Shown piece by piece: positions 1-52,413 of a stretch of 52,413 nucleotides of DNA. The translations under genes were made by a program, and so were the position numbers. The DNA comes from Bacteroidota bacterium (GTDB lineage: Bacteria; Bacteroidota; Bacteroidia; Cytophagales; UBA9547), in assembly GCA_004293915.1 (NCBI GenBank), contig RDZG01000080.1:1-52413 (forward strand), written 5' to 3'. The notes under the pieces were generated by a model, which saw only the letters and a program-made list of their open reading frames with translations, did no database searches and was not told the DNA's origin. The first letter of the stretch is position 1, and each line of letters begins with the position of its first letter.

Positions 1-279
1 CGGTATACCCTCTTTTTCCTTGGCACAAAGTTAATTAAAATTTCTTGAAATATTTATATAATTATATTTGGTTTTTAAGACAGTACCTACGGATAGTGGG
101 CAGCAAGTGTAAACAACAAGAATAGCTGGTTAAATCGTATTTTATTGTAATTCTTATACATTATCCAAAAATATAAATTCCAATATTTTTCCTACCTGTT
201 GAAAACTAAATATATTAATCAATGCGAAAGAATATTTTAGACCTTATTTTTGTTCAGTTTCAGATAAAATATACACATT
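1..279. other. Leader region before murA, no gene recognised
   Basis: AT-rich stretch with no convincing reading frame on either strand. A possible -7 box of the Bacteroidota type (TATTTTTG, 245-252) lies 27 bases before the murA ATG, but I see no good -33 partner at the right distance. Confidence 0.4.
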
Positions 280-1589
280 ATGGCTTCATTTGAAGTGCAA
301 GGCGAGGCGGTTTTTCGTTAAAAGGTGAAATAACTCCACAAGGAGCTAAAAATGAGGCACTTGAAGTGCTTTGTGCTCCCTTACTCACATCCGAACCTGT
401 GGTAATCCGCAATGTTCCACAAATTAGGGATGTATTAAAATTAATAGAATTATTACAAGATTTAGGTGTTCATGTAGAAAAACTTAACGATTCTGATTAT
501 CGATTTACAGCAAAAAATGTGAATTTAGCTTATCTCGAAAGCGAAGATTTTCGACAAAAAGGAGGTGCGTTGAGAGGCTCTGTGATGATAATGGGTCCAC
601 TTTTGGGTCGTTTTGGTAAAGCAAAAATGCCAAAACCTGGAGGCGACAAAATTGGCAGACGCAGAATGGACACTCATTTTATTGGTTTTGAAAAACTGGG
701 TGCAAAATTTAATTACGATACCAAAAATAGCTTTTTTGAAATTGATGCATCAAAACTCAAAGGCTGCTATATGTTGCTCGATGAAGCTTCGGTAACAGGA
801 ACAGCAAACATTGTTTTGGCTGCGGTTTTAGCCGAAGGAACCACAACAATTTATAATGCTGCTTGTGAACCGTATTTGCAACAACTTTGCAATATGCTCA
901 ATAGAATGGGAGCAAAAATAGAAGGTGTAGGCTCAAATTTACTGAAAATTCATGGTGTAAAAGAACTTGGAGGCACAGAACATGCTATGCTTCCTGATAT
1001 GATTGAAATTGGTAGTTTTATTGGCTTGGCAGCCATGACTCAATCTGAAATTACCATCAAAAACGCGAGGGTTGATATGCTAGGACAGATTCCTGATATT
1101 TTTCGCAAACTTGGTATTCAGTTAGAAATCAGAGGCGATGATATCTATGTTCCAAAACAAACAAAATACCAACTCGAAACCTTTATAGATGGCTCATCGC
1201 TAACTATTTCTGACGCTCCTTGGCCCGGATTTACTCCCGATTTAATAAGTATAGTCTTGGTAACTGCTATTCAAGCTAAAGGTACGGTGTTGATTCACCA
1301 AAAAATGTTTGAAAGTAGGTTGTTTTTTGTTGATAAATTGATAGATATGGGAGCTCAAATTATACTTTGCGATCCGCACAGAGCTACTGTAATTGGTTTG
1401 AACCGAGAAAATAATTTACGTGGAATTACTATGACATCGCCAGACATTCGTGCAGGAGTGGCATTACTTATTGCAGCTATGTCAGCTGATGGTACAAGCA
1501 TTATTCATAATATCGAACAAATCGACAGAGGTTACCAGTTTATAGACACTCGTTTGAATAACTTAGGAGCAAAAATCAAGCGACTATAA
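280..1589 (+). CDS. murA: UDP-N-acetylglucosamine 1-carboxyvinyltransferase with apparent frameshift near the N-terminus
   Basis: MurA transfers enolpyruvate from PEP to UDP-GlcNAc, the first committed step of peptidoglycan synthesis, in the cytoplasm. The EPSP-synthase fold is recognisable throughout: the QGAKNEAL motif with the Lys-Asn pair is encoded just after position 339, PGGDKIGRRR at about 636-665, and DIRAGVALL near the end carries the conserved Arg. The natural start is the ATG at 280 (MASFEVQG), but that frame stops at 319. The sequence GGCGAGGCGG at 301-310 looks like a 5-base near-duplication. Removing five bases joins MASFEVQG to GFSLKGEITPQGAKNEAL and gives a full-length enzyme of about 435 residues. 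The uninterrupted downstream frame covers roughly 306-1589. The catalytic loop has Asp (codon 645-647) where E. coli has Cys115. The gene is normally essential, so a base-call error or an alternative start must be considered. Confidence 0.88.
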
Positions 1590-1627
1590 TAATTATATTT
1601 TCTACACATTTGAAAGAAAATATATGG

Positions 1628-1648
1628 AAAATATAAAATTTATATTTT
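1628..1648. repeat. AT-only palindrome between murA and uxaA
   Basis: Two perfect 10-base arms (AAAATATAAA and its complement) around one central base, 19 bases before the uxaA start. It could be a weak processing or termination structure, or chance in AT-rich DNA. Confidence 0.3.
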
Positions 1649-1666
1649 AAAAAAATAAATTTTCCT

Positions 1667-3307
1667 ATGAATACGATTCTCAAAATACATGCTTCTGATG
1701 ATATGATTGTTGCTTTGCAAGATTTGCAAAAAGGACAAACTTTTAATTTTGAAGGTGTAGATTATGAATTGCAAGATAATATTCCAGCAAAGCATAAATT
1801 TGCTACCAAATATTTCGCTATTGACGAACAATTAAAAATGTATGGCGTGGTGGTTGGAAAAGCCTCAAAAGAAATCAAAAAAGGGGGACTTATTCATACA
1901 GATAATCTTAAACACGCATCAGAAGATTATGCTATTGAAAAAAAGAAACCGTATAATTGGTCTGCTCCAGACGCTTCAACATTTAAAAATAAAACTTTTT
2001 TAGGATATCATAGAACCGATGGCAGTGTTGGTACAGCAAATTATTGGTTGTACATACCAACTGTATTTTGCGAAAATCGCAATCTTGAAATAATCAAAGA
2101 AGCTTTTTATCAAGAATTAGGCTATGCTCAACCTGATAAATACAAGAATTTCACAAAAGATTTAGTAAATTCTTTTATTAAAAAGGAAAATATAAACGAG
2201 ATTACTTTTCAATCAAAAATTGAACATCCAAAATCCAAGATATTTGAAAATATTGATGGCATAAAATTTCTTACACATCAAGGAGGCTGTGGAGGTACAC
2301 GACAAGATTCTGCAATTTTAAGTAAACTTTTGGCTGCATATGCCGACCATCCAAATGTTTGCGGCATTACAATAATGAACCTTGGTTGCGAGCATTTGCA
2401 AACTGAATCGCTTAAAAAAGACATATTCGACCGCAATCCACATTTCGATAAACCAATTCTGAGCTTTAGCCAACAAAAAGGAGGAACCGAAGAAACAATA
2501 GTTTCAGAAGCCATTAAACAAACATTTATACATTTGATTGAGGCAAATAAAATAGTGCGAAAAACAGCTTCTATTTCTCATATAAAAATGGGTGTTAAAT
2601 GTGGTGGTAGCGATGGTTTTTCGGGCATATCAGCCAATCCAGCATTGGGTTATGCTGCTGATTTGCTAGTTGCATGTGGAGGAACCGTAATGATGGCAGA
2701 ATTTCCCGAATTAAACGGTGTTGAACAAGAAATGGTGGATAGATGTGTAAGCACAGAAATTGCCAATAAATTTATACACTTAATGCGTAGCTATTCGGCT
2801 CAGGCAGAAGCAGTTGGTAGCGGATTTTACATGAATCCATCGCCTGGCAATATAAAAGATGGTTTGATTACAGATGCCATAAAATCATGTGGAGCTGCTC
2901 GAAAAGGAGGTTTTTCTCCCGTTACAGAAGTTTTGGATTATACAGAAAAAAGCACAAAAAATGGACTTAATCTTGTTTGCACTCCTGGCAACGATGTAGA
3001 AGCAACAACAGGAAAAACGGCTTCTGGAGCTAATGTTATTTGTTTTACAACAGGTTTAGGCACTCCAACAGGCAATCCAATCTGCCCTGTAATAAAAATT
3101 AGCACTAATAATGCTTTAGCAGAACGTATGCCAGATATTATAGACATAAACTCAGGAAGTATAATTACTGGAGAAAAATCAATTACTCAGATGGGAGAAG
3201 AAATATTAGAATTTGTACTCAAAGTTGCATCTGGAGAAGTTATTCCAAAATCCGTATTGCTTGGTCAAGACGATTTTATACCTTGGAAAAGAGGCGTTAG
3301 TTTATAA
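1667..3307 (+). CDS. uxaA: Altronate dehydratase (UxaA family)
   Basis: Predicted to dehydrate D-altronate to 2-keto-3-deoxygluconate in galacturonate catabolism. At 546 residues it has the two-part layout of the family in one chain: an N-terminal SAF-like domain (about residues 1-90) and a large GD/AH-type catalytic domain. Recognisable blocks are GYHRTDGSVGTANYW, THQGGCGGTRQDS and GVKCGGSDGFSGISANP; the Cys and His residues there are typical of the metal centre. It starts 77 bases after murA on the same strand. No other uronate-pathway gene is adjacent, although a sugar kinase lies about 11 kb away. Galactarate dehydratase is the main alternative within the superfamily, but length and motifs favour UxaA. 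Confidence 0.85.
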   Translation: MNTILKIHASDDMIVALQDLQKGQTFNFEGVDYELQDNIPAKHKFATKYFAIDEQLKMYGVVVGKASKEIKKGGLIHTDNLKHASEDYAIEKKKPYNWSAPDASTFKNKTFLGYHRTDGSVGTANYWLYIPTVFCENRNLEIIKEAFYQELGYAQPDKYKNFTKDLVNSFIKKENINEITFQSKIEHPKSKIFENIDGIKFLTHQGGCGGTRQDSAILSKLLAAYADHPNVCGITIMNLGCEHLQTESLKKDIFDRNPHFDKPILSFSQQKGGTEETIVSEAIKQTFIHLIEANKIVRKTASISHIKMGVKCGGSDGFSGISANPALGYAADLLVACGGTVMMAEFPELNGVEQEMVDRCVSTEIANKFIHLMRSYSAQAEAVGSGFYMNPSPGNIKDGLITDAIKSCGAARKGGFSPVTEVLDYTEKSTKNGLNLVCTPGNDVEATTGKTASGANVICFTTGLGTPTGNPICPVIKISTNNALAERMPDIIDINSGSIITGEKSITQMGEEILEFVLKVASGEVIPKSVLLGQDDFIPWKRGVSL

Positions 3308-3419
3308 TAATGTTTTAAAAAAGGTAGATCCAATTCATATTTCTTGGTGTTTAAATTATGTTGTAAAATTCAGAATAGAAAAACACAAAAATTTGACTTA
3401 GGTCATATAATGGTATTGA

Positions 3420-3989
3420 TTAAATTTTGGCTCTTATTCTACTTAATGTTTCCAAAGAAATGCCAAGGTAGGAAGCGATAATAGTAAGCGGAATGGTTTG
3501 AACGATATGTGGACTTTTATTAAAAATGTTTAAGTAACGTTCCGTAGCAGACATCGTATGAAATTGAAACAATCTATTTTCAACCCACATGCCATAATAT
3601 TCGGCAAGCATTAAATCCAAGGATAACAATTTCTGATGTTTTGCTTTAGCATCTTGAAATGCCTGGTAATGAGTTATCGAAACAGTAACATCAGTCAGGG
3701 CTTCTATAAACTCTCTGCTGGGCTGTTGTAAGGTGTAGCTATCGAACGAAATGGCTAAATCATTTTCAAAATAGAGTTCGGTTGTTATTTCTTTACCATC
3801 ATTCAAATAATATTTACGAGCAATGCCGCTAATGAGTAAATAACTTTTTCCGCAGATTTCATTTTGACGTAAAAGCAAATCGCCTTTTTTATATTTTTTT
3901 TCTGATGAAATACTTTGTAAGGCACTCAAAGTATCATTATCAAGAGCCTTAATGTAATTGTTTATTTTCTCAATGTATGATGTCATCAA
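3420..3989 (-). CDS. Crp/Fnr-family transcriptional regulator
   Basis: This 189-residue protein has an N-terminal cyclic-nucleotide-binding-type beta-roll (about residues 15-120, including KKGDLLLRQNEICGKSYLLISG) and a C-terminal helix-turn-helix ending TIIASYLGISLETLSRIRAKI. Bacteroidota genomes carry many such short Crp-like regulators, usually of unknown ligand. The residues that bind cAMP in E. coli Crp are not evident, so the effector is open. The gene converges with uxaA and is followed at its 5' side by the palindrome-rich cassette flank. No partner gene identifies its regulon. Confidence 0.85.
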   Translation of the reverse strand: MMTSYIEKINNYIKALDNDTLSALQSISSEKKYKKGDLLLRQNEICGKSYLLISGIARKYYLNDGKEITTELYFENDLAISFDSYTLQQPSREFIEALTDVTVSITHYQAFQDAKAKHQKLLSLDLMLAEYYGMWVENRLFQFHTMSATERYLNIFNKSPHIVQTIPLTIIASYLGISLETLSRIRAKI

Positions 3990-4023
3990 TTGTTTTGTTT
4001 TTTCGGTTTAGAATAGCCGATAC

Positions 4024-4152
4024 GGTTTGCAGCTTGGCGATGGCGGGGTTTATTAGCACTAAACTTTATTCGGAGAACTGAACTTCCACCTTGCACCAAT
4101 GTGTCTGCGAAGCACGGAACCCCCGCTATCGCAAACCCCTTGTTAGCGGCTG
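4024..4152. repeat. Cassette-flank inverted repeat (right side of two-gene cassette)
   Basis: Noticeably more GC-rich than its surroundings. GCGATGGCGGGGTT near 4038 pairs imperfectly with AACCCCCGCTATCGC near 4122, with outer GGTTTGC/GCAAACC extending the stem; about 70 bases separate the arms. It ends in TTGTTAGCGGCTGCC, a motif recurring inverted at about 5103-5116. A minus-strand open frame crosses it (3986-4210) but resembles no protein. I read it as noncoding boundary DNA. It resembles integron attC sites in having a long imperfect stem, yet I do not see canonical attC core sites. Confidence 0.5.
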
Positions 4153-4220
4153 CCTTGCTGTCTGTCCGAAGTTCTGGCGTTAAAAGTTTGAGAAAGATGT
4201 ATGAACTCATTGGTGATTAT

Positions 4221-4658
4221 TTATGTAGTCGCAGGTTTTTTATTAAACCACTCTCTTGCTTTTGGATAAAGAATTGTCGCAAAAGAACCTGCTACAATTA
4301 AAACTACACCAGCAGTAATTAGTAGTGTCGTCTTGGTTGAAACGTCCCCATCTTTTACCTGAAGCTCGTTACCCATCATCTCCGTTGCAATACCAATAAT
4401 TAGTGAACCCACAATGTTTATTGCTGCTGAGATAACTGAAACAAATGGAGCTGTCTTCAAATACTCATTTTCTGCTTTTAGTTCTTGGATGCCCCTTTCT
4501 TTATTTCTGTTCTCTGTCGCAATTAAGTTATGCTGGTTGATGAGCTGTCTTATTGCAATGATGTTGCCCTTGAGTTCGTCAGCAGTAATTTCCGTTATAC
4601 CGCCACCCTCATAAATTATTGAAGCGTCAATTTGAGTTGCTGTAATTTTATTAGCCAT
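4221..4658 (-). CDS. Unknown membrane protein with coiled coil and two transmembrane segments
   Basis: Not recognised. The 145-residue chain begins with a soluble portion (MANKITATQIDASIIYEGGG), then a probable coiled coil (about residues 28-68, rich in Glu, Lys, Asn and Leu). A hydrophobic segment follows at about 73-95 (VSVISAAINIVGSLIIGIA), a short polar loop, and a second hydrophobic segment at about 111-131 (LLITAGVVLIVAGSFATIL), then a basic tail. There is no signal peptide. Its start overlaps the end of the upstream minus-strand gene by 8 bases, so the two are almost certainly co-expressed. Both lie between two palindrome-rich flanks, suggesting one transferable unit. A membrane-anchored sensor or effector is possible but unproven. 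Confidence 0.7.
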   Translation of the reverse strand: MANKITATQIDASIIYEGGGITEITADELKGNIIAIRQLINQHNLIATENRNKERGIQELKAENEYLKTAPFVSVISAAINIVGSLIIGIATEMMGNELQVKDGDVSTKTTLLITAGVVLIVAGSFATILYPKAREWFNKKPATT

Positions 4659-5019
4659 TGTTGCCTCCTTCTTTTTGTTTTAACAACCAACTATAATGAA
4701 GCAACTTTCCTGCATCGTCAGCCAATGAGTAAACTCTAAAATTCAGATACAGTATTTTCTCGCCAATTGTCCCGACTTGAATAGGAACTCTGTTGCCCAA
4801 GCCAAGTGAGTTGTTGAAATTTACAAACTCAATCGTCAATGTTTTGTCGTTGGGTTGGTGTTGCGATAGTTTATGCTCAGGTTGTTCCTTGTTTGTTTTG
4901 AAAACGATTTCAAAAATAAGGTCCTCAATAAAAAACTTTATTTCCTCGTTTACATTACCAACAACTGTCCCGGAAGAATACACTTCGTATTGTCCGATGT
5001 TAATTTTAATTGGTGTCAT
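4651..5019 (-). CDS. Unknown small soluble protein, possibly DUF6864-like
   Basis: The 122-residue protein has no signal peptide or membrane segment. Its pattern of alternating hydrophobic stretches (KINIGQYEVYSSGTVVG, IEDLIFEIVFKT, TLTIEFVNFNNSLGLGN, ILYLNFRVYSLADD) predicts a mostly beta fold. From memory it resembles the family called DUF6864, with the features SSGTVV, NFNNSLGLGN and a final HYSW; I cannot confirm this. It is first in a two-gene unit and overlaps the coiled-coil membrane protein by 8 bases, which suggests translational coupling. No function can be assigned. Confidence 0.7.
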   Translation of the reverse strand: MTPIKINIGQYEVYSSGTVVGNVNEEIKFFIEDLIFEIVFKTNKEQPEHKLSQHQPNDKTLTIEFVNFNNSLGLGNRVPIQVGTIGEKILYLNFRVYSLADDAGKLLHYSWLLKQKEGGNNG

Positions 5020-5091
5020 TTTTACTATTTATATTTATCTAATTCTTGTTTGTCAAAGTTCGTTTTTAATTCTAACGGCTCAAAGTCGCAC

Positions 5092-5149
5092 TGTCGGCAT
5101 AAGGTTGCCGCTAACATTATTAATCACGCAACTTTTACCCAAAAGTTGC
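5092..5149. repeat. Cassette-flank sequence and hairpin (left side)
   Basis: Contains GGTTGCCGCTAAC (5103-5115), the inverted counterpart of the motif at the other end of the two-gene cassette, followed by a hairpin with perfect 9-base arms GCAACTTTT/AAAAGTTGC (5128-5136, 5141-5149). It lies upstream of the minus-strand gene pair. Confidence 0.5.
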
Positions 5150-5458
5150 GGCTATTTTCAATATATCTGCTAAAATAATAGTATAATTTCCAAAGATTTA
5201 CACGATTATTAAAATATTTTTTCAAATTTTAGTTTAGCATACTCGAATTTCAAAAAAAAGTATTTTTTGCGTGATGTATTTTGGCATAATATATCATTTT
5301 TACCTTAATTTATTACGTCTATACCTCCAAAAATAAGGAATAACCGCAACTTTTATAAAATGTGTTGTAATTACTTTATTGTAGTGTTTTTTAAAATCAA
5401 GATAATTATTACACTCCTGTGAAGCCCTGTTACTAAAGCCTTGTGTGGGTTGCTATAC
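5150..5458. other. AT-rich intergenic stretch
   Basis: No gene or clear structure. Short echoes of the flank sequence occur (for example ACCGCAACTTTTAT near 5345), suggesting decayed copies of the same kind of element. Confidence 0.35.
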
Positions 5459-5689
5459 CGTTCCGTGATGTCTAGCAACCGTTCTGTTATGTCTAGCAAT
5501 CGTTCCGTGACGTCTAGCAACCGTTCCGTGACGTCTAGCAACCGTTCCGTGATGTCTAGCAGTCATTGCTAGACGTCTAGCAATCGTTCCATGATGTCTA
5601 GCAATCGTTCCGTGATGTCTAGCAGTCATTGCTAGACGTCTAGCAGCCGTTTCGTGATGTCTAGCAACCGTTCCGTGATGTCTAGCAAT
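5459..5689. repeat. Tandem repeat of 21 bp, eleven units
   Basis: Eleven contiguous 21-base units with consensus CGTTCCGTGATGTCTAGCAAC, starting at 5459 and every 21 bases after, then a partial unit. Most units differ by one or two bases. Two units (5564-5584 and 5627-5647) are a distinct type, CATTGCTAGACGTCTAGC..., creating perfect palindromes of 20 bases (5565-5584) and 16 bases (5630-5645). The unit length is a multiple of three, and one frame would read SVMSSNR repeats, but the variant units introduce stop codons, so it is not one gene. It lies about 200 bases upstream of purB. Confidence 0.9.
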
Positions 5690-5845
5690 CGTTACTACAA
5701 AAATTATTTACAGCATTTTTTGCATCTAAACACAGTAAGCATTTCAATTTTTCAAAAACACATTCATAACACTTGGCAATCCAATTCGCCTAATATTGAT
5801 TACAATTCACTGAAAACTAATCTATTTCAAATAAAAGTTTTGAAC

Positions 5846-5853
5846 TATATTTG
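5846..5853 (+). promoter_or_regulatory. Probable purB promoter -7 box
   Basis: TATATTTG matches the TAnnTTTG box of Bacteroidota housekeeping promoters and lies 33 bases before the purB ATG. The expected TTTG element further upstream is poor. Confidence 0.45.
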
Positions 5854-5886
5854 CAACCTTTTTAGGATAAAACAGATTAAAAAATC

Positions 5887-7236
5887 ATGGAATTGAATGC
5901 CCTTTCTGCCATTTCGCCAATCGATGGCAGGTATAGAAAAAACACATATAGCCTTGCTGCTTATTATTCGGAATATGCACTCATAAAATACAGAGTAGCG
6001 GTAGAAATCGAATATTTTATTGCTTTGTGCGAATTGGGTGTGCCTCCTCTCCAAGATATCGACAAAAAACTTTATCCTCAAATTTGGCAAATTGCTACTG
6101 GTTTTGACGAAAAATCGGCTAACTATATCAAAGAAAAAGAAAAAACGACCAACCACGATGTAAAAGCGGTTGAATATTATGTAAAAGCTGAACTTGAAAA
6201 AATTGGTTTGGCACAATACATTGAGTTTGTGCATTTTGGATTGACTTCGCAGGATATAAATAATACTGCCATTCCGCTTTTGATTCGCGACAGTGTTGAA
6301 AACGAAATTTTGCCAAAACTAACCGAAGTTTTAACGGTTTTGAAAAAAATGGCTCGCGATTGGATGGAAACTCCCATGTTGGCACGCACACACGGACAGC
6401 CCGCCTCGCCTACTCGATTGGGAAAAGAATTTATGGTTTTTGTAGAAAGGCTCGAATCGCAGATGTCGTATATCCGAAGAATTCCGTATTCGGCAAAATT
6501 TGGTGGTGCAACAGGCAATTTCAATGCGCATCATGTGGCGTTTCCAGAAGTTGATTGGATTACGTTTGCCGACCGTTTTATAAACGAAAAATTGAGGTTG
6601 CACCGCAGCAAATACACCACTCAAATCGAACATTACGACAACACAGCCGCTCTTTGTGATGTATTTAAGCGTATTTCTACTATTTTAATAGATTTTGACA
6701 GAGATATTTGGCAATATGTTTCGATGGAATATTTCAAACAAAAAGTAAACAAAAACGAAACAGGTTCTTCGGCTATGCCGCACAAAGTAAACCCCATTGA
6801 TTTTGAAAACTCGGAAGGAAACTTGGGAATTGCCATTGCTTTGTTCGAGCATTTTGCGACAAAACTGCCCATCTCTCGCCTCCAAAGAGATTTGACCGAC
6901 AGTACTGTTTTGCGAAACATTGGTATGCCTTTTGCCCATTTGTATATTGCCTTAGAATCTACATTAAAAGGTTTAGGCAAATTGCAACTCAACCAAGCTG
7001 CCATCGACCAAGATTTGGAAAACAATTGGGCTGTGGTTGCCGAAGCCATTCAAACCATTTTGCGTAGAGAAGGCTATCCAAATCCATACGAAACGCTAAA
7101 AGATTTGACCCGAACTGGCGAAAAAATAACCCAAACTACTATTTCTGAATTTATTGATAAACTCGAAACGAGCTATTCAGTAAAAAAAGAACTGAGAGAC
7201 ATCACGCCATTTAATTATATCGGAATTGTAAAATAA
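5887..7236 (+). CDS. purB: Adenylosuccinate lyase
   Basis: Cytoplasmic purine-synthesis enzyme that cleaves SAICAR to AICAR and adenylosuccinate to AMP, releasing fumarate. The 449-residue chain begins MELNALSAISPIDGRY, typical of the E. coli-like PurB type. It carries the fumarase/lyase superfamily signature GSSAMPHKVNP near residue 293, in the flexible loop with the catalytic Ser, and the TSQDINNT and ARTHGQPASPT blocks with the active-site His. It appears full length and intact. Downstream the same strand carries a candidate R-M pair 55 bases later. Confidence 0.97.
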   Translation: MELNALSAISPIDGRYRKNTYSLAAYYSEYALIKYRVAVEIEYFIALCELGVPPLQDIDKKLYPQIWQIATGFDEKSANYIKEKEKTTNHDVKAVEYYVKAELEKIGLAQYIEFVHFGLTSQDINNTAIPLLIRDSVENEILPKLTEVLTVLKKMARDWMETPMLARTHGQPASPTRLGKEFMVFVERLESQMSYIRRIPYSAKFGGATGNFNAHHVAFPEVDWITFADRFINEKLRLHRSKYTTQIEHYDNTAALCDVFKRISTILIDFDRDIWQYVSMEYFKQKVNKNETGSSAMPHKVNPIDFENSEGNLGIAIALFEHFATKLPISRLQRDLTDSTVLRNIGMPFAHLYIALESTLKGLGKLQLNQAAIDQDLENNWAVVAEAIQTILRREGYPNPYETLKDLTRTGEKITQTTISEFIDKLETSYSVKKELRDITPFNYIGIVK

Positions 7237-7291
7237 ACTATGTGTTTGTGCCTAAATATTTTATATAAATAAGCATTTTTATAGTAATTAA

Positions 7292-8383
7292 ATGGAGATA
7301 ACTGGTAAAATTACGGGCATAAAATACAAAGTTCTTTTTACCGAGAACCTGAAAGAAGTTAATATTAAAAATTTTGATATTAATGAAATTCCTTCGTCTT
7401 GTTTACTAAGAAGTAACAAACATACATTTGCAATTTCAAAATGGGTTTCGCCAAAAAGAACACGTTCCTATCCTTTTGAAAGAGTATTTAACACATTGCA
7501 TATTTCAAAAAAAATCACTGTAATTCCTATTGTAAAAGATGAGGGTGAAAAAGGAGATAGAGATTTTATACAATGGGACACAGTTTCACTAATGTCATTA
7601 TTAGATGTTTTTGTAATTTTTTCTTTTTATAAAAATGCTGATAAATCAGGTTTAAAAATTACAAATCAGCAATTCGATAATGAATATGTATTATCAAAAA
7701 TAAAGGAAATTGAACAGTATCATAGTTCAGCATTGCATTGGAATCTGAACGAATTGAACAAGAATTTGCACAAGATTATAGATAAAGTAAAAACATCTTA
7801 TGCAAATATTGAACAAAACACAAAAATAAAACTGCATAATCCAAGCGGGTTAGATAATTTTAAAGAAAAAATCGGTAAAGACGTTTCACTTTTCATGGCT
7901 TTTTCAAGAGATAAAGCACAAAAAGCTCAATCAAGAGAATTTGTTACACAACAACCAAAAGAAAGTTTATCAACACTTTCAAAAGCAAAAATTACAATTA
8001 CAAATTATTTAGGAGGGCAGTATTTTTTAACTGTTGATGAAATAAAAATTGCACAAACCAAAGTACATTTAATAGAAAGTAAGCATAGTAAAAATGCTTT
8101 ATTGCCAAGTAAAGGAGATATTAAAGATGGACTGTTAAAACTAATTTTATATTCTAATCTTTCAGAGATTACAGTAAATGGAAAGAAAATTAAAAGTGAA
8201 GCCATACTCAACTTAACCACTTCAAAACTAAAAGGTTCAATAACAACTTTGAGCACAAAAAAAGAAATTTCAAACTTCTTTAATGAAAATAGTTTTTCAA
8301 CTCAACAAATAAAATTGATTGAAACTATTTTTGCTGAAGCAAAGCTTAATAATTTTATCATTCAAATACAATATTCAAAATGA
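7292..8383 (+). CDS. Candidate type II restriction endonuclease paired with a Dam-like methylase
   Basis: The 363-residue protein has no signal peptide or membrane segments. The strongest functional hint is its partner: it overlaps the adenine methylase gene by four bases (ATGA), the usual arrangement of an R-M operon. In the C-terminal half, LTVDEIKIAQTKVHLIESKHSK (read in two parts: residues 246-257 and 258-267) could supply a PD-(D/E)XK-type centre, with D249 and the E262-S-K264 triplet on a following strand. The N-terminal half has a conserved-looking SPKRTRSYPFERVFNT block (53-68) that could contact DNA. I do not recognise a named restriction-enzyme family, so the nuclease call rests mainly on context plus the ExK motif. 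The target site is unknown. Confidence 0.6.
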   Translation: MEITGKITGIKYKVLFTENLKEVNIKNFDINEIPSSCLLRSNKHTFAISKWVSPKRTRSYPFERVFNTLHISKKITVIPIVKDEGEKGDRDFIQWDTVSLMSLLDVFVIFSFYKNADKSGLKITNQQFDNEYVLSKIKEIEQYHSSALHWNLNELNKNLHKIIDKVKTSYANIEQNTKIKLHNPSGLDNFKEKIGKDVSLFMAFSRDKAQKAQSREFVTQQPKESLSTLSKAKITITNYLGGQYFLTVDEIKIAQTKVHLIESKHSKNALLPSKGDIKDGLLKLILYSNLSEITVNGKKIKSEAILNLTTSKLKGSITTLSTKKEISNFFNENSFSTQQIKLIETIFAEAKLNNFIIQIQYSK

Positions 8384-9216
8384 TAAAAAGTCCATTAAGA
8401 TACCCTGGAGGAAAAAGTAGGTCTGTAGATTTAATTTCTACAATTATTCCTGAATTTGACGAATTTAGAGAACCATTTTTGGGTGGTGGTTCTATTTTTA
8501 TTTATACCAAACAACGTTTCCCGAATAAAACATTTTGGATTAATGACCTTTATTTTGAACTATACAAGTTTTGGGAAATGACCCAAAAAGATGTTGATGC
8601 ACTTATTGAAAAAATTTATGAATGGCGTAATCAATTTCCAATAGGTAAAGAATTACATAAATTTTTGAATGAAAATTTAGCAAAATTCAACGATTTAGAA
8701 AGAGGGGCAGCCTTTTTTATCTACAATCGTATTACATTTTCAGGCACAAGTTTAAGCGGTGGTTTTAGCGAAGGAGCATTTACAGGGAGATTTACAGAAA
8801 GTAGTATTCAGCGTTTGAATCAGTTTGCAAAAGTTATTAATGGTTCTAAAATCACAAATCTTGATTATGAAGAGTTAATAAAAAAAGATGGAGAAAATGT
8901 TTTTATTTTTCTTGACCCACCATATTATTCAGCAACAAAATCTGCATTATATGGCAAAAATGGCAATATGCATAAAACCTTTGACCATGCTAAGTTTGCA
9001 GAAAACATGAAAAATTGTAAACATCAATGGCTCATAACTTACGATGATAGTGAATATATAAGAGATTTGTTTTCTTTTGCAAATATTATTCCATGGGAAC
9101 TAATGTATGGAATGAGAAATGTAACCTCAGGAGCAGACCAAGTTGGAAAAGAATTATTTATATCAAATTACTTAGAAAACCTACCTAAAAAACTACAATT
9201 ATCTTTATTTGAATAA
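8380..9216 (+). CDS. Dam-type (D12 class) N6-adenine DNA methyltransferase
   Basis: Transfers a methyl group from SAM to adenine N6 in a specific DNA site. The 278-residue chain has the D12 layout: SPLRYPGGKSR (4-14), the SAM-binding FREPFLGGGS (29-38), and the catalytic DPPYYS (179-184). The FxGxG block precedes DPPY, as in alpha-class Dam enzymes. It lacks an E. coli-like genomic context and overlaps its upstream partner by four bases, so it is best read as the protective half of a small R-M system. It ends 3 bases before the OstA-like gene, so the pair was inserted tightly between purB and that gene. The recognition site cannot be read from sequence by eye. Confidence 0.9.
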   Translation: MIKSPLRYPGGKSRSVDLISTIIPEFDEFREPFLGGGSIFIYTKQRFPNKTFWINDLYFELYKFWEMTQKDVDALIEKIYEWRNQFPIGKELHKFLNENLAKFNDLERGAAFFIYNRITFSGTSLSGGFSEGAFTGRFTESSIQRLNQFAKVINGSKITNLDYEELIKKDGENVFIFLDPPYYSATKSALYGKNGNMHKTFDHAKFAENMKNCKHQWLITYDDSEYIRDLFSFANIIPWELMYGMRNVTSGADQVGKELFISNYLENLPKKLQLSLFE

Positions 9217-9219
9217 AAA

Positions 9220-10824
9220 ATGTTATCTAAAAAATACTTGATTTTATTTTTCATATTATATTTTTCAATTGTTTACAGTCAATCCAAACGCATAGAGCTT
9301 ATAAGAGCTGATGCATTAGAAGGAACCACGTATAACAACGAGCCTGTACGAAAACTGTCTGGAAATGTGGTTTTTAAACAAGAAGATGCCCAGTTGTTTT
9401 GCGATTTGTCGTATCAATTTGTTAATCGAAATGATTTAGAAGCTTTTTCAAACATTCGCATCCTCAAAGGCGAAGGACAAAGTATCATAAATGGTGAAAA
9501 AATGATGTATTTTGGTGATGCTAAATTGGCTAAAATCACAGGTTCAAATATTATCTTAAATAGCAAAACACTTTATTTATACACAACCGTTTTGGATTAT
9601 AATACCCAAGCAGATATTTCTAATTATTACAATGGTGGAAAAGTGATAGATGATGTAAACACACTTACATCAAATTTTGGAACTTATTTTAAACAACAAG
9701 ATTTGTTTGTGTTTATAAAAAATGTGGTTTTCAAAGATGGTAAACACACTATTTATACTGATTCGCTAGATTATAACACCGTAACTCGGATTGTAAAATT
9801 TAGAGGTCCGACAACTATCATTGGTCCTGATGGAATAATGAATTCTACCAAAGGCGAATACAATTCGGCAACCAAACAATCTGATTTTCATAGTAAATCT
9901 ACTATTTATTCAAAAGATTATTCGCTCACTGCCGATAAATTATATTATAATCAATTTACAAAATACGGACTTGGCATAGGCAATGTAGTTTTGATTTCTA
10001 TTAAAGACAGTGTTACCGTTTTTGGCGATTATGGACAATATTGGGGAGATAAAGGACATACAAAAGTTTATCCACAAGCCTTGATGCAAAGTGTGAGTAA
10101 TGCTGGAAAAGACACCACTTTTTTGCGAGCCGATACGTTGCTTTCTATCAACGACACAATAAAAAAAGAAAAAAGACTTTTGGCATACAATCATGTGTTT
10201 GTATATGACAAAAAAAACATGCAAGCCATTTGCGATTCGTTGGTAAACGATGTAACAGACTCAACCACAACCTTTTTTAATGACCCCGTAATCTGGAATG
10301 GAAAGAATCAAATGCGTGGCGACACCATAAAAGCGTATTTAATGAACAAAAAAATACATCAAATAAAATTCAGAACTAAGGCTTTTATTATATCAAAAGA
10401 TACCCTTGAAAATTTCAACCAAGTGAAGGGCAAAAACATGGTTGCTTACTTCGATAGCAGCCGCATTAAGCGTGTTGAAGTATTAGAAAATGCCGAAAGT
10501 ATCTACTATGCACTGCAAGAAGATACGGCTACAAATGGCTTAAACAAAGCCGAAGCGGTAAATATGACTATTCGTTTTAAAAATCAAAAAGTAAAAACCA
10601 TTTCGTTTTATAAAAAACCAAAAGCACTTTTTATCCCTATACATGAAATAAATGACGATGTAATCCGACTTCGCGGATTCAAATGGAGAGAAGCTGAGCG
10701 TCCAAATTTAATGCAAGTTTTAGGGAAATATTACGTTAGTGAAAAAAAACGTAACATTATTAAAGTAAAGAACGTATATTTGCCAACTATTAAAAACACA
10801 TTAAAAAAGAAAAAAAATAAATGA
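9220..10824 (+). CDS. OstA-like outer-membrane biogenesis protein
   Basis: Predicted to take part in lipopolysaccharide transport across the periplasm. A signal peptide (about residues 1-20, ending FSIVYSQS) is followed by repeated beta-strand units of the LptA/OstA type: ADALEGTTY, VRKLSGNVVFKQEDAQLFCD and several similar blocks (KFRGPTTIIGPDGIMNSTKG, KLYYNQFTKYGLGIGN). The 534-residue length matches the long OstA-like proteins common in Bacteroidota rather than the short E. coli LptA. It overlaps the following small membrane-protein gene by four bases. The start follows the methylase stop by only three bases. Confidence 0.8.
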   Translation: MLSKKYLILFFILYFSIVYSQSKRIELIRADALEGTTYNNEPVRKLSGNVVFKQEDAQLFCDLSYQFVNRNDLEAFSNIRILKGEGQSIINGEKMMYFGDAKLAKITGSNIILNSKTLYLYTTVLDYNTQADISNYYNGGKVIDDVNTLTSNFGTYFKQQDLFVFIKNVVFKDGKHTIYTDSLDYNTVTRIVKFRGPTTIIGPDGIMNSTKGEYNSATKQSDFHSKSTIYSKDYSLTADKLYYNQFTKYGLGIGNVVLISIKDSVTVFGDYGQYWGDKGHTKVYPQALMQSVSNAGKDTTFLRADTLLSINDTIKKEKRLLAYNHVFVYDKKNMQAICDSLVNDVTDSTTTFFNDPVIWNGKNQMRGDTIKAYLMNKKIHQIKFRTKAFIISKDTLENFNQVKGKNMVAYFDSSRIKRVEVLENAESIYYALQEDTATNGLNKAEAVNMTIRFKNQKVKTISFYKKPKALFIPIHEINDDVIRLRGFKWREAERPNLMQVLGKYYVSEKKRNIIKVKNVYLPTIKNTLKKKKNK

Positions 10825-11042
10825 ATTGGCTCAAACAGAATATTTTAAGTATCTTAAATTTGCTTTTGCTGATTTATCTATTAGTTCAATTATCAACTTT
10901 AAAAACCGAACTAGATGATGTTAGAGATATTGCAACTAAAACAGCACTCGAAACTGAATTAAATAACTCAAAGTTAGACTATGTAGAATCAGACATCAAT
11001 TCTCGAATGATTGATTCTATAGAAAGTACTAAAAAGAAATAA
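10821..11042 (+). CDS. Small single-pass membrane protein of unknown function
   Basis: Not recognised. This 73-residue protein has one transmembrane segment (about residues 8-25, ILSILNLLLLIYLLVQLS) followed by a probable short coiled coil (LKTELDDVRDIATKTALETE). It overlaps the end of the OstA-like gene by four bases (ATGA) and precedes a terminator, so the two are likely translationally coupled; a role linked to the envelope is inferred from that alone. Confidence 0.65.
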   Translation: MNWLKQNILSILNLLLLIYLLVQLSTLKTELDDVRDIATKTALETELNNSKLDYVESDINSRMIDSIESTKKK

Positions 11043-11070
11043 AGATTTTGTACTGTTTATTGTTGGAAAT

Positions 11071-11099
11071 AGCTATCAATTTTTGATAGCTTTTTTTTT
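11071..11099 (+). terminator. Rho-independent terminator after the OstA-like operon
   Basis: Perfect 9-base stem AGCTATCAA/TTGATAGCT around a TTT loop, followed by eight T residues. It begins 29 bases after the stop codon of the small membrane-protein gene. Confidence 0.85.
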
Positions 11100-11143
11100 G
11101 AATTAAATAGATATAACATTACTTATTTTATAAATTATTGTTC

Positions 11144-11208
11144 CCCGTGGCAGGTGTCTTCACCTGACACTAGTTTGATTTGTGTCAGGTGAAGACACCT
11201 GCCACGGG
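11144..11208. repeat. Paired REP palindrome (BIME-like element), copy 1
   Basis: Two perfect 27-base inverted arms (11144-11170, 11182-11208) around an 11-base spacer. Each arm has the layout of a classical REP: a GTGG tetranucleotide followed by a small hairpin CAGGTG-TCTT-CACCTG. A near-identical pair occurs at 51506-51570 and a half copy at 11281-11321. It sits between two operons. Confidence 0.88.
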
Positions 11209-11280
11209 ATATAAAATTTATATTTTTTGAAATATCAAAAGTTGAATTCAAATAATCGTCAAATCCAAAAAGACTCTTCC

Positions 11281-11321
11281 CCCGTGGCAGGTGTCTTCAC
11301 CTGACACAAATCAAACTAGTG
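11281..11321. repeat. Single REP half-element, copy 2
   Basis: The arm starting CCCGTGGCAGGTG (11281-11307) matches copy 1 exactly and continues into the spacer in the opposite orientation (AAATCAAACTA). It then diverges after GTG, so the second arm is missing. It lies 72 bases downstream of copy 1. Confidence 0.82.
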
Positions 11322-11450
11322 AAGCTACGAATAAAGTGCTTTAATTTTTAAATTCAAAAAAATATGGTTTCAATTAAAAATATTGTTAATAACTTTTCTT
11401 AAATAAAATAATAGTTGATTCTTTTCGTTTATTATTTTTACTGAATATTT

Positions 11451-12491
11451 ATGCCAATTCGTTTCTTAGTTTTATTCTTTTACATAACTTTTTATAAATC
11501 TTTCAGCCAAATTGGTGGAAGATATGCTTTCAATTCGCTTAATTTAGCTTCTAATGCACGGGTTTTAGGAATTGGTGGTGATAATGTTTCTGTTTCAGAC
11601 AACGACCCCAATTTGTTTTTTCATAATCCAGCACTTTTAAATAAAACCATGCTTCGAAGATTGGGTGTAAATTTCAGTCCGCACATGGCTGGAATTTTTA
11701 ATACCGCACAATGCTATGCTTTTAATGTTAAAAAACTTGGGCTATTTGGCGTTGGATTAAAATTTTTAAACTATGGAAATGCAAAAAGAACGGACGAAGA
11801 TGGTGTTGAACAAGGCGGCATAGTAGAAGCATACGATATGGTTTTACAAGCATCTCATGCACGTACTTTAGGCAATTTTTCGTTGGGTGCCACATTCAAA
11901 TTGGTTGGTTCTCAAATTGCAGGATTTAGTACCTATGGCGTAGGCATAGACATGGGAGCAGTATTTAAACATCCCAAAAGAGATTTTACAATTGGATTAA
12001 CTGTACGAAATATTGGATTTGGCAAAAATGCGTTACCTATAAATGCGTTAATTGGTATGTCGTATAAGCTAGAACACATGCCTTTGCGGTTTTCGCTTAC
12101 CATTCATCATTTAAACAATTGGAATATTGCTTATTTAGATCCCAATGCAATTGTGAGTTATGATATTAATAATAACCCCATTCGAGATACTGCCACTGCT
12201 TTTACCGAAATTCCACGCCACTTGATACTTGGCGGTGAGTTTTTATTATCAAAAGGATTTAATATTCGTGTGGGATACAATCACATGCGAAGAGCCGAAC
12301 TAAAACCCGCTGAAGCCAGTATTTTATCGGGGTTTTCGTTGGGATTTATGCTTAAAGTAAAATCTTTTGAACTTGCCTATACGCGTGCATTTTTTCACCC
12401 GTCTGATGGCGTAGATATGTTGAGTTTGATTTGGTCGCTAGATAATTTTTTGAAAAAAGTAAATCCAAAAACGGTTGAAAGTGCAAATTGA
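11451..12491 (+). CDS. porQ: Type IX secretion system protein PorQ
   Basis: PorQ is an outer-membrane component needed for anchoring or processing of T9SS cargo. The 346-residue chain has a signal peptide (through about FYKSFSQ) and a beta-barrel-type body. Characteristic blocks include IGGRYAFNSLNLASNARVLG at the mature N-terminus, NDPNLFFHNPALL, FGVGLKFLNYGNAKRTDEDG and FTIGLTVRNIGFG. It is a solitary gene here, preceded by REP elements. Its presence agrees with the T9SS sorting domains on four other loci in the window. Confidence 0.9.
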   Translation: MPIRFLVLFFYITFYKSFSQIGGRYAFNSLNLASNARVLGIGGDNVSVSDNDPNLFFHNPALLNKTMLRRLGVNFSPHMAGIFNTAQCYAFNVKKLGLFGVGLKFLNYGNAKRTDEDGVEQGGIVEAYDMVLQASHARTLGNFSLGATFKLVGSQIAGFSTYGVGIDMGAVFKHPKRDFTIGLTVRNIGFGKNALPINALIGMSYKLEHMPLRFSLTIHHLNNWNIAYLDPNAIVSYDINNNPIRDTATAFTEIPRHLILGGEFLLSKGFNIRVGYNHMRRAELKPAEASILSGFSLGFMLKVKSFELAYTRAFFHPSDGVDMLSLIWSLDNFLKKVNPKTVESAN

Positions 12492-12530
12492 TATAAAGTC
12501 TAACAAATATTTACAAATTCCTTGATAACT

Positions 12531-12671
12531 TTTCCCCAATGGGGAAATAAGAAAGGGGTTTTATAAAAAATTAATTGTAAATCAATGTCGTTTATTTAAG
12601 CTTCCTTATGTCTTTCTCCTTTGGGGAAAGATTAAGATAGGGGCTAATAAAACGCTTAACTAAACGACATT
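12531..12671. repeat. Composite inverted-repeat element after porQ
   Basis: Outer arms of 18 bases with one mismatch (12584-12601 and 12654-12671; AATGTCGTTTA at the left) enclose an inner hairpin CTTTCTCC/GGGGAAAG (12612-12630). Just left of it is another hairpin TTTCCCC/GGGGAAA (12531-12547) with the similar tail AATAAGAAAGGGG. It lies between the convergent porQ and outer-membrane-protein genes and could terminate both, or be a short nonautonomous mobile element. Confidence 0.65.
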
Positions 12672-12706
12672 AAATTGTAAATATAAATTAGACTCAATAT
12701 AAAAAA

Positions 12707-13507
12707 TCACCTCAACCCATAGTATAAAGTTGCAAAAAGAGACAAAAACAAGTTTCTATTTTCGGCATAAACCATTTGTGGCATGGTTCTAAAATAGGTT
12801 TCAGACATTACACCAATTTCGACTCCTGCGACTGAGTTTCTAATACCATACTCAAAGTTTAAAGAAGCTTTAGCATGTATTCCCAAATATGGAACCATGC
12901 TTCCAAAACCTGAAAAAACACCAGCATTTCCAACTATTTTGTTAGTGTTAATTTGATTTGCATTTTCTGCTGTAAAATGTGCTTGTCTAATGTAAGTTTG
13001 GTCTATAAAACCTTCTTGAATATTTGGATAAAAAGTTCTATCATCTTCCGTAGAATACTCTATGATATATGGTTTCATATATCCAATTGAAGGACCAACA
13101 GCACCTATAAAACTTACTTGAATTCCTTCTTCTGCGGCTTTATTAAAAAGTATAATTTCCTTTCCAAAATGTGGACGAATTACTAATAAATCATTAGATT
13201 TCCCATATGAATAACTACCCAAAATCGAACGTGTACTTTTTTCTTTGTGATGTTCAACATGCACCAAATCTAAACCAATCAAATAATAATTTCCATTCGA
13301 TTCTTTTTTTTGCCAAGAATATTTAAAAGAAAATCCTGCTAAAATCCCACCATTGGTTGCCCATTGCAAACCGTATGTAAATTCTCTTTCGTGATGTTCT
13401 GATTCTTCTTTTTCTATTCCATTATCTTTTGGGGCAACAAATCGCTCTTCTTGTGCATTTACAAAAACTGTAATTAAAAAAAACAATAAAAATAAATTTC
13501 TTATCAT
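12707..13507 (-). CDS. Predicted outer-membrane protein of unknown function
   Basis: Not recognised. I chose the ATG at 13507 (MIRNLFLLFFLITVFVNAQ), which gives a clean signal peptide and overlaps the manA stop by four bases (ATGA); a longer start at 13522 adds five residues. The 266-residue protein has alternating beta-strand segments (YGLQWATNGGILAGFSFKYSW, YYLIGLDLVHVEHH, SLNFEYGIRNSVAGVEIGV) and ends in the aromatic-rich LFLSLFATLYYGLR, typical of an outer-membrane beta-barrel. Coupling to manA is probably only organisational. Confidence 0.72.
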   Translation of the reverse strand: MIRNLFLLFFLITVFVNAQEERFVAPKDNGIEKEESEHHEREFTYGLQWATNGGILAGFSFKYSWQKKESNGNYYLIGLDLVHVEHHKEKSTRSILGSYSYGKSNDLLVIRPHFGKEIILFNKAAEEGIQVSFIGAVGPSIGYMKPYIIEYSTEDDRTFYPNIQEGFIDQTYIRQAHFTAENANQINTNKIVGNAGVFSGFGSMVPYLGIHAKASLNFEYGIRNSVAGVEIGVMSETYFRTMPQMVYAENRNLFLSLFATLYYGLR

Positions 13508-14490
13508 GATTTTGGAACCCAAGCCTCAAGCAATTTTGCATTTGGTTTAGGTATTATTTTTATATTTTTTAATTCAGCAGGAAGCAAAACACTTTCTCCT
13601 TTTTTGATATTTGTATTAGAATTTTCTACTTCTAAAGTAGCTTCTCCATCCACACAAATATAAATCACAAACGAATCTATTTGTTTATAATTTCTTGAAA
13701 CTATTTGGTTTGCATCAATCAAATTTGTTTCAAAATAATTACAAGTTACTAAATTTACGGATTCGTTTTTGGCTTCTTTATATTTAGATTTATATTCTGG
13801 ATAAAAACCATAATCAATGGCATCAACAGCCAAATCGGTGTGTAATTCTCTCAAATTTCCATTATCATCTTTTCTATCAAAATCATAAATGCGATATGTA
13901 ACATCCGAAGTTTGTTGAATTTCTGCCAAACAAATTCCTTTTCCAATATAATGAACTCTGCCAGCAGGCAAAAAATAAACATCGCCAACGACTACATTTT
14001 CAAAATTCAAAATTTGGTCTAAGGTATTGGAGTTTAAGTGTTTGATGTATTCTTCTTTTGATGTTTTTTTTGCAAAACCTGTATTTAATTTTGCATTTTT
14101 ATCAGCTTGAAAAACATACCACATTTCGGTTTTTCCAAACGAATTATGTCGTTCTTTTGCTAATTTATCATCAGGATGAACTTGAATCGACAAATCATCA
14201 TTGGCATCAATAAACTTTATTAAAAGTGGAAATTCGTTTCCAAATTTTTCATAAACACTTTTTCCAACCAATTTTTCTTTATATTTTTCTATCAACAAAA
14301 CCAAATCAGTTCCTTTTAAAGCACCATTTTCTACTTCAGAAATATTACCATTAACACCCGAAATCTCCCACGTTTCGCCACAATTTGGCAATGGCGAAAA
14401 ATCTTTGCCTAAAATGGTTTTAATTTTGTTTCCACCCCAAATTTTGTCTTTAAACTGTGTTTTAAATTTTAAAGGATATAATTCTGACAT
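13504..14490 (-). CDS. manA: Mannose-6-phosphate isomerase, class I
   Basis: Zinc enzyme that interconverts mannose 6-phosphate and fructose 6-phosphate, feeding GDP-mannose synthesis or mannose use. The 328-residue chain shows the cupin metal site: SIQVHPDD with Q103 and H105, KTEMWYV with E122, and the downstream AGRVHYIGKG block with a His. Length matches the short bacterial type. It is divergent from the FGGY kinase gene. TACTTTTG on the minus strand (14510-14517) may be its -7 box. Confidence 0.92.
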   Translation of the reverse strand: MSELYPLKFKTQFKDKIWGGNKIKTILGKDFSPLPNCGETWEISGVNGNISEVENGALKGTDLVLLIEKYKEKLVGKSVYEKFGNEFPLLIKFIDANDDLSIQVHPDDKLAKERHNSFGKTEMWYVFQADKNAKLNTGFAKKTSKEEYIKHLNSNTLDQILNFENVVVGDVYFLPAGRVHYIGKGICLAEIQQTSDVTYRIYDFDRKDDNGNLRELHTDLAVDAIDYGFYPEYKSKYKEAKNESVNLVTCNYFETNLIDANQIVSRNYKQIDSFVIYICVDGEATLEVENSNTNIKKGESVLLPAELKNIKIIPKPNAKLLEAWVPKS

Positions 14491-14583
14491 CTATTTTTTG
14501 TATTTATTGCAAAAGTATATTTAACTACGAATATTTGCATCATAATAAAGAATATATTTGAAGTTCAATTAAAAAAATATCCA

Positions 14584-15897
14584 ATGACAGCTTGTATTGC
14601 CATTTTCGACATCGGAAAAACCAACAAAAAACTTGTATTATTCGACTTAAATCTAAAAATGATTTATGAAGAACAAACCACTTTTGAAGAAATAAAAGAT
14701 GACGAAGGCGATAGTTGCGAAGATTTGCATGCACTTACTGCTTGGATGAAAAACACATGGTTGAAAATAGAAAAAGACGAAAAATTTGATGTTAAAGCCT
14801 TGAATTTCACCACGTATGGAGCCAGTTTTGTGCATATAGACGAAAACGGCAGACCTGTTTGTGCTTTATATAATTATTTAAAACCTTTGCCAAAAGATAC
14901 CGAAAACGAGTTTTTTAAAACTTATGGCGACAAAATGGATTTTGCCACTCAAACTGCTTCTCCAAATTTGGGAATGTTAAACTCTGGCTTGCAGATATAT
15001 TGGCTCAAAAAATTGCATCCAAGTATATATAATAAAATAAAACATTCGCTTCATTTTCCACAATATTGTTCGTATATTTTTTCAAAACAATTATGTTCCG
15101 AATTTACCAGCATTGGCTGCCATACAGGCATGTGGGACATGAAAAAAAACGATTACCATACTTTTATTAAATCCGAAGGAATAGAAAAACTATTACCAAA
15201 AATTACAACCGAATATGCAAATGGAGAAACTGACTTTAGAGGTAAAAAAATTCCAGTTGGTACTGGTTTGCACGATAGTTCGGCTGCACTTATCCCCTAT
15301 TTGGAACGCACAAAAGATAAATTTTTGTTACTTTCTACTGGTACTTGGTGTATCACACTCAATCCTTTTGCACGACATAATTTAACGCAAGGCGAATTGA
15401 TAAACGATTGCCTTAACTACATGACTTTCAGCGGACAACAGGTAAAAGCATCTCGTTTATTTTCTGGAAAATTTCACGAAAACTATACACAAAGATTGTC
15501 AAGTCATTTTTTTAAAGCCAAAGATTATTTTAAAACTGTAAAATACAATTCAGATTTTTTAAAACAAGTAGAAGATTTGCCTATGTTGCTTCAAGATAGG
15601 TTCGACCCCGACCAATATTTTGATGCCTCAGACCTTGATAATTATAAAACATATGAATTAGCATACCATAAATTAATTTTAGATATGGTTGATTATCAGA
15701 TAGATGCCATCATGTTGGCTGGCGAACATTTGCATGGTGGTATTAAAACATTGTATGTAGATGGTGGATTTAGCAAAAATGAAATTTTTATGAATTTGCT
15801 AAAAGCAAAATTACCAAAACTAAATGTTGATGCATTTGAAATTGCCCAAGGAACTTCGCTTGGTGGTGCTATGGTTATGAAAAAATACATCAAATAA
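14584..15897 (+). CDS. FGGY-family carbohydrate kinase
   Basis: ATP-dependent sugar kinase of the hexokinase/actin fold. The N-terminal phosphate loop is CIAIFDIGKTNKKLVLFD (residues 4-21). LLLSTGTWCITLNPFA and the late YVDGGFSKNEIFMNLLKAK supply the second nucleotide-binding region, with QGTSLGGAMV near the C-terminus. At 437 residues it is slightly short for the family but looks complete. Neighbouring altronate dehydratase and manA hint at deoxy-sugar or uronate use; rhamnulokinase or fuculokinase are plausible, but the substrate cannot be fixed. A -7-like TATATTTG (14553-14560) lies upstream. The gene ends 3 bases before uvrC. Confidence 0.82.
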   Translation: MTACIAIFDIGKTNKKLVLFDLNLKMIYEEQTTFEEIKDDEGDSCEDLHALTAWMKNTWLKIEKDEKFDVKALNFTTYGASFVHIDENGRPVCALYNYLKPLPKDTENEFFKTYGDKMDFATQTASPNLGMLNSGLQIYWLKKLHPSIYNKIKHSLHFPQYCSYIFSKQLCSEFTSIGCHTGMWDMKKNDYHTFIKSEGIEKLLPKITTEYANGETDFRGKKIPVGTGLHDSSAALIPYLERTKDKFLLLSTGTWCITLNPFARHNLTQGELINDCLNYMTFSGQQVKASRLFSGKFHENYTQRLSSHFFKAKDYFKTVKYNSDFLKQVEDLPMLLQDRFDPDQYFDASDLDNYKTYELAYHKLILDMVDYQIDAIMLAGEHLHGGIKTLYVDGGFSKNEIFMNLLKAKLPKLNVDAFEIAQGTSLGGAMVMKKYIK

Positions 15898-15900
15898 CTT

Positions 15901-17538
15901 ATGGCAAAGGAAGAAAAAATATCAGATTTGATCAAAAACCTTCCGCAAACGCCAGGTATTTATAAATATTTTGACAAATCCGAAACCTTAATTTATGTTG
16001 GCAAAGCCAAAAATCTAAAAAAGCGTGTTAGTTCGTATTTTTCAAAAATTCATACCGATAATAAAACTCGTTCGCTAGTTAGCCAAATCGAAAAACTAGA
16101 GTTTATTGTTGTCGATTCCGAAGCTGATGCACTTTTATTAGAAAATAATTTAATAAAAATTCATCAACCGAAATATAATATCTTACTTCGTGATGATAAA
16201 ACATATCCGTATCTATTAATCACAAACGACAGATTTCCAAAGGTTTATGCAACTAGAAAATTTACTCCTGAAAAAGGAAAAATTTATGGTCCATTTACAA
16301 GCGTTGGTGCCATGTATTCGGTGCTTGAATTGATAAAAAAACTTTTTACCATTCGGTCTTGCGACTTAAAATTGACAGAAGCTAATATCAAAGCCAAAAA
16401 ATTTAAAGCTTGTTTAGAATACCATATTGGCAATTGCAAAGCACCATGCGAAAACCTGCAATCGGAAGAAGATTATGTCAAAGATATTGAGCAAGTAAAA
16501 GTAATACTGAAAGGCGATTTGAGTATTATTAAAAAGATTTTTGTAGAAAATATAAAAACATTTGCCTCGAATTTAGAATTTGAAAAAGCAGAAAAACTAA
16601 AAAATAAACTCTACGAATTAGACAAATACCAAAGTCATTCGCTGATTCAAAGTGCAAAAGATAGGAATTTAGCTGTTTTTACCCTTCAAACCTACGAAAC
16701 CCATACCTATATTAATTATGTGATTATTTCGTTTGGAAGAATTACAGAATCAAAAACGTTTGAGGCAGTTCGACAGTTAGACGAAACAGATGAAGAGGTT
16801 TTGAGCTTGGCTGTATATACTGTATATGAAAAAACGAGCTTTGAAATCGAAGAAATTATTACAAATCTTAAGATTGATTACGATTTTGGCATTCCAATAA
16901 ATACGCCTCAGCGTGGCGATAAAAAAGGTTTGGTAGAATTATCACTTAAAAATATAGATTATTATATTCAAAACAAAGCTCTTACCGCTCCACACGAACC
17001 TGCTATTTTTAAAGTTTTAGAAATTTTGCAAAACGAGCTGAGTTTAAAAGAATTACCAACCCATATTGAGTGTTTTGATAATTCAAATTTGCAAGGCACA
17101 AATCCTGTGGCAGCTATGGTTTGTTACAAAAATGGTGTGCCTAGCAAAAAAGATTGGCGGCATTTCAACATCAAAACCGTGGTTGGTCCCGATGATTTTG
17201 GAAGCATGAAAGAAATTGTTTTTAGGCGATATTCCAGATTAAAAAACGAAAACCAGCCACTTCCAAAACTGATAGTAATTGATGGCGGAAAAGGGCAATT
17301 GAGTTCTGCCGTAGAATCGCTCAAAGAGCTTGATTTATACGGAGTTATACCAATAATTTCTATTGCAAAACGATTAGAAGAAATTTATGTACCGGGAGAT
17401 GAGTTGCCAGTTTTGCTCAAAAAAACTTCTGCATCGCTGCGTTTATTACAAAAAATTAGAGACGATACGCATGATTTTGCTATCAACTTTCATCGTTTGA
17501 AACGCAGCAATGCTTCAGGAATCAAAAAAAAGAAATAA
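15901..17538 (+). CDS. uvrC: Excinuclease ABC subunit UvrC, lacking the C-terminal HhH region
   Basis: UvrC makes both incisions in nucleotide excision repair. The 545-residue chain has the N-terminal GIY-YIG nuclease (PGIYKYF, LIYVGKAKNLKKRVSSYF, residues 18-50), the Cys-containing linker, a UVR motif (SNLEFEKAEKLKNKLYELD) and the RNase H-like C-terminal nuclease (HIECFDNSNLQGTNPVAAMV, IVIDGGKGQL, DDTHDFAINFHR). It stops at RSNASGIKKKK, where UvrC normally continues with about 50-60 residues containing a double helix-hairpin-helix. The downstream DNA encodes another gene on the opposite strand, so the missing part is not simply frameshifted. The start is three bases after the kinase stop. 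Confidence 0.93.
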   Translation: MAKEEKISDLIKNLPQTPGIYKYFDKSETLIYVGKAKNLKKRVSSYFSKIHTDNKTRSLVSQIEKLEFIVVDSEADALLLENNLIKIHQPKYNILLRDDKTYPYLLITNDRFPKVYATRKFTPEKGKIYGPFTSVGAMYSVLELIKKLFTIRSCDLKLTEANIKAKKFKACLEYHIGNCKAPCENLQSEEDYVKDIEQVKVILKGDLSIIKKIFVENIKTFASNLEFEKAEKLKNKLYELDKYQSHSLIQSAKDRNLAVFTLQTYETHTYINYVIISFGRITESKTFEAVRQLDETDEEVLSLAVYTVYEKTSFEIEEIITNLKIDYDFGIPINTPQRGDKKGLVELSLKNIDYYIQNKALTAPHEPAIFKVLEILQNELSLKELPTHIECFDNSNLQGTNPVAAMVCYKNGVPSKKDWRHFNIKTVVGPDDFGSMKEIVFRRYSRLKNENQPLPKLIVIDGGKGQLSSAVESLKELDLYGVIPIISIAKRLEEIYVPGDELPVLLKKTSASLRLLQKIRDDTHDFAINFHRLKRSNASGIKKKK

Positions 17539-17541
17539 GTT

Positions 17542-17733
17542 TTAGCAATTGCATTTACTTTTGTCTACATAAACTTTTTCTTGTTTTCCATTTTTTCTGG
17601 TTTTATAATAACAACCTCCTTTTTCGCCTTTGTAAAGTTGTCGGTTTTCGTATTTACCGCATTTTGTTTCTTTTTTATCCGCAAAAGCACAGATATTAAT
17701 TGATAAAGCAAGAATTAATACTAAATATTTCAT
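17542..17733 (-). CDS. Small secreted Cys-containing protein
   Basis: Not recognised beyond a type often seen in Bacteroidota: 63 residues with a signal peptide (about 1-18, LVLILALSINICAFA) and a short mature part with four cysteines, GKYENRQLYKGEKGGCYYK and a C-terminal VDKSKCNC. It converges with uvrC, leaving only three bases between their stop codons. Exported localisation is well supported; function is unknown. Confidence 0.65.
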   Translation of the reverse strand: MKYLVLILALSINICAFADKKETKCGKYENRQLYKGEKGGCYYKTRKNGKQEKVYVDKSKCNC

Positions 17734-17873
17734 GTTTTTGTAATTTATGTATGTAAAAATATCAATTGTATATTTATCTGCAAATAGTTTTAAGAAATAA
17801 TATTTTGTTTAAATTATTTTTTAAAATCATAAACAAAAATAGCGTTTTATAAGTTATAATAATAAAACATTAT

Positions 17874-18710
17874 ATGAAGCAATTATTCGATACCACTTCA
17901 TTTCGTTGCAGTAAATTAATTACAAATGCTTACAGTACATCTTTTTCTATTGGTACTAAGCTGATTAGTAAGCGAATACGCGAACATATTTATTCGATTT
18001 ATGGTTTTGTTCGCTATGCCGATGAAATTGTTGATTCTTTTCATGATTTCGACAAAATAAATTTACTTCAAAAATTCAAAAGAGATACTTACGAAGCCAT
18101 TGAAGATGGAATAAGTTTAAATCCAATATTAAATAGTTATCAAAAAACGGTTAATAAATTTGGAATAAATTACCATATTATCGAAGCATTTTTGCATAGT
18201 ATGGAAATGGATTTAACCAAAGAATCGCACGATATTAAAAGCTATAAAGAATATATTTATGGTTCTGCCGAAGTGGTTGGTTTGATGTGTTTGAGGGTTT
18301 TTGTGGAAGGAAACGATGCCTTATACGAAGAGCTAAAACCAGCCGCACTAAGGCTCGGTGCTGCATTCCAAAAAGTAAATTTTTTAAGAGATTTGAGCCA
18401 TGATAATATCACACTTGGTCGTACATATTTTCCTGAATTAGAGTTCAGTAGCTTTAATTTGTGTACAAAAAAACAAATCGAATACGATATCGAAAAAGAC
18501 TTTAGAGCTGCCTATTTAGGAATTATGAAATTACCAAAATCGGCTCAACTTGGTGTTTATGTGGCTTATGTTTATTATTACAATTTGTTCAAAAAAATAG
18601 AAAAAGTTTCTCCAGAAAATATCATGCACGAAAGAGTTCGGATTCCAGATGCTAAAAAACTATATTTATTAACAGAGTCTTATTTTAAACATTCTTTAAG
18701 TCTAGCTTAA
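17874..18710 (+). CDS. crtB: Phytoene synthase
   Basis: Condenses two geranylgeranyl diphosphates to phytoene, the entry to carotenoids. The 278-residue protein has both Asp-rich prenyl-diphosphate motifs of the squalene/phytoene synthase family: RYADEIVD (D50, D54) and VNFLRDLSHDN (D173, D177). It is the first gene of a cluster continuing with an unknown gene (1-base overlap), idi and crtZ. Squalene synthase is the alternative, but the neighbours favour phytoene synthase. The usual desaturase (crtI) and cyclase (crtY) are not in this window. Confidence 0.92.
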   Translation: MKQLFDTTSFRCSKLITNAYSTSFSIGTKLISKRIREHIYSIYGFVRYADEIVDSFHDFDKINLLQKFKRDTYEAIEDGISLNPILNSYQKTVNKFGINYHIIEAFLHSMEMDLTKESHDIKSYKEYIYGSAEVVGLMCLRVFVEGNDALYEELKPAALRLGAAFQKVNFLRDLSHDNITLGRTYFPELEFSSFNLCTKKQIEYDIEKDFRAAYLGIMKLPKSAQLGVYVAYVYYYNLFKKIEKVSPENIMHERVRIPDAKKLYLLTESYFKHSLSLA

Positions 18711-19231
18711 TGAAAAAAATAGTTTTGTCATTTTTATTATCTTGTTTATTCAACATTGCGTTTTCTGCTGATGAACAAACAATTAGAAAACGTTTTTACG
18801 AATCAGTTGAATCGGCAAAAGTTGCAAAAACATTTTTAGAAGAGTTAAAAAATATTTCAAACGAACCCAATCAAGCATTAATTGATGGTTATCGTGCTGC
18901 AACTTGCATGGTAATGGCAAAACATGCTTTTAATCCATACAGTAAGTTTAAATATTTTTCTGATGGAAAAAGACTTTTGGAAAAAACTATAACTAAAAAT
19001 CCTGAAAACACCGAATTACGATTAATTAGATTTGCAATTCAAACCAATGTGCCAAGTTTTTTGGGCTACAACAAAGAAATTATTGCTGATAAATTGTTTT
19101 TGTTAAACAATTTTAGTAAATTAGATATAAAATCAACAACCGAAAACCAACTTAGGCTCATAATCAAAGAATATTTAATAAAATCGGGTTTATGTACATC
19201 GAGTGAAATTATAAAAATCAACCAATCTTAA
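18710..19231 (+). CDS. Unknown exported protein in the carotenoid cluster
   Basis: Not recognised by function. The 173-residue protein has a signal peptide (IVLSFLLSCLFNIAFSA) and a helical, Ala- and Lys-rich body (SVESAKVAKTFLEELKNI, LIDGYRAATCMVMAKHAFNPYSKF), reminiscent of one or two helical repeats. It overlaps the crtB stop by one base (TAATG) and is followed by idi after 13 bases. Proteins of this size occur beside crtB in other Bacteroidota, in my recollection, but no role in pigment synthesis is established here. Confidence 0.7.
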   Translation: MKKIVLSFLLSCLFNIAFSADEQTIRKRFYESVESAKVAKTFLEELKNISNEPNQALIDGYRAATCMVMAKHAFNPYSKFKYFSDGKRLLEKTITKNPENTELRLIRFAIQTNVPSFLGYNKEIIADKLFLLNNFSKLDIKSTTENQLRLIIKEYLIKSGLCTSSEIIKINQS

Positions 19232-19244
19232 AATAGCTATAGCC

Positions 19245-19778
19245 ATGATACTCAATCAAGAATTTGTAGTTTTGGTAAACGAAAGCGATGAAGAAATAGG
19301 TACGATGGAAAAAATGCAAGCTCACCAAGAAGGGCAATTGCATCGGGCATTTTCGATTTTTATTTTTAATGATAAAAATCAACTTTTATTACAAAAACGA
19401 AATCCTAAAAAATATCATTCTGGCGGACTTTGGACAAACACTTGCTGTGGACATCCTCGTCCGGGTGAAAAAAACAAAGAAGCTGCAATCCGAAGATTAA
19501 AAGAAGAAATGGGTTTTACTACATTACTCCAAAAAGAATTTGGATTTATTTACAAAGCTAATTTCGAAAACGGACTTACGGAATACGAATTCGACCATGT
19601 TTATTATGGCAAATTTAAGAATTACCCAGAACCAAATTCGTTAGAAGTTTCAGATTGGAAATATATGGATTGGGATAAACTTGTTGAAGATATTGAAATA
19701 AATCCGCAAAATTATACTGTTTGGTTCAGGATTTGTGTCGATAAAATTTCTGACAGAATGTTGATGCAATATGCTTGA
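19245..19778 (+). CDS. idi: Isopentenyl-diphosphate delta-isomerase, type 1
   Basis: Nudix-fold enzyme that interconverts IPP and DMAPP, supplying isoprenoid building blocks. The 177 residues contain HRAFSIFIFN with a metal-ligand His, TNTCCGHPRPGE with the catalytic Cys and further His, and the Nudix-like AAIRRLKEEMGF. All expected blocks are present. The stop codon (19776-19778) lies inside the first unit of a TTGATAG tandem repeat. The gene sits between the crtB-linked unknown gene and crtZ, consistent with carotenoid supply. Confidence 0.95.
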   Translation: MILNQEFVVLVNESDEEIGTMEKMQAHQEGQLHRAFSIFIFNDKNQLLLQKRNPKKYHSGGLWTNTCCGHPRPGEKNKEAAIRRLKEEMGFTTLLQKEFGFIYKANFENGLTEYEFDHVYYGKFKNYPEPNSLEVSDWKYMDWDKLVEDIEINPQNYTVWFRICVDKISDRMLMQYA

Positions 19779-19890
19779 TAGTTGATAGTTGATAGTTGAT
19801 AGTTGATAGTTGATAGTTGATAGTTGATAGTTGATAGTTGATAGTTGATAGTTGATAGTTGATAGTTGATAGTTAGTTGATAGTTGATAG
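19775..19890. repeat. Heptanucleotide tandem repeat (TTGATAG)
   Basis: Fourteen perfect, contiguous TTGATAG units (19775-19872), a TTAG interruption, and two more units (19877-19890). The first unit contains the idi stop codon. The unit holds stop codons (TGA, TAG) and so cannot be read through on the plus strand. It is followed by a CTTTGCGACTTTGCAAC stretch (from about 19914) of the kind common between genes in Bacteroidota, then crtZ at 19971. Perfect homogeneity implies recent slippage and probable length variation. Confidence 0.95.
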
Positions 19891-19970
19891 TTGTATAAAA
19901 TAATAAAAATTTCTCTTTGCGACTTTGCAACTTTGCGAGACTAAAATTTTAAAAATAATTCATAATTCCT

Positions 19971-20438
19971 ATGTTTCTACCTTTTTTTATAACCATTGTA
20001 GCCTATTTTGGGATGGAATTTATGGCTTGGTTTACACACAAATACATTATGCACGGATTTATGTGGTTTTGGCACAGCGACCATCACAATAAATCTTCCG
20101 AAAGTTGGTTTGAGCGTAACGATGTTTTTTTTATTATTTATGCCATTCCAGGTTCATCTCTAATGATTTTAGGAATGTTAAACGGATTTGATTTTAAGTT
20201 TTTTATAGGTTTAGGCATCACTCTTTATGGGTTTACCTATTTTTTAGTTCACGATATATTTATTCATCAACGTTTTAAACTTTTTAGAGATACTAAAAAT
20301 AGTTATTTGCTTGCCTTAAGAAAAGCACACAAAGCGCACCACAAAATTATTTCAAAACACGATGGAACTTGTTTTGGAATGCTTGTAGTTCCCAAAAAAT
20401 ATCATTTGGAAGCAAAATACATTTTGCAAAGACAATAA
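19971..20438 (+). CDS. crtZ: Beta-carotene hydroxylase (CrtZ)
   Basis: Membrane-bound di-iron hydroxylase that adds 3-hydroxyl groups to beta-ionone rings, making zeaxanthin. The 155-residue protein shows the full set of His clusters of the fatty-acid hydroxylase superfamily: HKYIMH, HSDHH, HDIFIHQR and HKAHHK. Hydrophobic segments lie at about 3-20 and in the centre (IIYAIPGSSLMILGML, FIGLGITLYGFTYFLVH). It is on the same strand as crtB and idi but separated by the heptamer repeat. Confidence 0.92.
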   Translation: MFLPFFITIVAYFGMEFMAWFTHKYIMHGFMWFWHSDHHNKSSESWFERNDVFFIIYAIPGSSLMILGMLNGFDFKFFIGLGITLYGFTYFLVHDIFIHQRFKLFRDTKNSYLLALRKAHKAHHKIISKHDGTCFGMLVVPKKYHLEAKYILQRQ

Positions 20439-20487
20439 GTTTTTACAACAAACTTTAGTGAATACAAATAATATATAATCTATAATT

Positions 20488-23067
20488 TTATAAAGTTAAT
20501 TGGAATCCAATTTTTATTGTAAATCGTTCCCAAAAATTTAAACCTTGCGCATAAGTGAGTCTGTGATAGGCTTCTACACGCACAATTTTGAAAATATTTT
20601 CTATTCCATAACCCACTTCCATATAGGGTTTGCTAGAATCTAAAATCGAAAATTGTTTGTATTCAAAACTATTAGCCTTGCCATCAACCGTTTTAGTAGA
20701 ATCTGCATTTTTGAAATGGGGCAACATATTATCTAATTGTGATTGGCGAGCAGTTCCCCAAATGGCATTGAAACTTACCACTTCACGCCATTTTAGTTTT
20801 CTCAAAAGCGGAATTCTATTGAAGAAAAAACCATTAAAATGATGTTGATAATTGAGCGAAACAGATTTATCGCTCACAAATTCAAAAAATTTCATGGTGC
20901 TAAATCCAACTGGATTATAAATTGGACTTTGATTTCCCAAATGTACATTTAAGAGTGGAAATGGCAAATCTTGCGGTATATACATTCCTGTAATGTTATA
21001 AATAGATTGTCCAAATTTACCAACGGTAACTTTTTGGTACAAATTAATTGAAAATTTGTCGTAACGAAAATTACTACCAAACACACCTTTCAAACCTAAA
21101 TGATAGCGAAGGGTAATTATTGGGAATTTTTCAACCCTAGAACTTATTCTGCGATGATCAAGAAACAAAAAAGTTTCGCGTTTTGCCAATCGCAATTCAA
21201 ACATGATTTCTGAATTTGTTAAATAATTTCTTATATCGTTTCTATCTTGTTCTGGAATAGGAATAGGTTGATCAAAATAACCAAAATTGGTTTGCGGATT
21301 TCCATTATTTATTGGATTTAAAACCTCATACATAAACTGTATTTTAGGTGTTATGCCTTTCACAATATCCATTTGAGCATAAACTTGAGAAGTGCTATAA
21401 TAAAACGGACTTCTTTCAGCAACTGGTCCCCATTTTGTTAACGTATAAAACAAGGCAGTTCCTGGAGCTCTAAAATTATTGTGCAATGCAACTTGGTCTA
21501 TATCAAATGTATGCGATGCACCTACTAATGCCCATTTTTTCTTCGAAAACCAATATTCGGCTCCAAGTCCGTATTTGAGTTTTAAATCTTTTGTGCCAAA
21601 AGCCAAAAATCCTTTGAGTTGCAATCTTTTATTAAATTTCATGTTTGTTCTAAAGCCCAAACGCAACCGAAAACCTTCCACATTATTGACATTAAACAAA
21701 TCTAAATACGGTCCAAACTCAATCGGACCTACTTTTTTGTGTCCGTTCACTACAATATCAACAATTTCGATATATGTTCGCACTATAGGTAAGTTTTTGA
21801 TAGTATCAACCATTTTAAATACTTGTTTATCAGCAACAGAAAGCGAATCGTGTCGTTTGGTTTCAAAATAATTTTGATTTCCCAAATCAGCCGCATTTTC
21901 GTTTACTTCTACTGCCAAATCAAAAAAAGTAATCGGCTTGGGTTCTTCGGTTTTTACATCCTTATTTGAAACATAAAATTTTACTAACATACCCGCTGTG
22001 CTATCACCAATATCTGCCATATCGACCAAAAAACGCAGTTTTTCAGTAAGCCAAGGTCCAGCTGAAGTTCGCATCATGTCTTGTTGAATTTTTATTTTAT
22101 CTACAAAATTGATGTTTGTAGCTTTTTTGGTTTGTAAATCGCAACGTTTGAGCGCATAATCTTTTTTAGAAATCCAAATTTTACCATGAAAAGCTAAATC
22201 TGCTGCTCGTTTTGGTGTTACAACAAGCTGATAACAAGGCTCATCTGCAATAACTTTTGAAGTATCTTCTAAATAATAATCGTAATATCCTTTCCAACTT
22301 TCGGCAATAGGTGACACAAAATCTTTACCCATAAATCGCATCCAGTTTTCGTAAAAATTAAATTCAGTAAATGTAGAACCTGTGATTTGTGAAATAAATT
22401 GGCTGTTAGATTCGTCCAAAACACCCGTGATTTTATTTGCAATCACTTTTTCTTTTCTGCGTACAGGCTCATTTCGCACATACACATTCGACATTGTTTC
22501 GTTGATATAAATCGGAATAATGGGTTTTCCTTCATCATTGGTTACTTTTTTCATACTATCTATGGCAGCCAAAACTTTTCGCATAACCACATTTTTTCGC
22601 ATTTTTTGCGTAATGTTATCAATATCGATTTGTGATTTAATATAACTCTCGTATTCATACGAAGCCAAATTTCGTTTGTCGTTTTTGGGTTTATTGGCTT
22701 GTACTCTCCTCAAAATTTCCCAAGCAGGGTTTTCGCCAGGTGTAATAACCACTTCGTTTAGTTCAGTAGCATTTTCGCTCATTTGGAAATTTATGGTTTG
22801 CGTAGGCTGGTCTAAAACTTTGCGAGATTTGTTTTTATAACCCACATAAGTTGCTCTAAGCGAATCTTTTATAAAAGTTGTTTTTAAAGAATAATACCCA
22901 TCGAAGTCGGTTTGAGCACCAATATTAGTGCCTTTAAATTGCACAATCACAAAAGGCAAAGCCTCGTTTGTATTGGCATCTGTAACTCTGCCTTTGATTG
23001 TATATTGCGAAAAACAAAAATGGCTTATAAATAAAACTAAAAGTAGCGTTTTTTTGTGCGAAATCAT
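20488..23067 (-). CDS. DUF5686 protein with carboxypeptidase-like regulatory domain
   Basis: Predicted outer-membrane protein of unknown function. I chose the start at 23067 (MISHKKTLLLVLFISHFCFS), which gives a standard signal peptide; 23076 is possible. Residues 20-105 form a CarboxypepD_reg-like beta-sandwich (YTIKGRVTDANTNEALPFV, GAQTDFDGYYSLKT), as at the front of TonB-dependent proteins. The rest matches the long DUF5686 architecture: a helical-to-beta middle and a barrel-like C-terminal half ending FTIKIGFQLTL. No plug domain is seen, so it is not a TonB receptor. It is transcribed divergently from the C10 peptidase. Confidence 0.8.
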   Translation of the reverse strand: MISHKKTLLLVLFISHFCFSQYTIKGRVTDANTNEALPFVIVQFKGTNIGAQTDFDGYYSLKTTFIKDSLRATYVGYKNKSRKVLDQPTQTINFQMSENATELNEVVITPGENPAWEILRRVQANKPKNDKRNLASYEYESYIKSQIDIDNITQKMRKNVVMRKVLAAIDSMKKVTNDEGKPIIPIYINETMSNVYVRNEPVRRKEKVIANKITGVLDESNSQFISQITGSTFTEFNFYENWMRFMGKDFVSPIAESWKGYYDYYLEDTSKVIADEPCYQLVVTPKRAADLAFHGKIWISKKDYALKRCDLQTKKATNINFVDKIKIQQDMMRTSAGPWLTEKLRFLVDMADIGDSTAGMLVKFYVSNKDVKTEEPKPITFFDLAVEVNENAADLGNQNYFETKRHDSLSVADKQVFKMVDTIKNLPIVRTYIEIVDIVVNGHKKVGPIEFGPYLDLFNVNNVEGFRLRLGFRTNMKFNKRLQLKGFLAFGTKDLKLKYGLGAEYWFSKKKWALVGASHTFDIDQVALHNNFRAPGTALFYTLTKWGPVAERSPFYYSTSQVYAQMDIVKGITPKIQFMYEVLNPINNGNPQTNFGYFDQPIPIPEQDRNDIRNYLTNSEIMFELRLAKRETFLFLDHRRISSRVEKFPIITLRYHLGLKGVFGSNFRYDKFSINLYQKVTVGKFGQSIYNITGMYIPQDLPFPLLNVHLGNQSPIYNPVGFSTMKFFEFVSDKSVSLNYQHHFNGFFFNRIPLLRKLKWREVVSFNAIWGTARQSQLDNMLPHFKNADSTKTVDGKANSFEYKQFSILDSSKPYMEVGYGIENIFKIVRVEAYHRLTYAQGLNFWERFTIKIGFQLTL

Positions 23068-23211
23068 TAAATACATTTTTTAAATTATAACTCACAAAAA
23101 TATAATAATCATTCGATAAAAAAATTAACATCAAAAAAAGTAAGTGTTTTTTGAAAAAATAATTTAGTTTATTAGATAAACTAAAATGTGAAAAAAAATC
23201 TTAAAAACCAC

Positions 23212-23242
23212 TTGTTTAAAATATAACAGTAAATTAGTTTTG
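23212..23242 (+). promoter_or_regulatory. Probable promoter of the C10 peptidase gene
   Basis: A TTG element (23212-23214) and TAGTTTTG (23235-23242) are spaced by 20 bases, matching the Bacteroidota TTTG/TAnnTTTG pattern, 43 bases before the start codon. Confidence 0.5.
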
Positions 23243-23285
23243 TAAGAATTATTAAAAATATTAAAAACTATTTAATCAATTTATA

Positions 23286-25937
23286 ATGAAAAAATCAATT
23301 ACCCTGTTTAGTTCAATTTTATTGACAATAAACCTTTTTGCTGAGCAAGTAAGCCCAGAAAAAGCTGTTTCAATAGCTAAAAACTTTATTACTCAGCAAT
23401 CTTCAAATGCAAATGCTCGAACGAGTGGAGAACTAGATTTTGAGCAAGTATTTCCTAAAATAAATTCTAAAAACAAAAGAAGTGAGCAAAATTCTCTACC
23501 AACTCCTTACTATATTTATAATTTTAACAATAACGGTGGTTTTATAATTATTGCGGGAGATGATGCATCAATGCCCATTTTGGGTTATTCTTTTGAAGGT
23601 TTTTATAATGATACCATCATTTCACCACAATTCGCAAAATGGATGGAAGGCTATAAAAATCAAATTCGATACATCAAAGAAAACCAAATTACGCCAACAA
23701 AAGAAATTACAAACAAATGGGCAGAATTACAATCAAATAAAAAATCAAATTCAAATTCACGTGAAGAAGAAACCCAATCTGTAGCTCCACTTATTCAAAC
23801 TAAATGGAATCAAAATCCTTATTATAACAATTTGTGTCCAAGAAAATTTAATTGGCTTACCTTATCTTATGAAGAAAGAGCAGTTACTGGTTGTGTTGCA
23901 ACTGCCATGGCTCAAATAATGAAATATTGGAACTCACCAACACAAGGTTCAGGATTTCATTCTTATAATCATAGTAAGTATGGATTGCTTTCTGCCGATT
24001 TTGGTTCTACTACTTATGATTGGGCAAATATGCCAAATCAACTATCAAGTTCTACTACTACTGTACAAAATAATGCTGTTGCTGAACTTATGTATCACTG
24101 TGGAATAAGCGTGGATATGGTTTATGGATTAGCCGAAAATGGTGGCAGTAGCGCTTATGTAATTTCTACAGCAAGTCCTGTTACTACTATTTGCTCAGAG
24201 TTTGCACTCAAAAAATATTTTGGATATAAAAACACACTCAATGGTATAGAGCGTAAGAATTATACAAACTTCCAATGGCTTAATTTACTCAAAGCAGAAT
24301 TTAATGCCAATAGACCTGTATTATATGCTGGTTCTGGTAGTGGAGGAGGTCATTGCTTTGTTGCTGATGGATACGATGCTAACGATTTTGTTCACTTTAA
24401 TTGGGGCTGGGGTGGACTTAGTGATGGGCATTTTAACATCGATGCCTTAAATCCAAAGGATTTAGGAACTGGAGCAGGTTTAGGAGAATTTAATTCCGAC
24501 CAACAAGCTATTATAGGAATAGAACCAGGCATTGTTTCGACTGTAAATCTTGCGTTGTATTCAAATATTTCTACTTTACCTGTTTCGGTTACATATGGAG
24601 ATGCTATAACTGCAAAAGTAAATATAGTAAATAACGGAGCATCTACTTTCAATGGCGATTATACAATTGGTATTTTCAATTCAAACGGAGCATTTGTAGG
24701 ATATTTGGAAACAAAAACAAATGAATCTTTACCGTCAACGCTTATTTATACTGGAGGACTTACATTTACTGGCTCACAGATGCTAAAAATGTTTCCAGGG
24801 GTTTATTCTATGACACTATATTATAGAGTAGCGGGTGGAGAATGGAGTGCAGTAAAAAACGGGAGCTATTCGAATTACACAACCATTACTGTAAATGGCG
24901 TTGCAAACGACTTAAAAGTGTATGAAAACTTTTCTATAAACACAGGCAATATTATTAAAAACACACCATTCACAGTTACTTTTAATTTAGCCAACTTTGG
25001 ATCTTCTACATTCAATGGCGATATTCAATTAGCACTTTATAACTTAGAGGATGGCTCTTTTGTGACATCAATTGGTACTAAAACAGGTCTTACGCTTGAT
25101 GGTGGATATTATTTTATAAATTCTTTAGTAATAAGTTCTACGGGGATAAACTTAAGTCCGGGAAGTTATCTTTTAGCTGTACAAAACAAATCTACAAATG
25201 GGAGCTATGTATTGTCTGGTTCAAGTACATTAAACCCCAATCCCATTACAATTATTGTAGAAGAACCTCCTATTTTACCAGATATGTATGAAAATAATAA
25301 TAGTCAAACACTTTCTTATAATTTACCTATTTCTTTTAGCGGAAATTCAGCATCAAAACTTACAACTGGATCAAATTTACACATTGGAACGGATATAGAC
25401 CATTACAAAATCAGTTTACCAACTGGTTATAATTATTCTATTAATGGCAGAGTGCATGATAGCTACAGTAGTAGAAATGGAAATAGTTATACAGCAGATG
25501 TTCTCTTTTCAATTAGCGATGGAACAAATACTACCGAAACTTATGATGATGCCATGGCTTCTCCTTATCAATTAAACAATGGAGGAACTTTGTATTTTAA
25601 AATTGCACCGTATTTTGCAGGTGTTACAGGCAGTTATTTGTTGGATTTGAATATAACTCGCTCTCCAGTAACTGTAATAGACGAAATTCGGGTAAAAGAT
25701 TCGGAAATTATACTATTTCCAAACCCATCAACAGACAAAATAAACTTCAAAAATTTAGGTATGCTAGAAACAACAAATTTAAGCGTTGTTAATTCATTAG
25801 GAAAATTAGTAATTGAAATCGCTAATTTTGATTTTAAAAATAGCTTAGATATAAGCCATTTGCCTGTTGGATTATACTTTATTAATTTTCAAAACAAGGA
25901 AATAAGAAAATCTCAAAAATTTAATATTTCAAGATAA
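23286..25937 (+). CDS. C10 family cysteine peptidase with T9SS sorting domain
   Basis: Secreted papain-fold protease of the streptopain (SpeB) family. The 883-residue chain has a signal peptide, an inhibitory propeptide (about 20-165), then the catalytic domain with Cys203 in AVTGCVATAMAQIMKYW and His356 in GGGHCFVADGY, followed by FVHFNWGWGG. After about residue 400 come two immunoglobulin-like or CARDB-like domains (NLALYSNISTLPVSV..., NDLKVYENFSINTG...), a further beta domain, and a C-terminal T9SS type A domain beginning near IILFPNPSTDKINF. It should be exported by the T9SS and attached to the cell surface or released. Its stop overlaps the following lipoprotein gene by one base. Confidence 0.92.
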   Translation: MKKSITLFSSILLTINLFAEQVSPEKAVSIAKNFITQQSSNANARTSGELDFEQVFPKINSKNKRSEQNSLPTPYYIYNFNNNGGFIIIAGDDASMPILGYSFEGFYNDTIISPQFAKWMEGYKNQIRYIKENQITPTKEITNKWAELQSNKKSNSNSREEETQSVAPLIQTKWNQNPYYNNLCPRKFNWLTLSYEERAVTGCVATAMAQIMKYWNSPTQGSGFHSYNHSKYGLLSADFGSTTYDWANMPNQLSSSTTTVQNNAVAELMYHCGISVDMVYGLAENGGSSAYVISTASPVTTICSEFALKKYFGYKNTLNGIERKNYTNFQWLNLLKAEFNANRPVLYAGSGSGGGHCFVADGYDANDFVHFNWGWGGLSDGHFNIDALNPKDLGTGAGLGEFNSDQQAIIGIEPGIVSTVNLALYSNISTLPVSVTYGDAITAKVNIVNNGASTFNGDYTIGIFNSNGAFVGYLETKTNESLPSTLIYTGGLTFTGSQMLKMFPGVYSMTLYYRVAGGEWSAVKNGSYSNYTTITVNGVANDLKVYENFSINTGNIIKNTPFTVTFNLANFGSSTFNGDIQLALYNLEDGSFVTSIGTKTGLTLDGGYYFINSLVISSTGINLSPGSYLLAVQNKSTNGSYVLSGSSTLNPNPITIIVEEPPILPDMYENNNSQTLSYNLPISFSGNSASKLTTGSNLHIGTDIDHYKISLPTGYNYSINGRVHDSYSSRNGNSYTADVLFSISDGTNTTETYDDAMASPYQLNNGGTLYFKIAPYFAGVTGSYLLDLNITRSPVTVIDEIRVKDSEIILFPNPSTDKINFKNLGMLETTNLSVVNSLGKLVIEIANFDFKNSLDISHLPVGLYFINFQNKEIRKSQKFNISR

Positions 25938-26407
25938 TGAAGGTTATAAAAATGGTAATGATTGTCGTTTTGGCAATCATTACATCTTGTAAAACACAAA
26001 AGTCAGTATCTAATATACAAAATATGAGTGCTTTACCAAATGTGATTATTTATAAAACAAAAGCAGATTATTTTGATTTTGTGCCAATTACAATGAGTGC
26101 CGACAAAAAAGAAATTATTTCGTATCCAGCACCAACAGATTTAAAAAATGAAAGTGGATTGACGTATCCAGCTAAATTAAAAAAAGGATTCTTACTAGAT
26201 AATAGAGGAATAAATGAAAATAGTGTTTTTACTACAATTACCTACGAACAATACTCAAAATTAAAAGAACCACCAACTCTACAATATTTTTATACTCACA
26301 TTAAAGATAAAAATCCTTTTATTGAAATATTGAATTTAGGTAAAAGGACAGAATTTAAAGATTTAGTAAATGAAGTAAATGTATTGTTAGAAAAAAAACT
26401 AAAATAA
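25937..26407 (+). CDS. Predicted lipoprotein coupled to the C10 peptidase
   Basis: Not recognised by function. The 156-residue protein has a lipoprotein signal ending AIITSC, with the Cys as the expected lipidation site (residue 18), then a globular part with KTKADYFDFVPITMSADKK and LDNRGINENSVFTTITYEQYSKL. It overlaps the peptidase stop by one base (TAATG), implying co-translation. In streptococci and Bacteroides some C10 peptidases are encoded beside an inhibitor, so an inhibitor role is conceivable. However, similar lipoproteins also occur elsewhere without peptidases as far as I recall, so this is only a suggestion. Confidence 0.72.
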   Translation: MKVIKMVMIVVLAIITSCKTQKSVSNIQNMSALPNVIIYKTKADYFDFVPITMSADKKEIISYPAPTDLKNESGLTYPAKLKKGFLLDNRGINENSVFTTITYEQYSKLKEPPTLQYFYTHIKDKNPFIEILNLGKRTEFKDLVNEVNVLLEKKLK

Positions 26408-26449
26408 TGAAGATTTAAAAACAAAAAAACCTAGTTTCATCATCTCGTT

Positions 26450-26826
26450 TCTAAGTAAGTCGAGTTACAAGGGACTGCTATGCAAATTTAGTAGAAATTT
26501 TTACCTTTGTTGTTACTATTTCAGGTCAATATAATGATGGTTTAACCAATCAAGAAGATTGCAAAAAACTTTTAAAAATAAATTCTGTTGAAACTTCAAA
26601 AACTAGTTTTGAGATATTTCCTAATCCGTCTCAAAACGGGATTTTAAATATTAAATCAAACCAAACCGGACAGCTAACAATTGTAAATATTTTAGGCGAA
26701 AAAGTGTTTTCAAAAACCATTTCAAGTCAATACGAAACCTTTAATACAGGCTTAAAATCAGGTATTTATTTTGTTGTTTTTAATAATGCTATCGAAACAA
26801 AAACAATTAAAATAGCTATTGAATAG
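26450..26826 (+). pseudogene. Remnant of a T9SS-secreted protein (C-terminal sorting domain only)
   Basis: An open frame without a start codon encodes, from about 26575, a complete T9SS type A sorting domain: KTSFEIFPNPSQNGILNIKS, LTIVNILGEKVFSKTI, YETFNTGLKSGIYFVVF, stopping at 26824-26826. The stretch before it (from the last in-frame stop near 26449) is unrecognisable. The rest of the gene has been lost. It lies directly after the C10 peptidase operon and before the TPP riboswitch promoter. Confidence 0.8.
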
Positions 26827-26855
26827 TTCGATTTTTTGTTAAAATAAAAACTTTT

Positions 26856-26888
26856 TTTGCTACTCTCATTTTTTCGTTCATACCTTTG
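26856..26888 (+). promoter_or_regulatory. Promoter of the TPP-riboswitch transcript
   Basis: TTTG (26856-26859) and TACCTTTG (26881-26888) separated by 21 bases, a good match to the Bacteroidota consensus. Transcription would begin just before the riboswitch. Confidence 0.65.
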
Positions 26889-26896
26889 TAAAAAAT

Positions 26897-26980
26897 CTTT
26901 TAGGGGTGTTTGGATTGTTAAATCCGAACTGAGAAATACCCTTTGAACCTGATCGAGGTAATGCTCGCGAAGGGAAAAAG
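26897..26980 (+). ncRNA. TPP riboswitch (THI element)
   Basis: Carries the conserved thiamine-pyrophosphate aptamer core: GGGGTG near 26903, CTGAGA (26929-26934), then ACCCTTTGAACCTGATC and GTAATGCTCGCGAAGGG. The ends CTTTT (26897-26901) and AAAAG (26976-26980) close helix P1. Binding of TPP should reduce expression of the downstream TonB-dependent receptor, making that receptor a likely thiamine-related importer. Confidence 0.95.
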
Positions 26981-27031
26981 CTGCAAAATGGCTGTTTTTG
27001 TCGTTTTGTATTATTCTCCGCTTTCCTGAGA

Positions 27032-27062
27032 GGTTTAGTAATTTATTTTCACTAAATCTTTT
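27032..27062 (+). terminator. Probable riboswitch expression platform (terminator hairpin)
   Basis: GGTTTAGT (27032-27039) pairs with ACTAAATC (27051-27058, one G-U pair) and is followed by TTTT, ending five bases before the receptor ATG. This would stop transcription, or hide the translation start, when TPP is bound. Confidence 0.6.
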
Positions 27063-27067
27063 CAAAA

Positions 27068-29275
27068 ATGTTTCATTCTTTATTATTTTCACTTCAATTA
27101 TTTGCTTCAGCAGATTCACTTATTCTCAAAGATTCGTTGCGGGAAGATATTGTAATTCAGTCGGTTAGGGCATCAGACCAAACTCCTGTTTCGCAAACCA
27201 ATTTATCAAAAACAGAAATCGAACGCACTCATCAAGGTTCGGATTTGCCCTATATTTTACATAATACGCCATCCATAATTTCTCAATCCGATGCTGGTAA
27301 TGGTTTTGGTTATAGTTATTTCAGAATGCGAGGGATTGATTATACACGAATAAGCCTCAATGTGAACGGAATACCAATAAACGACCCAGAAAATCAGGGT
27401 TTCTTTTCTAATAATTTTGCAGATTTGGCTAGTTCAGCAAGTAATATTCAGATTCAACGTGGCGTAGGCACAACCGCAAATGGCACTGCTCCCATTGCTG
27501 GTTCGGTTAATATTACAACCCAAAATGTTCAAGACCCAAAGTTTACAAAATTCACATTAGGCTATGGTTCGTATGACACACGCAGAATTACGCTGGAACA
27601 CAATACAGGCATCGATCCCAATAGTAAATTTGGTGTTTATGGACGTTTTTCGTTGCTTTCTTCAAATGGATTTAAAGCAAGTTCGGGTTCCGAAATGAAA
27701 ACATTTTTGTTTGGAGGTGGCTATTTTGGCAAAAAAAGCACACTCAAATTCAATATTTTTGGTGGTGCTACCGAAAGCAATTTAGCATTTTATGCTGTTC
27801 CAAAATCGATTTTAGAAACAGATTATCGTTCAAATATTAATTCTCAACGCGAAAAAGATGCTTTTCAGCAATTTTTTTATCAAGTATCATATAATTTCAA
27901 TGTCAATAAAAACGTAGATTTTTCTGCCATGGGTTATTTAATACAAGGTTCCGCACCAAGGTTTTTATCGGAATGGTACAATGATTTTCCATATCCAATT
28001 TCCTATTCAACTTTTAATCTACCAGATCCAAATCCCACAAAAACATCTTCTAACTTCTTGATTAACTACCAGTTAAACCAATTAACACGAGGTGGAATGT
28101 TTACTTCAAATTATAAAAACGCTAACTTTAAAGCTATATTAGGGGTACATGCTAATACGTTTTCTGCCGAGCATAAAGGTTCGGTTCAAGATACTGATTT
28201 GTTTCCTGTTGGTTATAAATCTGGACACGTTGCCTATCAAAATACAGGTATAAAAAATGAAATGAGTACCTTTTTAAAATGTAATTACACCTTTTTTTAC
28301 AAACTTTTTGTATTTGGCGATGCCCAATTACGTTATACTACTTTTGGATATAACGCAGTTGATAAGCCAATTTTAAGAGATAATTATAAAGTAGATAACT
28401 TGAATTGGACTTTTTTCAATCCTAAAATCGGTATACGATATAATTTAACAAACAAATTTAGCACGTATTCATCTTTTGGTATCACTAGCAAAGAACCTAC
28501 TCGTTTGGATATTTTTGGAGGAAACGATAAAGCTGTTCAAAATATTAAAAAAGATAGTATTATAAAACCAGAAAAAGTATATAATACCGAATTAGGCATT
28601 GAATATAAATCAAAAAACCTAAGTTTGGCTTTAAATGGATACTGGATGGAGTTTAGAAACGAAATTGCAGCAACTGGAGGAATAAACAATTTCGGCTATT
28701 TTTATAGACAAAACGTGCCAGAAAGCAATAGAAAAGGAATAGAATTAAATGTGCAAACACGTATTTTGAATAAAATAATTTTAACAAACAGTACATCAAT
28801 TAGCCAAAATAGGATAAAAGAATTTACACAGACCATTGCTGTAAAAGATGTTACAACCCAATTTGATGTTGATGCTAAAACCGAAGTTTACAAAAATGTA
28901 AATCCAGTTTTAACACCTTCGTTTACTTTATATCAAAGCATTAGATATGAGCCATTTAGCTTTTTATCAGCCGAAATTTGTGGACGATATGTTAGTAAAA
29001 TGTATCTCGATAATACAAACAACGAAACACTTACTACACCAGATTATTTGGTTGTAGATGCTAAAATGGAATTAAATTTATCAAAGCTAACAAAAGTAGA
29101 TACTTATATACGATTTTCTATGAATAATGTGCTCAATACCAAATATTTCACTTCTGGTACTCCTACAAACAACTACCAACGTGATGTTTCTTCTATCGAC
29201 ACACGATTTGTAGAACCAAACTATTATGTAGGTGCATTAAGAAATATTATGGTTACAGCTGGAGTTAAATTTTAA
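27068..29275 (+). CDS. TonB-dependent outer-membrane receptor under TPP control
   Basis: Outer-membrane active transporter of 735 residues, preceded by a TPP riboswitch and hence probably importing thiamine or a precursor. A short hydrophobic N-terminus (MFHSLLFSLQLFASA) is a plausible signal peptide. The plug domain follows (SDLPYILHNTPSIISQSDAG, YFRMRGIDYTRISLNVNGIP, IQIQRGVGTTANGTAPIAGSVNI). The remainder alternates beta strands of the barrel and ends in RNIMVTAGVKF, a typical C-terminal aromatic strand. No N-terminal carboxypeptidase-like extension or SusD partner is present, which separates it from SusC-type receptors. Confidence 0.92.
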   Translation: MFHSLLFSLQLFASADSLILKDSLREDIVIQSVRASDQTPVSQTNLSKTEIERTHQGSDLPYILHNTPSIISQSDAGNGFGYSYFRMRGIDYTRISLNVNGIPINDPENQGFFSNNFADLASSASNIQIQRGVGTTANGTAPIAGSVNITTQNVQDPKFTKFTLGYGSYDTRRITLEHNTGIDPNSKFGVYGRFSLLSSNGFKASSGSEMKTFLFGGGYFGKKSTLKFNIFGGATESNLAFYAVPKSILETDYRSNINSQREKDAFQQFFYQVSYNFNVNKNVDFSAMGYLIQGSAPRFLSEWYNDFPYPISYSTFNLPDPNPTKTSSNFLINYQLNQLTRGGMFTSNYKNANFKAILGVHANTFSAEHKGSVQDTDLFPVGYKSGHVAYQNTGIKNEMSTFLKCNYTFFYKLFVFGDAQLRYTTFGYNAVDKPILRDNYKVDNLNWTFFNPKIGIRYNLTNKFSTYSSFGITSKEPTRLDIFGGNDKAVQNIKKDSIIKPEKVYNTELGIEYKSKNLSLALNGYWMEFRNEIAATGGINNFGYFYRQNVPESNRKGIELNVQTRILNKIILTNSTSISQNRIKEFTQTIAVKDVTTQFDVDAKTEVYKNVNPVLTPSFTLYQSIRYEPFSFLSAEICGRYVSKMYLDNTNNETLTTPDYLVVDAKMELNLSKLTKVDTYIRFSMNNVLNTKYFTSGTPTNNYQRDVSSIDTRFVEPNYYVGALRNIMVTAGVKF

Positions 29276-29297
29276 AAATTATTGAGATATTTTTTGT

Positions 29298-29335
29298 AAT
29301 CCGTAAGTAGCAATGGCTTACGGATTCATTTTTTT
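29298..29335. terminator. Terminator between the TonB receptor and rsmI
   Basis: Perfect 10-base stem AATCCGTAAG/CTTACGGATT around a 9-base loop, followed by CA and a run of T. It lies 22 bases past the receptor stop, between two convergent genes. Confidence 0.85.
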
Positions 29336-29355
29336 ATAAAATCATCTATAATAAT

Positions 29356-30039
29356 TTAACCATTTCCTGCAACAATCAAAACAATTTCGCCTTTAACTTC
29401 TTTTTTCTTAAAATGTAAAGCAAGTTCTGCCAGTGTTCCATTGGCAGTTTCTTCAAATTTTTTGGTAAGTTCTCTCGAAACCGAAGCTTGTCGTTCGGCT
29501 CCTAAGTAGATAGCCATTTCTTCTAATGTTTTTACTAATCTATATGGACTTTCGTAAAAAACCATCGTTCGATTTTCAGTTACAATTTGTTTGAATTTAG
29601 TTTGTCTGCCTTTTTTGACAGGCAAAAAACCTTCAAAAACAAATACATCGGATGGTAATCCAGATTTTACTAATGCTGGCACAAAAGCTGTTGCACCAGG
29701 CAAACATTCTACTTCAACTTCGTTTTTTAAACATTCACGAACAATCAAAAAACCTGGATCAGAAATTGCAGGTGTGCCAGCATCTGTAATTAGTGCAATT
29801 TTTACACCCGATTTTATCTTGTTTATAATTCCTTCCACTGCTTTATGTTCGTTGAAAGCATGATAACTTTGCAATGGTTTTGAGATTTCATAATGCCTTA
29901 ACAATACCGAACTTGTACGTGTATCTTCGCACAAAATCACATCAGCTTCTTTCAAGATACGTATGCCTCTGATTGTCATGTCTTCTAAATTACCAATTGG
30001 CGTTGGCACCAGAACCAATTTCGGCTGATTTTGCATCAT
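29356..30039 (-). CDS. rsmI: 16S rRNA (cytidine-1402 2'-O)-methyltransferase
   Basis: SAM-dependent tetrapyrrole-methylase-fold enzyme that methylates C1402 of 16S rRNA. Family blocks are LVLVPTPIGNLEDMTIRGI, LCEDTRTSSVLLRHY, LITDAGTPAISDPG, EVECLPGATAFVPALVKSG and RELTKKFEE. I place the start at 30039 or 30036 (MMQNQPKLVLV), because the longer frame from 30105 adds a segment with no family resemblance. It is convergent with the TonB receptor and divergent from hicBA. Confidence 0.92.
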   Translation of the reverse strand: MMQNQPKLVLVPTPIGNLEDMTIRGIRILKEADVILCEDTRTSSVLLRHYEISKPLQSYHAFNEHKAVEGIINKIKSGVKIALITDAGTPAISDPGFLIVRECLKNEVEVECLPGATAFVPALVKSGLPSDVFVFEGFLPVKKGRQTKFKQIVTENRTMVFYESPYRLVKTLEEMAIYLGAERQASVSRELTKKFEETANGTLAELALHFKKKEVKGEIVLIVAGNG

Positions 30040-30131
30040 TGCTATATTATTTTGCACAAATGTAGCTACTATCCAATCATTTTTATAATTTTGAATACAA
30101 TACAAAATTTCAAACTTTAAATACTTAAAAT

Positions 30132-30356
30132 ATGTACACGTACAAAATACATTTACATAAAGAAAAAGAGGGTGGATATATGGTTACAGTACCAGCTTTG
30201 CCTGGCTGTATAACGCAAGGAGATGATATTGACGATGCTGTTGCGATGGCAAAAGAAGCCATTGAATTATATATTGAAGAACTAAAAGAAAGAGGCGAAG
30301 ATATTCCAGACGATAGTAATACATTTGAATATTCTTTAAATCTAGAAACGGTATGA
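30132..30356 (+). CDS. hicB: HicB-family antitoxin
   Basis: Short antitoxin of 74 residues with the HicB partial RNase H-like fold: YKIHLHKEKEGGYMVTVPAL, GCITQGDDIDDAVAMAKEAI and LYIEELKERGEDIP. It ends soon after that core and therefore has no obvious C-terminal DNA-binding domain, as in the minimal HicB type. It precedes hicA and overlaps it by four bases (ATGA), so antitoxin is made first. TAATTTTG (30086-30093) may be a -7 box. Confidence 0.92.
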   Translation: MYTYKIHLHKEKEGGYMVTVPALPGCITQGDDIDDAVAMAKEAIELYIEELKERGEDIPDDSNTFEYSLNLETV

Positions 30357-30556
30357 ATCAATCGCCAAAACATCTAATAAAATTATTAGAAAGGCATGGA
30401 TTTTTCTTTAAAAGAGCAAAAGGTTCACACCAAATATTTTATAATCCAATTTCAAATAGTACAGTTGTTGTACCAGTACACGGCAATAAAGATATAAAAA
30501 CGGCTACTTTTCTTGCCATTTTAAAACAAGCAGGAATAGATAAAAAAGAAATTTAA
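30353..30556 (+). CDS. hicA: HicA-family mRNA interferase toxin
   Basis: Ribosome-independent RNase toxin of 67 residues with a dsRBD-like fold. It has the family pattern: KHLIKLLERHGFFFKRAKGSH with the catalytic-type His26 in GSHQIFY, VVVPVHGNKDIKTAT, and LKQAGIDKKEI. All expected residues are present, so it should be active. Translationally coupled to hicB. Confidence 0.93.
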   Translation: MNQSPKHLIKLLERHGFFFKRAKGSHQIFYNPISNSTVVVPVHGNKDIKTATFLAILKQAGIDKKEI

Positions 30557-30582
30557 TTATCATTTTAATCTTTACACTATAT

Positions 30583-31788
30583 ATGTTTAATAATTCTATA
30601 AAATTCTTCATTTCAACATTTCTATTTATACAAACAATTTCAAATCTAAACGCACAAACAATTGATTTAGAAATAGTTGCAGATAATCTAGTTTCGCCTG
30701 TTGGCATGGCTTGTCCTGATGATGGTACAAACAGAAAATTTATAATCGAACAACGTGGATTAATATATATTATTGATAAAAACAATAAATTAATACCAAT
30801 TCCATTTTTAGATATGTCGAAAAAAATTGTAAAACTTTCGGCTCAATACGATGAAAAAGGACTTTTAGGAATTGCTTTCCATCCAAAATATAAAGAAAAT
30901 GGACGCTTTTTTGTGTATTATAGCTCCAATTTACCAAATAATGAAAACAATCATATTGGAGTTCTTTCCGAATTTAAAGCCGATAAAAACAACCCAAACA
31001 AAGCACTTTTGGAAGAAAAAATAATTTTAACCATACCCCAACCAGAATGGAATCACAATGGCGGGCAAATTCTATTTGACGCAAAGGGCTATTTGTATTT
31101 AGGTTTAGGCGATGGCGGTAGCGGAGGAGATCCTCATGGAAAATTTGGTAACGGACAGAATATCAATACCTTACTTGGTAAAATTATTCGTATTGATGTA
31201 GACAAAACCGCACCATATAGTATTCCTACCGATAATCCATTTGTAGGAAAAGATGGATTAGACGAAATTTATGCCTACGGATTGCGAAATCCATGGCGTT
31301 TTTCGATTGATAAAATCACGCAACGCCTTTTTTGTGGTGATGTGGGTCAGAATAAATTCGAAGAAATAAATATTATAGTAAAAGGCAAAAATTATGGTTG
31401 GAAAATAATGGAAGGTTTGCATTGTTTCGACCCAGAAAAAAACTGCAATCAAACAAATTTAGAATTACCTATAACTGAATATGATCGTTCAGAAGGCTCA
31501 AGTGTAACAGGTGGATATGTGTATAGAGGAAAATTATTGCCACAACTTTATGGAAAATATATATTTGCAGATTGGCGTGGCGTGCTTTTTTGTTTAACAG
31601 AACAACTAGATAAATCTTGGAAAAGAGAACAACTAAAAACAACAATTTCTGATTTTAAAAACCTAAATATCAATAGCTTAGGCGAAGATATTGATGGCGA
31701 AATATATCTTTTGGTGCAAGATTTAGATGGACCCTTTCAGCTCACTGGAAAAGTGTTGAAATTTAAAAAGGGGGGAATAAATAATTGA
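30583..31788 (+). CDS. PQQ-dependent sugar dehydrogenase-like protein (GSDH family)
   Basis: Exported six-bladed beta-propeller of the soluble aldose/glucose dehydrogenase (GSDH) family, oxidising sugars with PQQ. The 401-residue chain has a signal peptide (ISTFLFIQTISNLNAQ) and the family blocks GLLGIAFHPKYKENGRFFVYY, WNHNGGQILFDAKGYLYLGLGDGG, YGLRNPWRFSIDK, CGDVGQNKFEEIN, KNYGWKIMEG and GGYVYRG. No PQQ synthesis genes are nearby, and family membership does not prove PQQ use; a dedicated substrate cannot be read from sequence. It begins 26 bases after hicA. Confidence 0.85.
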   Translation: MFNNSIKFFISTFLFIQTISNLNAQTIDLEIVADNLVSPVGMACPDDGTNRKFIIEQRGLIYIIDKNNKLIPIPFLDMSKKIVKLSAQYDEKGLLGIAFHPKYKENGRFFVYYSSNLPNNENNHIGVLSEFKADKNNPNKALLEEKIILTIPQPEWNHNGGQILFDAKGYLYLGLGDGGSGGDPHGKFGNGQNINTLLGKIIRIDVDKTAPYSIPTDNPFVGKDGLDEIYAYGLRNPWRFSIDKITQRLFCGDVGQNKFEEINIIVKGKNYGWKIMEGLHCFDPEKNCNQTNLELPITEYDRSEGSSVTGGYVYRGKLLPQLYGKYIFADWRGVLFCLTEQLDKSWKREQLKTTISDFKNLNINSLGEDIDGEIYLLVQDLDGPFQLTGKVLKFKKGGINN

Positions 31789-31833
31789 CTTTGTGGATAA
31801 GCTAAAATTAAAATTAGCTAAATATGCATTTAT

Positions 31834-33066
31834 ATGGAAACAAATTATTCTGAAATTAAATCTAAGCTCAAAATTGAAGTTACTAAATCAGATAGCAACG
31901 AATTAGCACATTTAACGCATTTTTTTCAAAATCACAAAAATGGATTTTCTAAATACTTTAAACCTTTTGCAGATAATTATATAATAGATTTATACGAAAA
32001 ACTAAATATTGCAGAGGAACCAGATATACAACATTATTTACCTATAAAATGGGATGTTCCATTTCCTCCAGTAAGTAATCCAAAATTCAAATTCATAGAT
32101 TTATTTGCAGGCATTGGAGGTATAAGACTTGCATTTCAAAATTTAGGTGGAAAATGTGTTTTTACAAGTGAATGGGATACTTATTCAAAAAAAACTTATG
32201 ACGCAAACTTTGGAGAAATACCATTTGGAGACATAACTAAAATTACTGAAAATGAAATTCCCGATCATGATATTTTACTTGGCGGATTTCCATGCCAACC
32301 ATTTTCAATAGCAGGTGTATCAAAAAAAAATTCTTTGGGGAAAGTACATGGCTTTTTAGATGAAACACAAGGAACTTTATTTTTTGATGTTGCAAGAATA
32401 ATTAAACACAAAATGCCTTCTGCTTTTATGTTAGAAAATGTAAAAAACCTTGTTTCTCATGATAAAGGAAAAACATTTACAATTATTAAAGAAACTTTAA
32501 AAGAAATAGGTTATACAATCTATTTCAAGGTTTTAGATGGAAAATATTTTGTTCCTCAACATAGAGAAAGAATAATTATTGTTGGATTTAAAAATGACGT
32601 TTTTAAACATGAAGAACAATTTGAATTTCCAAAAGCGAATGAAATAAAATATATAATTTCAGATATATTAGAACATGAAGTGAATTCAAAATATACATTA
32701 TCAGATCATCTTTGGAATTATTTACAGAATTACGCTAAAAAACACAAAGCGAAAGGTAATGGTTTTGGTTTTGGACTTACAGACTTAAATGGTATTTCTA
32801 GAACATTAAGTGCAAGATATTATAAAGATGGTGCAGAAATTTTAATTCCACAATTAGGTAAAAATCCAAGACGATTAACACCTAGAGAATGTGCAAGACT
32901 TCAAGGATTTCCTGACACATTTTTAATTCCAGTTTCTGATAACCAAGCATACAAACAATTTGGGAATTCTGTAGTAGTACCATTAATTCAAGCTGTAGGA
33001 AAAAATATAGTCAATGAAATTATCAAATTAAATGAACTTACAAAACCTCAAATCACTGTTCATTGA
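31834..33066 (+). CDS. DNA (cytosine-5) methyltransferase of an R-M system
   Basis: Modifies a cytosine at C5 in its target, protecting host DNA. The 410-residue protein has motif [16 protein letters not shown] (88-102), the catalytic GGFPCQPFS with Cys154, the ENV motif ([10 protein letters not shown]), [11 protein letters not shown], and the C-terminal [15 protein letters not shown] and [10 protein letters not shown] blocks. An N-terminal extension of about 85 residues precedes motif I, as in EcoRII/Dcm-like enzymes. The last 35 bases overlap the start of the downstream endonuclease gene. By analogy with MvaI/BcnI, the target may be a CCNGG-type site, but this is inference. Confidence 0.95.
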
Positions 33067-34348
33067 TAACGGTTGTAGCAAAATCTATATAAAAAAATTA
33101 TCACTAAACGACAATTCAAAAAATCAAGTTTATTTTGGTGGTAGTTTTGAGATTTTAAATATTCTTCCAATTTCTGAAATCAAAACAGAAGAAGCTGGAG
33201 ATTGGAACAAAGAACGATTTAAAGCTTCAATTAAATTTAGTTGGATTAATGAGGATGGCAAAATATATCCTGCTCCAAATTCTCAATTAATACTTTATCC
33301 AAAATATCCTGAAGTTAGATTTTCGGGATTTTTACAAAAATGTCAAAATCCGCCTTCTGAATTAATGTCTCAAAGATTAGCTGATAGAATCTTATTTTTT
33401 TCAATTGATAAAAATGGAACAATATTAGGTTTTGTGGCAGCACCAAATTCAGAAATTTCGAATGAATTTAAAGAAGAAAAAAACATAGCTGAGCACGGAG
33501 TTTTTATGGTAATTGAATTGCCAAAATTAGCAAATAATAAATACAAGTTAATAAATGAATTAATTCGAATACATCAATTGGGATGGATAAAGTCTAAGAG
33601 TTTAACAAAAGATGGAATAGTTCCTTGTGAAAGTTCTCAGTGTGGTGGATATACGTTGGAAGCTGAATTAGGAATCATTAGAAACGGTATTTCTGAGCCA
33701 GATTTTTTAGGTTGGGAAATCAAAAACTTTGGCGTTTCAAAATTGGATAATTTGAATTCTAAAGTTCTTACATTATTTTCCCCAGAACCTACAGGTGGAT
33801 TTTATAGACAATTTGGAAAAGAAGAATTCATAAAAAAATATGGTTATGCTGACAAAAAAGGCAGAGAAAATCGGATTAACTTTGGTGGAATCTATAAAAT
33901 TGGCAAAGAAAACAAATTAACAAATCAAGTTTTAAAACTTATAGGATTTGATACTGAAACAGGTAAAATCAGAAATTCAAATGGTAAAATTGGACTTTTT
34001 GATTCAAAAGGAGTTGAAACTGCATCATGGGATTTTGCTACTTTACTTTTACATTGGAATAGAAAACATAATCAAACCTGTTATGTGCCTTCGCTATCAA
34101 ATAAATTAGATGAAAGAAGCTATAAATATGGTAATAAAATTTTGTTATGTGAAGGTACTAATTTTCAACTTTTTTTACAACAAATGGCAAATGGTAATGT
34201 TTACTATGACCCAGGTATAAAAATGGAAAATGCTTATTCAAAAATACCTAAAATAAAGCCAAGAAGTCAGTTTAGGATGAAATCACAGTTTTTGTCAAAC
34301 TTATATTTGCGAAATGAAATTTTAGACATTACCAAACCAAATTCATAA
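33032..34348 (+). CDS. MvaI/BcnI-family type II restriction endonuclease
   Basis: Likely cleaves the site protected by the adjacent m5C methylase. The diagnostic region [20 protein letters not shown] followed by [10 protein letters not shown] (residues 206-234) matches the MvaI/BcnI active site, with E210, D224 and E229-x-K231 as the probable metal and catalytic residues. At 438 residues it is much longer than MvaI or BcnI (about 240), with about 200 residues of N-terminal extension that I do not recognise. It overlaps the methylase gene by 35 bases in another frame, a typical R-M arrangement. It is likely active. Confidence 0.85.
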
Positions 34349-34359
34349 ACTAAATTTTT

Positions 34360-35145
34360 ATGACTTGTAAAATTTGTAATGCCGAATCAAAAGTGATTTT
34401 TTCAAAAAAAATACTTTTAAAATATGATGTAAAATACCACCATTGTAAAGCTTGTGGATTTATTCAACCTGATGAGCCTTTTTGGCTGCCTGAAGCGTAT
34501 CAAAAAGCCATTTCGGATATGGATACAGGTATTTTTGTTCGTAATACTAAAAATAAAAAAATGGTTTCCTTTTTATTGCGTTTATATTTCAATAAGAAAG
34601 AAAGATTTTTAGATTATGGTGCTGGATATGGCATTTTTGTGCGAATGATGCGTGATGATGGTTTTGATTTTTGGGGTACAGATGAGTACGCTTCTCCCCT
34701 ATTTTCTTTTGCTTTTGATATCAAAAACTTAGAAAATAATCCCGAAAAATTTGAAGCTATTACTTGTTTTGAGGTTTTTGAACATCTAGAAAATCCAGTT
34801 GAAGAAATCAAAAAAATGTTGGTCTATTCAGATTCGATTATTTTTTCAACTTCGCTTTCTGATAATGTTTATGCAAAAAATGGCACAGAAGGTTTGAAAA
34901 ATTGGTGGTATATTTCAGAAGAAACAGGACAACATATTTCAATATATTCCTATCAATCATTAAAAATAATAGCCCAAAAATTTGGTTTGAATTTGTATTC
35001 TAATCGTTATAATTTTCATATTTTAACTAAAAAACAAATAAATCCAATGTTATTTACGTTATTATATTTTATAAAAAAAGTAAAAGATTGGGTTTCAAAA
35101 AACAAAATAAATTATAGTGCAGTTGATAGAGAAAAACTAAAATAA
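34360..35145 (+). CDS. Class I SAM-dependent methyltransferase with N-terminal zinc ribbon
   Basis: Unknown substrate. The 261-residue protein opens with a four-Cys zinc ribbon (CKIC at residues 3-6, CKAC at 28-31), then a Rossmann methyltransferase domain: FLDYGAGYGIFVRMM binds SAM, and FEVFEHLENPVEEIKKML is the usual later motif. A basic, hydrophobic C-terminal segment (LFTLLYFIKKVKDWV) follows. Such ribbon-methyltransferases often modify sugar or small-molecule substrates. It starts 11 bases after the endonuclease and ends four bases before the protease gene, so it may be in the same transcript. Confidence 0.8.
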   Translation: MTCKICNAESKVIFSKKILLKYDVKYHHCKACGFIQPDEPFWLPEAYQKAISDMDTGIFVRNTKNKKMVSFLLRLYFNKKERFLDYGAGYGIFVRMMRDDGFDFWGTDEYASPLFSFAFDIKNLENNPEKFEAITCFEVFEHLENPVEEIKKMLVYSDSIIFSTSLSDNVYAKNGTEGLKNWWYISEETGQHISIYSYQSLKIIAQKFGLNLYSNRYNFHILTKKQINPMLFTLLYFIKKVKDWVSKNKINYSAVDREKLK

Positions 35146-35149
35146 CACA

Positions 35150-36790
35150 ATGAAAACCAATATATTATATGGTATATTTTTCGGATTTATTTTCCAATCA
35201 CAAGCACAATACACTTATTTGGTTTATTTTAAAGATAAACAAAATATTGAAAATTATTACGCAATTCCAATTTCGTTTTTGAGTCAAAAATCAATAGAAA
35301 GACGAAAAAAACAAAAAATTGCCATTCGATTTGCCGATTTGCCTGTAAATACCAAATACATAGATAGTTTGAAAAAATTAGGTGCAGAAGTTTGGTATAA
35401 TTCTCGTTGGTTTAATGCTGCTTATGTAAAATGCGACACCAATTTGTTTAAAAACACCATTTCAACTCTCGGATTTGTAAATAAATATGAAGTTTTATAT
35501 ACCAAAACGGCTTCGAGTTTGCGTATTGAGAATTTTAGAAAAGAAAAAAAATCAGAAAGAGTTAGTATTTCAAGCTCGGATTATGGCAATGCGGCAAGCC
35601 AAGTTTCGATGATTTGTCTTGATGAAATGCACAAACAAGGTTTTCATGGCGAAGGAATGACAATTGCAGTTACCGATGGTGGATTTACAAATGCAAACAA
35701 TGTTTATTTTTTTGATAGTTTGTTTGTAAATAATCAAATAAAAGGCACGTTTGATTTTGTTCGTAAAGATAAAGATGTGTATAGTTATTCTTCACATGGC
35801 ACTAATGTACTTTCATGTATTGGAGGATATGCAAAAGGACAATTGATTGGAACAGCATATAAATCAGACTTTTATCTATTTAGAACAGAAGATGATGCAA
35901 CCGAATATCCTATAGAAGAAGCCAATTGGCTCATGGCAGCTGAAAAAGCCGATAGTTTAGGTGTCGATATTATTAATGTTTCGTTGGGATATAATACATT
36001 TGACAATACAAATTTGAATCATAAATTAGAAGAATCTGATGGAAAATCTACAATCATTACGCGTGCAGCAGATTTTGCGGCTGGGGCAGGCATGATTGTT
36101 GTGGTTAGTGCAGGTAATTCGGGTAATAGTTCAACTTGGAACAAAATTACATTTCCTGCCGATGCCGATTCTGTTTTGACAGTTGGAGCAGTTACTTCTG
36201 TTGGCAATGTTTCAGGTTTTAGTGGCTATGGACCTACCGCAGATGGCAGAATAAAACCCGATGTGGCTGCACAAGGTGTTGATTGTGTGATTGGTGCACC
36301 TAGTAATGTTATTGTTAGAGGCAATGGCACATCATTTTCTGCTCCAATTATGACTGGATTAGTTGCTGGACTTTGGCAAGCAAACACATCGCTTACAAAT
36401 ATGGAAATCATTGATTTTATTAGAAAATCTGGTTCAATATATGCAACTCCTGACAATAGAATGGGCTATGGAATTCCATGTTTTACTCGTGCAAATACCT
36501 TAGCAAAAGGAAAAAAAGATTTAACTTTTGTTACTGAAAGATATATTTATCCAAATCCACTTACCGCAGGAAAACTAAATTTGGTTGTTAATATCTCAGA
36601 TTTGGGAAAAACAATTTTAGTTGAACTATTTAGTATTTCTGGAAAAAGAATTTTTGAGCAAAAAATAGAAAACATCAATCTTACAAACGAGTTAGAAATA
36701 GCTAACGATTTGCTTGTTGCTGGATTATATTTTGTAAGAATTAGTGGCGAAAGTTTTGGAACAAAAAACGTAAAGTTAATTAAAAACTAA
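35150..36790 (+). CDS. Subtilisin-like (S8) serine peptidase with T9SS sorting domain
   Basis: Secreted protease of 546 residues. The signal peptide ends near FQSQAQ; an N-terminal prodomain runs to about 140. The catalytic triad is D176 (MTIAVTDGGF), H216 (YSSHGTNVL) and S395 (GNGTSFSAPI), with the oxyanion Asn323 (SAGNSGNS). The C-terminus carries a T9SS type A domain (ERYIYPNPLTAGKLNL, ELFSISGKRIFEQKI, LLVAGLYFVRISG). All active-site residues are present. Its stop codon overlaps the stop of the convergent Cys-rich gene by three bases. Confidence 0.93.
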   Translation: MKTNILYGIFFGFIFQSQAQYTYLVYFKDKQNIENYYAIPISFLSQKSIERRKKQKIAIRFADLPVNTKYIDSLKKLGAEVWYNSRWFNAAYVKCDTNLFKNTISTLGFVNKYEVLYTKTASSLRIENFRKEKKSERVSISSSDYGNAASQVSMICLDEMHKQGFHGEGMTIAVTDGGFTNANNVYFFDSLFVNNQIKGTFDFVRKDKDVYSYSSHGTNVLSCIGGYAKGQLIGTAYKSDFYLFRTEDDATEYPIEEANWLMAAEKADSLGVDIINVSLGYNTFDNTNLNHKLEESDGKSTIITRAADFAAGAGMIVVVSAGNSGNSSTWNKITFPADADSVLTVGAVTSVGNVSGFSGYGPTADGRIKPDVAAQGVDCVIGAPSNVIVRGNGTSFSAPIMTGLVAGLWQANTSLTNMEIIDFIRKSGSIYATPDNRMGYGIPCFTRANTLAKGKKDLTFVTERYIYPNPLTAGKLNLVVNISDLGKTILVELFSISGKRIFEQKIENINLTNELEIANDLLVAGLYFVRISGESFGTKNVKLIKN

Positions 36791-37080
36791 GCCCTAACTT
36801 TTTTACGTTTTTTATAAGCAATTAGCCTTTCTCTTGTTTTATAACCAATGGCTAATACAACACCACCTAATACTAAAAGCACTTTATTGTCATTAAGTGG
36901 AATTCCACCGCATTCTGGAGCAGTTAAATAACAAGCTTCTTGATTTGTATAACCCGCACAAGGTATTAGAGGATCAGGATCACATCCATCACAAATTCCA
37001 CAATCTCCTGATTGAGAAAAAGATTGATGAATGGATGCTACAAATAAAAATGAAAATATCAAAAGTTTAAGTTTGTTCAT
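36787..37080 (-). CDS. Cys-rich exported protein with C-terminal sorting-like tail
   Basis: Not recognised by function. The 97-residue protein has a signal peptide (LLIFSFLFVASIHQSFS), a compact middle with six cysteines (SGDCGICDGCDPDPLIPCAG, EACYLTAPECGG), and an end made of a short IPLNDN motif, a hydrophobic stretch (VLLVLGGVVLAIGY) and a basic cluster (RERLIAYKKRKK). That three-part tail resembles the exosortase-type PID-CTERM signals of Bacteroidota. It starts 21 bases after the large T9SS gene and may share its transcript. Confidence 0.7.
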   Translation of the reverse strand: MNKLKLLIFSFLFVASIHQSFSQSGDCGICDGCDPDPLIPCAGYTNQEACYLTAPECGGIPLNDNKVLLVLGGVVLAIGYKTRERLIAYKKRKKVRA

Positions 37081-37101
37081 TGTTTGTACTATTTTAATTT
37101 T

Positions 37102-40100
37102 TTAGTAAATAATTATTTTAAATATTTGGTTCATTGACTGATTTCTAGCTCTCAAAAGATATACACCAGAAGAAATCGACAATTGATTCAAGTTAAACTC
37201 ATATGTCGAATTTTGACCTCCAATTGAAATAGCTTCGGTATGAATAATTCTACCATCAGACAAACCAATTAAGTCAAAATTTACATTCTCTGTATTTTTT
37301 GATTTCAAATTTATATATAAAATTCCATTTGTAACAGGATTTGGAAAAACTGATAGTATTTTTTCTACATTTTCTTCAATTTTAGTAGTTTCTTCTATTT
37401 CTCCTTTTCTAAATACAACTGAAAAACGTGCACCAGAATTTGTAGTATTATGTGTAAAACTATAGCTTTCAGAGCCTGAAATTGGTTCTATCGTATTTAA
37501 TAATTTATCTTTCAAAAATACATCAACAGGTTGATTTACAATAGATTTATTTGCAGTAAATGAATAAATACCATTTTGGGAAGATGTAAATTCTATAGGA
37601 AACTCTACTTCTTGTGATGAAAGCCCAACTTTATTTATAACTAAATTATAGCCTTCGTCAGATTTTGAAGATAAATTTAAAGTTGGATTAGAAAATTTAA
37701 ACAAATCAGATTCAGAATTAAATGCATTTGTTGAGTTGCTATCTAACTTGAATAAAGTCTCATCCATAAAACCATTTCCATCAACTACAATTCCTATTTT
37801 ATCTTCTAAAATTTCAGTTCTAAAATTTGCTCTATGCGTAGCATCCGTTTTCGCATTTTCATTTATAGACAAAACTGGATTTGCTCCAGTTGCTTTTACA
37901 TAAAATCCTTGAGCCATAGCAATCAAACTATTGCAACCAGCTACGGCAGGAACACATGAACCTCCAGAATAGGTATAATATTGTCCTCTTGCTGTAGTAG
38001 TTGATGTTAAACTAGTACCAGGATCAAATAAATAAACTGCATTCGAGATATTAGTTTTTGTCCAACCGCCATTGTCCCAATCTATTTCTGAAGGATATGG
38101 GTTTCCAACTAGATTCCAACCATCAGCGGTAATAGTGCTAGTGTTTGTATATGAAACAGGTAAATTAATATCACCTTGATTTACAATTCCTGAAAAGCTA
38201 AGTAACAACGGGCTTGATGGTTGATTTGGTCTTGTTTCGGCAGGGTTTACATTTCTATCTTTTATCAAAACTTCGTATCCTCTACCAACTTGCAATAAAT
38301 CGGTACTATTAGTAGGTTGTAGTTTTCCAACGTTTATACTAACAGCAGTATTTGTTTCGTCATACATTAAAACACTTGGTATAAATGTAGGAGCTTCGAA
38401 ACCAGTTCCAGAGCCGGTCAAACGTATTGTCCTTTTCAATTGATTAAAATCTGCGTTGCTTACAGGGGAAGAAATATTTCTACGAACAATTTTAGATGGA
38501 ACAAAACGCTGTACATTTACAATACCCAAAATTGATGACGTTGATGGAATTACTCCAATTTTTGCTGTCGTTAAACTCGTAGATAACAAACTAATATTTC
38601 CATTTGAATTAAGTGTAGTGTTTCCTGCATCTAATTTTAATAAGCCAGAAATGATAATCGGAGCTAAAATTTCTTTTATACCTGCGTTAGATATTCTTAC
38701 CCTAAAAGCAGACATCACACCTGAACCAGAAATACTCATATTTGCAGGTGCTAATAAATTGATAATTGCACCAATTCCACCAAAAGTACCATTATTTACT
38801 ATATTTTGATTTACATCTATGGCGTTTGCATTAGTACCCGTTATACTTAAATAAGCACCAGCATTTACTGTAATACTATTTACGCTTGCACTAGTAGTCG
38901 TAATTATTGGCATAAAAACAGCATTTGATACGGTAATATCATTAGCTATAGAAGGTGCAGAGCCTCCACACCAATTATTGCCATCGAACCAATCTGAGGA
39001 GGTAAATCCTCTCCATAAGCCAGTAACTGAAGTTGCCGATGAAGAGTTCGCTATGCTACCCCAATTGTTTATGCCCGACACACTAAATGTTGTACTTGTT
39101 GCAACGGCAGATAAAGGCACAGCATTTGATCCATTTACAAAAAACAGAGAAATACTTGCTGGAACATAACCAATATCTGATGATGCACCCGGAAAAGTAA
39201 AATTGCCTACTATATTAATTGGTGCAACCACATTGCTTGTTACAGTATTTATATTCCATACTAAATTAACATTGTTCGTATTACTTAAACAAGTTGATGA
39301 AAAAGCTGGTGAAGCTGTTTCGTCTACAACAGATGCTACGATATCTCCTTGGGTGGTAACACTAGTAGCTGTCAATGATGCTGGTGCATAAACACTTGCT
39401 GTACCAATTTCATATAACCTAGTTGTTGAAGCAGCTACTGGGAAGTTTTTTGCTAATTACCATTTACCCAACCTGTTGATGAACTTGCTGATAGTAAAGA
39501 GTTTGAATATAAATTAAAACTATTGGTAAATATTTTACCCAATCCAAAAGTAAAACTACTTGGAATTGTAACATTTGACAATAATATCAATCCATTGTTT
39601 ATAGAATTTTTTGATAATGAAATATTATCAAAAGCATTGAATCCAACTCCAGAAAAAGTACCCAAAATTCCTAATTCAGAATTACCTCCAGAAAAAATTA
39701 TACTAAAATTTCCTACAGTAGCTGAAGAAGCTGTCTTTTGAAAAATTGCACTTGGAGCTACGTATAAATTACCTGTTATAGTTAATAAAGTGTTTGCACC
39801 AGAATTAGGTGATTCATGTAATGTATAGAAAGTACCACCTAAAATAGAAACATTATTTAAAAGAACTCTTTGAAATTCGTTAGAGAATGCAGGTACCCTA
39901 ACAATAGAGTTATTAGTATTTTGAATTATAAACTTATCTCTTACCTCAAAAAGTTGATTATTCGCAATTCTTAAATGTCTTAGAGTAGCTTGTGAAGGAC
40001 AATTCCATATAAAATTTGAAAAAGAAATTCCAGCAGTTCCAGCAGTAAAACTACTAGTTGTAAGCCCAGTTATACTACATATTGAGCCATCAAGCCAAGT

Positions 40101-42529
40101 TGATGTGGGTATAGCATTTCCATTTAAATCATGAACATATATAGCTGATGAACCAAAAACAAAATTAGATGTGCTAGAACTTGTACTTCTTATAAAAGCT
40201 GTTAAATTTAATATAGTATTAACAAATATCGAATTAGAACCATTAATTAGGAAATTCCCGAAACTCCCATTAGGCACATTTAGTGCTCCTAATACAGTTG
40301 AATTTCCATTAAATACTCGAGTTTCATCATCATTGTTATTGTCAATAGTTAATAAGTTAAAAACTCCATTTACTCCTAATAGAGTATAAGTTATAGTTCC
40401 CCCTGTTCCACTAGTTCTATAGGTTAAATTCGAATTAGGATTAATACTTACAAATCCAGAATTGTAAATAATATTAGGAGCTGGAAATCTGTTTGTAGTA
40501 GAGAAAGAAAACCCATTCAAATCAATAATTCCATTTTGAATTTGAAATTCTTGTGGAAATGATAAATTACTGAACATAGTTAATCTTGCGCCTACAATTG
40601 ATTTTGCCAATATAAAATTAGTTTGATCTGGAGAAACTATTGGACTAGTAATAGTTATATTTGTATTTGCTCCAACAAATGAAATATTCAAGTTTCCACC
40701 ATTATTGCCAGTTAATGTACTAGAAGATAGGATCCCAAAATTTCCACTTACATTTAAAACTGCACCACCAGAGTTTCCACAAAAATTACCTCCATTTAAA
40801 ATAAAATTATTTGTATTTAAAAAAGTAGGATTGTTATTAGAGTGGTTTAACCTTGCACTTCCAGTACTAAAGTTTATAAAATCATTTCTAACAGTCATAG
40901 TATTTCCATTCCCTACCAAATCAATACCTCCAGTTTGAGATGGACAATTCCAATGAAAGTTTGAAAAGTTTTGATTTGTATTTCCAACTCCATTTGTAGT
41001 TATTCCAGTAATACTACAAGTTGAACCATCTTGCCAAGTAGCAATTGGAATATTTCCGCCATCTCTTGCATGTATGTATGAAGCTGTGCCTGAGAATGTA
41101 AGTGTTCCTCCGTTAAGATTAATTCTACTACTTGTACCACCAGAAACTGCAAAACCATTGATAAATAAAGTTTTACCATTTAAATCAAGCTCAGAATTAT
41201 TACCACAACCAGCAAAACCAACAATTGATAGCAACCCAGTAATAGTTAAGTCTTGCGTTAAAACCAATTTATTATTACTACAATTTGCAGGAACAATAAA
41301 AACTAAGCTGTTTATACCACCTATAAAGCCTGGTAAAGTATTTACAGTTTTGAGTTTGATCTTGCCTATAATCAAATCCAGAAGTTCCACCTCCGTAAAC
41401 TAAACCTCCTCTACCTAAATTTACATTTCCACCTCTAGCAAAAATTGTAAACCCATTCATATAAAAATTCCCAGAATTATGAAAAATATCATTAACCGTA
41501 TTTATGTTTCCTGTTAAAGTAACATTGTCATTTCCAGTAGAACCTGAAAGATTTAAAGTTAAATTAAAACCGCTGTTTGAAACAACTGCAAGTTTTAAAT
41601 TTGTTGAACTACTTATAGAAATATTTGCTCCTCCATCAGTTTGAAGAAATCCACCTAATTGCTCAAAATCATTATAAATTGTTAAGGTTCTATTTTGAAT
41701 ATAATTTATCCCTCCCGTTTGCAAATAATCATTTACAAAAATATTTCCACCCATATTATATCTTAATCTAGCTGTTCCTGTGTTTTTTACATGAAAAAGT
41801 CCAGAAACTGTAAGTCCTCCATTGTTATAAGTAGTGAGATTTGCATCAGCAATTTGATTAGGACAATCCCAAACAAAATTCGAAAAAGGTGTATATCCAT
41901 TATCAGAAAATGGTTGAGGAAAACCACTATTTGTAATACCTGTTATACTATAAGTTGAGCCTGAAAGCCAAGTAGAATTTGTTGCACCTACTGAATTATT
42001 AGCCACTATTGTATAAATGCTAGAACTTGAAAAAAAACGATTAGAATTATTCCAATTTCCGAAAAAATCTATACCATTATCAAATACATTACCAGTAAAA
42101 GTTACTTTAATTCCATTATTATAACTCAGGCGTTTACCACTTATTGTAGCATTCAAATCTTTTATACTTAACCCAAATTTGCTCCACCAGCTGTTTGTAT
42201 AGAAACTTCTTGGTCGAGTTGTAAATAATTTATCGTTAAAATTCCATCTGTGTTTGCACCATTTAATCTAACCCCTCCTGCACATTCAAATACATTGCTC
42301 CAATAGTTTGATTTGGAACATTTGAAACATCAATAAATCCTCCCTGATTAAATATTAAAATATCGTTCGAAGCTGGTGTTGTCCTAGTTGGAACCCAGTT
42401 TGTTGGCGTTTGGAAATTTCCACTCCCGCCAAAAAGCGGACCTCCGTTGTTCCAAGTATACGTTGTTTGTGCTTGTAATGAACTAATAGCACAGATTACT
42501 CCTAATCCTAATGTAAATAATATTTTCAT
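37102..42529 (-). pseudogene. Large T9SS-secreted beta-rich protein gene with four frameshifts
   Basis: One ancestral gene of about 1,800 codons. It starts at 42529 with a signal peptide (MKILFTLGLGVICAISSLQA) and ends with a T9SS type A domain (ILSVFPNPVTNGILYI, SSGVYLLRARNQ). The body consists of repetitive beta-helix- or adhesin-like units rich in Gly, Asn and Thr, such as GIDLVGNGNTMTVRNDF. Single-base shifts break the frame near 42265-42292, 42165-42180, about 41370 and 39453-39458. At the last, GWVNGN in one frame continues as LAKNFPVAASTTRLYEIGT in the next, and one extra T would restore it. The fragments keep order and orientation. The gene is either decayed or was mis-sequenced; clustering of the breaks favours decay. 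Confidence 0.85.
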
Positions 42530-42776
42530 TTGAAAGTTTATTTGTAAAGTTATTGCTTAAAAAGATTGTTTTTTTCAGATATGTATTTATAAATACACTA
42601 AGGAGTTGTAGAAGTAACTCACGAATTTAGTAGTATTAGATTAAATGGCAATATTTTTTTTAAAAAATATTTTTTCAATAAAATATAATATACTATAAAT
42701 GAGCTAGTTATTTATATATTGTTTTTAACATATAACTTGGAAATTTGAAACAGTATTTATTAAAAAAAACCTAAAT

Positions 42777-42807
42777 ATTGCCATATTCCATAAAAACTTT
42801 ACATTTG
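42777..42807 (+). promoter_or_regulatory. Promoter of pheT
   Basis: ATTG (42777-42780) and TACATTTG (42800-42807) separated by 19 bases fit the Bacteroidota consensus spacing exactly; the pheT ATG follows 33 bases later. Confidence 0.65.
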
Positions 42808-42839
42808 CAAACTTGATTTTTGAATCTCATTTATATCAT

Positions 42840-45284
42840 ATGAATATTTCTTACAATTGGCTTAAAACATTTTTAAAATTTGAATATTCTCCTGAAGAAG
42901 TAGGAAAAATTTTAACTGACATTGGACTCGAAGTAGAAGCTATTGAGCCTTTTGAAAGCCTTAAAGGTGGATTGGCAAATGTGGTGATTGGCAAAGTTTT
43001 AACTTGCGAAAAACACCCAAATGCAGATAAATTGAGCAAAACCACTGTGGATGTAGGTTCGCAAATTTTACCCATTGTTTGTGGAGCTCCAAATGTTGGA
43101 GTTGGTCAAAAAGTTATTGTAGCTTTGCCAAATGCCGTTTTGTATACAACTGATGGAGAACCTTTTACCATAAAAAAATCAAAAATTAGAGGCGAAGAAT
43201 CCGAAGGAATGATTTGTGCCGAAGATGAAATTGGCTTAGGAAAATCGCACGATGGTATTATGGTTTTGCAAACCGATTTGCCTGCTGGCACTCCCGCTGC
43301 TCAATATTTTGAAATCGAAACTGATTATACAATCATCATTGGACTTACCCCAAACCGTGTGGATGCGGCTTCGCATTTGGGAGTTGCACGTGATTTGTAT
43401 GCCGCTTTATGCGAACAAAAAGGTTTTACAGGGCAATTTACAAATCATAATTTTTCTAATTTTAAGTCTGATAACCAAACAGATACGATTGAAATTAAAG
43501 TTTTAAATAAAAATTATTGTCCACGATATGCAGGTTTAACTTTAAAAAATATTACTGTAAAACCATCACCAAATTGGCTTCAAAATCGGTTAAAATCAAT
43601 TGGTTTACATCCTATAAATAATGTGGTTGATGCCACAAATTTTGTATTACACGAACTTGGTCAGCCTTTACATGCTTTTGATTTAGCAAAAGTTAAAGGC
43701 AATAAAATAATTGTAAAATTTGCTGAAAAAGATACTGTTTTTACAACTCTTGATGGAAAAGAAATAAAGCTAACTGCCACAGATTTAGTGATTTGCAACG
43801 AAAACGAACCCATGTGTTTGGCTGGTGTTTTTGGTGGATTACATTCTGGTGTATCAGAATCTACAACGAGTATATTTTTAGAATCAGCTTATTTTCATCC
43901 TGATAATATTCGCAAAACTTCGCAATATCATGGTTTAAAAACCGATTCTTCGTTTCGTTTTGAGCGTGGCACAGATCCAAATATGGTGATTTTTGCTTTA
44001 AAACGAGCAGCTTTATTAATTAAAGAAATTGCTGGTGGCGAAATTTCGAGCGATATTATTGATGTTTATCCCGACAAAATAGAAAATTTTGCCTTTCAAG
44101 TTTCGTATCAAAATATTCGAAATTTAATTGGAGTTGATATTTCTCAAACTAAGATTTTTTCGATACTTGATGCACTGGAAATCAGCAGTTTCAACGAATC
44201 GAAAGAAGGATTTTGGGTTTCGGTTCCGCCTTATCGTGTGGATGTGCAACGCGAGGCAGATATTATAGAAGAAATTGTTCGTATTTATGGTTTTAATAAC
44301 ATTCCAAGTTCGGATAATTTAGGTTCTACATTTTTATCAAATTTTCCACAAATCACTAGAGAAAATGTTATTAATTCGATTGCTAACTTGCTGTCAGCCA
44401 ATGGATTTAATGAAATTATGACTAATTCGCTAACACGAAGCGAATATGCAGCTTCAATCGAAGATTTAGATGCCAAGCAAAGTGTAGAAATTTTAAATAA
44501 ATTAAGTCCAGAATTGGGTGTGATGCGTCAATCTATGCTTTTTTCTGGTTTAGAAAGTGTTTTATATAACATCAATCGTAAACAAAAAAATCTCAAATTT
44601 TATGAGTTTGGGAATGTTTATCGTAAAAAAGCAGAAGGAAACGAAGTAAAAGATTTTGAAGAAACGGCACATTTAGCACTTTTTATTACAGGAAATGCTG
44701 CACAAGAATCGTGGAAACAAAAATCTGCTCAAGCCAATTTTCACGACTTAGCCGAAGCCATTCAAAAAGTGCTTTTTCAGGTAAATATTTCGGGTTATCA
44801 AACTAAAAACGAAGCTGGTTCTGTTTTTTTGCAAGGTTTAGCTTTTGAAAAAAACACAAAAACGTTGGTTCGATTTGGTCAAATAAAATCAAAACTTACA
44901 AAAATTGTAGATATAAAACAACCTGTATTTTATGCCGAATTTAATATGGATGTGTTGTATAAAATGGTTTCTAGTAAATTGATTTTCAACGAAATAGCTA
45001 AATTTCCAGAAGTAAGACGAGATCTATCTTTGGTAATTGACAAAAAAATTACTTTTGAAGAAATAGAAAAAGTTGCTTTGAAAACAGAGAAAAAAATATT
45101 GAAAGAAATCAATGTTTTTGATATTTACGAAGGCGAAAAATTAGGTGCTAATAAAAAATCATATTCTGTCAGTTTTAATTTGCTTGATTCCGAACAAACT
45201 TTGAGCGACAAACAAATCGAAACTACCATGAATCGATTGATTGATGCTTTTGAAAAGGAATTGGGAGCTTTGATAAGGGTTTAA
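42840..45284 (+). CDS. pheT: Phenylalanine-tRNA ligase beta subunit
   Basis: Beta chain of the alpha2-beta2 enzyme that charges tRNA-Phe. I use the ATG at 42840 (MNISYNWLKTFLKFEYSPEE), not a TTG 27 bases upstream, giving 814 residues. The order of domains is standard: N-terminal B1, tRNA-binding EMAP-like domain (VVIGKVLTCEKHPNADKL, IVCGAPNVGVGQ), B3/B4 (GLTLKNITV, LGQPLHAFDLAKV, FFRFERGTD-like SSFRFERGTD), B5, the core domain, and the C-terminal ferredoxin-like anticodon-binding domain (FPEVRRDLSLVID). The alpha subunit (pheS) is not adjacent. Its own promoter is visible upstream. Confidence 0.96.
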   Translation: MNISYNWLKTFLKFEYSPEEVGKILTDIGLEVEAIEPFESLKGGLANVVIGKVLTCEKHPNADKLSKTTVDVGSQILPIVCGAPNVGVGQKVIVALPNAVLYTTDGEPFTIKKSKIRGEESEGMICAEDEIGLGKSHDGIMVLQTDLPAGTPAAQYFEIETDYTIIIGLTPNRVDAASHLGVARDLYAALCEQKGFTGQFTNHNFSNFKSDNQTDTIEIKVLNKNYCPRYAGLTLKNITVKPSPNWLQNRLKSIGLHPINNVVDATNFVLHELGQPLHAFDLAKVKGNKIIVKFAEKDTVFTTLDGKEIKLTATDLVICNENEPMCLAGVFGGLHSGVSESTTSIFLESAYFHPDNIRKTSQYHGLKTDSSFRFERGTDPNMVIFALKRAALLIKEIAGGEISSDIIDVYPDKIENFAFQVSYQNIRNLIGVDISQTKIFSILDALEISSFNESKEGFWVSVPPYRVDVQREADIIEEIVRIYGFNNIPSSDNLGSTFLSNFPQITRENVINSIANLLSANGFNEIMTNSLTRSEYAASIEDLDAKQSVEILNKLSPELGVMRQSMLFSGLESVLYNINRKQKNLKFYEFGNVYRKKAEGNEVKDFEETAHLALFITGNAAQESWKQKSAQANFHDLAEAIQKVLFQVNISGYQTKNEAGSVFLQGLAFEKNTKTLVRFGQIKSKLTKIVDIKQPVFYAEFNMDVLYKMVSSKLIFNEIAKFPEVRRDLSLVIDKKITFEEIEKVALKTEKKILKEINVFDIYEGEKLGANKKSYSVSFNLLDSEQTLSDKQIETTMNRLIDAFEKELGALIRV

Positions 45285-45359
45285 TTTATTTTGAAGTGTT
45301 TTTTGTTTTTGTATTATTTTAAAACAATATTTACATGAAATAATACAAAAACTTAATTC

Positions 45360-47930
45360 ATGAAAATTGAAAAACAAAACGGTCGCAGAAATTTTTTAAA
45401 GAACTCGGCATTAGTTGGCATTTCTTCTTCACTTATTCCAACTCTAGCAGAAGCAGCACAATCTCCAACTAAAAAAATTGAAATCAAAATCGAGGGACAT
45501 ATTGAAGGAAAACAATATGAACCTTTGACGGTTATTAAAATAAAAACGGCTGAAAAAGTTAAAATTTCTATTACAGATAGTTTTGGGAAAACCTATTTTT
45601 CATCAAGTTTATATGCTGATAATCATTTGATTACACTTGGTGGAGCATTAGGAATACAAGTAATTTCTGCTGAAAATCAAAAAGGCGAATTAATAGGAAA
45701 AAAAACAATAAAACTCGAAACCCAAACTAGTTTTGAAACATCATCAAACCAATTAAATCAACTTTTTATTGATTTACGCTGGTCTTTGGTTGGCGAATGG
45801 GGAGAAATGCATAGCATAAGATACAATAATAGAATTTATCGTTTATATGTTAGTTGGATTAGAGACCACACACATTCGCTAAAAGCCCTAAAATATTTTA
45901 ATCCGTTTGTAAAAGATGGTTTTGATTTTTTTGCAGATAATCAACGAGCTGATGGAATGGTCTATGATAATGTTTATGACCGTAAACCTGAGCCTAATTG
46001 GTGGGAAGATGTGTTGAAAAAAGGAGATTTTATTCGTGTAATTGAAAATAGAAATTCAGAACTCAAACGCCAACCTGTTGAAGCTGATGTTGAATATTTA
46101 TTTGTGGAATGTTTGTATTATTCGTGGAAAGCTTGTGGCGATTCATATTGGATGATTTCAAAATTAGACCATTGTATAAAAGCATTAACTTATTGTATGA
46201 CAGACCGTTATCGTTGGTCAGAAAAATACAAATTAATCAAACGAGGGTTTACAATCGATACATGGGATTTTGTACACGACTATGATCATCAAAAAACGGG
46301 TTATGCTTCTGGACAATGTATCGACCCAGACACAAATGAGTTTGGAATTATGCATGGCGACAATACAGGGTTTGTTGCTTCGTGCAATTATCTTTCAGAA
46401 ATGTTAGAAGTTGCAAACCGTAAAACAGAAGCAGAAAAATGGAAAAAAACAGGCCAAGAATTTTTAGAAAGGCTAAATAAAATAGCTTGGAATGGAAACT
46501 TTTATACGCATTATGTTCCTGAAAATACTGATTTTTGGCAAAAACGAGATATAGGCAAAACGGATGTTACAAAACAAGTTTCTTTATCTAATTCCTACGC
46601 TTTAAATCGGGGAATTGGAGCTGAAAAAGCAACAAAAATCATCGAAAGTTATCTAAATATTAAAAATAATTTACCAAAAGGAAGTCCAGGCGAATGGTAT
46701 ACCATATATCCCGTATTTGAAAATGGTTTTGGAAAAGATAATGAACAATGGCAATACATGAATGGCGGAGTAATCTCAATTGTTGCTGGCGAACTATCGA
46801 AAGGAGCTTTTGAAAATGGTTTTGAAGAATATGGTGTTGATATTTTAAAAAGAGTTGGCGATTTGGCTCAAAAACACAATGGTTATCTGAATTGTACTTT
46901 TGTTGGTTCAAAATCCGAAGTTCCAATTCAAAAATCCGAAACAATTTCTTTAAAATCTGTTGCAAATGCTGATTTTAGTGGAAAAGAATCGCAAAATACC
47001 ATAGCTTGGAGTGGAGAAGGATTTGATAATAGTCTTTTTAACATGCCAATCGGAAACCAAAAATTTAGAGAAATTCCGTTTGATATTACCAATCCTGAAA
47101 CAAATAATAAAAAAGGATGCTTGATTTTATCTTCCACAAAAGGATATGTTACAAAAGCTATTTTACCAATCAATAAAAAATCAAAATCAATCTATTTTTT
47201 GCACGGACGTTCAGACAATAATTTATTATCTACCATCACAATTAATTATAAAGATGGAACTTTTGTTATTGATTTTATTGAAAATGACAAATGTGGAAAT
47301 TGGTGGTATCCAGAAGAAACTGCTAATTGGAAAGTAGCTTTTAGGGTAAAAAACAATAAAGCTAGTAATATAGGAATGGGCATATATGGATTTTTGAATC
47401 CAAATCCAGAGAAAGAAATCGCTACAATTGCTTTTGAAATTGTGAAAAAAAATGAGAGTAAATGGTTTGTTGCTGGTGTTACTCTTGGCGACCAAGCTCC
47501 CTATTTTGATAAAGGAGATGTGTCTTTTGGAATCCCAGACCGCTGGGGAGTAGCTGCGTGTATGTATGGACTTTTAGAAGGTTTGGCTGGTGTACAAGAT
47601 GCTGGTTTAGCGTTTGATAAAGTAAAATTTATGCCTCGTTGGGAAGCTGCTTCCGAAAAAGAAGCAAAAATTACGGTTAAATACGAAGCTTCAGGAGGGT
47701 ATTTTAGTTATGTTTATAAACGAGAAATCGATAAATTAACAATAAACTTTACTGGAAGTGGATCAAAAATTGATGCTCAAATTTTATTGCCCAAAAACTC
47801 AAAGCCAACAAATTTGAATTTGAACGGCAAATCAATTTCATTTAAAATTACAACTATAAAATCCTCAAATTATTTGAGTTTTATAACTGATTTTGAGGGT
47901 GTTAATAGAATTGAAATTGGGTTAGTTTAA
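45360..47930 (+). CDS. Tat-exported protein with a glycosidase-like (alpha/alpha) domain
   Basis: A twin-arginine signal is clear at the start (GRRNFLKNSALVGISSSLIP), so the protein is probably folded and cofactor-independent or metal-bound before export. Residues 35-120 look like a small beta domain. The centre (about 130-520) contains repeated helical segments with acidic and aromatic residues, such as VSWIRDHTHSLKALKYFNP, ADNQRADGMVYDNVYD, QPVEADVEYLFVECLYY and FTIDTWDFVHDYDH. This is the pattern of six-hairpin glycosidases. The C-terminal third is beta-rich. I cannot assign a family number or substrate. It is a single gene 75 bases after pheT. Confidence 0.6.
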   Translation: MKIEKQNGRRNFLKNSALVGISSSLIPTLAEAAQSPTKKIEIKIEGHIEGKQYEPLTVIKIKTAEKVKISITDSFGKTYFSSSLYADNHLITLGGALGIQVISAENQKGELIGKKTIKLETQTSFETSSNQLNQLFIDLRWSLVGEWGEMHSIRYNNRIYRLYVSWIRDHTHSLKALKYFNPFVKDGFDFFADNQRADGMVYDNVYDRKPEPNWWEDVLKKGDFIRVIENRNSELKRQPVEADVEYLFVECLYYSWKACGDSYWMISKLDHCIKALTYCMTDRYRWSEKYKLIKRGFTIDTWDFVHDYDHQKTGYASGQCIDPDTNEFGIMHGDNTGFVASCNYLSEMLEVANRKTEAEKWKKTGQEFLERLNKIAWNGNFYTHYVPENTDFWQKRDIGKTDVTKQVSLSNSYALNRGIGAEKATKIIESYLNIKNNLPKGSPGEWYTIYPVFENGFGKDNEQWQYMNGGVISIVAGELSKGAFENGFEEYGVDILKRVGDLAQKHNGYLNCTFVGSKSEVPIQKSETISLKSVANADFSGKESQNTIAWSGEGFDNSLFNMPIGNQKFREIPFDITNPETNNKKGCLILSSTKGYVTKAILPINKKSKSIYFLHGRSDNNLLSTITINYKDGTFVIDFIENDKCGNWWYPEETANWKVAFRVKNNKASNIGMGIYGFLNPNPEKEIATIAFEIVKKNESKWFVAGVTLGDQAPYFDKGDVSFGIPDRWGVAACMYGLLEGLAGVQDAGLAFDKVKFMPRWEAASEKEAKITVKYEASGGYFSYVYKREIDKLTINFTGSGSKIDAQILLPKNSKPTNLNLNGKSISFKITTIKSSNYLSFITDFEGVNRIEIGLV

Positions 47931-48037
47931 TTTTATAATTGCTAAATTTGGCTATATTCCAAATTAAACAACATTTGTTAAATTTCTTATTGGATTTGAA
48001 GATATAAGTTCAAATCCAAATATATTTCTATTGTTTT

Positions 48038-48089
48038 TTTGCCACGAATTCACTAATTTTTAGTGTTTTTTTCGTGCATTCGTGGCAAA
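48038..48089. repeat. Intergenic inverted repeat
   Basis: Perfect 12-base arms TTTGCCACGAAT (48038-48049) and ATTCGTGGCAAA (48078-48089) enclose an inner hairpin CACTAA/TTAGTG. Similar hairpins recur between genes in Bacteroidota genomes as I recall. It lies between the glycosidase-like gene and the WbqC gene and could act as a terminator for the former. Confidence 0.7.
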
Positions 48090-48182
48090 TATTAAGTAGA
48101 ATGATTTTCATAGTATTATTATTGCAATATTTTAAAGTCATATTTTGTTGTAAATTTCAAAACATAGCCCTAAATTTCAAAA

Positions 48183-48794
48183 ATGCAATTTATTTCCGAA
48201 CTACATTATTTCCCAAATGTTTACTTTTTTCAAGAATTTTGTAAACACGATACGATATTTATTGAAGCTAGCGAAAATTTCGAGAAACAAACCCTTAGAA
48301 ACCGCACACAAATTTTGACAGCACAAGGCATTTTAGATTTATCTGTTCCAATTCAAAAAACAGAAAGTAAGCACATAAAAGATACAAAAATTGATAACAA
48401 CCAAAGATGGAGAGAAATTCATTGGCGAAGCATAAAAACAGCTTATGGTAAATCTCCTTATTTTGAATTTTACAGTGATAAATTTGAAGCCCTAATACTG
48501 ACAAAATATACATATTTGTTTGATTTTAATTTGCAAATACTGACAAAGTGTCTTGAAATAATGAAAATTAAAAAAGAAATTATTTTAAACGAAATTTACC
48601 AAAAGTCGTATTCAAACCAAGATATAGTAGATATTAGAAATAAAAATTTACCTATTCAATCTCAAATAGAATATAAGATTGGAAATAATAAAAAATACTA
48701 TCAAACATTTGGCAATACATTTGTAGACAGATTATCCATCATAGATTTAATATTTAATGAAGGAACAAATTCTAAACAAATACTGTATACATAG
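48183..48794 (+). CDS. WbqC-family protein
   Basis: A 203-residue cytoplasmic protein of the WbqC-like family, usually linked to surface polysaccharide synthesis but without a proven reaction. Family features are HYFPNVYFFQEFCKHD at the start, RNRTQILTAQGILDLSVPI, and NNQRWREIHWRSIKTAYGKSPYF, with conserved Arg, Trp and His residues. No sugar-synthesis genes adjoin it in this window. It ends 98 bases before clpC. Confidence 0.88.
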   Translation: MQFISELHYFPNVYFFQEFCKHDTIFIEASENFEKQTLRNRTQILTAQGILDLSVPIQKTESKHIKDTKIDNNQRWREIHWRSIKTAYGKSPYFEFYSDKFEALILTKYTYLFDFNLQILTKCLEIMKIKKEIILNEIYQKSYSNQDIVDIRNKNLPIQSQIEYKIGNNKKYYQTFGNTFVDRLSIIDLIFNEGTNSKQILYT

Positions 48795-48834
48795 CATTAC
48801 ACTAGCATACTGTGTATAATTAAGTAACACAAAA

Positions 48835-48867
48835 TTTGGAGTTTATTAAATTATTTTCATACATTTA
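48835..48867 (+). promoter_or_regulatory. Possible clpC promoter
   Basis: TTTG (48835-48838) and TACATTTA (48860-48867) separated by 21 bases; the second box has one mismatch to TAnnTTTG. It ends 25 bases before the clpC ATG. No CtsR-type direct repeat was noticed. Confidence 0.4.
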
Positions 48868-48892
48868 AAATCGGTTTTAATACCTTAATGAA

Positions 48893-51442
48893 ATGGAAGC
48901 AAAGTTTTCAGACAAAGTAAAAGAAATTATATCTTACTCAAGAGAAGAAGCAGTAAGATTAGGTCACGATTATATTGGAACAGAACATATTGTTTTGGGA
49001 TTAATTCGTGAAGGTGAAGGCATGTCGCTTAATTTGCTTAAAAAATTAGGTGTTAATTTAGACGAACTCAAACGTTCGATTGAGCAATACACCAAAAGCA
49101 CGGCTACATTCAGACAAATAAAAAACATTGATCAGCTTCCATTGACAAAATCATCGGAAAAAGCATTGAAAATCACGTATTTAGAGGCAAAACATTTTAA
49201 ATCAGAATTTATTTCTCCTGAGCATTTAGTTTTGGCAATTTTGAGAGATGATGATAATTTAGCTTCACAAATTCTAAAAAAATATGATGTTTCTTACGAT
49301 GTCTTTAAAGAATTAGTAGAATATCATTTTAATAATCCACAATCGGCTGCCGAAACAGATGACAACGATGACGACAGTCGAATGTTTGGAAATTCTGCTG
49401 GAAGTGGCTCAGGTTCTGCGGGTGGTAAAGACACAGCAAAAGGTGCAGAAAAATCTAAAACTCCTGTTTTAGATAATTTTGGTAGAGATTTAACGAAAGT
49501 AGCAGAAGAAGGTAAACTCGACCCAATTGTTGGTCGTGAAAAAGAAATCGAACGTGTGGCTCAAATATTGAGTCGTAGAAAGAAAAATAATCCGATTCTA
49601 ATTGGCGAACCTGGTGTTGGTAAAACTGCCATTGCAGAGGGTTTGGCTCTTAGAATAAATCAGAAAAAAGTTTCTCGTGTGCTTTTTGGCAAACGTGTAA
49701 TCACACTTGATTTGGCTTCGTTGGTTGCAGGTACAAAATACCGTGGTCAGTTTGAAGAACGCATGAAAGCAGTGATGAATGAATTAGAAAAATCACCCGA
49801 TGTCATTTTATTTATAGATGAATTGCATACCATTGTGGGTGCTGGTGGTGCTTCGGGTTCGCTCGATGCTTCAAATATGTTCAAACCTGCTTTAGCACGT
49901 GGAGATATTCAATGTATTGGTGCCACAACATTAGATGAATATCGTCAATATATCGAAAAAGATGGTGCTTTGGCTCGTAGATTTCAGGTTGTAATGGTTG
50001 ATGCTACAAGTGTTGATGAAACTATTCAGATTTTGGAAAACATCAAAGATAAATACGAAGAACATCATCATGTAAATTATACAAAAGAAGCATTACAACA
50101 ATGTGTAAAACTTTCGGATAGATATATTACAGACCGTTTTTTGCCTGATAAAGCCATTGATGTAATGGACGAAGTTGGAGCAAGAGTACATATAAATAAT
50201 ATTCATGTTCCGGGTGATATAACCAAACTCGAAGAGCAAATCGAAGTTGTAAAAAAAGATAAAAATAGAGTTGTAAAATCACAGAAATACGAAGAAGCAG
50301 CTCAGTTGAGAGATAAAGAGAAAAAACTTATCGAACAATTGGATGCCGCAAAAGCACGTTGGGAAGAAGAAACAAAACTCAAACGCTATTCGGTTACAGA
50401 AGAAAATGTGGCTGAAGTTATCGGAATGATGACTGGAATTCCAGTAAATAAAATTGCTCAAAAAGAAAATGCTAAGTTAGTAACTATGGCACAAGATTTA
50501 AAAGGCAAAGTTATTGGTCAGGATGATGCAATCGTAAAACTTTCAAAAGCCATTCAACGCACACGTGTTGGGTTAAAAGATCCTAAAAAACCAATTGGTT
50601 CGTTTGTGTTTTTAGGTCCAACTGGTGTTGGAAAAACAGAATTGGCTAAAGTATTAGCAAATTATTTGTTCGATAAAGAAGATTCTTTAGTGCGAATAGA
50701 TATGAGCGAATATATGGAAAAATTCTCTGTTTCTCGCTTAGTTGGAGCGCCTCCAGGCTATGTTGGCTATGAAGAAGGTGGGCAATTGACTGAAAAAATC
50801 AGAAGAAAACCATATTCTGTAATTTTGTTAGACGAAATTGAAAAAGCACATCCAGATGTTTTTAATATTTTGCTTCAAGTTTTGGATGATGGAATTTTGA
50901 CTGATGGTTTGGGCAGAAGAGTAGATTTTAGAAACACAATTATTATTATGACATCAAATATTGGTGCTCGTGATTTGAAAGATTTTGGAACCGGAATTGG
51001 ATTTGCAACACAAACTCGCAAAGATCAGCAAGAAGAGATGATGAAAGCAACAATACAAAGTGCTTTACGCAAAACTTTTGCACCAGAATTCTTAAATCGA
51101 TTGGATGATGTAATTGTGTTTAATCATTTGCAACGCGAAGATATTCATAAAATTATTGATATTTCTTTAGGTAAATTATTAGCTAGAATCAATACCTTGG
51201 GCTATAAAGTTGAATTGACTGATAAAGCCAAAGATTTTCTTGCCGAAAAAGGATATGATCAACAATATGGAGCTAGACCATTAAATAGAGCCATTCAAAA
51301 ATATGTTGAAGATCCAGTTGCTGAAGAGATTTTAAAAGGCGATGTAGTTGAAGGAGATACTTTAATTGCTGATTATCAAGACAAAGCTGAAGAGCTTACG
51401 ATGAAAATCAAAAAGAAGAAAGCTGAAAAAGCTACTGAATAA
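48893..51442 (+). CDS. clpC: ATP-dependent Clp protease ATP-binding subunit ClpC
   Basis: AAA+ unfoldase that feeds substrates to ClpP. The 849-residue chain has two N-terminal Clp repeats ([39 protein letters not shown]), a Gly/Ser linker, the first AAA+ module with Walker A GEPGVGKT and Walker B LFIDELHT, a UVR motif in the middle domain ([16 protein letters not shown]), and the second module with [20 protein letters not shown] and a C-terminal D2-small domain. The UVR motif identifies ClpC rather than ClpA or ClpB. No mcsA/mcsB neighbours are present. A strong terminator follows. Confidence 0.95.
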
Positions 51443-51446
51443 AAAA

Positions 51447-51474
51447 AAGTCCCTTGAAAAAGGGACTTTTTTTT
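51447..51474 (+). terminator. Terminator after clpC
   Basis: Perfect stem AAGTCCCTT/AAGGGACTT with a GAAA tetraloop, followed by eight T, and preceded by A-rich DNA so that it could also act on the opposite strand. It begins five bases after the stop codon. Confidence 0.92.
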
Positions 51475-51505
51475 ACATTCAATTATCGCAAACCAACTAT
51501 CCTAT

Positions 51506-51570
51506 CCCGTGTCAGGTGTCTTCACCTGACACAAATCAAACTAGTGTCAGGTGAAGACACCTGCCACGGG
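51506..51570. repeat. Paired REP palindrome (BIME-like element), copy 3
   Basis: Inverted 27-base arms (51506-51532, 51544-51570) around an 11-base spacer. Compared with copy 1 at 11144-11208, the left arm has one change (GTGTCAGG for GTGGCAGG) and the spacer is inverted. It lies 645 bases from a RAYT gene, and directly abuts the remnant reading frame that follows. Confidence 0.88.
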
Positions 51571-51571
51571 G

Positions 51572-51703
51572 GAAAAGGATGGTTATGATGCATATAAAAA
51601 TATAAAGGTTGAAATCAGTGACCAAGGCAATCAAAGAGTAGATGGACAGCAAGGAAGTGTTGAGCTTCCTGAATTTACTGTAAAAGGCAAACGTGGCAAG
51701 TAA
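51572..51703 (+). pseudogene. C-terminal remnant of a larger secreted or RHS-like protein
   Basis: An open frame with no start encodes KDGYDAYKNIKVEISDQGNQ and then VDGQQGSVELPEFTVKGKRG before a stop at 51701-51703. The 3' end ELPEFTVKGKR resembles tails I recall on long Bacteroidota surface proteins, including RHS-type ones, but this is weak evidence. The 5' part is missing, replaced by the REP pair. The stop is one base before the ATG of the next frame, suggesting an original two-gene unit. Confidence 0.5.
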
Positions 51704-51704
51704 T

Positions 51705-52159
51705 ATGATTTATAAAATAAGCGATAAAGGGTTTAAACGAATATCTAACTCTAAGAAATTTATTTTTTTTTCTGTCATTTTTTTTCCAGTTTTTTGGTGG
51801 ATTTGTTTGAGAGACTTTATAAATGATGCTAATAAAGATTACATTTCTACAATATTTATTTGCTTAATAACCTTACTAGTATTATTTTTTCTATTTGCCC
51901 TTAACAGGAAAGAATATTTCACCAGCATTTCAGCTATAATAAAGATGAATATTGAGGAGGAATATATTGATTTTGAGACACTTAATACATTTAAAAATAA
52001 TGAAAGAATCATAAGCATAATTTAAAAGACTTTCAAATTTCATTTGAAAAGGATAGAAACTTTGGGATTTTAATATTAAAATCCCAATCAAAAAAGTTTT
52101 TTATTTTTGAAGAGTTTTATGGTGAATCTTTTAATGAAATTAAGTCTTTAATGTCTTAA
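51705..52159 (+). pseudogene. Frameshifted membrane protein, possibly an immunity-type protein
   Basis: Starts at the ATG 51705 (MIYKISDKGFKRISNSKKFI) and reads two hydrophobic segments (FIFFSVIFFPVFWWICL, YISTIFICLITLLVLFFLFAL) followed by a soluble part. The frame stops at 52022-52024, but another frame continues directly with KDFQISFEKDRNFGILILKS and ends FNEIKSLMS at 52157-52159. One deleted base, or two inserted, around 52000-52025 joins them into about 150 residues. The layout of two membrane segments plus a C-terminal beta domain, directly behind a toxin-like tail, fits an immunity protein, but no family is recognised. Confidence 0.55.
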
Positions 52160-52176
52160 AAGTGGGGGTTTCCGCC

Positions 52177-52203
52177 TTTGTTGGTGTTCTTTTCACCAAC
52201 AAA
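52177..52203. repeat. Hairpin beside the RAYT gene (diverged REP-like)
   Basis: Perfect 10-base arms TTTGTTGGTG/CACCAACAAA with a TTCTTTT loop. The core GGTG-TTCTTTT-CACC resembles the REP core GGTG-TCTT-CACC at 11150-11165 and 51512-51526. It is 3' of the RAYT gene, 12 bases past its stop codon. Confidence 0.6.
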
Positions 52204-52214
52204 TCAATCAAATA

Positions 52215-52413
52215 TTATTCAAATAAACTAGTCAAAAATGTCCATTCAGATTGATTCAACTCATAATATTTTGCAGATGAATATTTATAATCAACAATAG
52301 TGTTGCAAATTCCTGCTTTTATTGGATTTTCGTGGATATACGTAAGCTTTTGTTCACTTACATGCTTGCTTCTTAGTTCAATACTTAATGGGTTTCTTTC
52401 CCAAATTTGATAT
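52215..52413 (-). CDS. REP-associated tyrosine transposase (RAYT), C-terminal part
   Basis: Truncated by the window edge; only the last 65 residues are seen. They include YQIWERNPLSIELRSKHVSE, then QKLTYIHENPIKAGI and DYKYSSAKYYELN, which match the conserved end of IS200-like REP-associated transposases (the catalytic Tyr helix and the IHxNPVxAG block). RAYTs mobilise REP sequences; the paired palindromes at 51506 and 11144 are candidate substrates. The frame begins before the window, so intactness is unknown. Confidence 0.85.
   Translation of the reverse strand, partial: YQIWERNPLSIELRSKHVSEQKLTYIHENPIKAGICNTIVDYKYSSAKYYELNQSEWTFLTSLFE

What the first reader, a model, noticed from the sequence alone, without database searches (positions are those of the whole stretch)
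5459..5689. Minisatellite of 21 bp whose variant units create perfect palindromes
Eleven tandem units with period 21, two of which convert part of the unit into a 20-base and a 16-base palindrome (5565-5584, 5630-5645). The alternation of ordinary and palindromic units is not explained by simple slippage. Two helical turns per unit could phase binding sites or nucleoid proteins. The repeat lies directly upstream of purB and next to the unknown cassette.
Basis: seen in the sequence. Interest (0 to 1): 0.55.

Follow-up and report, generated by a model that had tools for sequence, protein, structure and literature searches.

The report
Inverted, dispersed 21-bp repeat array
A short stretch of apparently non-coding DNA repeated eleven times sits beside a decayed gene-capture (integron-like) region; it is real, has a flipped sister copy in the same genome and unexpected look-alikes in a distant bacterium, but nothing shows that it does a job for the cell.

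Summary
The array is real: 11.3 units of 21 bp at 5457-5693 with perfect 20- and 16-bp palindromes. It is not unique: a 10.5-unit sister array and a 58-bp remnant lie on two other contigs of the genome. The sister shares the neighbouring 320-bp flank at 91%, but its array is inverted relative to that flank. The flank holds the degenerate start of an integron-type tyrosine recombinase gene; cassette genes with attC-like sites follow. The two congeners' matching loci lack the array, and order and phylum samples showed no other member. Coding is unlikely. Palindromic units are one of two unit types and are imperfect in the sister. Best reading: an intergenic minisatellite at the edge of a decayed integron platform; palindromes from quasipalindrome template switching or an old unit type. 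Surprise: a Methylococcaceae MAG holds three related 21-bp arrays plus two degenerate ones, far above permuted controls for the three. Protein binding is neither shown nor excluded.

The parts
5457..5693 (+). 21-bp minisatellite, 11.3 units, consensus ACCGTTCCGTGATGTCTAGCA
   Evidence: TRF; unit table
5565..5584 (.). 20-bp perfect palindrome in palindromic-type unit 6
5630..5645 (.). 16-bp perfect palindrome in palindromic-type unit 9
5542..5667 (+). two tandem 63-bp blocks (units 5-7 and 8-10), 92% identical, each with one palindromic unit
   Evidence: (period 63)
5105..5425 (-). flank shared at 91% with G000:C143:168736-169058, where the neighbouring array is inverted
5215..5358 (-). degenerate upstream region and start of a tyrosine recombinase gene (75% to L077 7879-8024; that gene is intact in G001)
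5105..5137 (-). cassette-start motif, 91% over 33 bp to L077 10062-10094, where a cassette gene follows
4651..5019 (-). cassette gene, DUF6864
4221..4658 (-). cassette gene, no family found in Pfam or NCBIfam
4007..4166 (-). attC-like site between cassettes (92% over 133 bp and 77% over 145 bp to inter-cassette sites in G001; 76% over 147 bp to one in G000:C40)
3420..3989 (-). probable cassette gene with cNMP-binding domain (Crp/Fnr-like regulator)
5846..5853 (+). TAnnTTTG promoter-like match between array and purB (consensus recalled)

Best explanation
A non-coding intergenic minisatellite at the outer edge of a decayed integron-like platform. Shown: it is a tandem array; flank and array occur together twice in the genome with the array inverted; no relative searched has it; the open frame through it shows no protein-coding constraint. 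Inferred: the array was copied with its flank, grows and homogenises by unequal exchange or slippage of one- and three-unit blocks, and carries palindromic units because the ordinary unit is a quasipalindrome that template switching can convert to a perfect palindrome (or because the palindromic unit is the older type). Inverted half-units inside the array would also let segments flip. No function for the cell is needed to explain it; any effect on transcription of purB or nuoD would be incidental.
For: Array, palindromes and 63-bp blocks. Sister array on C143 and remnant on C137. The sister matches the window array in unit order: 91.7% over 8 units in the best register against an 83.4% mean of all unit pairs; 157 of 5000 order shuffles reach this. 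Shared flank at 91% with the array inverted. Palindromic-type units of the window differ from ordinary ones at columns 3, 6, 8 and 9; the changes at 6, 8 and 9 make the left arm complementary to the right in both units, the one at column 3 does so in unit 6 only and is absent from the C143 units (unit and pairing tables). This is the signature described for quasipalindrome template switching (PMC7202029, outline with abstract; PMC8604942, outline with abstract). The congeners' purB and nuoD loci and the C137-like loci lack the array. Recombinase, ssb, cassette and attC-like context. Open minus frame: 3 synonymous and 9 nonsynonymous differences.
Against: The direction of change (ordinary to palindromic, or the reverse) is not settled; the related arrays in another phylum carry the palindromic core too, which favours it being old. 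The 63-bp period is not significant by unit-order shuffles (685 of 5000). RNA folding of the array is stronger than in all 200 shuffles each (z -5.0 and -4.1; sister -3.8), which tandem near-palindromes give anyway but which could mean function. Similarity to arrays in a Methylococcaceae MAG is not explained by a purely local origin.
Confidence: 0.6

Rival explanations
1. MITE-like mobile element with a minisatellite core, like BrickBuilt of Porphyromonas gingivalis: leader, tandem repeat, tail with terminal inverted repeats, moved by an IS transposase.
For: Dispersed, intergenic and found in no relative searched, similar unit length, in a genome that carries a PorP/SprF protein, so probably Bacteroidota; a shared 320-bp flank acts like a leader at two loci. 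The related Methylococcaceae arrays do look like leader-array-tail: L147 and L148 align through the array and about 85 bp of right-hand tail, L148 and L149 share 127 bp at the other end at 87%.
Against: Around the 3 arrays of this genome no terminal inverted repeats at window and C143, one AT-rich 10-of-12 match at C137, and only AT-rich 7-bp direct matches. No shared tail among them was found. Array orientation differs relative to the flank.
Confidence: 0.2
2. Cluster of phased binding sites (operator- or iteron-like) for a dimeric DNA-binding protein; palindromic units are the strong sites, and 21 bp puts units on one face of the helix.
For: Two helical turns per unit; columns 13-20 nearly invariant across 21 units of two arrays (5 deviating letters in... 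columns 15 and 17: 2 and 1 units); the same palindromic core recurs in another phylum. A Crp/Fnr-like gene lies 1.5 kb away in the window.
Against: Exact core absent elsewhere in the genome; palindromic-type units broken in the sister array; left and right arms do not co-vary in 36 Methylococcaceae units (4252 of 5000 shuffles reach the observed pairing); the Crp-like gene has no counterpart among the two cassette genes beside the sister array.
Confidence: 0.1
3. Remnant of a protein-coding heptad repeat (7 codons per unit).
For: 21 bp keeps frame; one minus-strand frame is open in the 168 bp compared between the two arrays (0 stops), and the Methylococcaceae arrays also have open frames.
Against: In that frame 9 of 12 differences between the two arrays are nonsynonymous; the sister array has a stop in its last unit (read); in the window the frame ends where the array ends, and I saw no start codon at its head (read).
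Confidence: 0.05
4. Transcribed hairpin element of the integron region (insulator or terminator between the recombinase and cassette region and the host gene).
For: Lies between divergent units at two loci; strong folding on both strands.
Against: No terminator-like site in the array (the one hit of 5000-5950 is at 5127-5150); no Rfam match near gathering score (best 28.5 bits against 65, E 0.009); the C137 remnant is not next to the shared flank.
Confidence: 0.05

Closest known systems
BrickBuilt, minisatellite within a MITE, Porphyromonas gingivalis (PMC4596501; outline with abstract, sections 5 and 8, and part 1 of section 7 seen)
   Same: Intergenic, dispersed tandem array of similar unit length (23 nt there, 21 here), imperfect units, narrow host range, predicted to fold.
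   Different: BrickBuilt has 19 copies in one strain, with leader, tail and IS5-like terminal inverted repeats; here 2 arrays plus a remnant, no terminal inverted repeats found, array inverted relative to its flank, two unit types.
Quasipalindrome-associated template-switch mutation (PMC7202029 and PMC8604942, outlines with abstracts; PMC3820800, passages)
   Same: Imperfect inverted repeat turned into a more perfect one by clustered changes in one arm.
   Different: Here inferred from static sequence; direction not proven.
Integron or cassette array with attC sites and integrase
   Same: Cassettes in one direction, attC-like sites at cassette ends, recombinase gene start nearby.
   Different: In the window only the degenerate start of the recombinase gene remains; the 21-bp array is not an integron part that I know of (recalled).
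REP/BIME palindromic repeats (PMC3733652 and PMC2817692, search listing with start of abstract only)
   Same: Short extragenic palindromes.
   Different: Tandem 21-bp array at 3 places rather than many dispersed REPs; no REP-associated transposase gene was looked for.

Membership tests
Intergenic minisatellite (VNTR-type array) | head-to-tail units of about 10-60 bp | tested here: met
   21 bp x 11.3
Intergenic minisatellite (VNTR-type array) | non-coding position | tested here: met
Intergenic minisatellite (VNTR-type array) | unit number varies among strains | not testable with these tools
   one genome per species; no relative searched carries the array
MITE with minisatellite core (BrickBuilt-like) | terminal inverted repeats | tested here: not met
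   none at window and C143 within 70 bp on each side; one 10-of-12 AT-rich match at C137
MITE with minisatellite core (BrickBuilt-like) | target-site duplication | tested here: inconclusive
   only AT-rich 7-mers
MITE with minisatellite core (BrickBuilt-like) | conserved leader and tail around the array | tested here: inconclusive
   shared flank on one side at two loci; no shared tail seen
Iteron or operator array | replication or regulator gene beside the array, or the same sites elsewhere in the genome | tested here: inconclusive
   exact core only in the array; no Rep-like gene among the 5 cassette genes scanned at the two loci, but one is Crp/Fnr-like
Iteron or operator array | protein binding | not testable with these tools
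   needs experiment
Integron (context) | attC-like sites at cassette ends | tested here: met
   by similarity among inter-cassette sequences only; folding and activity not tested
Integron (context) | integron integrase (TIGR02249) above cut-off | tested here: not met
   214 and 191 bits against a cut-off of 265; NF040815 (XerA/integron integrase) passed by the G001 protein (221 against 220) and missed by the C40 protein (202)
Coding repeat | excess of synonymous differences in an open frame | tested here: not met
   3 synonymous, 9 nonsynonymous

The most novel reading that the evidence does not exclude
The 21-bp array belongs to a horizontally spread family of tandem near-palindromic arrays shared by distant phyla (this genome and a Methylococcaceae MAG), whose palindromic unit is a conserved recognition site for an unknown dimeric recombinase or nucleoid protein and whose inverted half-sites make the array invertible; the two oppositely oriented sister arrays would be two states of it.
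Probability: 0.1. Interest if true: 0.65.

Novelty: new member of a known kind. Interest (0 to 1): 0.33.

Why it matters
Mostly as a clean example of how a bacterial minisatellite is copied, inverted and given palindromic units at the edge of a decaying integron platform. The one open question with wider reach is why arrays with the same 21-bp period and palindromic core occur several times in a genome of another phylum. I did not search the literature for the sequence itself; the titles listed by my searches on minisatellites, MITEs and palindromic repeats name no such repeat.

Tried and rejected
Rfam scan: three sub-threshold matches (plant microRNAs and a snoRNA; best E 0.009, 28.5 bits against a gathering score of 65), taken as chance. 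The 16-bp core TGCYAGACGTCTRGCA in viral contigs: 21 loci, 22 places, none inside a 21-bp array by TRF. Phage and plasmid collections: no match to the window array or to the Methylococcaceae array. Exact ordinary-unit pattern: 0 in genome contigs and 0 in viral contigs. Order sample: 10 of 390 genomes match at up to 3 mismatches, the own genome and nine with a single 3-mismatch hit; the reversed control pattern hit singly in about 20 genomes. Phylum sample: 4 of 395; the three others have 2-mismatch hits, of which those in G558 and G413 look like 21-bp repeats of other sequence (read from the printed matches, not examined further).

Compensatory change as a sign of selected palindromes: two Methylococcaceae palindromes looked compensatory, but arms did not co-vary over 36 units, so I dropped the idea. 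The script chose units with at least 8 of 12 matches to a template; of the five stretches, L151 was not given to it.

Limits of the Methylococcaceae evidence: the reversed control pattern gave more hits (60 and 50) than the pattern itself (30 and 22) at up to 2 mismatches, so that count proves nothing; the case rests on the clustered 0- and 1-mismatch hits, TRF (which called L147, L148 and L149 but neither L150 nor L151) and the alignments. L150 and L151 are 97% identical to each other over 495 bp and may be one element seen twice.

A mistake: the pattern had a spacer one base too long, so the 311-genome search of the order of the Methylococcaceae MAG says nothing about arrays there (37 of 311 genomes had hits, apparently chance); it used the last genome search. 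The corrected pattern was run only on viral contigs (2 loci, local score to the window array 26 each against 40-95 for the Methylococcaceae stretches; one of them, L196, lies in about three 21-bp repeats of other sequence, read) and on the fetched loci.

The nuoD orthologs in the two congeners have other upstream genes, so no shared insertion site could be seen there. For C137 only the right-hand gene is conserved in G002 and G001, so no empty site can be cut exactly.

Full report
Observation. The array is as described. TRF reports 5457-5693, period 21, 11.3 copies, 82% matches, no indels, and a better-scoring 63-bp period (88% matches). The two perfect palindromes are at 5565-5584 and 5630-5645. 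In simulations with the array's own dinucleotide make-up, two palindromes of 16 bp or more never occurred in 3000 trials and one or more in 0.37%, although in the AT-rich window as a whole palindromes of that size are common (4 observed, mean 2.9 in 60 simulations).

Units. In register there are 9 ordinary units (near CCGTTCCGTGAYGTCTAGCAA) and 2 palindromic ones, TCATTGCTAGACGTCTAGCAR (units 6 and 9). Units 5-7 and 8-10 are 58 of 63 bases identical, so duplication of a three-unit block explains the alternation without a special mechanism. A shuffle of unit order reaches the observed lag-3 similarity in 685 of 5000 trials, so this is the simplest explanation and not a demonstrated one. The ordinary unit is a quasipalindrome about GAYGTC (4 to 7 of 11 pairs in most ordinary units). 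The palindromic type differs in the left arm at columns 3, 6, 8 and 9. The changes at 6, 8 and 9 create complementarity to the right arm in both units; the one at column 3 does so in unit 6 only and is missing from the sister array. That is the pattern described for template-switch correction of quasipalindromes (PMC7202029, outline with abstract; PMC8604942, outline with abstract; PMC3820800, passages). The same pattern would arise if the palindromic unit were ancestral and the ordinary left arm had decayed; I cannot tell which.

Sister arrays. The same genome has a second array of 10.5 units on contig C143 (169060-169280; L028 5061-5281) and a 58-bp remnant on C137 (15809-15866). A 19-base unit pattern at up to 3 mismatches found units only at these three places (18 matches; the reversed control gave 1), and the exact core GCTAGACGTCTAGC occurs only in the window array. 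Window and C143 arrays share unit order: 91.7% over 8 units in the best register against 83.4% for all unit pairs, reached by 157 of 5000 order shuffles; BLAST gives 92.8% over 166 bp. In C143 both palindromic-type units carry a G in the right arm that breaks the palindrome, so perfect palindromes are not strictly maintained.

Flank and inversion. The flank 5105-5425, which ends 31 bp before the window array, is 91% identical (294 of 323 columns) to the stretch directly before the C143 array, in the same orientation, but the array that follows is on the opposite strand. The layout is the same at both loci: two unrelated pairs of genes on the minus strand, the shared flank, the array, and then a host gene on the plus strand (purB-like in the window, nuoD-like on C143; names recalled). 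Flank and array were therefore copied together and one array inverted, or the array re-entered in the other orientation.

What the flank is. Part of it (5215-5358, minus) matches the upstream region and start of a 454-aa tyrosine recombinase gene in a congener (75% over 151 columns to L077 7879-8024; gene at 7938-9302). That protein hits Phage_integrase and, among named families, XerA/integron integrase NF040815 (221 bits, cut-off 220) and integron integrase TIGR02249 (214 bits, cut-off 265, not met). In the window only a degenerate start remains. Next on the minus strand come a cassette-start motif (5105-5137), two genes and an attC-like site at 4007-4166 that is 92% identical over 133 bp to an inter-cassette site in the congener. 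The C143 locus likewise ends in a site 86% identical over 129 bp to one between genes of contig C40. attC folding and activity were not tested.

Distribution. The purB and nuoD loci of the two congeners have other upstream genes and no array, and the C137-like loci of G002 and G001 lack it. Of 98 genomes (own included) at up to 2 mismatches only the own genome matched. In the order sample (390, own included) nine others had one 3-mismatch hit each, at the level of the control; in the phylum sample (395) three others had 2-mismatch hits, two of them in 21-bp repeats of other sequence. No array of this family was seen in phages, plasmids or viral contigs. Records very near the own genome may be left out of the public collections.

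A surprise. A degenerate pattern scanned for exact matches over the collection of 84,980 species genomes found one stretch, in a Methylococcaceae MAG (JAQTSI010000006.1). It lies in an array of 10.9 units of 21 bp (61% matches), better described as 5.7 units of 42 bp (72%), that contains TTGCTAGACGTCTAGCAG. TRF calls such arrays on three contigs of that genome (L147, the same locus; L148; L149); two further stretches (L150, L151) are degenerate, were not called by TRF and are 97% identical to each other, so they may be one element. Local alignment scores to the window array are 95, 66, 73, 46 and 40. Column-permuted controls never reached them (0 of 300 each), nor did controls that kept the TCTAGCA columns used for finding them (0 of 500 each); for L150 the best control, 44, came close to its 46. 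The reversed control gave more hits than the pattern, so I rest on the alignments alone. The similarity of the three main arrays is real; whether it is descent, transfer or convergence is open. Left and right arms do not co-vary in 36 units of four of the five stretches, which speaks against selection for perfect palindromes.

Coding and structure. One minus-strand frame is open over the 168 bp compared, but 9 of 12 differences between the two arrays are nonsynonymous in it, and the sister has a stop in its last unit (read), so a coding role is unlikely. Both strands fold better than 200 of 200 shuffles (z -5.0, -4.1; sister -3.8), as expected of tandem near-palindromes. The only terminator-like site in 5000-5950 is outside the array. 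The only plus-strand TAnnTTTG match between array and purB is at 5846, and on C143 there is one at L028 5345 before nuoD (consensus recalled), so at both places the array seems to lie upstream of the promoter.

Comparison. The nearest published thing that I found is BrickBuilt of P. gingivalis, a 23-nt minisatellite inside a MITE with leader, tail and IS5-like terminal repeats (PMC4596501; outline, sections 5 and 8 and part 1 of 7; also named in a review, PMC10969869, passages). The window array resembles it in kind but fails the terminal-repeat test and has no shared tail. I file it as a minisatellite at the edge of an integron relic, not as a MITE.

Verdict. Observation confirmed; interpretation partly supported; ordinary in kind, with two unusual points: the inversion relative to a common flank, and the related arrays in another phylum.

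Noticed in passing
L078 (G000:C40) 12046-13446; L077 (G001:C37) 7938-9836: An integron-type tyrosine recombinase gene is followed by an SSB gene (PF00436), 3 bp apart in C40, and then by genes with attC-like sites between them. An SSB gene beside the integrase would be interesting because SSB melts folded attC sites (PMC8946536, passages).
   Followed up: partly
window 19775-19893: Heptanucleotide array TTGATAG, 17.4 copies.
   Followed up: no
window 52062-52087: 26-bp perfect palindrome TTGGGATTTTAATATTAAAATCCCAA.
   Followed up: no
L149 (G390:C195) about 1674-1820: One Methylococcaceae array is interrupted by an insert whose ends look like inverted repeats (AGAGTTGTTCCCG / CGGGAACAACTCT), a possible MITE inserted into the minisatellite (read).
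   Followed up: no
L068 1260-1400 (G000:C40): Repeat of the type TCATTGCGAGGG...AAGCAATCTC next to the recombinase region; similar repeats are recalled from many unrelated genomes.
   Followed up: no
window 5416-5457: Left of the array, GTTACTA and GTTGCTA lie 20 bp apart in the opposite orientation to the units, as if old inverted units remained beside the flipped array (read, not tested).
   Followed up: no
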